DNA of 64,000 nucleotides from Branchiostoma lanceolatum (lineage: Eukaryota; Chordata; Leptocardii; Amphioxiformes; Branchiostomatidae). The DNA is taken from positions 22,720,474-22,784,473 of the forward strand of contig NC_089724.1 in NCBI RefSeq assembly GCF_035083965.1, in the 5' to 3' direction. The notes under the pieces were generated by a model. That model was given only the letters and a program-made list of their open reading frames with translations. It was not told the origin of the DNA and did no database searches. The translations under genes and the position numbers were made by a program. Positions 1 through 64,000 of the stretch are shown piece after piece. Positions within the stretch are counted from its first letter, which is position 1; each line of letters opens with the position of its first letter.

Positions 1-771
1 CTCACAAACCTTTATTGGACGGTGTACGTTCTGCTGCACTGACTTATCTTTCGATGCGGTCGCACAGAGCTTGGCGGCGCGGCGCGACGAAATCACACCG
101 TTCCGTTCCATCTTTAGTTGTCAGATCGAAAACTTTTTGCCCCTTTTATCCAGCGGTCGGCGCCCCAAAAAAGGCTTGGGTCAGCAGGTGTTTTCTAGGG
201 ATTTGTCTTAGGCCTTAAAACTTCGATGATGTGCATGTGTGTGAGTGTGTACTATTTAATGTAACGTGTGAATGCGGGAGGGCGCAGTGCGATCATTGAG
301 GCAACCATTGTTTTGTAGTCAAAATTATGACAAAAAATTTATACACGATGTAGCGGTATACAATTATTACGACGATGACGGAAAATGTAATTTTTGTAGG
401 ATCTTTCTGTCAATGAGAATTGAACCTGGTGGGGGTCATGTTGTCTAAATTCACATGATTTTCCATCCATTTACGTACTGTAATAAACCTCGACCTGGAA
501 ACATGTGAGTGGAATCCTCTTCATGGCGACCACCTGTACATCACGACCGTTTTTGCTCGGACCGCCGGGTGGTCGCCTTGGGCAGGTTTGACTGTAACAT
601 CGATTTCAAAAAAACTCAGTACACACCCACATTATTTTATATTGATTGTACCAACACAGACACACTTTCAACCTCTGCATCTATGCTCTCTGGCTCTAAC
701 TTCTTAGCCTTACACCTTGTCTTTTGCCAGACGGGGCATATCGTTGAAGAATGTCTTCCTTTTTTTGTCAG
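1..771. other. 5' flank or intron upstream of the visible TTF2 exons
   Basis: No exon could be supported here. The open frames are short and resemble no family I know. The first recognisable TTF2 exon begins at 772 after a pyrimidine-rich stretch ending in CAG, so this stretch is most simply an intron of TTF2, with the N-terminal exons lying before the window. Confidence 0.4.
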
Positions 772-3700
772 GACTTGGTGAAGAAGGTCCAGCTGTCTGT
801 TCTTCCTGATGGAGGGAAGAAACTGAAGACGCAGATTGAGGACCTTGAAAAAGCTATCAAATCCATTGATCTTGGTTCAAGTCAAGGCCAACCTCAAGGT
901 AAGTTCAACTTCAAAGTGATACTTATCTGTTGAGGAAGGGTCAACATCTGAGTACTTTCATGAAGTGAAACAACGTAAATAACTGGTGAAAGATGAGTTC
1001 CTTGGCTGAGATACATACAAGTTTTAGCACCTGAGGGTGGTGCAGGCAAGCTAAAATTACTTTGGGCATTTGTCAGTGATGTGATCCATTTTCACAGGTG
1101 CTTCTGGAATCCATGTTCGGCAGCAGCAGCCAAGTAAGCACCATCTTCAGGGGGACAGGAGGATCCTCCCCGCCCCTGCACAGCCCCTCCCTGCCCACGT
1201 CCTGCAGCAGATGTATGCCCCCCACCCCCAGGGGCAGACCCTGTACGGGGGGAGGATGACGGCCAACAGGCTGCAGCAGGTGGCAGGGGTGACTTCTGAG
1301 GCAATCGAGAGGCTGCACAAGTAAGGCTTTGTTCCCTCTGCTATCTTAGATACCTTACTAACATAGCAAGGAGGTTATGTCTAAACCAGCATCTGTTGTT
1401 TTGGCCTTGCCCTTGAGTTCCTTACCCCATTGTAAATATATTTATCTATAGTATGTGTCATAATATATTACTTTAAAAAGTAAAGCAATTTAATCTGTAC
1501 TTACTTCTCTGACCCACCAGTTTTTACCTCTAGACTACAGGTTTCATATTTATGCCCAACTTTTGGCTCACAAATTTTTCATTTTGTCAAAACATTCAGG
1601 CAAGGGTCCAGAGCATGTTGTGATCTTCTTATTGCGTTGACATGATTCTGTCAATGTTGCAGGTCCCTGGAATCCTGTCCACCCCCAGATGCTGAAATGG
1701 AGACTCCGGGCAGCCTGCGTGTGAGCCTGCTGCCCCATCAGCGGCAGGCCCTGGCCTGGCTCACCTGGAGGGAGGGGCAGCAGCCTTCTGGAGGGATTCT
1801 GGGTGAGGAAACATGACAGATTTCATCCCAGAATTTTTGTAGGGCAATCCTGGAAAATATGTTTTATAGGTTATACATCTCTCAACAAGTCTAGAAATAG
1901 TGGTGTGGACTCGAGTCCAGAGGTTTAGGTTCAGGTCCGGACTTTCAAGTCCGGACCTGAACAATAATTTTGGAATATTTTTATTACATGTGTTACATGT
2001 AAAATTGCATATTGGCAGATATTTTACATGTAATTTGAAAACTATATATACGGAATTATATACAGTCAGTAATTAACACAAAAGTTCAGTTATAAACACA
2101 AAAACAGCAATGTTTTAATATTTTTCTAGTGCAAATTTCACGATTTAAGGAAGGTTTAAGATGGTTTAAAACAAAAAGGAGTGTATGAGTGAGAGAATTT
2201 TTTTTCAAGTCCGGACTTGTTTCCAGACATTTAGGTTTTTTTGGACTTGAACCTAAACGTTTTACAAGTCCGGAACCGGTCCGGCCGGACCGATCCGCAC
2301 CACTATCTAGAAATAACTTTTAGTGATCTCAAATCTTCTAAAACTCACAAGGAATTAAGTCAAGCTCTTCATATAAGATGGTGGACAAACTTCATCTCTC
2401 CATATTACAGATTCCTAGTTGTGCAGATCAGAGTCATTGTAGTTAACTTGTGTGATGGTTGGTCTTCTCAGCTGATGACATGGGGTTGGGGAAGACGTTG
2501 ACGATGATCTCTCTGATACTGACTCAGAGGCAGAATGACGATACACGGAACAAGACAAAAGGTATGGAAGTTGATCTAATACATGCATGTATAGTAACAG
2601 GGTAATGAAGCTGGAAAATGAAGGGATGAATAACGGTTTAGAATTAGAAACAACAGTCATAACTAAGAAAAAAAGATTAGTGATGTGGTCAAAGGCTTGT
2701 TTTTCTTGTCTTGTTTCAGAGTTGAGGCCAGGCTACACCTCTTTTAAAGATTGATCCGAATACAAATGCTATTATTTCCACCTTATATGAAATTCTTGAG
2801 GAACTGTTACAGGATATACAAAATAAATTCTATATCTTTAACTTTCAAAAATTCCTCATTAAAAACCGATGTGTACTGTTGGTTTACTCATAAATCAAGT
2901 TTGCAATTTCCAGCAAATGTCAAACCTGAAAATCATGTTTGTGCGAGTGTCACCAACACTAGTATTATTGTACATGACATGATGTACAGTGGCAGCTCCG
3001 GAGGGTGTGGTGAAGTCGCGTGCCACCCTGGTTGTGTGTCCCGCCTCTCTCATCCTCCACTGGAAGGCCGAGGTGGAGCGACACACAGAGGACGACACCC
3101 TTCAAGTGTACCTGTACCACGGACAGAACAGGACAAAGGACCACACAGAGTAGGTCATTACCATGGCAACGTGTACCCTGGATACTACATGTGCCGCTAG
3201 GTCACAACTTGTGCTTAGCGGGTAAAATGTGATTCAGTGAAATGAACTTGCCCAGTACAAATGTGCATTGAACCTTTGGGCACTGTTGTATATCTGTCCT
3301 TAGCGGTATCACCATTAGAAACATGTCTTTCTGCATTATACTACCTTGCACTATTCTCCCCAAGATGCAAACACAATAAAACCCACACACTGTTTAGGGG
3401 AGCCATCTGCCTCAGGCACAGCATCTTGTTGACTACAAAGTACTTGTATTTGTCCTTAGTGGTATCACCATTGGAAACATGTCTGTCTGTAGATTGATGA
3501 AGATACGTTTCGAATTTTGATCTTTTCCATCGCAGTCTTGCTGAGTATGACCTGGTACTCAGCACCTACGAGCTTGTGCGGAAGGAATGTTGCAGCTGGG
3601 CCGCAGAAGAGGAGAAGGGAGACAACCAGGTACCAGGAAACATTTAAAGACTTTTGCTATCTAATATTTGATATATAAGGACAGAGGAGGAAAAACATTT

Positions 3701-6700
3701 GGTAGGTTTTGTTTTTATGGATGACACCCCATCCCCAAATCTTTTTGAAAAGTGGTTAGGACTAACGTCTTGTTACAAGTGGACATTTGACAGGGATGAT
3801 AACAGATGTTTTTTCAGGTGTATTTTTCAATATGATAAAACAATGTACCTGTAACGTGTGGTAGGTCAAATCCTTTTAGAATGTTACCTAGTGTATGATA
3901 ATAATCTAAAGCTCCTGTCTAATGAAAAATGAAATAGACCCTTACTTTTAGCCCAACTTTTGTAATTGTGATCAGAGTGACACCGCAAAGCCCCGAGGCC
4001 CCATGCCCGTCCTCCTACGAGTCATCTGGGACAGGATCATACTGGACGAGGCTCACGCCATCAAGAACCACAAGTCGCAGACGTCCGTCGCTGCCTGCCA
4101 GCTGAGGGCACACAGCCGCTGGGCCATGTCGGGAACACCGATACAGAACGACCTGATGGACATGTACCCACTAATGCGCTTCCTGCGCTGTGCACCCTTC
4201 GATGAGATGAAGGTGTGGAAGAAATGGGTAGATAACAAGACAGGTGAGGAGCAATTGATTGTCGACAGATTTTGCAAAGCAATTGTCAAACATGTTTACT
4301 TACTTACTTTTTTTGGGCCCTTTGCCCCAGTCAGAGCATAAGCCACAGTGTGCCCAAAACCATTTCCTCTTGAAGATCTGGCTTTTTCTTTTGAGGCTCT
4401 ACCTGTGGCCCAATATAGAATGTAACTGAAAGGTTTTGTTTGTTGCTGATGACCAGCCAATGGGAAGGCCCGCCTGAACACGCTGGTGAACAGCCTGCTG
4501 CTCCGAAGAACAAAGGGGCAGGAGGGGAGGGACGGCCGTCCGCTGGTCAGGCTCCCACAATGCAACAGGATAAGTCATGTGATTGAGCTGTCTGGTGACG
4601 AGAGGACTGTGTATGACAAGTTCTTTCAGGACACAAGGTGGGTTGGCACGTTTTAGGAGAGTTTAGGATATCATTTTAGAAATCTCCCATGACATATTCA
4701 TGGACAAAACATCTTCTGCGCTGATGGCGGGCAGTTTGATTTAAAAGCGGGCCTGCAACTGTGATATCAACATTTCATTACAGACTGCAGACTGCTTTTG
4801 AAGAAGTAATTTTAAATGTTGAAAACTTATTACAAACTGACTGATTTGTAGGACTGACCCACTGATAATATGGTTACAGTGTTGTCCAGAATTTATGCAG
4901 GTAAAAAGGGGCAATGATTTGAAAAATTATTAAACTGAATGGTATCTGCTTGTTGAACTAAGTTTCGTATTGTTTTCAGAAAAACGTTCCAGAACTATCT
5001 CCTCCAGCATGGAGAGAACGTAAAGGACAGTGTTCCCCCCTCAGTTGGTACAGTCCAAACTGCTCCTGCAGGGGATCCTAGGACTGCAACAGGACAGCAT
5101 CAGAAGGTTCCAGGAGTGCAGCAGAATGTTCCAGGAGTGCAGCAGAATGTGAAAGTGAGCCACATCTTGGTGCAGCTGCTGCGGCTGAGACAATGCTGCT
5201 GTCATCTAAGCCTCATGAAGGAGGTAAAGTACCTGGAGAATATTATTACATCATCTCCATACACGTTTTACAGTGTATGGAGAGGATTCATTCTTAAACC
5301 CTCATGTTTGCCTCTGCGTGCCATTTGTTGATCAATGCAAGGAGGTTATATATACTATATAGTCTATATAACCTCCTTGATCAATATGCAGGTGTGTAAT
5401 GGGCTTTTAGGAAAGACAATATATGGATCATAACGAGAAAAAAATCTCGACATTTGGGAGGAAGTCCAACCATTTTACACAAAAGGGGTACATGTTAAGT
5501 ATCCTGATACAGACACAGGTTACAGAAAGCAAGGAGGTTTGAATATCTTAACCTTGCAGAAAGCTATTTTCCCACTGTTTGCAAGAAGAATTACAACACG
5601 TAAGACTTAAAGTTACTAAAAGTTTTCAACATTTCCAGTGTCTTTTCAAATCCAAAGTGAGACTCATGTGACCTGTTGTCTCCCTGCAGGCTGTAGACCC
5701 GGAGACCTTTGTGAGCGAGGGCATCGACCTCACTCTGGAGCAGCAGCTGAGGGAGATGAGCCTCCAGGATAGCAACCCTGCAACCACGCCTAGTAACAGG
5801 GACCTACCAAGCAAAGATGCAGAGAAGTCCTCTATGTTTCACTCTGACAAACCAAGTACTAAGGTGATCACATGTCATGTCATGACATCAACTAGAAACC
5901 CCAAAGCTGATATCATGTGAGGTTGCAAAATTTATCAAATTGAGATGATTTTATAGTGGATCTAAGATGAAATGCGTTCAGTATTCTTAATCAGTTTCTG
6001 GATAATTTACTTGCGAATCTACAAATCAAAGAGGAATATATCCCTTCACACATTCACTCTTTCGTTCAGTCATTCAGAAAATATTTTGACCCTACTTCCC
6101 ACAGATCCAAAAGGTTCTGGGTATCCTGGCTAGCAACAAGTCAAAGTCAACACCCGACAACCCAGTGAAGAGGTCAGTTTTATCAGGGATTCTCTTCTGG
6201 TGTTCTTCAATACATGTAATTTGTTGTGATGTAGGAATATGTTAAACTCCATACATTTATCAAAGGTCATAGTTATGTACAGCTTTCAGTGAACATTATG
6301 TTTAGAAGAGCCAAGTCGTGTTGACCAGGTCAGATTGAAAACATAACATGTAGAATTCAGGAAATTATTCCTGTCTCCTTAGTGTGATTGTCTCCCAGTG
6401 GACCAAAATGCTGGACGTCATTGGGCAGCACCTGGAGCATGCTGGGTACAGGTACGTCGTGATCCGGGGTGGGGTTCCACCCAAGCAGAGGATGGAGGCT
6501 GTGGAACAGTTCAACAGGAACCCCAAGGGGCCAGAGGTCAGAATAACACCACTGTTCACCCAGATCATAATGTCATTATCTTTGTCTCAACTGTTATGCA
6601 ATTCTCTTTTTAAGGTAATTTTCCCATTTGTCTTTGCAACTTCCTCATCCAAATTGTTCTTGTTATGATTTTGGTTGCAGAATTTTTTATTTCATCTTCC

Positions 6701-8606
6701 CACAACAATATTCCCACTCTGTGATTCTTCCTACATAACATACCATCTATTGACCAGTTTCCATTCTTCTCTTCAGGTCCTTCTGGTGTCTTTACAAGCA
6801 GGAGGAGTTGGGCTCAATCTGATCGGTGGCAGTCACCTGTTCCTGCTTGACATGCACTGGTAAGAGACTACTATACATGTGTACCATAGACACTTAATCA
6901 CTGTACATTGGTGAGAGAACATTTTAGATTTATATGCCAGTGAGAGACCCACAACACCACATGATCACTACACACTAATGATAGACTACATTTTTTTTTA
7001 AAGACCGACCTACCGACCCTAATTTTGTCCGAGCTGTGATCAGAAACAGACTTTTTTTCCTAGGCACAGCAAAGTTTGGACTTTCAGTGCATGAACAACG
7101 TGTATTTGCTATGTTGCATAATGCACAGTTAAGGTATGACATTACCATTCAAATCATTAGTGTAACCTTGTGGTACGAAAAAGGTGAAGACTGGGGAGAA
7201 TATTCATATTGCGGAATACATTTTAATCTGCTTAGAGGAAAATAAAAGACTGGACAAGGGTGTGTAGTAAACAAAAAGACATTTGTAAAAACCGTTGACC
7301 TGAAGAAGACTAGAATTTTGTGTACAGTTCCCCTACATCCAGGGGGTGTCCCTGTGGTGTAGTGGTCTGCGCTTCTGTCTCTCACCACATCTGGTTCAAA
7401 TTACTTGGACCAGAAGGACTGGGGTTCAAGCCCCAGGAAGGACACCTCTGGACAAGAGGCGCATTGAGTCATACCAAACACTTTATAAAAATGGTACATA
7501 CTTCTGAAACAGTATGGAAGTTAAACACACTTCACTGCCAGTGGACTAGCCCCCTGCTACAGTGATTTCACCTCAGTGTGGCCCAGGGCTATGAAACGGA
7601 GATGGGCACCGCCCTATACATCAATCCCCTACATCCCTTCCTTATCCCTGTTGCCTAGGAACCCGGCCCTGGAGGACCAGGCCTCGGACAGGATCTACAG
7701 GGTGGGGCAGAAGAACGATGTAGTCATCCACAAGTCAGTACCAGTTATCTCCTGCAGCCTAATATAGTTATACTGCACTGTAAAGTACAGGATCCCCAAC
7801 AAGATAATTTGGGCATATACAACTCATATCTTATTTAAGACTGTATCTTTGTCGAATGGCATATGCAGTGGTGCCCTTTAATACATCAGTTTTAATGCAT
7901 GCAGGACCTGGATATATTGCATGACACAAAGCTTTTGCTCTGTTTCACTAGTACTCTAGAATGATCTAAGAAACCACATTTAAAAAGACCTAGTACCTTT
8001 CAGGCATTTCTGGTGATGTCATGTCTATGCATACGGTAACCTTTTGATGTCTTTACCTGTTACCCCAAAACACACTCTTTGTGTACCACTTACCTGTTCC
8101 CAGGTTTGTGTGCAAGGATACAGTGGAAGAAAAAATCCAGGACCTCCAGAAGGCCAAGAAAAACATGGCACAAGGAGTCTTGTCAGGGTGAGTAATTTTG
8201 AAGACATTTCTTGTAAATCTGTTTCTGCGCATTTATCTGTAATGGTTTCAATAACTTGGAAACAGTTGCAAGATTAGAAATCATGTTTAAAGATGAGAGA
8301 GTAGGGAACATTACTTTACACCCTTTTGTCAAGTGACTACAAATTCATGGTTTGCTGTGACATATGCACAAAAACACTGCAAAGTGATAAGAAGTACCAT
8401 AATTGGATACAGGAAAATGAGTGTCTTATAATGTTCTGTGATAACATGCGCTATGTACAAGTAGTCTTCAGATGTTCTCATCTGTAAGTTAATGAAGTGT
8501 GCTCACATCACATTTTACTAACAATTTTTCTCTCTGACATTACAGTGGTGACGTTGGAAAACAGAAACTGTCGTTGGCTGACCTGCGACAGCTTTTCGGA
8601 TTGTAA
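772..8606 (+). CDS. TTF2: Transcription termination factor 2 (SNF2-family ATPase), 5'-partial
   Basis: Sixteen exons join in phase: 772-898, 1098-1320, 1663-1802, 2472-2561, 2990-3149, 3536-3629, 3976-4243, 4457-4637, 4980-5223, 5690-5863, 6105-6172, 6383-6536, 6777-6859, 7659-7733, 8104-8187, 8546-8606 (stop TAA). They code 741 residues. The linker before the ATPase contains [12 protein letters not shown], typical of TTF2. Helicase motif I is ADDMGLGKT (from 2472), motif II is DEAH (about 4047-4058), and SGTPIQN follows. The C-terminal lobe has [13 protein letters not shown] and [10 protein letters not shown], and the end is [11 protein letters not shown]. In the known family TTF2 uses ATP to release RNA polymerase I and II transcripts in the nucleus. 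Exon 4980-5223 carries a direct repeat [14 protein letters not shown] in the lobe linker. The zinc-finger N-terminus is not in the window. Confidence 0.95.
1898..2305. mobile_element. hAT-like MITE in a TTF2 intron
   Basis: The 408-bp element starts TAGTGGTGTGGAC and ends GATCCGCACCACTA, an inverted terminal repeat. An exact 8-bp direct repeat TCTAGAAA flanks it (1890-1897 and 2306-2313). An 8-bp duplication with TAGTGGTG ends is typical of hAT transposons. The interior contains several copies of the palindrome-like word AAGTCCGGACTT and no transposase frame, so it is non-autonomous. It lies in the intron between exons 1663-1802 and 2472-2561. Confidence 0.85.
5338..5379. repeat. Micro-palindromic insertion, copy 1 (42 bp)
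   Basis: Arms of 15 bp, CAAGGAGGTTATATA and its reverse complement, enclose a 12-bp AT-rich centre. The flanks ATCAATG (5331-5337) and ATCAATA (5380-5386) match at 6 of 7 bases. It lies in a TTF2 intron. Confidence 0.75.
5530..5556. repeat. Micro-palindromic insertion, copy 2 (27 bp)
   Basis: It starts CAAGGAGGTT and ends AACCTTG, the right arm being three bases shorter than the left. It is flanked by an exact 7-bp repeat CAGAAAG at 5523-5529 and 5557-5563. It lies in the same TTF2 intron as copy 1. Confidence 0.8.
7341..7625 (+). mobile_element. tRNA-derived SINE in a TTF2 intron
   Basis: The 285-bp insertion is flanked by an exact 11-bp target duplication CCCCTACATCC (7330-7340 and 7626-7636). 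Its head (7345-7446) folds like a tRNA: acceptor strands GGTGTCC and GGACACC, an A-box-like TGGTGTAGTGG, a T arm TGGGGTTCAAGCCCCA, and a long variable arm TCTGGT/ACCAGA that points to a Leu- or Ser-type parent. The body to about 7600 has no coding frame. It ends only 33 bp before the 3' splice site of exon 7659-7733. Confidence 0.88.
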
Positions 8607-11306
8607 TGGACATGCAAGACTGAAGGACATATGGAGACTTTATAGATCATCTAGTTTTTAAAGATCTATTTATCGGTTATTTATTTATATTGAAACTTAG
8701 GAAAAATTGCCACCAAGAACATGGTATGAGAAATATCGCACAGAAATCGATGAGAAACCCTTCTTCATGTAAAGAGTAGTTTGCTGTGATACAAGGATAC
8801 ATCTTGTTTTATAAATAAGTCAAGTGACCAGGTGCTTCCTGCTATCATTAAAGAGCTTTTGATAAAATTGTAAAATGAAATTAGGTGAAACAGAATTATG
8901 TAAAAGAGTTGCCACCAAGCGCTGACACAATGACGACGGTAGGAAAAATGGGTGATTAAGAGAAGATGCTTGCATGATCATCTGGTTGCCTGTGTCTCAA
9001 ATTAATCAAAATCGTGTATTAAAGCATCACTTTGAATATTTGCATGTGCCAAATACATAAAGAAGTGGCCTCATCGTTGCAATAGAACCGTATCATTTGT
9101 AGGAATTAACTGGATAGGACGTCTTCGAAATATATAATTGTCTGGGCGATACTCGCTGGCCGCCGCGTACAGCTGTACAAACGTAACACCCATAGCCAAC
9201 GTCGATGGCATACCAATCCACAATTCCGTCCCCAGTTTACTTGTGAACTTTAATGCCTGCGTATTTTGTGGTAGTACATAACGAGTTTTATGACAAGCTG
9301 GTACAACGTTGGCCTTTTTCGGCGATCTAAGTTTGCAAGTTCTTGAGTTCCGTGGAACCTCGGAAGAGGTGACCTTTTTTTTTCCTTTGGAGAACAGGCG
9401 ATGTCATCCATGAAATCAAGATGGTGTGGCCTAACTTAATCAAATGAATGAATGAAATAATGCTTGCTGTTATAGTTTCGTTCACAAAGTCACGTTAACA
9501 GACTCTTTTGATAAGTTGTACAAGACAGTTTATTAGAGTTTTCTTTACAAAGCTAACGTTACACCTATTTACTGATTTGATTTACGAACTATCGATTTAG
9601 TTTTCTTTTGTATTGTATTGGTCTTTTTTTGCCCCTATCTAGTATGATCTTGGCATCGTGATGACCCGTATTATTGCAGACAGAAGTACGCAAGTAAAAT
9701 TAGCCATTCCCGGCGACGGAAAATATAACTGGAAAGGCTTGTGAAGATATGTACACAATTTTGCCATCGTCCCAAAGTGGAGCCTACGTACTTGGAACAT
9801 TTTCCACGTGTCAGATCAGTTCCCAGCCCTAGCCTGTCTTTGTGGCCAGTTGGCCATTTTTTTATTTCATATCTTTTGTGACATATCGGTTATATTTTCC
9901 ATCAATTTTCTTTTTTCAAAACATCACAGTTTACAGTTAAGATATCACTAGTGCTGTCCGAATAAAAAACATTTCAACTGCTAGATCCACATTTCGTCGG
10001 TTACTGAGAAGCACAAAAGCGGCCAGGTGGCTATCCATAAGAGCCGCAGGGGAAACATCGCACAACGCTGGAAACAATTTGGACATCGATGCTCGGCGAT
10101 AGCTTATTTTATTTGCTACTTACCTGCGATCATCGTGAGATGTATGTGCCCGGCGTTTATAATAATAAAACATTTGAGTGGATCACAGTTAGCTTTGTCT
10201 TGGGGTAAGCTGAGTATAAAAAAACCTTCTGAAATGCCGATTGTTTTAAAGACATACGGATCAAAACCTATTGTTGCAACTTTGTCCTTATATCAAGCGT
10301 TGGCTAGACTACTTAATGATCCACAGTGTGGAAACAAAAGCAGCACACTCGGACCCGCTGCGTAACTTAAATAGCGCCGTTGTTCTATATTCTGCCAGGT
10401 TATCATCCAACATGGCGCCCGCGCGTGACGTAGCGGTTTTCGAACGTTCTGTGAAAACTAATATATAGAATTGCGAGAACTTAAATTTTGGCGGACATCT
10501 CCAAATTTTGTTCGGAAAAATATTTATTTTGCTAAGGCAGTAACCTCCATTACCAGACGTTTCCTTTTTATTCATATTAGTATGTACGCTTACACACTTA
10601 AGCATTGGTTACAAACAGGAACAGAACTACCATCAGAAAATAAGACTCCAATTCCTCATGCCATCCAACTTTATTCCCACTTTCAGCTCAACAGTGCACC
10701 ACAAGGGGTTCAGGGAGAGGTCATGGGTTGAAGGTTTGTCGTGCCGACAGAAATGACACAAACTACTCATATGACGGAATTCCAAAAAAACGAAATAATA
10801 AGTACGTCACATTCAGAGAAACCATTTGACCAGCAGTCTTAGAGGCATCTCCATTTGTATTTCCTAAACTTGCATTCACTCCTACTTGGACCGTTACTCC
10901 ATTTTGTCATCACTCTTCGTTATCACAATATACACATACATATCCATCAGCAAGCTTTGCAGTTTAGCCAGTAGCATGTCTTGTTTCAAATATGCTCATT
11001 GAACTTCAAACAACAAAAACTTGTAAACCATCTTGTGACCACCGCCAGTATGAGCCACAACATCATCCCGATATTCACAATCTCCGTAATCGGTACCTTT
11101 ACACGCTTAAAGGGGCAACTAGACATCGCCACACACTTAAAACGTTTTACGGCCCTATGGCACAGAACTGGGCAGGTTGGTCACGTGGCTGTGCAAATGT
11201 GAGGAGCGTTTTGAGATGGTTCTTATGGAAATGTTCGGAAACAAAACCAGAAATGTGGGAAAGAAGCGGATGGCCCTCCGTCTGTAGGTGTGTGTGTGGT
11301 GGAGGC
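8607..11306. other. Intergenic region between convergent TTF2 and beta-tubulin
   Basis: This holds the 3' ends of two convergent genes. A possible TTF2 poly(A) signal ATTAAA is near 8847, and a minus-strand AATAAA for beta-tubulin is at 10670-10675. A small GC-richer patch near 10410-10450 contains CATGGCGCC and TGACGTAG, words found in vertebrate-type promoters, but no first exon can be tied to it. One copy of a dispersed 70-bp repeat is at 8930. The open frames at 10027-10731 show no family resemblance and are not called. Confidence 0.5.
8930..9001 (+). repeat. Direct repeat, copy 1 (about 70 bp)
   Basis: The 46-bp core from 8956 matches the core near 11423 at 43 positions, with weaker similarity for about 25 bp upstream (GACGACGG versus GGCGACGG). 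Both copies have the same orientation, 2.5 kb apart. Confidence 0.7.
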
Positions 11307-23842
<12,536 letters not shown>

Positions 23843-25469
23843 TGGCACGGGTGATCAGAAAGTAGTCCGTCCTATTACTGTAGAATTTCTTTACTTCCTT
23901 AGCAATTACCCAACATTTCCCATTATAAAATTCAAGATAGTCCTTTTTTGTAGATGTACGGGATTCAACCTTTATAAAAGAACCGTTTTGTTGTTATCAC
24001 TGTATGAAGGGAGGGTAATGTTTCGGAAGGATAAAACATCGGTAAAGCAGTAATGCGGTCAAAGCACAGATGAACCAATCAGCGACCAGGAAGATGACAT
24101 CATTATTGATTGGGTCATATTAGCCGATATAGTGCATACTGAGGGCCATTTACTGGGGTGCATGAACTGGGGTGCATGAAATCCATGTACCGATGTATTT
24201 GAAGCTACTACTATGGTGAAACGGAGGACTTATGATGCTTAAAATAAATGTAGCGTCTGCAATATCCAGACCATTAGTCATAAAATAAGTTTAAAATTCA
24301 AGTACACATACATCGATACAGCCCCGTCATATGGATGATCGACATATTAGTAAAATAATCATTATCATCTGAAAATGCATGACATAAATAAATCAAATAA
24401 AACTACCCGTCATAGCTCTTGACAGACTGGATTGTACTAATACTAATAACCTGAGATCTACGTATTAGTAAACTTGCTGGCTCACCTTGTTTGCCTCGAT
24501 ACTAAATCTGAAATATTTTTTCCATAATGTCAATTCTTTTTCTTTTAATTCTGAACCCTGAATTAGTTGAAATAGAGATTGGGAAACGTACTCGCTTGTT
24601 ATTCTTATTTTGTCACTCCAAGAATGGTAGTTAACTTTATAGCTTTTAATTGTGGCCCATTGTTCAATATTTATAATGTGGTAAAAGAAAGAAGGTGGAT
24701 TCCTAACGAAGGCGTGGCCCAGTAAAATCACTCGTAGGCTCTGTGCCTCAGGTGCAAAAAGATATGAATATTCCATGTACCCTCTTGTATGAGCCACGAG
24801 GGCGTGTCCACTCCATACTTGCCCTAGTTTTTTTTTCATGGAGGCTGAGGGAAAAACGGCAAATAAACGTCGTCGTCTCTCCTCTCAAATTCATCTACAT
24901 GGTCGAAACTCATACCAATGGTCAGTGTAAAAGACCCGTATATGTAGAGACGGCCACTGTGCTAATTTTTCATGAAAATATGATTCACCATTGAAAGGGT
25001 AGTGCCATTAGGCTAGCTAACATAGTAAATGCGGACCAGAAAGGGTCATGAAAGGAGTATGTAAAGATATTGGTACACTGCACCATTTTCCCTTCTCAAG
25101 ACATGGCAATGTCCCCTCACTAAGCTGGAAAAATCTATTCATTTGCAGCTCACGTACTGGTGCACTGCAATATCATCCTACTTGCGTAATAAATCAGTCT
25201 TCATAAGATTTTTCACAGGTCGGATCCATAGAAGAATTTGAGCCAGCATGAATAATTTTGCATGAAGAGTTGGTCGATTAGACCCACGGGACCGAGCCTG
25301 ACCGGCAAATTATCCACACAATTTTGACCACCTTCTAATATCGCTCTGACAGACTGAGAGGAGTCTGGCAAAGACTAGCAATAAATTACTCTCCTTGCCT
25401 TTTCGATCGGTCCCCGTATCAATGATGTAGCAAGTCGCAAGTCTGAACACATACTTTCGCCGCTGGCAC

Positions 25470-25480
25470 CAAGGAGGTTG
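25470..25480. repeat. Micro-insertion, copy 5 (11 bp)
   Basis: The minimal form CAAGGAGGTTG is flanked by CTGGCAC (25463-25469) and GTGGCAC (25481-25487), matching at 6 of 7 bases. Confidence 0.6.
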
Positions 25481-27696
25481 GTGGCACGTAGTCTAGAGCT
25501 AAAGGGGTGACGCAGGCAGCTAGGCTTCAGATCGATCCATTTCCGCATCTGTTTTTTGATTTTTTGAAATTTGATTTCTGCCTTTGTGTCAGCTAGATCT
25601 CTGCCAATTTCTCTTGATGCATTCTACAATGTAATTCTTTTACCGATATGTTCTCAATATATCGATTATGAGCAAAACTGACCCCATCTTCGAATTCAGA
25701 ACAGGGTGCACGCGCAGGACTTAAGTGCAGGTAGAATCAAATGTGCATCTTATAATTTATAGAGGCTAATAGACGTTCAGACGAGCTGCATACCAGTAAT
25801 GCGCCTGTAATGAAATAAGGTTTGGAGAGTGCAGCAGGCTGAGATGGCCTGCTGCTGGTTGCATGATCTTTTGAAGTGAAGGTTTTTTCCATCATCAGGC
25901 TCGTACTCTTCATAGATTAGATTAAGGTCTATCGAACATAAGGGACTTCAAGTAGTTTACCTCAAACGTTTTAAACCCCGGGGATCCGCTAGCTCCTAGC
26001 GGCGGTAATGACTTTTTAATTAGTGCCAGCCAGACCCTGCTTCAGGCCTGGTTCTGGCAGCTCTGGCCTGCCCCCTCCCGCCGGGTTGGGGATTAGGGCA
26101 GTGGTGGCCAGCCACTGTCCCTCCCAATGTTAATCGACCATGAAATGAGTGTAAACAAACGTTTCTGGAATGGGACTGCGTGTATTTTTCCTCTTCCCGT
26201 GGACAGAAATGATACGAGAAAAAAATTAAAATCGTTCCAGTACTATCACTTCGTTTCGAAAGTCGATAGTGTAAAAGCATACTACAATGCATTACAATTA
26301 GAACGTCTCTGCTTGAGTCTTTTTTTCTTGTACATGTATACAGCGCAACGCTGCCGATAAGTGATAACGCACTCCAAATCGCTTGTCAAAACATGTCGCT
26401 TTCCTTTGACTGAACAAAGAACATGGCATCCACCTGGTGCAAAAAAGCTTTTACTGACATTTCCTTGGACTGTCAAACGGCAGCGGTAAGGTTAGACGTG
26501 GCACGGGTGTTATGAATGTACGAATGGTGTTGTTGCAAGATTTGAACTAAACAACGCCTTACGTGCCTAAAAGAGCCAAAATTACCCTGTTACGGCCATA
26601 AATATCCAGACATCATGATGCATGTCTGGATTATAAAGAAAGACGTGAGCATTAAAAGAGGCAGTGGGAGTGGTCATCTCTCAACCGAATTAATTACGAA
26701 TATATAATCACGAAAAGTCCTGGTACGTGTTTGTATGTCTAGTCCTGCCTAAAAAATCAGTTTCAAATATTCATCAATGCATTTTGAGGGCATTGCTAGC
26801 AAGACTGCACAAAATCTACGAAGCACATCTATGTAGCGTTTTGTACTAGTGTTACATAGATAACAGCAAAGTCACAACTTTGCATGGTAGGTCGTGTGCA
26901 GTTTTACACAAAAACGCCAGGCGGCGTTTCCATCATCGTGTTGCTGTCAAAGGTAAAATTAAGCACTTCTATCCTAAGCAGATGTATGGCTTCGACTTGT
27001 TTGCATATCTTCCAGTAGCGTTTTGTATTTTTCTGGTATATGTGCCGCATTAGAAAACATTGTGTAGAAACAAATTGCTCAATGTCATGTTCCCTTATGC
27101 TGGAGTCCAAAAATAGGGAATTGGTAATAAACAGGTACTACAAAATAACCCTGTCATTTTGAAATCATGTTTAAAAGTAGCCGTTGCTTCACAGCAACAC
27201 TCATTGGCCACTGATTTGGTGTACTACAAAGAACTTTATATCCTATTTTAGTCACTGACTCTGTCAAGCCTTCAGTGGCTATTCCTCACCATAGCATGTT
27301 AATGAAAAAAAGGTGATAGGGAGAAACATGCTCTCCTAGGCCTGGTTGAAAATGTTTCCCTTTAATGTGACCAAAACACTGTATGGTGTATAGCTAGAGT
27401 TCAGGCACTTCAGGTTGTTTGCCAACCCTTCTTGGGGAATCCAGAATTTCACCCAGGCTTCAAATCTAGTACATGTACACTGTGCCAGGAAGTGATACAA
27501 GAGAAAGTGCAGCTTCGCTCAGACAAATCATCACTATACAGAATTGACACTTTCAATTTTATTTTGCCATCTGTTGTTGAAACATGTAGCAATATAGGGC
27601 AACTATGGGATTACAATAGGATAATACTAATAACATGTGTAACTATTGTAAATTATACATTAGGTAGTTAACATTACCTAATTCCTCCTGTTAATC

Positions 27697-27762
27697 ATCT
27701 TTATTACGTATACACAAGGTAAGATAATGATCTTTATTACGTATACACAAGGTAAATACAAT
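27697..27762 (-). repeat. 33-bp tandem duplication carrying COMMD8 poly(A) signals
   Basis: The segment starting at 27697 recurs at 27730 almost unchanged (ATCTTTATTACGTATACACA in both). Each copy holds TTTATT, which is AATAAA on the coding strand of COMMD8 (27705-27700 and 27738-27733), about 65 and 100 nt past the stop codon. The segment upstream of it (27659-27682) forms a small hairpin, ATTAGGTA/TACCTAAT. Confidence 0.75.
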
Positions 27763-27800
27763 GTTGTGCTATCTTCAGCTTGTTGTCTATTCAACTGTGT

Positions 27801-29276
27801 CACGTCTTCATCTGTGTGACCACCTGCCAACAAAGCAGAAAAATGTTAAGAATAGACTGCAATGGTAGAAATATTTGTATCAATTCGGATAAACTTAGAT
27901 GAAAATCCTCAAACATCACTGTCTCATGTTTAATTGGAGTAAGATAATGTCATGATTATATGTGCAAAGAGCTTAAGTGCAAAATAAAGCCTGTAACTCT
28001 CCCCATCTCTGTGCAAACACCCACCTTATTTGCTGCCTCCAGTTGTGTAACAAGACTGGCCACTTCTTCTTGTGACAGTTCCAGACTGAGCGACTCTCTC
28101 TGCCCCTCTTTGTTCACAGCCAGGTCCAAACCTAACACAGGCTTCTGTACTGACGAAATCTTATCGCTTGACAACACCAGCTAAAAGAGATGACAAGATT
28201 TGTTTTCAGTTTGTAACTAACAAATGCTCAAAGATAATAGAGGCAAAGTGCATTAAGAAAACCACTGGACACAAATTTTGGGTTTTATTTTCACGAACAC
28301 ATGTTGCAACCTAGTCTGTCACTAACTAAAACAACTGTGCCAAAGATTACCTTGACTTGCCAATCCAAATCTTCCAAGGCCCCTTGAGAGATGGCTGCTG
28401 TAGCTGAAATCAGTGCCTGTCTGATGTCCTCTTTCCTGCTTGTAATGACTTGCAGGAAACACTGCTGGTGGTCAGAGTCTAACCCTGTTAGGTGTTCCAG
28501 CACCTGTAGAGAGACAAACAGACACTTCACATATCCAGGCAATGGCAAATATCTGAACAGGTATTTCTTTAGAGAATAAAGCAACTCAAACACAATCTGC
28601 ATACAGTTCTCTACCTTGATCATGCATATACAGCATAAGATGCAGCTTACATATCTGTAAATGGCAAAGTCAACCCACATGAGAAGGAAGATTACAGGGG
28701 TGCACAAACATCACAACAAAGAGGGATGAATACTACTTCATTTCAATTTTTGAAGTGGCTCTAGAGGCTGAGGACTGACCCCATCCTTGGAGAGGTTCTC
28801 CTTGACTGCCAGGAGCAGGAAAGACTTGGTTGAGCTGAGGACGTGCCACCAGGAGTCCAGGTCCCAGGTCTGGCTGTAGGGCTGGTAGGACGGGGCTGCA
28901 CCCCGGCACACCCAGTCTACTATCTCGTGTAGAAGCTGCAAGGAGACACAGTGATGATTTTTATGGCTAACATTGTCATTCAATGAAAGAAATATATTAT
29001 AGAGTGTAGAAAATAACATGTATTGAAAGTAGTTCGGCCAACGGGTTACCGTTTCCGCCCCTTCACTGATTTTGCTGCAAACACCCACCCCCTCTCACTA
29101 ACAATGGTGGATTACTCAACTATGGTTGGGAGTATCGCGAGCAAAACTACTCCACACTTTCCCCGTCATGTCAGCTCCTATCCAACACACGTGTCCCCCG
29201 TTCTACCCCACCGTACCGTCTCAAATCTGTCCCCGTCCACCTTCCCCAGCAGGTCCTGCCGCAGTTCCGCCGCCAT
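27801..29276 (-). CDS. COMMD8: COMM domain-containing protein 8
   Basis: Five exons: 29276-29217, 28935-28780, 28503-28351, 28180-28025, 27824-27801 (stop TGA). They code 182 residues, close to the human length of 183. The middle exons match the family pattern: a helical N-domain with LLHEIVDWVCRGAAPSYQPY, then SRKEDIRQAL, then the COMM domain beginning LEDLDWQVKLVLSSDKIS and ending SLVTQLEAANKVVTQMKT. COMMD proteins form the Commander complex with CCDC22, CCDC93 and the retriever, which recycles endosomal cargo and affects NF-kB turnover. The start sits in a YY1-like context, ATCATGGCGGC. The reading starts at the first in-frame ATG of the exon. Confidence 0.94.
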
Positions 29277-30477
29277 GATGGCCCGACCTTTGACCGGAGC
29301 CGCAGTGCGCATGCGTGTCCAGGTGCGGGATGAAGTGGAGGTAGAAGGAGTGCAGGTGAGACGGGTTAAGGAGTTAGGTTAACTTTTAACTTTTCTCTCT
29401 TAGTTACAGTACCTCACATTCATAGCGTATGTTAGATAAGTACACCACGCCGTACAGAACCGCCGTTTGGTCGCTCGTTCTGTGTTCTTGTTGTTTTGAT
29501 CTGATCGATTTCAATTTCATGTTACAGACTGAGACCATAAAAAGGCGTTAACTTCCTTCAGTTGCGTAAACTGTGTCCTCCAGGGAAGGCTAGAATGTTC
29601 AGCGTTTGTTTGGTTGTAACCTGATTATTCTGATGTGAGCATTTCTCACGAACGGGAAATGTCATCAGAAGCAAACACAACTTGCTTTCAAATTGACAGG
29701 GTTCCCTTTGTTGTTTAATTTTGTTTGTTAGCCTTCAAATTATGTTCACCTTTTGTCGAGGGAAAGTAACTAAAGACGCGTGCACAACTTATGTGGGAAC
29801 TGTTCTAAAAGGCACGGTAAATTAATCATGATGTTGTGTAAGGTTTACAGTAAACACTGCAGGGTTGTGACATTTAGACATCAGCTGCTGGTTCAACACT
29901 GGTCTGTTTCCTGTTTGATTGACGTTCATGTGTAAATATTCCAAGTAGCGCCACTTCAAACTCTGACCTATAACTTTGTTATCTCTGAAATCGTGCTCAG
30001 AATGAATAATTTCAATAAGACAAATATTTGCCAAATGAAGCGTTGAGCTAAGTTAGCTTGCAATTTGCCGTGTTGGCAGCTGCGCCCTGGCCTGAGGCAA
30101 GTGATGAAACCAGCAATGCCTGATGGCTATTTATATATAGAGGGTCTGAATGGCCTTTTACCTACTGCTAATTGGTAATTGTTTTGATTGTACATAATTA
30201 CTTGGCAACTGGCTTTATTTTGGGGGATGTTTATCAGTCATTTTCTAGCAGTACATGTCACTGATGTTCCTTCAGTCACACCTGTCCTTCTAAGAGCCTT
30301 CTGACTGTTGTGATTTGTAGTGTTGGGTTGTTGCTTAGTAATGTGTCCACATATTTGTACCAAGGACATTAATGTCCTTGTTTGTTGGATGGTTGCTTTG
30401 TAATTTGTTAAGAAGCACAGAGCTTTGTTATTCAGTAAAAGCTAGATTAACAAATGCCGTAGGAAAATTGTTTTCAT

Positions 30478-31000
30478 TTGAGTTTGAGTTTTATTTAGAT
30501 CCACAATTAGCCTCATAAGTGGCTATTCTTCCTGTGGTCTACACATTCATATTTACACATTACAATCGGGATATACAAAGACATACAACATGACAGTAGA
30601 GGACAAAAATAACATAATTCCTTAAAAGCAATAATTACAGTCCAATTATTTGCTAGTTGCCGCCGGTCTTGTTCCACAACTGAGACATTCTGTACAGAAA
30701 GCCTGGAAGTTTGTTCTGGTTGAGCGTGTTTGGTAGCTGTGGATCTCTGACTGGAATGTGAGTTTGTCGTACAGGACCCTAGGTTGTTTGGTGAACATTA
30801 TTCGTTTAAATGTGGCAAGGCTTTTTTGTTGAATTCTGTCCCTAACAGTCAGCCAGCCCATTAGGTCTTGGTCTTCATTTTGGATTTGATTAGACCAGGA
30901 AATCCAATCAGTGTCTAAACCCACTTTAATTCCACTCCATGCACTTGTAATACCCGGGAGCTTTGGATTATGCAGATCAACTACTTTCACATTCAGCTGA
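30478..31000 (-). mobile_element. LINE (non-LTR retrotransposon) 3' fragment
   Basis: A minus-strand frame (30990-30646) carries the phrase RDRIQQKSLATFKRIMFT followed by LYDKLTFQSEIHSYQTR. This is the pattern found after the reverse transcriptase domain of CR1/L2-like LINEs. The upstream reverse transcriptase and endonuclease are absent, so it is a 5'-truncated copy. Family assignment is by pattern only. Confidence 0.6.
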
Positions 31001-31218
31001 CATTATGTAAATCACACCCAAAGAGCTTCCCCTCTAACTGAACAGCTGTGGTTCCATTGTTTATGGTAATGTGGTCCTCATTGTACATATGATCATACAT
31101 ATATATACATGTACACATGTAGTTACTTATGGCCTCATGATATTGGCAGATATGCCACCTTTTTTTAAAAGATGTAGAAATCTTTGAGGAAGGAAAAGTA
31201 ATTCTGACGTAAAAATGT

Positions 31219-31257
31219 CTCCTTGCCACTTTTTCTTTGTCACAAAGTGGCAAGGAG
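31219..31257. repeat. 14-bp-arm hairpin
   Basis: Perfect complementary arms CTCCTTGCCACTTT (31219-31232) and AAAGTGGCAAGGAG (31244-31257) enclose an 11-nt loop. No flanking duplication was seen. Confidence 0.7.
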
Positions 31258-31356
31258 AAGTAACGTATCAAGGAAAATCATTTTATAACGGTACGTACAG
31301 TATCTGATACCATGTTGACGTAGATAATGTTTTAAGTTCTGAATGTGGGACTAGAA

Positions 31357-31382
31357 GTAGGATTTTTCATGAAAAATCCTAC
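31357..31382. repeat. Perfect 26-bp palindrome
   Basis: The sequence equals its own reverse complement with no spacer; the half site is GTAGGATTTTTCA. Function unknown. Confidence 0.75.
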
Positions 31383-31468
31383 AATTTGTACAAAGAGGGG
31401 TTATCATATGATATTGTCTACCCATGTAGCAGCTTGTTCTTATCAGTCCTCCTTTTTTTCCTCAACAG

Positions 31469-31588
31469 ACCCTGCAGTTGATGACATAAGTTCATGGAAA
31501 TTAGTCTACCTGATCCAGCCAGAGTGGGGTTGTGATTGTAACTGCAACAAGAGGGAAAGAACAACACAGGCACAAGACAGATCTAGAG
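31469..31588 (+). CDS. Candidate upstream coding exon of ATP10
   Basis: A strong 3' splice site (T-rich tract ending CAACAG) opens 39 codons ending DRSR before AGAG-GTGAGA. The exon ends in phase 1. It would join in frame to a weak 3' splice site at 35122 to give [12 protein letters not shown], replacing the internal ATG at 35116. It encodes a short basic segment with DCNCNKRER. No homology supports it, so it remains a prediction from phase and splice sites. Confidence 0.3.
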
Positions 31589-34500
31589 GTGAGACAATAA
31601 TCTGCCAGCCTTGCAGGTTTGTAGCCTGGGTGTCATTCTGACGAGTAGTATATGACTATATCCTCCCTACCAGTACTAGTGATTGGCTTGGTTTGTCTAG
31701 AATACTCAAATGTATGTATGAAGTATAAACAAAGGCACAACAACAACAGAATGTTCAAAATTCCAATTTGAGTGTTCAAAATTTCATTCCTGTGAACCTG
31801 ATGTGTAGAAACGTCAGTTCAGATTTTCAATTTGGTGATCTGAGCTGTCAACAAGAGCTGATGCCCCCAAACACTACTATGTGGGTGAAACAGTTTGTGA
31901 GACAATATGGTATGGGCCATATGGGGCCAGGAAGGCTTTCCGCTTCCACTCATTTTAAGAGCTTGAACAGTCTACAGCTTCAAGTGCTTGAACAGTCTAC
32001 AGTGAAGGTGTTCTTTGACGTATACATTCCTTCAACTGTGAACTGTGTACAGGATAGCTTGTTACATCAGAAATTTGGATTATAAAGGTTGTCTTGCAAC
32101 CAGAAAAATGTTAAGGTGATCACAATCTCCTGTGATGAAGTCATACTTGTCCATGACCTAAGATGCAACTAAATACCTGTAAGATGGCGTCTTGTACTGA
32201 AGGATGCATGCTTGGCTGGTTTGACGGAAACAAGCCCAGCGTTTTCCTGGTGGAAGTTCATGATCAAGGTACAAAGACTAGTACTATCTGGTGGCAGAAA
32301 TATGCGGGAAGGGGAAAGTAGCAGAATTAGCCAGAATACACTTTGAAAGTTTGCTGAACAGTTAATTTGGATGTTGACTACATATATGTATGTCACTTAA
32401 AAGTCTACTATCGATCAGGCCAGACCAACTTTTTTTTTAATTTCATGAATGACGGAAGTGAATTTTAATGGTACTTTTAATCATTTTCAACCAACTGGTG
32501 TATCTACTAATATACACTGGCAGTACCGGATGAGTTGGTTGCCTGCCATAGAGTGTTTGTTAATATTTTTCAAGCTGAAAACTCAAATAATCATATTATT
32601 CATACGCCCCAGACTTTTTTGCGAAATTTTCTTCTTTTTTTCTCTCACTCCATATTTTTTTCTGAGTACCAGCAAGTAAAATTGGTGTGGCCTCAGTGCA
32701 GTAAATATGAGAAAAAAGTTATGCACTTCTTTCATCCCTGACAAAATTATTTTGTAGAGTGTGGACGTGCAGGTCCACATACAACGTACTGTAAATTGAT
32801 TGACTTAATTTTGTGGTAGGAGGGAAAAGGAGGTGTTTGTAGTGTTTTAACTTGGTGACAACAACTGTAGCAAATACAGTATAAATCAAGGATAAAGGTT
32901 TGTGGTGTGATCAGGTTGCAACTTGAGAGCTCCCCGCAAAAACTGTGAACATATAAAACCACCGCAAATAGGTCACGTCATGTATTTACTGTAGGGCATG
33001 GAATGGTTTGGTAGCTTAGCGTTGTAGGATCATTAGAACAATGTTTCAATAAACATAGCAACCCCGCAGTCACAACTCCAGTCCTGTGTAGTTTTTGATC
33101 CAAACAAATTCTTCTGTTTCTAATTGTTGTTTTATGGCGAGTATCAAAGTACATGGAATCATAAAGAGGATTACAGGAGTTTAGCATGTGGACTTCTGTG
33201 GCTTAAGTCAAACATCTTTTATTTTTGTCACCAAACTCCAAATTCTTTTTTTATATTTTTTTAATCTAAAAGAACCCACAACTGTATAAATGCATTATCA
33301 TCATCACCTATCGACCTTTCGGTCGGGAATGTGTTCCCTTTTGTTTGAAACAGTGTACCCGACAAGCGCACAATGTAGTATTTGGTTTGCGTGTTGGCCA
33401 AACCAGGCGGTGCCCCCCAGACCCATGACTGAATGAAGCCACCTTTGTTTGTGATACCAGGGCAACCCTGAATACAAGATAGATAGCTTTTGAATGTAGG
33501 TGTCTTCTGAAATCAGGCAGGTAGGGATTCTACTAATCATTGGTATTATCTCTATCTTAGTACCTATGTTTTGTAAACCTATATCTGTTTTTGTTCTGAA
33601 TCCAGTCTTCAGTGTGAAGGCTTAGTGTTATGGTTACGAATGCTTGTTTTGTGGTTGTGTAATCTGAGAAGGGGTCATACAAATCTTGCAGGTTGTAAAA
33701 AGGATTCCCTTTGCTATTTTTGGTTACTGGATATGATCCATTTCAGAAATAAGATTTAGAAAAAATAGTATCTTGCAGTCTTTTTTGTTCACCCCTGAAA
33801 CCACCTGTCCCCACGTAGAAATGTCAGAGCAGGCTGCAGACATGACAGAGCCTGTACAAATACCCAAGAAAGGACATGATCACCCCACTCACACATGTAC
33901 ACAGGTTTTTCCTCACCAGCTTGTTGCCTGGTTTTAAAAGGGGTTGACTGAAATTTCAAACAATCTTTTCCCACAAGACCAATTGCAGTGATTAACTGTA
34001 TTTTGTGACAAAATGGTCTAGCAAGCAACTATTCAGTTTTCAATGGCGCAAACACATGTAGCTCATGCATGAGGAAGACAAACATTGCGGACATTTGAGC
34101 TGGTTCTTTTTTGGTCCGTACCAGTCACAGGTACTCTATGGAAAAAAAGGCTTAAACCCAATGTTCAGCCAACTCAGATTTTTGTTGACATGAGGCATAT
34201 GGTTTGTCTAATTAACACATTTTCCGTTTAAAGCTTTTTATCCAACACAAAGGAATGACTCGCCAAATTTGCGACCGTGTCCATTGGTCTTTGTCTGGCA
34301 TTTGACCCAATTTCAGGGTGGAAAATGTGGTGAGTCATTCTATTGTAATGGATAACAGTAAAAAGCCTCAAGTATATGTATATGTCGTACCTATGCAGGT
34401 GGGTTAAATTCTAACATTTTGCTGTGTAAGTTCTGTATAAGCCTCTGACCCAGATTTGTAAGTTGAGGAGAATTGACTGGTCGATCGACTCACTCAATAC

Positions 34501-35115
34501 TGGACTAGTCTTTTTCCGAGCTTGATTTGCTGTGTGAGCCATGCATATGTGCCATGCCTTGGTTCAGCACTGTTAGATGTCTAGAGGTCAATGCCGTTAA
34601 TGCCATGAAGAATCATCATGGATATGATTTTGTAATGTTCTCTCAAGCTGTCTGATGGCAACTAGGTACAACAACAGGTTGTAGCTGGGTAGGATTTGTA
34701 AAAATGTATTGATCATGTCTCTCTTGTAGGGTGACCCAATTTTCTCTGGGACAAGCCAGATATTGGTTTTACACCTAAAGTCTTTTTGGCTATAGGGCTT
34801 AAAATGAAAATGTATATGACTTTTTGTCTCAAAAGGTGTACATATATACGTTTTTCTCCATACCTGTGCTGGTGCACGTAACATATAAAATGTACCAGAC
34901 AAATTGTACCTGTGCCACTCTGCCAGAAAATGAGATTTTAAACACTACGGATCAAATTAGTAACGATTAAGAAACGATTTCATTTGTGGTACCTATGACT
35001 GCAGTAAACAAAAGTCCACAATACATTATACTCAACATATGCTCTGTACTATGTAGAGAGCATATATAGACATCAGAGGTACTTGGACAAATGCAATTTT
35101 CCCTAAAAAAAGGCA

Positions 35116-38100
35116 ATGGCAGTTAAAACATATTTTGATGCATCCACCAGAGCCAGAGTATTCCACACAGCTGATGATGATTGCGTGACAGCTCACAGTG
35201 CAATGGGACAGATCATGGGAGGCAAGAATGGACCGTACAACCATGTTGACTTCGGAAAACGAATTGTCACTCCCAATCTGGGAACACCAGAGCCGGATGA
35301 CAGGTCAGTGTGGCAGTTAGATGGATTTTCACCTAGAGGATGTTTTGAAATAATGGCACAGTGATGTCTTTATACAAGGAGGTTGCTTTATACAATAATC
35401 CTTTTCCGGATACACAAACACAAGAGAGGGTCTTAGAAAGCTGTAAATGGAATTTAAAGATGAAAAAATATTTACAACCAACATATGTTTGTATGTTCTT
35501 GTAAAACTAAATTTTTTACATGTGCATTAATGATTTACTGTCAACCAATCAATGTTTTAACTTAAAATTCTTATAAATGAGCCACATCAAACATTAAGCC
35601 ACAAAACCCTGACTGGATGGATGACATCTATGATTGCATAGATTTGGCTTATTCCTGAAAGTTTTGTCCTATAGGATCGTTTTATCACCAATCAGTTTAT
35701 CAATGCAGAGGCAGAAGATTTCTGAATATGTGTCTTGTAAGATATTATTTTGGTACATGTACACCTGCATGCAAAGATATTTATCCAGTGACAGTCTGAA
35801 GCGTGAATAATAGATTCTCCATGACAGATCTGATCTTTATCCTATCGGAATTCGGATAGGTTTTGTAACATCCAGCTGACAAGGAAATGAAGACTCAGAT
35901 CAATACAGTGCCATGCATATTTCATGAGGTGGCATTTCATTCCTTTCTGTATCAGTGGCTTTGACAAGTGGCATGTCGTGCTCTTGGCTAGTGGTTTGTA
36001 ACACTCCTCCTGAATCATAAAGTAGGGCGACACAAGTAACACTCTGAGGGTTACAGTTACAACAATGAAGCTGAAGCCTCATGACGACCATTTCTAACCA
36101 GTCATACATCATTTTATGAAAACAAAAACACGTGTCATGTGTTCCCCTTTTGCTATATCTTAGTTATGATGATAAAATAAGGAATGCATTTACCTTTGGA
36201 CCACCATGTCCTTTTCGTACATGCATTCACTTGTCTCAAGCAGATAACCATGTACTAGCTTGTGAAACATCTAAAAGGAAATTAGTTTTTTATCTAATAA
36301 TCTTCTTCTGTTCGTCTGAAAAAAACAGCATATTATTCAGAAGGCTCTAAATCAAACTTTTAAGTGAAAAAACATGGTGGAAAATGTTTTTTTTTGTACA
36401 AACTTGTGGATTTCGAGTGGAAAACTTGGAAAAGAACTTCGTAACATATTCTACATGTATATGATTCTTTCATTGCAATCTCTATCCCAGGGCTGGCAAC
36501 CCTCATTACCCAGACAACAAGATCCAGACCACCAAGTACACCATCCTCTCCTTCCTACCCAAGAACCTGTTTGAACAGTTCCACCGGCTGGCCAATGTCT
36601 ACTTCCTCTTCATCGTCTGCCTCAACTTTGTGCCACAGGTAAGTAGAGGAACATCACATTAACTACCACACATACATGTGGCTTAACTACCACACATACA
36701 TGTGGCTCATCTCTATCAGTGATGCCACACACAGTGACCTGGGATAAAAGACATTCATTTTTTATTGTGTGATTGTATTCTTTTATTTTGTTAGTCTTTC
36801 TCATCAGTACCTTACATTTGGAATATGAAATTTTGTGTGTGTGTGTGTGTGTTTTTAACTTGAGTTAAACCAGTTTCCTCTTCCTAGGTACAAGCATATG
36901 GCAAAGAGATTGCCATGTTGCCTGTCATCTTTGTCCTTCTCGTCACCGCCATCAAGGATATGTACGAAGACTACAGGCGCTATCGGATGGACAAAGAGGT
37001 CAACAACAGGATATGCCGAGTCTACAGCGGGTGCGTATGTCACAGCATATGGATGATCATCATCTTCGGATATCGATATGACATACTTGTTTCTTTCACT
37101 GTAACTTTATGTTCACTGTTTTCACTGTCACCTCTGTACCGTGAACTTATCATCACCATGAAAAACCTGTTGTAATTATTCATGATTCCTTCACTTGCTG
37201 CCACCGTGAAGTTAAAGTTCAGTGAAAATGTCCATTTTCCTCACACCTTGAAATTTTGCTACCGTGAAGATAAAGTGAATTACAGTATGCATATGACAAC
37301 AACAATTACTAATGACAGCTACAGAAAGCACTCAGTGATTAGAAACCTCCATCCAGGCACCATTTTGTCTATAGGATTGCCACTCTTGTAACTTTCAGTT
37401 TGAATTGTTTTTTGTTTCCTTAGAGCGGAGAAACAGTTCAAGGGCTGTATGTGGGAGGAAGTCAGGGTGGGTGATGTCGTCCATGTCGGCTGCAATGAGA
37501 TGATCCCAGCTGATCTGGTTCTGCTGAAGAGTAGTGACAAGACAGGTAGGAGTGTATGATGTCACAGGTAGGAGTGTATGATGTCACAGGTAGGAGTGTA
37601 TGATGTCACAGGTAGGAGTGTATGATGTCACAGGTAGGGGTGTATGATGTCACAGGTAGGAGTGTATGATGTCACAGGTAGGGGTGTATGATGTCACAGG
37701 TAGGGGTGGGAGATACAGTTCACAACAAAATTATCCTGCCAAGCCCATTATAATTGCAAGGGGTACGAAATTGATTTTTTTTGCAAGCTGTACATTTCCA
37801 TTTGATTTTGTCCTGTTGACAGGAAACAATATGTAGACACTTTTCAAAGAAAGACTGGGAGGGGGGCAACACTGATCATGTTGGCTAAAGAGTGGAGCTA
37901 CAATACTGAACAGCGGTGGAAGCAAGAGGAGGTGTAGGATTTAAGAATGTTTGATAGCAGATGATGATGATATTGGATCAAGTACATGTACGCTAGCTGC
38001 TGATGTTTGAAATGAGAAAAGTACCCTGAGACATTAGAAACTGTGCTATAGACAGCATATTACCTTACCCTGTCCTATATGTTTAACCGTGTATACATTT

Positions 38101-41100
38101 GATATAGCTTGTAGTTGAAAGCAAAAAATGGTTTACATCTATTAGCTAAGGTTAAAAGTGCTCTTCCTACTGTAGTGTGTTAATTCCTGTCCCCACCATT
38201 GCCTACATGTAGGTGTGTGCCATTTAGAGACAGCTAACCTGGATGGGGAGACCAACCTGAAGACCAGGGAAACAGCACTTCCTCTGCAGGTTTGGAGTGC
38301 TTTGTCATGCTTTTAGGCAAACACTAGAAACAGACTCCTTCACACGATATTAATGGACAACAGTAACGTCAACTCTCACTCATGTAACTCTGCTTGTTAC
38401 CTGCTGTTGTGCTATGTATTAATGTATGTCTGAATAAAGATGAAAAAAAAACTCTGCTGGTTACCGTAAGACAGCCACATCAAAATGTTGTAAGTTTAAA
38501 GAGATCTACTGGTGAAGCATCAGTAATCCCAGAGATATGGACACTTCAGATATCCAAGTGCTCAAGACTTTCCTAGCATGATTTTTTAAAATCTTTATTT
38601 GGGTGTGCAGTAGACTTCTGGGAATTGACATTTTATGAACAATGGAATTGTGAGAGTTGACATTATACCACAATGCCCCAGTAACAGTTATGATATGATG
38701 TTTTGCATTTCCAGGAGGCTCCATCCTGGGAGGAGGGGGAGCATTTCTGGATCGAGTGTGGACGGCCAAGCAGTGACGTGTACAAGTTTAACGGCAGGAT
38801 GTGAGGGACTCTTATTTCTCTAAACATTTCTCAATAAGCAGCATGTATGCTTTAGTGTTTGTGCTCAACGCACTTCATGTACACAGGAACCTTTACATGT
38901 TACCAGTACTGCATCAAACTATCGCCGTACCTATGTTTTCAGAAAACATCACAAGACGGTGCTTCCATTGTCCAAGGCCCAACTGCTCCAAAGAGGCTGT
39001 GTCTTGAGGAACACTGACTTCATTGAAGGAATAGTGGTGTATGCTGGTATGTGATCAACTTTGAGGCCATCATAAGGTAGTTTCTAGCTTTGTAAACCCT
39101 CGATGATGGGAACAAATGAAGCAAGGAAATGCTCATCAGCTGTACAATTATAAATCTATTTTTATTTGCTGAAATGTACATGCTTTAAAAGTATGATTGA
39201 ATCTTTGGTTTTTGATCCTACATCAGAGGATGCCCGACCAGTTTTTCAGTAACTATCATTGTCATGTTTTTTTCACAACTAATATGACCCTCCTCTCCCA
39301 CCACCCAAGGCCCTGACACCAAGGCCATGCTGAACAACAGTGGTCCTCAGTACAAGCGGAGTAAACTGGAACGTCAGATGAACATTGACGTTGCGTTCTG
39401 TGCTGTCATCTTGGTCATCATGTGTGCGGCGGGGGGCATTGGTACGTATTGTCCACATGGTTTTTGTGATTCCAAGTACAAGTGCATACATTGCAAAAAG
39501 GAGGCTGCACTAGATTTTTAGTGTTTTTAGGAAATTATGCTGCAGTTACAGAGCTTTGTGATCTCCAGATTCTGTCTAATTCTAATTTTAACAGTTGCCT
39601 TTTTCTGTCTTGCATATCCTGTTCCTTGGCAGTGGTCTGTCTTGTTTGAATTCAATGAATTGCTTAATTTCTGTCTATGTAATACATAATCATAGGGAAA
39701 CTATTATAACAGAAGACCAAAAGAAGTGTTGCCTTTCCTGTTCCTAGGCAACGGTCTGTGGATCAACTGGTATCCCCAGGACAGCGCCCAGCTCTTCATC
39801 CCTCCCATAGAGGGACAGTCCGAAGGGCTGGACCCTGCGCTGGATGGTTTCATCCGCTTCTGGATGTACATCGTCATCTTCCAGGTAGGTCAGAACAGCG
39901 GATATGCCCTTCACTTATTTTTGTTTTTTTTTGTTTTGTTTTGTTTGTTTGTTTGTTTGTATTGCATACCCAGTAAACCGCCTCATGACACAACATATCG
40001 GGTTTGTACTGAAGAGTACAAGGTGCATATCTGGACAGATTTATTTGATCTAAAAGTGTGGTGGGTTCTTTTACCTGCTGGGGGTGTGGCTGTCCTTAAA
40101 CATGGGGCCTCCATTTCACGTCCTATCCAAGGTAGTCGTCCCTAAACGCAGCTAGGTACTCATTTTGACCTGAATGAAGTGAGGAAATTTGTGCCTTTCC
40201 CAAGGGCACAACATCAATGAGACAAGTAAGGGGATCCCGGATTTGAACACAGAATGTCTGGGTTCTGGGCCACAGACCCTGCCACCGCGACACCACGTAT
40301 AACAAAACGTATGACAGAAAGTCCACCATAACTTTGGCCCCTCAAGGCTTAGATACTTATAATGAGTTACTTTTGATGAGTCGTGTTTAAGACCACACAA
40401 ACTTAATTTTATGTGTAACATCTGAAAAGACCTACAGCATGGCCAATTAGACTCTGAGCTTTCTAAGACCCAGAGGATTGGAAGGACGATGTTCTCAACT
40501 GACTAACCCTAAGACTCTGCGACCTTCATTCTGCTGTGATTTCATGATTTGTTGACTTCTTTTACAGGTAATCATCCCACTGTCCTTGTATGTGTCCATT
40601 GAGGTGATCAAGATGGGACAGGTGTATTTCATCCACCAAGACATACACCTGTATGACCACTCCTCAGGTCAGTACCTTACAGCTGCTGGGTGGACCAGGA
40701 AGTATCATGAGGGAAATGTGTGAAGATAAAGGAACCAAAATCAGAATCAACATGAAAGCGGACAGAAAAAATGCAAACAACATATGAAAAGTAATTGCAT
40801 GCAGTAGTATTCTGGAAAAAAAAGTTATGAACACAATCCTGCTTGGGCTGCTCCCAAGTATGACCCTGAGTTACACAGTCAGAATTTTCACCAATCCTTG
40901 AAGACTTTCATTATTTACAAACATGAGCATGCTGGACATTGTGTCATAAAAGTGACACAAATGACCAATAATGTATAATCACAGTTCTCACTTCAGTACT
41001 TCAGATTTTAAGACACTCAATGCCACAGATAGATTTGACTATATATTTAGATGCAACAGCTCATACAGTGTTGAAATAGGCAAATATATAAAAGATTGCT

Positions 41101-44100
41101 TTGTTTTTAGAAAAAAAAATGACACTCAAAATTAGCTCAACTTGAATCATGTAAAACCTTAGATAGTCATTTGGTTGTAGTGTATAGTTTTATTCCATAT
41201 ATTGTACTTATGTCTTGTTTTATGTTTACTGTTGTTGCCATACTTTGTACCTGCTACAATAGTCACGCAATTAAGTTCTTCTTCTTCATTTTATGATTAC
41301 CCTGTTGTAACACATAGTCAGGACTTGCATTGTAAAGGTTGGAAACCAGTCAGATTTGGTCAGCGCTGTCTCCAGGACCCATCCCTCCATGCTGGGATGG
41401 AAATTAGATTGTTGTAACGGACAAAAATTTCAACCCATCCATCCCCAAGATCTGCATCTAATTTTGTAAGCTTGAAATGACAGATTTTACAATGAAAATC
41501 ATTAATATGGGCTACCAAACAATGAGTAGGACAGAAAACAATTTAAAGCTGGAGACAGCCCTGGATTTTGTGCTGGACACAAAGTCATCAGTGGTATGGT
41601 TTCTATTTGTTTCTGTTGGAAACCAGCTGAGCTTATCAAGCTCATTTGCCTCTCCCCCAGACACGTCGCTGCAGTGTCGCGCCCTGAACATCACGGAGGA
41701 CCTGGGGCAGATCCAGTACGTGTTCACAGACAAGACAGGCACGCTGACGGAGAACATGATGGTGTTCCGCAGGTGTGCTGTTGGAGGGAAAGATTACGCA
41801 CACAACATCAAAGGTATTACCGGGTTGACGAAGAGACAGAGAATTTGTCTCGAAAGATCCCCAGAGCAATCTTTTTTATATTGTGTGTAATGATTAAATG
41901 TTTGTCAAAAGAATATCAAAGGTCAGTAGATACGTGTAGGTGACAGAAAATAGTGGTTTACCCCTATCTGTATCAGTTAATATCAAATTCTGCCCTAGTC
42001 AAACTGAATAGCAGCATAACACCAGTACATGGCAACAGTCAGTTATGTTACATTAAGGGAATTGTCTCACCTTCATATTTAACTTTTGTCTAGCATTATT
42101 CAAATTACATGTATATGAAAAGTGCACACTGTATTCCATGATACATGTACGAAACCCCTTTCTCATCATCATCAATCATACCCTTACAGTTGTGGAGCGT
42201 TTGCGTAGCTCAACCTCCAGCTCAGTTTTTATTTCATGGTTTCCATCAGGTCCTTTCATATCAGGTTTGTCTCACTTTCAATGAGTTACCCAAAGGTGAC
42301 GCAGGCGGCAAGGATTATCATTCATTGCTGCTGGCTTATAGAAAGAAGGAAGCTTTATAGTCCTAGATCTGTTCTAAAACGTATCAGACCAAACAAGTCT
42401 AAACTCGAAGCCTAACGTATAATTTGAAATGCCTTTATGTTCCAGATGAGATGAAGGGAGAGGAGGCACTCCGTAAAAGTATCGTCCATATCCCAGGACA
42501 GACAACCCAGGACTTCATCATGGTACTGAGGACTTCTTGTTCTGTTCTTCAATTTATTTGGAATCTTTCCAGTCTAGCAATTTCTATGAAGGAAGTAAGG
42601 GTTGTAAAGGGAGGTGTGACTGTGCAAAAAAGGTGTGCAGCAAACCTGAAGGAACACTTTAATCTGAACCAAGTTATAAATGGATTTTGAAGTCTTTTTT
42701 TGTGTGTTTGTGACTTATTTTTGGACCAGATCCAGGGATTTTAAAAGAATCTGCAACCACTGGCTGATTGGGCCAATTTCAACATTAAGCTTCCTTCAGA
42801 CAAAGACTTTTACAGTAATGTTAAACTTGTAAGCTCTGTGTTTATTCTAGGACCACCCTATGGTTCCTGAGCCAAATTCTATCCTCCAAGAAACTGTGGA
42901 GTCTGTATACACTGAAGCGCCTCCTAGTGGGGAGCAGGGCAACTACAGTGAACTGGAAGAGTTTTTCATGGTGCTGTGTGTCTGCAATACTGTCATGGTC
43001 ACAACAGGGCACCATGATCCACAGGTAAGCTCTGCGAGATATGAAATTGTTTGAATTGTGATGATGAGTGTAGTAGGGTTTTATTGCATGATAAAAGTAA
43101 AAGTAGCAACATGTGAGGATCAGATCACAATCAAAATGAAAGTCTTTTAAAAATTGATATAAAAAGGAGAGTTAAAGTTTTGTTTTGTTTTGCTGAAGAT
43201 TAACCTGAAAGTAATTTTCATTTTTCTCAAATTGACCTTACCAATTGTACTTCTATGTAGGAATCCATTGACCAGCAGGCAATTGGTGCTACCAGTGGGG
43301 CCCGATGGGATGTTTCCGGGGATAACATTGCTTTTGAACCTGAGACAGACAGCACTACTACTGGCAATACATCCCAAACCGCGCCCATTCAGTACGAGTC
43401 AGAGAGTCCAGACGAAGCTGCCTTGGTGTACGCTGCAGCAGCGTATGGCTACACCTTACTAGAGCGCACGCCTCGAAGTGTGAGGATTCGTAAACCAGAC
43501 CAAAGCGAGATCACCCTCGGAATCCTGAACATCCTCCATTTTGACTCCACAAGGAAGCGAATGTCTGTGATCGTGAGGTATCCTGAGAAGAATGAGATAG
43601 TGTTGTACTGCAAGGGAGCGGATGAGGCCATTTTTAGCCAACTGGATGCAAATGTTCAAGGTAGGTCTTCCATGTTCAACATGATAATACCATTCCTGCA
43701 TTTTTTTACTTTATTATTACTAATAGTTAATTTTGGCATTCAGTTTGGATAATGGCATGTAACGTCATGCCATCATTTTGGCTTTTATGTGTTCTTGCAT
43801 TAGTGTTTGTAAATTGGTCCTATAACACATGCTGTATTTGCTAGCAAACCTTGGCCCTTTAACTTCTCTAGTCTTGAACTTCTATAATTTGTGTACACAG
43901 GACAACAGGAGAAACAGCTGACTGTGGAGGGGCATCTGCTGAACTACTCCCAGGAGGGACTCAGGACTCTCTGTATGGCCAGGAAGGTACGTTTGGAGAT
44001 GAGTGCAACATTGCCACCTCCTTTTTAATTTATTACTCCTGAATTTTCTTTACAAGAGCAAATTTCCATGCAGCTTTGAAACTGATTTCCAATATCTTAC

Positions 44101-47100
44101 AAATTAAAATGGCTCCTCACACATACGCCTAACGGCCAAATACAAGCAATGCAACTACATGTATCTAATGAAGAGTTCATACAATCCTAATGGCTTCAAG
44201 TTTCAATTAACAATAGTTTTAGGTAAGAACAACTTTAATATAGATATTTTAATTCTGGATTACATTGACATATCATGATCATTATTGGCAGGTTATGACT
44301 GAGGCAGACTATCTGACTTGGCAAGGAGAGTACACCAAAGCTGCACAGCATTTGGAGGCTCGGGATGAGATGGTTTACATGTGTGCGTGCAGGCTGGAGC
44401 AGGGTCTCACACTGCTTGGTGCCACAGGTGGTCATGGTTTCTAAGTTTCAGTTGGATTTTAAGATACAATTTGATAACTCACAAGTTTTCCTCTTCTATG
44501 TTGTTGCTACTTTAAATCTTAAGGTTCAAGGTCTTGCTTTAGATTACTTAGTGTCAGAAAGCAAACCTTTTTGATTTTGAAGTGGTGATAAAACATGCAG
44601 AACTTTCAAGCCATTTGGCTATGAGAAGAAGGGGGCAAAAAAAGTTTGCATGGAGTTCTACATTCCATCAAAGAGCATGTATGTTCCTTATGTATTATTT
44701 CTGCCCTAACCTATTGTGCTTGATTACATATTTGACTGTAAGGGATTACAAGAGTATTTCCATCTTTGACGTGACAACTGTTTGGTGTTTATTTGTGCCA
44801 GGTGTGGAAGACAGACTGCAGGAGGGGGTACCTGACACCATCGCTGCACTCCGTCGGGCTGGACTGGGAGTGTGGATGCTTACAGGGGACAAACAAGTCA
44901 GTCTTACTCCTTCCTCTGACACTAGAATATTTTCTAAATCAGTTGCTTTCAGTAACATCATTTCTTCCTCAAAGGTTGAAGCAGTAAAGAAGTTACCTCA
45001 TGTTGTTATCTCATGACATGCTTTTCTTAAAGGTTGTGCAACATAGGGAAATCCCAGCTCTATACATTGTACAACCTCTCATATATATATGGCCTCCGTC
45101 GGTAAGTATTGACCATGGTAAAATCCTAATTCACAATAGCCCTACAGCATCGACTATGTCTTGTACATTGTATCAGAATGATACAGAAGCATTTGGATGT
45201 GGGTCCTCCCACTAGAATTAGAACAGTTTCTAACAGGTGATGCAACAGGTGCACATACCCCCCCCCCCCTTCTTAATGTTTGAGTCTCAAGGTGTTGCAC
45301 ATTCATACTTTCTGAGATTTTATGTTTTTACAATTGCTAGTAGATGACCACAAAACAGGTAGCAGCTCTTACATACAGTATTACTTCTTCACTGTTCTTC
45401 AGGAAACTGCCATCAACATCGGCTACTCCTGTCACCTGTTACAGAAGGGAGACAACGTCATCAGGTTCAACTGTCATGATGGAGTAAGTCGTGATCATTG
45501 TTGACAAGTTAAAGCCTTGCGGATGTATATGTATATATTTGAGAACTTGTGTACTTCCATGGATACCAATATACATGCACCTCTGCCAAATAAGTGTACC
45601 TTTACACAGAAAGGTCTGCACTTTGTATTGCAGAAGAGATTAAGAAGTTCTCCTTTCCATTCATAGCCCTTCATACTGATTCACTACTATTGTATTCAGG
45701 TGTTTGATTTCTACTCAACTTTTTAAAACAAAATAAATAAAAACCAATTAGATTTTCTTGGTGGAAAATTTTGTATTGTTTAATAAATCAATATCAAATA
45801 CAAATTGGCCAGAATGTTGCAAGAAGTTGAACCCAGTGTTTTCTTTCCATTTTAGAAGCTGATAGACCAGCAGCTGAAAGAGATCTGTCTCCAACTGGGC
45901 GCCTGTGGCTGTCAGCAGTGCCGCCCACAAACAGCCTCTTGCATGGAGAAACTACACAACTTCTGCTGCAGATGTGGTCACACAGTCGAAGCTTCAAACA
46001 CTTGCTTACGACAGCAGAGAAATGGTGCCGTTGATGCCAGTGAAGTAGGGTATGGTGCATCTCTTGACATTACCAAGAAGATACGAAGAGTAGTTCCAGC
46101 AGCATGGATTGGACCTGATGAAGATGTAAGACATATGCCGCCCAAACAGAACTCTGTCAAAACAACTAAGTCCTTCCAAGGAAATGCGTCATCGGGGGAT
46201 CCGTGCCTTGTTGTGGATGGACGTACACTTGCCCTGCTTCTTGAGGAGCAGAGAGCTGATTGGTTGCTGGCAGTGGCGCGGGAATGCAAGGCTGTCATTT
46301 GCTGTCGTGCCACGCCCCTGCAGAAGGCCAACATGCTGAAACTTGTCAGAGACAGGTGAGTGATGGACAGCTACACTTTGGGACAGCTCAAATGTATTGT
46401 GCTGAGGAGGGGGCAGGGAGTAAAATTAGCAATGCAAATGTTTAGAATAGTCAGTGCTGATTTTCTTTTGTTATTGATGTCCTTCTGTCAAGGCAGAAAT
46501 TATATTACTGGAATGTCTTTTGAAGATAATGTGGAAGGAAATTAGATTATTAGCATGATTACAGAGGGCTGAAAAGCAGTTTTTTTTTTAATTTTTGCAT
46601 ATCTGAAGCGTACATAGCTAGAGAGACTTCTCATGTCAAGTCAAGAGGTCACCTGAGAAACAAAGGTCATACCGTTTTCCCCAGACTACAGGTGATGACG
46701 CTGGCAGTGGGTGACGGTGCCAACGACGTAAGCATGCTGCAGGCAGCAGACATCGGGGTGGGCATCATGGGACAGGAGGGCATGCAGGCCGTCATGGCCA
46801 GCGACTTCTCCACGCCGCGCTTCTCGTTTCTACGGCGACTGCTGCTAGTGCACGGGCACTGGTGCTACTACAGGCTGGCAACTGTGGTGGCGTACTTCTT
46901 CTACAAAAATGCTGTAAGCCCAGCGTTTGTCATCTCTACTTTCATCATTAGTTATACATTTTTGGTTCATTATACTTCCAATTCTGGAAAGGTTTTCAGA
47001 CTGGATTGCTCCAGTTTGGTATTACTAATAGTTGTAGCAGAAACCTACACAGAGGAGATTTAATAAGTAGTTCTCCTAGATCCTCTAAAGTACATGTATG

Positions 47101-49653
47101 GGCTAGACAGATGTAAATGAAGCTGCTTAGGCTGTTCTTCCATTCGTGTCTAGAGAAGAAATATTCCACCTGTTATACCATTTTTCTAGTGAGACATTAA
47201 ATGCATTTACCACATGTATATGTCAGGTAGCACAAACTACATGTGTTAAGTGTTTTTTTTCCTTATTTTTTATTTTATTTTTCAGGCATTTGTGTTTGTC
47301 CTATTCTGGTACCAGCTGATGAATGGCTTCTCAGGCTCCGCACCTGGAGACCAGTACTACCTCCTCTTCTTCAACATCCTCTTCACATCAGCCCCGCAGG
47401 TCAGAGGTCAAAGTCATGCTCTAGAAAAATGGGTTTTACCTAAAATGGGTTTTACCTGGTCTCTCTGCTACGTATAGTGGTTCATCTATGCACCCTATGT
47501 GTGTTACTTACAGCAGAAAGAGTTTAATGTGGAAAGACAGTGGACATATACAATCATGTAAAATTAATTGGATTATCAGTAGTACATCCTATGAAACACC
47601 TTTTCAAATTCAGCCTTAAACAGATCCTGTGCAGCTCTTCCAAGTGATAGCTTAACAATTACCATATTCTTGTATGATATGTGGCTGCTAGAAGTAATTT
47701 TGATCTAGAATGAACACAGTTTTTCTACATGGCAAGACAAGTACCACTTTACCAAATGGAAAACTGCCTTCTTCAGCATACATGTACATCATGTACACTT
47801 GTACAGCCATGCTCAGTACACAAACAAACAAATATGTTTGCAGTGCTTGCATATGACAGTTTTCTTCTTTCATATGATTCAATATCCTGGCTTCAAATGT
47901 TGAAAGATTATTGTATGATTTTGCAACTAATAGATTTTGTAATTGCTTGCATCTCTCCTAACAGATCGTTCTGGGTGTCCTGGACCAGAATCTCCCAGAT
48001 GACGCCCTCAGCGCCTTCCCTGAGCTCTACGCTGTCGGGAGGGAGAGCCGCACCTACCGCAGGGAACACTTCTGGTGGAACATCTGTGATGCACTGTACC
48101 AGAGTGCTGTCATGTTCTTCATCCCATATGGGGTATGTTTACATGTCAGCTGTTTCATTTTTTAAAAGAAGAACATGTATGTAAAAAATAAGTCTGCTTC
48201 TGTCAGTATTCTGTTGTCGTTTCACTCTGTCTATTACAGTTTGTATGGCACTTTCCAGTAATACTGCATGTACATGTAGCAGCTTTACCATGTATTCAAA
48301 CGTTGTAATGATTTTTGTTTATTTCACCAGGCCTATGCGGATAGTGACGTGGGGATCTGGGAGTTTGGCATTACAGTGATGGGTGTTGCACTCGTGGTCA
48401 CTCTGGCCCATCTGGCCATACAGATCAAATGTTGGGTAAGGAAGTTACTTCAAATTTACACTGCAGCATTGTATTCCAACATTGTATGGCAGTGATTTGA
48501 ACATTAAGGTGCCATAATTCTGTCTAGTGTTTGTCATTCCGTTGTGCTGCTTGTGAAAGACAAGAATTTTCAAGTGTAAAAAATTGATATAAATCAAAGT
48601 CTGTTGAATTTCCAGACATACCCCCATGTGCTGATATTTCTGGCGAGTCTACTACTGTATCTGATCTTCAGTTTGGTTTACTCTGCGGCCTGTGTCACCT
48701 GTAACCCCTTGGGGAACCCCTACTGGCTGTTCCAACATACCATCAGCACCCCAGAGCACTGGGGGCTGTTGATTTTGACCACTGTTATAGCCCTGTTTCC
48801 AAGGTAAGTCTTCATATCAGAAGTCCTATTCTCCCAGTTCACACTCCTTGTAGTTACTACTGATTATTGCGCTGTTCGGTATCTGAATTTTCTGCCATAC
48901 ATGTTCTTAATTGTATCTAGTAGCCAGTAGTATTCTCTTAAGACTTATGTTTTGGTTGTCTGCATGAAGACTAATCAGGATCTTGTTGTATATCAGTTGT
49001 CAATCTCATGAACCTCAAGAGTAAACCCAAACCCCAGCAACCATCCCTGTCATCATCATCATCATCTATTGGGTTCTGCATCTGCCACACTTGCTTACAT
49101 TGCACCACTGTTAAGCTAGTTGCACTGTGCCATTCAATATTTTGTATATCATCTTTGCCATCACACTAAATTGTGCCATTTACAGTTGTTCTCACTACAC
49201 TGTCAGCTGTGCCATTTATGCCGGACAATCTTCACTCGACACAATGAAAGTGCCATTTTTAATTGACAATCTTCTTTACACTGAAAGTGCCATTCACACG
49301 TGTGCACCAGAAGTGCATGTGGATCATTTTTACTATCACTTATTGCCACTAATGTCACATAGGTTACTGCGTCACTCAGACTTGTAAAAAGTACTTAGTC
49401 GAGCTCCTCATACTGAAGATATACGGAGATCGTCCTTACCCCACTTGTTTCCACTACATGTAAAGCACACTCAACATGTTCACACCTCACATTTATAGAT
49501 ACCCCCCCTTGTTTCTCCCCCAGATTCCTATTTCAGTATGTTCAGAGTGTTCTGTTCCCGACAAGAGTTGATCGGGCTCGTCTCTTCACCACGCGTCCTT
49601 ATGGGGACGAGCGCAGCAGCACTTCCACAGCAACTTCCTTCGTTATAAGTTAA
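35116..49653 (+). CDS. ATP10: Phospholipid-transporting P4-ATPase, class V (ATP10 family)
   Basis: Twenty-five exons fit in phase: 35116-35303, 36491-36638, 36888-37030, 37424-37545, 38213-38289, 38715-38800, 38943-39046, 39310-39441, 39748-39884, 40568-40667, 41661-41813, 42446-42522, 42851-43024, 43261-43660, 43901-43986, 44292-44427, 44802-44896, 45403-45483, 45856-46355, 46685-46913, 47286-47399, 47965-48132, 48331-48435, 48616-48803, 49524-49653. They give nearly 1,290 residues. Landmarks: [18 protein letters not shown] before M1, LDGETNLK (actuator), [18 protein letters not shown] (class V signature), DKTGTLTEN (phosphorylated Asp), [12 protein letters not shown] and KGAD (nucleotide domain), [19 protein letters not shown]. 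The protein flips lipids across the plasma or endosomal membrane, normally with a CDC50 partner. The C-terminus is short, ending TSFVIS. The true start may lie upstream. Which vertebrate ATP10 copy it resembles most is not decided. Confidence 0.95.
35375..35385. repeat. Micro-insertion, copy 6 (11 bp)
   Basis: CAAGGAGGTTG is flanked by an exact 7-bp repeat CTTTATA at 35368-35374 and 35386-35392. It lies in an ATP10 intron. Confidence 0.75.
36659..36706 (+). repeat. 24-bp tandem duplication
   Basis: Two identical adjacent units, each containing ACTACCACACATACATGTGG, lie just after the 5' splice site of exon 36491-36638. Confidence 0.9.
37546..37707 (+). repeat. 22-bp tandem repeat that copies a 5' splice site
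   Basis: Seven full units and one partial unit of 22 bp begin at 37546, 37568, 37590, 37612, 37634, 37656, 37678 and 37700. The first unit starts exactly at the exon boundary (ACAG-GTAGG), and every later unit repeats CACAG-GTAGG. Confidence 0.95.
40095..40305 (-). mobile_element. tRNA-derived SINE in an ATP10 intron
   Basis: Read on the minus strand, the head shows an A-box-like TGGTGTCGCGGTGGCAGGG and a B-box-like TGTTCAAATCCGGG. The body contains the hairpin GTGCCCTTGGGAAAGGCAC followed by CCTCACTTCATTCAGGT, a body segment seen in many animal SINEs. Its ends and target duplication are not clear. Confidence 0.65.
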
Positions 49654-52600
49654 GGGAGTTTCCAGTTTGATCATTTTGGATATATGTTTGCAGAAGTTAC
49701 CTCATAAGGGGACAAATATATTGGTGTTCTATTACTGTGTGTAAACTGGGACTTTACTGATAGACAACCACTATGCTTTTTTTACATGTACATACATGTA
49801 TATATAGTTTGAATTTATGGTTTTTGAAACACATTACACTTTTGATAAGAAGACGTACATGTGTAAGTTTTGTAGAGAGCTCTATTTTTAACTTACAGGT
49901 GTTAATGAGATATTACTGGGACAGAGTGACCAGTATTTACATTCAGGTTCTGGTCTGTTGTTCACAACTGCACACCAAAGTGGAAAGATTGCCAACATAG
50001 TTGCAATTCTATGTAGAAAATAGATGTTTGTTTATGTATGTACTAAAAGTAGACAAAACCTGCACAGCTTCTTTTCTATACCTGCAATATTAATACAAAA
50101 GAACTGGGCCTTCTTCTTCAAAAGATGCAATATGTCATTAAGAAAGCTGCATGTGTTGACTGGGAATGGAACAGGAGCAATTTTGAGTTTGCATAGTAGA
50201 AATGTTAAGTTTCAGTGTGTGTTTTGTTTCATTCAGTGTTTTTTGTTCTAGTGTGTGTTTTGATGTCCACAAATCTGTATCTGTGGGGCTTCGCTTTTGA
50301 AAGCCGTTTTCAGGGGTTTGCTGCTAAATGTAGTTGTACACTGTACATGTGCAACAGCTACTACGTGTATAAAGTCTGTAGTTACTACCTGTATAAAACA
50401 ATTTATCATAGAGCAATAATCCCATATGCTGCTATGAGGCGGAAGCCATGTGTACCATGTACATGTAGCTGCGTAACAAATTAACAAGGGGACAGTGAAT
50501 TTCCTCAGTGAAAGTGCGCCTTTTCAGTCCAGCACATTCTGAAAGTTCAGTCATTGGGCACAATTGTTCTGCTCTTACCTGTTGCCATGAGATTAGTCCC
50601 TCCTGACACCAGCACTGATGTTCTACAAGTTGTCAACACTAATTCACTACAGATACATGTATCTGTTATCATGAAGCCAGTCTTCCTTCTGTCATCAGCA
50701 CTAGTATGGTAGAAGTTGACATGACACCAGTTTTGGATTTACTTTGTTTTACATGCCACTGAATTATAGTCAGGTGTGACCACTCGAAGGCATGACTTGA
50801 AGAAAATGGTCATATTAGACAGGTGGCCTCCATAGGCAAGATTCTTTATGTATGTGTCAATGGGAAAATTATCTAAGGGACCGCCAAAAACTGCTCACAA
50901 TGGTCGGGTGGTGCTTATTCAGAGGCAGTCTCTAGTACAGGTTTGACAATCATGAATGTAAATATAGAATACAACACAGTGTATTCCAACGTTCTACACA
51001 TTGCCATAACAAAACTGACCTAGTCCCATGCCTTCCATCAACACTCACTGACGTGATAGCAGTGTTGTGCACTTGTTGCCATGACAGCAGACTTCTCCAT
51101 GTGTTGCCATGATGCCATCGTTGTCCACATACTGCAGTACATACTGCACTATGACACCACAGTTGTCTACTTGCCACACTATCAGTCCATCTGTTGCCAT
51201 AATGTTATTCACTGCTCTACCACCAAAGCCTGAATATAATAATTTCGAAGGACAGTGAGTTGTTATGCAGAACCAGGAATGACGTGTGGAGGAAGGTTTT
51301 GTGAAAACAAAGATAAATAAACAGTGCACCCAGAGGATAAATATCAGTATGGATGTGTACAACAAAATTGGCACATGTACCATGTTACATTAGGGGAGAG
51401 AGATGTTGATGTACAAACCAAAAATCACCTCCCAGAAAAGAATCACACCCTCCTTCCCCAGAGCAGTCCTTACTGCTCCATCTCTCCTATGGCCATTTTC
51501 CTAGTTGAGCAAACAAGTCATCCTTGATACAAAGATAATTTTGGTGATGTCTTTTGCCAAATTTGATGAAGTAATTGCTAACCTGTGGTATCTGCCACAG
51601 ACTATGGAAACTACTGAAATTGAATTGACCAATAGCTTTCCTATGTAAACCAACAAATACAACAAAGTTGTGCCTTTGTACTTCACTTGAGGAGTACCTG
51701 TGATTTGTGCAGTGAATCTTTTTTTTAGTGCAAGGCAAGTATGAACGCGTATGGTACCAAATGTAATTATGTCTCTTTAGGTAAATTTGCACAATGTTAC
51801 GGTTAATATTTGCACCAGTTCACTATTTAGTATTTTGTTAATACTTGGTAATTAGAATTTGTTATTCTAAGGTGAAGAGAAGAAAATTCCTTTTCTGCAG
51901 TGCAAGTGTCATTAAGACAAAGTCTTTGAAGTCACACTGATTTGTTTAGGTTTTTTTCTGAAGAATGTTGCACAATAGAGAGAAAATAGAACAGTTTCAA
52001 ACAGTCTTTGTTGTAGAAACCAGGAATGGTAGGCAATTCGGAATCAATTGTAGTTTTAACAAGTTAACTATCTCTGAGAAACAACCAATAATTGAACTGG
52101 TGTCATACATGTTGTATATTTTAGCGTGCTGAGTAGTGAGTAATGTTTATCTATAAAACATTATCGATCCAGAGGCAGCATTCTAACATTGGTTTTGAAG
52201 AAACCTAATTATAGTTATCTTCAACTGAATACAAGATGCATACTGTAGCACATCTATTTTACTGCAGTTAGTAATGACTAGAGAAATGTGAACAGGTTTT
52301 GACTGTTACATTTGTAGAGAAATGTGAACATGTTTTGACTTACAGTTGTAGCGAAATGCGACCAGGTTTTGACTGTTAGTTGTCAGTGGAACAATGACAC
52401 AAATACATTAAACCCCAGATCAATATCTTCAGTAAAAGTGTTTGCCGTCCTTCTTTGTGCAGCTGTTGCAATACATACATGCACATTTATCATAGTATAG
52501 TGTCTTCTTTATCTCTAATATTAGCTTGTAATATACCTCAATAGTTTTTGTCAGTGCCAAAAAGAAGTAGCTCAACACTTTTAATTCCACCTGCTCAGGT

Positions 52601-53237
52601 AGGCTTTTAGCCTATTTACTTTTGTTTTGTTTTGCAATATACAATCATATGTACGTGTAGTTATAGAGTCATGCAGTATGGAGAATGTTAACCTGTCAAG
52701 CGCAATGTGCAGAAAGCACAATGTCTTCTCCTGAACCCTATGGGGTAATGTCAAAGCTGACCTTGCTGCATGTATCAACTTCAAGAATCAAGCATGCGAA
52801 GACACAAGTTTGTACACCAGAGCTGTAACAGCAGCAGCACTGAGATTTTATTTCATAGTATCAGATGAATCATGAATGCTTCTTTTCTAATCTGCAACAT
52901 ATTAGACTTTACTTAAAGCTGCATTTGGGACAACAACATCAGCATACACATGTATCATATGAGTGAACTATGGGTGAAACAAAAATGTATATCTGATCTA
53001 TATTGTACCTTTGGCATGACATTAAATGAAAATCAGTAACTTGTTTATCATACTTGGATAAAACGTTGAAACTATGGGAACCTATCCAACACAAGGTTTT
53101 GGATTTATTTTAGACTTAAACAAGTAAAGGCCTTGTCTGAGAAGGAGTTGCATTAAAATGAGATGTTAAGTTGCAGTAAGAGAAGGCAGGTGATATTCAG
53201 ATGCTGCCGTGATGTTCCAGCTGTGCTGGTGAAGTAT
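49654..53237. other. Convergent 3' flanks of ATP10 and the ammonium transporter
   Basis: No coding gene is supported. A plus-strand AATAAA near 51315 could end ATP10 transcripts, and a minus-strand AATAAA near 53104 could end the transporter. The segment 50580-51240 holds degenerate repeats of a GTTGCCATGA-type word. Short tandem repeats occur at 52271-52381. Confidence 0.5.
52271..52381 (+). repeat. Three diverged tandem copies of a 36- to 40-bp unit
   Basis: The phrase GAAATGTGAACAGGTTTTGA recurs three times with substitutions. Confidence 0.8.
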
Positions 53238-56200
53238 CTACACCATGCTGTCCCTGATGATAGATGCTCCCTGGGCACTGATGACTACATCAGTCTGGCT
53301 TCTTGCCTCAGAAAATGCAGAGGAGACACTCCTCTTTGCCTCTGTCTGCACATGCTCACCTTAAGAAGAAGTCAAAAGAATAAGAAAAGTTAGTGGACAG
53401 GGCCTAGGGCTAAAAGGTTTTGTTAGATACATTGTACTTGTAAAGTGATGTGTGATGTGTTATTTATTATTCCCTGAACCATTTAAAAGCGTACATTTTC
53501 CACAGTTCCCATCAACATACATTTGTACAGCATCTTTGCTGACAGACAATGCCTAAAGCGCCATGGTTTACTTCACAGTTGGTGGTCACAGGGTTTCATG
53601 CGTCATCTTTTTTGGGGGTGTTCAATCTTTTTTTGGTTTTGTCATGCAATTTTCCACCCCAATTATATGGACTGTCTCTTTCACAGAAGAATGACAGTGT
53701 GTTTTGACATCCATTTGAGATGTGACCAACATGACGATCTATATACAACATTGTGACAGAATTCATAATAACAGCAGTGTGCTGAGAATGTGTGGGTAGG
53801 TATAGGATATCAGTACTTACCCTCTTCATGATGATGATGGAAGACATCATGGAAAAAGCCATGGTGACTATGCTGGGCCAGCTCCTGCTCGTGAATCCGC
53901 ACGGCTTCCTCGTGCTCAAGCTTCTCCTGGTGTGACCGCAGCAGCTTAGCCTTGTCAAGGACTGGGAAGGGACATGCAGAAGGTTTCAGTTATTAGGCAG
54001 AGGCAGCAAGGAATATTTTTATTAGGTATGTATTTTGTCCATAAGCCTGAATTTCTCAAAAGACACTTTTGATGTTAGTCCAATCCAAGATCAGACCAAG
54101 GAGGTTAAAATCATCAACCTTGATCAGACCAGCACTATAACAGTGAAACAGGCCTCAAGCAACAGAATTTACAGAGTAACAAGATTTCAAGGAAAATGGG
54201 ACAAGCGGGATATTTACTGGTGAAGATGGTGAAAGTGATCACAGCAGTAAATGCAATGATGGCCACAAGTCCAGCCAGATTGACTCCCAGTTGATGCCAG
54301 GCATCGTACTGTCCAGCATAGCCGCAGTAAAAGATACCATTGTCCTTGTCCATGAAGGGGCAAAGAAGAACACCCCATATTCCAGGTGCGAGGTGCACTG
54401 TGAGAAGATACAAGGTACAATTGAGTTCACAGCCAGTATATGGTATTCTCCAAGCAGAGGTTGTAGTCGAGTGGGGTAGTAGTGGCCGGGGTTTTTTACG
54501 TAACATTACGGGAGGCAGACCTAAAAAAACCCGGCCACTACTACCCCACTTGACCGAATCCTCTGCTTGGAGAATAAGTATATGGTCCATATGGCAACCA
54601 TTTGATCGGTATCAATGTCAATTGACAACATTTGCACAAATAGATCTCAGTCATTCTAGAACGATCCAATTGCCCTGGCTCACATACACTGTGTATCATG
54701 CATGATTCCTATCAATAAATCAATAGCCAGATCAAAGTAATGTAAAAGGGTCCCAAGCCCAAGTAACTGTTGTATTGTCTGCAACATAAGAGCAATTGTC
54801 TAACCTGCAGTGGCATCAACAGGATCCTCAATGGAAGTAAACTTGTGCAGGCTGATGGACCACAGGCAGTGGATAATGGCACCAGAGGATCCAATGATCA
54901 GAGCACCATAAGTAGTCGCAACATTGGCAGAAGCACAGACTGCCACCTAGACAAAACACAGGGTCATTTTTTCACTGTGAATAGGCAAGGCGGCTTGAGA
55001 AAATCATGTCCTTGATCAAAAAAGACTATACTCAAATTAAAACAGTCTACCCTGTGAGCAACATGTACATTTACTAACTGTATTGGCACATCTGAATACA
55101 AAATGAGCTTACAGTTCCTCCCAGGCATCCATTCACCACAATGCACAGCACATAGTAGTCATTGATCTTCTTGTGAACCAGGCGCTCAAACAGAATGGTG
55201 GCTAGACCACCGGATGCACAGGCCAGCCCAGTGTTCATAACTGCACGGGCCACCGCACCAGAGTCTCCAGCTGAAGACATTGCACCCTGCGAACTACCAT
55301 TGAAGGCGAAGAATCCGACCATCAGGATAAAGAAACCTGTGAAAAACAAAGTACATCACGAATAAAGAAAACAATCAAACCTTTGTTTCTATAATACTAT
55401 ACCTAACATCTCATAACCTATACAATTACAAAGCTGATACAGTGTAAGGTGACTGAGGCTGCATCTGGTTACTTGGATTTGCCAAATGCCTCCTAAGCCT
55501 TCCTATTAGTCTCCAAAGCATTTCAGAATCAGTAATCATGACTGGTTCTATCTATCTACAGGAAAGATTCAGGATGGGTGATTGGTGCGTTTCTTACCCA
55601 AGGTGACCAGGGCTGGAGCAGACTCGGAGATGGCATGGTCTTCAACATCCTTGGCCAACTTTCTGCGGCCCAGTACAATGGCCCCCATTAGGGCAGCTGT
55701 CCCTCCACAAGCGTGCACCACACCACTTCCGGCAAAGTCCTGAGAAATTCATGAAGAGCATGATACCTCGGCATGTTAGTCTATGTGTGAAAAAAATTTC
55801 AAATTAATTCTGTAATTTTAAGTCACACCACTTTTTAAATGTTAAAATATAAACGCTAATAAAAAAACGTCATCATACCATTACATTTTACATCTAATCA
55901 AAAAAGGAGCACCGACCAGTTCACCCATAACACCTGAACCAGTTCTTTCACTCTACATTTGAGTCACATGAGTTGCAGAGTTTTCTTTGATGTTTCCTCT
56001 ATCATTCAGTTGTTATCATGGCAACTTGCCATGATAACAACTGAATGATAGGCCAACAATCCTTGTTGCTTACCTGGTAGGCAAGACCATACAAATCAGA
56101 GTTGAGCCAGCCATAGCCACTCCACGTCCAGTGAACAACAGTTGGGTACACAAGGCCGGTGATGATAAAAGAGTAGACCAGGTACCCGTGGTATGAGGCG

Positions 56201-57102
56201 CGACCAACCATAGCCCCAGACACGATAGCAGTGGCGGTGGCGGCAAATGAGTACTGGAAGAATACCCAGGTCAGTGCGTCATCGTTCTCAAGGTCGCTCA
56301 GGGCGAAGTGTACTGTACCCATGTATCCGCCAGTTGTTGGGCCAAACGCCACACCATATCCAAAGAAGAAGTAGCCTGCAGTACCAACACCTATGGAGAC
56401 AAGCCAACAACCCTGTTGGTGTTGTAACAAATTGTTACACCATGGGATGGACATGCAATACAGCATGATACTGCTCTTAAATCATACTCGTATCTGCAAT
56501 GGTAAAATGTTGCTCAAACTATGGAACATAATGATGAATCCTGTTAATCCTGCCCCACTGAGATGTGTGAGGTGTGTTGCCCCAAAGTTTTGAGGTCTAA
56601 TAGACATGCAGTGTGCATATAATTTTAAGTTCTCTTGTGCTTTATCTTTTATTTTATTCTGTATTTTGAAGTTTTGCCAGTATTTTCTTTTTTTACGCAA
56701 CTTGCCTCAACAAGGAGGCCAAATCTGAAAAAAGACACATAACAGCAACAAGAGAAAGAGGAGACCAGATTATTACTTATTTGTCCCTGACTATTCGAGG
56801 TCAACGACCTACAGGTTTCATAATTGAACTTGTCAAAGGCTGTTCAAAAATGTTACAGCGAAGACATGCTACTTACAAACGTCCATGACGTTGTTGAGCA
56901 GGATGGCGTAGACGTTGGCGACCTTGACCGAGCCGACTTCCAACAGGGCGAAGCCTGCCTGCATGGTCATGATGAGGCAGCCACATAGGATGAGTAGCAG
57001 TGTGTCCAAGCTCACGGAGTACACACCTAGCGTAGCGCTGATCTCTTCGATTGCCGCCTCTGTGGCGTTCATCCGCCCGTCAAGAGTTTCAAGTGTCGCC
57101 AT
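53238..57102 (-). CDS. Ammonium transporter (Amt family)
   Basis: Eight exons: 57102-56877, 56390-56074, 55739-55598, 55336-55113, 54946-54805, 54397-54218, 53961-53821, 53359-53238 (stop TAG). They total 497 residues, normal for eukaryotic Amt1-like proteins. It has the Amt signature DFAGSGVVHACGG, whose His corresponds to the first pore histidine of the AmtB family, and MQAGFALLEVGSV near the first membrane segment. Hydrophobic segments continue to about residue 410. The protein moves ammonium across the plasma membrane, usually as a trimer. The cytosolic tail (exons 7 and 8) has HSHHGFFHDVFHHHH. The last exon is chosen because its 3' splice site follows a long pyrimidine tract and it stays in phase to a stop; without it, exon 7 would read through to TGA near 53810. 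Confidence 0.95.
54097..54122. repeat. Micro-palindromic insertion, copy 7 (26 bp)
   Basis: It starts CAAGGAGGTT and ends AACCTTG. An exact 7-bp repeat ATCAGAC flanks it at 54090-54096 and 54123-54129. It lies in an intron of the ammonium transporter. Confidence 0.8.
54444..54576. mobile_element. MULE-like MITE in an ammonium transporter intron
   Basis: The 133-bp element is almost entirely two inverted repeats of about 55 bp starting TATTCTCCAAGCAGAGG. Both arms share GTGGGGTAGTAGTGGCCGGG. An exact 9-bp duplication AGTATATGG flanks it (54435-54443 and 54577-54585). Nine-bp duplications and long inverted repeats suggest the Mutator superfamily. Confidence 0.85.
56001..56049. repeat. Perfect 24-bp-arm palindrome with one-base centre
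   Basis: The arms match exactly around a single C. Each arm starts or ends with ATCATTCAGTTG or its complement. It lies 25 bp downstream, in transcript sense, of the 5' splice site at 56073 in the ammonium transporter. Confidence 0.85.
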
Positions 57103-58701
57103 GGTGGGAAAATAGCCCTCCGACCGTCAAAGGAAACCTTTCAGTACATGAAGGATACTATTTCAAGTTGGTTGTTTGGCAAGATCTGAACCGTTACAGC
57201 ACAAAGAGCATAAAGGTAAAATTGTCGAATGGGTTCTTATTTACAACGGTTGACTACGCTGTCGTCATGGAAACATGGCATCTAGATTGTGACGAATCTT
57301 TTTAAATGGCAGAAAACAATACCATATTTGGAAGAAGTTGAGTTGTCCTCAGTTGACCCTGACACATGAATCCTTGTTTTTCTGGCTTTCATATGATAGT
57401 TTATCAGTCTTATATTTGAATGTTTTTCAGAACATCTATTTAATCAAAACTGCAAAACTTGAGCTATTAGTTTGAAGAACTTTCCAAACGCCGGTTGAAA
57501 GTTGCAACATTACGCCTGACCTCGCCTGACCCCACCCCCGCGGCTCAAAAATGGAACGGGCCGCCTGGGTTCCATAGTTCAAACGCAGGTGTTCGAAAGC
57601 TTCAAATTTGACGATGTCATGATTTTTAAAAGATTAGGTACACTTATGTAACACCAGGACGACAAAAAGTCAATTCTCTGGTCATTCGTTTACAGAGCAA
57701 CAGAATCAGCACCATCCTATTACATTGTGCCATTCAGGGAGAATGCTAGAAACCGTTTCATGCGCCACACAGCTGTTGTTTTTTGCAGAGTAGAATAGAA
57801 TAGATTCGTGTTCGATCTCGTTTTCAGCGTGGCCAAAGAGTCCCAAACAAAATTGTTCTTTCAAGTTTTTGTTTACGTTCTTGAGGTGTCCATTTTGTGA
57901 TGGTTTTACAAACTAAGCGCGTCGCGTGTGGACTGTTTCTGCGCTGATAACCATGTTACGTCAGAAATGTGAAATGATGAAACAAATATGTTGAAAAGTA
58001 GTGGTAATGAATGTCGATAAAATGAGGATTTGTTCATCTGTGCAGAATGTTTTACATTTTATAGCCAAATCGCTCTTTAAATCAGTGATGTCTATAACGT
58101 TAACGTAGACATTTTCTTTAGGTGCACACAGCATGTCGCACTCGCGTCAACATGAGGAACTGTTGATAAACGTTAGTATGGCCTTTCGACTTTTACCTGG
58201 GACAAAACTTTGAATGCTATAACGTTAGTGGTAACTGTTAGATAGCTGTTATAGGGTTTGCCATCATCGACAGCTCGTATCACATGCTACTGAGAAATTT
58301 CGCGTATCCACGAACATTGCCTCTATCCTGCTGTTGTCACAACACGCACGCGCACACGTACACACACACACGTACACACACACACGTACACACACACCTA
58401 CCCATTAACGTTACAACTAACTAACCTGTTCAGGAAAACCCCTTGCTATGCTTAGTTCTGTACTAAATAACTGATACCACGCACGGCAGATCTTGAAGTC
58501 ACTTTTAATGGAGCCACTCTCCACTTCTTTATTATGCTTTATTCTGAAACATTTATTGAATTAATTCCTGCAATGAAAGCTTACCGCTCACGACACGTCA
58601 ATTTAACCACGGTGATTTAACATTATGTTACTGAGAAATCAGTATTGTGACAAGTGTTGCGTGAGATGCGCTTTGCGTCTAAAACGCCGGCCGTTTTGTC
58701 T
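57103..58701. other. Intergenic region upstream of the ammonium transporter
   Basis: No gene was recognised. It holds the transporter 5' flank and, near 58700, the 3' UTR of the clamp-like gene. A CA-rich tandem repeat lies at 58340-58398. No TATA or CRE motif could be assigned. Confidence 0.5.
58340..58398 (+). repeat. CA-rich repeat with a 14-bp higher-order unit
   Basis: Repeats of ACACACACACGT and close variants, about four units. Confidence 0.9.
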
Positions 58702-61700
58702 CTACTGTGTGCTGTCCATGAAGAAGGTGATGTGACTGTGGTTCTCCAGCAGACCGTCGGCATCCTTCTTCAGCTGGTAGTGCAGAACTGTATGGGTGAT
58801 ATTTCAGAACACAAATGTCTCAAATTAGACTGCAGGTTTAAGTATAACTGATTAACACACGCACACACACACAAATATAACCGTTACACACAAGCAGGCC
58901 TGTCCCTAGTGCTGAATGCCATCCACACACAGGCAAGCAGACATGTCACAAGTTCTAGTGTTGAAAGCCATTCAGATACAGGCAAACAGACCTGTCCCTA
59001 ATGCTGAATGCTATCGGCACATAAACAAACAGACATATCCTTAGTGCTGAATGCCATCCACACAGGCAAACAGACATGTCCCTAGCGCTGAATGCCATCC
59101 ACACATAGACAGACAGACCTGTCCCTTGTGCTGAATGTCATTCACACAAATACGCACACATACACAATATCTCACGGATAAAAAATCATGTGTCTAGCGG
59201 TGTCTAATAGAGAGTCTGATAGACACATTGAACCTACCCAACGGCCCAGTGGGCGCGAGTCTCAGCGCGACCGTAGATGAGATCGCCTCTACCCTAGTGC
59301 TGCTGTACACCTTAGAAGTCACAAAGCCCCGGGGCGGAACATGACCGGTCAAGGACGCCTCCAACTTCACAGAAGGAAAAAAAACAAAAACAAGAAACAC
59401 CAAATATAAAACGTGCCGCCTAGAATGAGCAAACGTGTAGCGTTGGTTATTTCATGACCATGTCTCTCCGCGCTGTGTATAGACTTGGTATGATTGTTTT
59501 CCTGGGGACATGTTGTGAAACGTTATGTACGTACCTCCATACGGGGAGAGTGCCTGAACAGAAAGGAATGAGATCCTCCATTGTCTGTCACGGTGAAGTT
59601 CATGTCTTGCAGCGTGCAGGAGATGGTGAAATCCTTCCCCAACTAGGAATAAGGGCAACAATATTTAGATTTGGAAAAAATGGATGATAACGTTATATCA
59701 TAGGAGCGTGGCTGCTCAGTATCACCTACTCAGCGTCTTTGAGAAAAACGAAATTTCGTGCACAGCGATGTCATTATAGACGCTCGCTTTTACGGTAAAA
59801 TGTATTTGCTTTTGTCTAACATTCCATTAATAGGTTTGATATCAATTCTTTTCTGTCCCTACAGCGTTTTGAAGGAGCAGCGACGGAACGAGGAGATAGT
59901 GAGATATGCAGATACCAATACGCCCACACGTATACATACACATAGAGATAAGTGTACAAAACCCACCCAGTTGATTTGTTGCATCAGTGTGCGGAAGATC
60001 TTCGCCGTCATGGTCACCTCGCAGCTGTATGCCTCCTTCTCAGGCTGGAAAAAAAACGAAAACCAAGCTGGTACGAATGACTTAGTTTGGTCTGAAAACA
60101 TAAAACTCGTTCTATCTGATGAACGCGATGTAAGTACCACGAACGACCTGCCGTGAAAAGGCCACACGTACATATTAACACATAGGACCTACCGAGGTCC
60201 ACCTAAACTCCATAGGTTTTACCTGTGCACTGATATTGCCATTACAGTCAAGGCCAGTGGAGACTTTCATTCACCCTTTCACGTTAATGTTGGGTTGATA
60301 TTTGGCTAATTAATTGGTCATGATAACCTTGATCAGTAAACGTACCGGAACGGCCACTTCCTTCAGACTTGTTCCAATCTTGTCCATGTCACCGACAGCA
60401 TTCAGGCGCCCAACTAGAAAATACGACCAGATAAGCCAACAAAAAAAGAACTTACAAAAGCCCTAGAGATACATCACGGAGCTATGAGATCTCTGAATTC
60501 TTATTTGTTTCGAGTTTCCTTGAAAGTCACAAACCAGATAAGTTCTTACTCAATGTGTCTGCGTAGACCTCCATAGAGTACGGGCCGTCCTTCCCACCCT
60601 CCTTCTGACGGGTCACATTGAAAGTGGCGAACGAACAGACGTGGTAGTCTGCCGGGAACAGCTTACGTACGCTGGAGGGGAAAGAACATTATAATAATAG
60701 TCTTTATTGCATATTCCTGCCCAGAAGGGCTAAATGCACAGAGGACCACATGTGGCCTGTAAGAAACATAATGCAAAACATAAGTTGATGAAATGCTACA
60801 CTAACATTAAAATGAAAAACATAAAAAAACATGCAAACTGTGGGCTATTGCTAAACTAAATGATGGCCACCTATTAGTTTCTTCTCTCTTTCTGAAACAT
60901 TTGGAGATATGCTACATACTTTGTCTATTATATGTTCGTTCTTACATGGCATTAGGTATATAAAAGTGTCCTGCTTTGACATTTTTGTACATTTCCTGTC
61001 TAATTCTATTATCTTAAACAACGATTGCCGCCCATCTTTATATAAAGAACAATCAAGTAAAAAGTGGATTTCATTTTCAACATATAAATCGTCACAGAAT
61101 TCACATGTTCTTAGTGATAATTTATTGGCCTCCTCAATGCCTTACAATGCTAGAATATACTCCCATCTCACTTTTCGAGGTGCGCCCCCATGCGGAAGCC
61201 GTCACAGTGCTGGATGTCTGAGTACCGTGCCTTCAAGGCAGCCTGCATGAAAATAGACTCGTGCACGTCTTTAGTCTCCATGACGAATGCATTTTCGTCA
61301 CCTGTCGGTTTGAAACATCACAATATCCTCAACATAACTCTTTCAGAAGAAGTAAATGATGGTGGAGTTTTGGAGAAATATGATGATGATTTGCAATGAG
61401 AGATAAAATGTACATGTAGCTGGCAGAAATTTCCGCTTCGATTTCCGTGCTTTACAAGAAATCAAATGATTACTCATTATGTGATGAACTTTTTAAAACG
61501 GGATCATCAAACGATTTTCCGTTTTCGATTTGCTATAAAGCCGTTAGTTTCACAACCACGTATTTTGAAAGGATTAATATTTATCAAGCATGTCTGTTGA
61601 AACGGTTAAGACATTCACAGGAATAAAGCATGTTGAAAGAAGTAAGACATTTACACCGCAAGATCGCTTCCGAGTTGAAATCTTTTGCAGTCATGAGAAC

Positions 61701-63908
61701 TCGATCGATAGCTGTGACATCCAGGTCGGCGAACAGTGCTGAAGTCTTCAAGTCCTCAAGACGTGCATGTATGGAGAAGATCGACGTCAATCAAAGCAGG
61801 CCGAAGATCACATATACGTATTTGGTGCAAACTAGCAGGGTCACACATCTCGCAATAGCTTTTTTTTTAATACGGATACGTAAACGCATTGTTTTGGCGT
61901 AGCTCAAACCGCGACTAGAATTTTGATGACTTTAATATTTTCATGACTTTTGATTTGCATTTTATGTGTATTTTGAATAGCGACAAGAAGCTCATAGAAG
62001 CCATTTTCATATATTGATGTTTGGTATTTTGTTCCACATCCTTCTTCGATGCATCAGAACACTAGAACGGGTGGTCTATACATTTTGGGGGTTCTACATT
62101 GTAAATTCAAGATGCCGCCACAGTGCTCCGGGGCAGAAATCGAGATGGATCTATATCCAGATTTGTGTAGAATATTGTGAACATCATGTGTATCCAATTT
62201 GGGACTCTTAGACACATCTGCGCAATTGGTCTGACTTTTACCAGCTATGCCCCTGGACTAATATAAACTACGCACAAAAAGTTCGGAAACTTAACTTTGG
62301 TCGATCATATCTCCGTTGTTTCTTGAGCAATTTCAATGATTTATATGTCATTGAAAAGCTTTTGTGATTTTCTTTCCCATGATACTTAACTTATTATTGT
62401 TGTAAATTAATACAACGAGCACCAGACCTGCTTATGCGAGCGAGTTTCATAAAAAAAGTGCCCAAATTACCTTACTAATGTAAAACGCTCAATTCAGTAT
62501 TTTGTCTTCTGCTGGTAGCACGTGGCTTTTGTACGAGGGTAATATGGAACTTGAATCAACAAAACACATTAATATGAAAGCCAAGTGTAGTCTTCATCCA
62601 AAGAAAAAATGCGTAAAGGAGCCTCAGTTATGATGAGGGTGGCTTAATACTGAGTACACACGCCAAGCGCTGTCACCACAGCCCGGCACATCCTCCTCAT
62701 GCTTGTCATCAGTTTTGTTACGCGGTCCCTGGCTATTCTTCCACAAGGAGTCGTCGCAGGTCGACCAGTGTTGCTCTGTTGATCACAACTGCTTGCACAG
62801 CTCGCCCAAGCTGATCAGTGATCACAGAGTCTGAGACTGTGTTCAATTGTGTTGAGATCTGGGCTGCAGGAGGGGCATTCTATCCTCTGTATTCCTGCAT
62901 ACTGGAGGTGGTCTGAAATGACTCTCATTCTGTATGGACGTGCACTTTCATCTTGCAGAATGGCACCCAGTCTCATAATCATATTGCAGAGGTAAGGATC
63001 TTGGAAATGTGACTGGATGGAGGAAGCTGTCTCTTTATCGACACATCGAAGTTGCTTAGGATGATTAGCCTGTTTTTTCCGCTGGCAGTTAGCGTTGTAC
63101 TGCCTCACACTATAACACTGACCCCAACAAACAGTCAGTCAATCTGTGCAACAGTCAGCATAGGGTTCTCCTCGCCGCCCCAACACTTTCTTTTACCCAT
63201 CCAACAGTCGAAGTAAACCTTCTCTTATCTGTAGCTGTGAACATAACATTTCACCACACACTGTTCCATTCACGATTTGGACGACACCACCACTAATGGG
63301 TTTGGCGCTGCGCTAGGTGTTTGACACTATTATGGAAATTTGGGCACTTTTTTTCTACAACCCACTCGTGTAAGCAGGCCTGGTGCTCACTCCATCAGAT
63401 TGCAATTATAATGAGTAGGGTATCATAGGAAAGGAAATTACACAGGCTTTCCAACGATACATAATACATTGAAATTGATAAAAAAAACAATGGAAATATG
63501 ATCAATCAAAGTAAAGTTTCCAAACTTTTTGTGCGTAGTTTATATGCACAATGTATATACATTGTGTACCTTCATAAAAGCGTCCTTCTCGATCGCACCA
63601 AGGTCCTTCCCTTTTTTCTGTGAACCGGAAAAAACATGAATACCTAGCTTAGAAATTCCTGTTTGCTGGTTCAAATGAAAGACAGAGAGTAAGAAACGCC
63701 GATATGAAGTATTTGGATCATGTGCATCATAGAATTTTACGAACGTTTTCTTTAGTGTTAAATGAACCGCGCACACTGGGTCCTTAGTTTTTTTCTGAAC
63801 ACCTGTACCTGTTTCGAAAGAAACTTTAATTTGACGAGTGTTCACAATACCCACCATGTTATCCATGATAGTCTTCATCAAGTTCATGAGGTCGGATCGG
63901 CCGGACAT
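58702..63908 (-). CDS. Divergent PCNA-like sliding clamp protein
   Basis: Ten exons fit in phase: 63908-63855, 63617-63570, 61754-61655, 61301-61172, 60671-60550, 60413-60346, 60044-59967, 59642-59535, 59364-59238, 58787-58702 (stop TAG), coding 306 residues. Residues 42-306 align end to end with the two-domain PCNA fold. The domain starts FADLDVTAIDRVL. HCDGFRMGAHL lies where PCNA has its conserved CDRN...L. A connecting loop ends VPPEKEAYSCEVTM (PCNA: PEQEYSC). FTISCTLQDMNF follows (PCNA: VISCAKDGVKF). SSTVALRL and VLHYQLKKDADGLL match the last strands. Identity looks very low overall. The lysine ubiquitinated in PCNA (K164) is Leu211 here. There is an extra N-terminus of about 40 residues. 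The 3' splice site of exon 3 could instead be at 61745. An in-frame upstream exon beyond the window is possible. No known gene name fits. Confidence 0.75.
58896..59157 (+). repeat. Minisatellite filling the last intron of the clamp-like gene
   Basis: About six copies of a 40- to 48-bp unit containing GTCCCTAGTGCTGAATGCCA, with substitutions and length changes. They take up most of the intron between exons 59364-59238 and 58787-58702. Confidence 0.9.
60690..61120 (-). mobile_element. LINE 3' fragment in a clamp-like gene intron
   Basis: The minus strand reads CEFCDDLYVENEIHFLLDC, a C-x2-C-x9-H-x4-C knuckle found at the C-terminus of some animal LINE ORF2 proteins, followed by SLYKDGRQSLF. The rest of the element is missing. 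Confidence 0.65.
62266..63539 (-). mobile_element. Degenerate Tc1/mariner transposon
   Basis: The 1,274-bp element is flanked by TA (62264-62265 and 63540-63541). Its inverted repeats of about 50 bp start AACTACGCACAAAAAGTT at both ends with a few mismatches. It sits in the clamp-like gene intron between exons 63617-63570 and 61754-61655. Size and ends are typical of the superfamily. Confidence 0.9.
62708..63180 (-). pseudogene. Tc1-like transposase remnant
   Basis: Pieces of the catalytic domain are readable in different frames: a piece with GRRGEPYADCC near 63170, a run to RPYRMRVISDHLQYAGIQ and CPSCSPDLNTIEH, then after a frameshift near 62815 a piece with LVDLRRLLVEEWPG. In-frame stops separate the first two pieces, so it cannot code an active transposase. 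Confidence 0.85.
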
Positions 63909-64000
63909 GTCTGTGAGGAGAAAGTGCGTCACACCAATGGCTATGTATGAATAAAATGCATACCCCCAAAAGGAGCCATTGAAGCATAAGCTGTGTATTC
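63909..64000. other. Edge of window, 5' side of the clamp-like gene
   Basis: A 3' splice site (TCCTCACAG) ends at 63911, two bases before the ATG, so at least one more exon, coding or 5' UTR, lies beyond the window. Confidence 0.6.

What the first reader, a model, noticed from the sequence alone, without database searches (positions are those of the whole stretch)
58702..63908. A divergent PCNA-like sliding clamp gene
Seen: ten phase-compatible exons give a 306-residue protein whose residues 42-306 follow PCNA from first to last strand, with short matched blocks (CD at the end of the first half-domain, EAYSC after the connecting loop, ISC, SSTV-L, final HYQL) and hardly any other identity. 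Known: animals have PCNA and the RAD9-RAD1-HUS1 clamp; no further clamp paralogue is standard. Inference: it is a separate ring protein, perhaps for repair, meiosis or a specialised polymerase, or a partner that modifies PCNA trimers.
Basis: partly seen in the sequence, partly recalled or inferred. Interest (0 to 1): 0.87.

Follow-up and report, generated by a model that had tools for sequence, protein, structure and literature searches.

The report
Amphioxus PCNA relative with export signal
A lancelet gene is a strongly altered duplicate of PCNA, the ring that holds DNA-copying enzymes on DNA, and predicted relatives carry an export signal, so it may work outside the nucleus rather than on DNA.

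Summary
The gene is real. Its residues 19-306 equal an NCBI-predicted Branchiostoma lanceolatum protein already named "proliferating cell nuclear antigen-like". It is homologous to PCNA along nearly the whole clamp (21-23% identity), with no Rad1, Rad9 or Hus1 match. The same species has a canonical PCNA.

First, predicted relatives from B. floridae and a B. floridae x belcheri assembly begin with a hydrophobic, signal-peptide-like stretch. Second, most residues that I recall as serving the clamp are changed: DNA-facing basics, PIP pocket, Y114, K164. Five of six cysteines stay.

Best reading: a PCNA duplicate that kept its introns, entered the secretory pathway and binds proteins rather than DNA. 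Export in B. lanceolatum itself is inferred; NCBI's model for that species lacks the signal. AlphaFold gave no usable model (pLDDT 39.9 and 42.2).

The parts
63855..63910 (-).
   Evidence: GT donor; AG acceptor at 63911-63912. NCBI's P0001 instead starts at the ATG at 63857 and uses a donor 9 bases further on
63570..63617 (-). Exon 2, N-terminal extension
61655..61754 (-). Exon 3, end of the extension and start of the clamp region
   Evidence: weak acceptor, junction shared with P0001
61172..61301 (-). Exon 4, clamp region, first half (holds the HCD block)
60550..60671 (-). Exon 5, clamp region, first half
60346..60413 (-). Exon 6, region of the interdomain connecting loop; 68 bases like the matching human PCNA exon (human length recalled)
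59967..60044 (-). Exon 7, clamp region, second half (EAYSC)
   Evidence: PCNA_C 178-286
59535..59642 (-). Exon 8, clamp region, second half (ISC)
59238..59364 (-). Exon 9, clamp region, second half (SSTV)
58702..58787 (-). Exon 10, last strands and stop codon; lacks the LAPK tail of PCNA

Best explanation
The gene is an amphioxus paralogue of PCNA that arose by duplication of the intron-bearing PCNA gene. It gained an N-terminal signal exon (upstream of this window) and a short N-terminal extension. The protein most likely enters the endoplasmic reticulum and ends up secreted or displayed on the lumenal or outer side of a membrane. There the retained PCNA-type body, with its inherited cysteines, works by binding proteins and not as a DNA clamp. 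Shown: exon structure, homology, a canonical PCNA in the same species, the changed residues, signal-like N-termini in predicted relatives. Inferred: the signal exon in B. lanceolatum, export, the folded shape, and the protein-binding role.
For: Full-length homology to PCNA. Canonical PCNA P0040 in the same species, 80% identical to human. Intron sites match human PCNA as recalled: 4 of 5 exactly in codon and phase, the fifth in phase and 5 codons off; 0 of 200,000 random placements gave four exact matches. Hydrophobic N-termini in P0002, P0003, P0004: best 12-residue hydropathy 2.81, 3.28, 2.65, against 0.78 in P0040 and a median 0.82, maximum 2.13 over 120 PCNAs. Against P0040: DNA-facing basics 2 of 10 identical (4 of 10 still basic), PIP pocket 4 of 13 with A252-P253 absent, Y114>G, K164>L; cysteines 5 of 6 kept (residue roles recalled).
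Against: NCBI's B. lanceolatum model P0001 has no signal stretch, and the exon that would carry it lies outside the window. The relatives' N-termini are gene predictions; P0004 skips several exons, and P0003 has a shifted C-terminus. By eye there is no classic cleavage motif, so a membrane anchor is possible; no SignalP-type tool was at hand. Three sequons are not unusual: 11 of 120 PCNAs have three or more. AlphaFold did not produce a confident clamp. No expression or localisation data were available.
Confidence: 0.6

Rival explanations
1. A second nuclear sliding clamp, or a subunit that mixes into PCNA trimers, for repair, meiosis or a special polymerase.
For: Collinear homology to PCNA over nearly the whole clamp; K20, K77 and basic residues at 14 and 217 remain; NCBI's P0001 lacks a signal stretch.
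Against: Six of ten DNA-facing basics are no longer basic, the PIP pocket and C-terminal tail are altered, Y114>G and K164>L (roles recalled); signal-like N-termini in three predicted relatives.
Confidence: 0.15
2. Two products from one gene: a long secretory form (signal exon) and a short cytosolic or nuclear form starting at the ATG at 63857, as NCBI models it in B. lanceolatum.
For: P0001 starts MVGI from that ATG with a different donor; P0002 and P0003 are called isoform X1, so other isoforms are predicted.
Confidence: 0.17
3. A decaying duplicate without function.
For: Only 21-23% identity to canonical PCNA; P0003 isoform X1 reads the last exon in another frame.
Against: Open over 306 codons and ten exons; 85% identity to P0002 over its whole length; 5 of 6 cysteines kept, about 0.003 by chance if each site were kept at the average 22.6% (rough, since cysteines are conserved above average anyway).
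Confidence: 0.08

Closest known systems
Canonical PCNA (P0040, B. lanceolatum; human PCNA)
   Same: Collinear homology over PCNA residues 12-251; intron sites (human ones recalled); 5 of 6 cysteines
   Different: 21% identity; 34 bits against a 99.1-bit cut-off for the PCNA equivalog, where P0040 scores 425.3; signal-like N-terminus in predicted relatives; clamp surfaces changed
Predicted 'proliferating cell nuclear antigen-like' proteins of Branchiostoma (P0001-P0004)
   Same: The same gene family; P0001 is this gene
   Different: P0002-P0004 carry the hydrophobic N-terminus, P0001 does not
Cell-surface PCNA, ligand of NKp44
   Same: A PCNA body acting outside the cell by protein binding (PMC3602199, passages; PMC5974751, start of abstract in a listing)
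   Different: That is ordinary PCNA, without a secretory sequence and not moved through the Golgi (PMC3602199, passages); here a separate gene with its own signal is proposed
RAD9-RAD1-HUS1 clamp subunits
   Same: Clamp superfamily (recalled)
   Different: No Pfam Rad1, Rad9 or Hus1 match at E<=10 for this protein

Membership tests
PCNA superfamily (by homology) | Significant match to PCNA profiles | tested here: met
   PCNA_C 25.5 bits over cut-off 23; PDB PCNAs 1.4e-6; P0001 matched only PCNA_C, not PCNA_N
PCNA superfamily (by homology) | Clamp fold | tested here: inconclusive
   AlphaFold pLDDT 39.9 and 42.2. The 50 Foldseek rows shown are PCNA entries or complexes with PCNA, but TM by query is 0.14-0.23 and rmsd about 16-20 A, and PCNAs were in the input alignment
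PCNA proper (equivalog TIGR00590) | Score above the curated cut-off of 99.1 bits | tested here: not met
   34 bits (P0001), 39 bits (P0002); canonical P0040 425.3
PCNA proper | Basic DNA-facing residues | tested here: not met
   4 of 10 basic, 2 of 10 identical (list recalled)
PCNA proper | PIP-box pocket and C-terminal APK | tested here: not met
   4 of 13 identical, A252 and P253 without partner (list recalled)
PCNA proper | Homotrimeric ring | not testable with these tools
   No multimer prediction; Y114>G, 3 of 17 recalled interface sites identical
Secretory protein | N-terminal signal sequence | tested here: inconclusive
   Present in predicted P0002, P0003, P0004, absent in P0001; in B. 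lanceolatum the exon would lie outside the window; no signal predictor available
9-1-1 clamp (Rad9, Rad1, Hus1) | Pfam Rad9, Rad1 or Hus1 match | tested here: not met
   none at E<=10

The most novel reading that the evidence does not exclude
Amphioxus has turned a DNA sliding clamp into a secreted or cell-surface protein: a PCNA body outside the cell, used as a ligand or recognition molecule, perhaps in immunity or reproduction, with no DNA role left.
Probability: 0.45. Interest if true: 0.82.

Novelty: new variant of a known kind. Interest (0 to 1): 0.62.

Why it matters
PCNA is among the most conserved nuclear proteins. A duplicate that keeps the collinear body but loses the clamp's working surfaces and carries an export signal would be a striking change of use. 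It would also be a genetically encoded case to compare with cell-surface PCNA of tumour cells, which lacks a secretory sequence (PMC3602199, passages). And it shows that a label such as 'PCNA-like' can hide a protein that is not a clamp in the working sense.

Tried and rejected
Tried without result: the window's own genome (none held); Rfam and tRNA scans (nothing); a profile search for relatives outside Branchiostoma (4 proteins at E<=10 among 7600 candidates; the three with a species in their name field and P0004 are all Branchiostoma; the method needs shared 5-residue words, so distant relatives can be missed); two AlphaFold jobs of low confidence; Foldseek on the second model, which the tool itself warns is unsafe for such a model; two paper searches for PCNA exon lengths, which gave nothing useful, so the human intron positions stay recalled.

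Three sequons as proof of secretion were judged weak after the control on 120 PCNAs.

That nothing is in print rests only (open-access full texts). Searches found 0 papers; one search listed 2 and one search listed 1, none on this; one search listed 12 of 49 papers holding two of its three terms, none opened. PMC3602199 is the only paper I opened, and of it I saw passages.

Full report
OBSERVATION. On the minus strand of 58702-63908 ten exons with GT donors and AG acceptors join in phase into 306 codons and a stop. Residues 19-306 equal, letter for letter, residues 5-292 of the NCBI-predicted Branchiostoma lanceolatum protein P0001, named 'proliferating cell nuclear antigen-like'. The window is therefore most likely B. 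lanceolatum, a cephalochordate. The acceptor of exon 3 is weak (49.5th percentile), but P0001 has the same junction.

HOMOLOGY. Pfam finds PCNA_C above its cut-off and nothing else. phmmer against the PDB gives PCNA chains at 1.4e-6 over residues 50-284; a profile of three Branchiostoma sequences reaches 6.7e-8; hhalign of that profile against 18 PCNAs gives 93.6% probability, E 2.1e-7. A profile of those 18 PCNAs scores P0001 at 28.7 bits, the best of 2000 shuffles of P0001 at 8.6. Identity to canonical B. lanceolatum PCNA (P0040) is 21%, and for the B. floridae relative P0002 23%. NCBIfam TIGR00590 (PCNA equivalog) matches nearly its whole length, but at 34 and 39 bits, far under its 99.1-bit cut-off, where P0040 scores 425.3. 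So this is a PCNA homologue but not PCNA proper. PCNA_N, Rad1, Rad9 and Hus1 do not match it. P0040 and P0001 are reported with longest contigs of 19.4 and 34.4 Mb, which suggests different chromosomes; I could not check this further.

ORIGIN. Mapped through the alignment, introns of the clamp region fall at PCNA codons 30 (phase 1), 74 (2), 107 (1), 129 (0), 153 (0), 189 (0) and 236 (1). Human PCNA, from exon lengths that I recall (they add up to the right 786 bases), has 74/2, 107/1, 129/0, 194/0 and 236/1. Four are identical; the fifth has the same phase and lies 5 codons off, next to an alignment gap. In 200,000 random placements of seven introns, three exact matches occurred once and four never; with a tolerance of 2 codons, four matches occurred 3 times and five never. 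The gene is thus a duplicate that kept its introns. The two protein searches found 4 proteins each, all Branchiostoma, within the limits of a word-based search.

THE NEW POINT: AN EXPORT SIGNAL. P0002 (B. floridae), P0003 (B. floridae x belcheri assembly) and P0004 (an older B. floridae model) begin with a short region containing Lys, a hydrophobic core, and an Asp-Pro-rich end. Best 12-residue hydropathy in the first 45 residues is 2.81, 3.28 and 2.65; P0040 has 0.78; over 120 returned PCNAs the median is 0.82 and the maximum 2.13. Against this, NCBI's P0001 begins at the ATG at 63857, with a donor 9 bases further on, and has no signal stretch; I could not see transcripts. By eye there is no classic cleavage motif, so a membrane anchor is possible; in either case the clamp body would be lumenal or outside.

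WORKING SURFACES. Of 252 aligned positions 57 are identical to P0040. Of sites that I recall as functional in PCNA: DNA-facing basics 2 of 10 identical and 4 of 10 still basic; PIP pocket 4 of 13, with A252 and P253 absent; trimer interface 3 of 17, with Y114>G; K164>L. Cysteines: 5 of 6 kept, and the protein has no others. For positions 204-216 I used the ungapped BLAST pairing instead of the MAFFT one. Sequons: three each in P0001, P0002 and P0004, two in P0003; 11 of 120 PCNAs also have three or more, so this is weak.

STRUCTURE. AlphaFold on P0001 with 22 and 65 rows gave pLDDT 39.9 and 42.2. Foldseek of the second model shows PCNA entries or complexes with PCNA in the 50 rows printed, of 939 matches at E<=10; TM by query is 0.14-0.23 and rmsd about 16-20 A. 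With PCNAs in the input alignment this is not independent support. The fold therefore rests on homology alone.

FUNCTION. Cell-surface PCNA of tumour cells binds the NK receptor NKp44 although PCNA has no secretory sequence (PMC3602199, passages). This shows that a PCNA body can act by protein binding outside cells; whether the amphioxus protein does anything alike is inference. I favour a secreted or displayed protein-binding scaffold, with confidence 0.6 for the paralogue-plus-export reading as a whole. That it is a PCNA homologue I hold near certain.

NOVELTY. The gene is already in NCBI under a PCNA-like name. No paper on a secreted PCNA paralogue came up in the searches made, which cover open-access texts only.

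Noticed in passing
62261-63545: An inverted-repeat element in the intron between exons 2 and 3: outer arms 64 nt, 89% complementary, inner arms 168 nt, 76%. An ORF at 62815-63138 looks to me like a Tc1-type transposase remnant (motif recalled), but Pfam found nothing in it.
   Followed up: partly
58901-59148: Minisatellite with a 43-bp unit, about 5.7 copies, in the last intron of the gene.
   Followed up: no
54135-56481: Ammonium transporter family gene pieces on the minus strand, next to the PCNA-like gene (1.2e-21 for 56002-56481; the 54135-54611 piece is below cut-off).
   Followed up: partly
43261-47063: Phospholipid-translocating P-type ATPase pieces on the plus strand.
   Followed up: no
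13910-14254: Tubulin piece on the minus strand; SNF2-domain piece at 3952-4341 plus.
   Followed up: no
58702-58787: In P0003 (isoform X1) the last exon is read in another frame, so the last clamp strands are lost in that prediction; model error or real isoform is not known.
   Followed up: no
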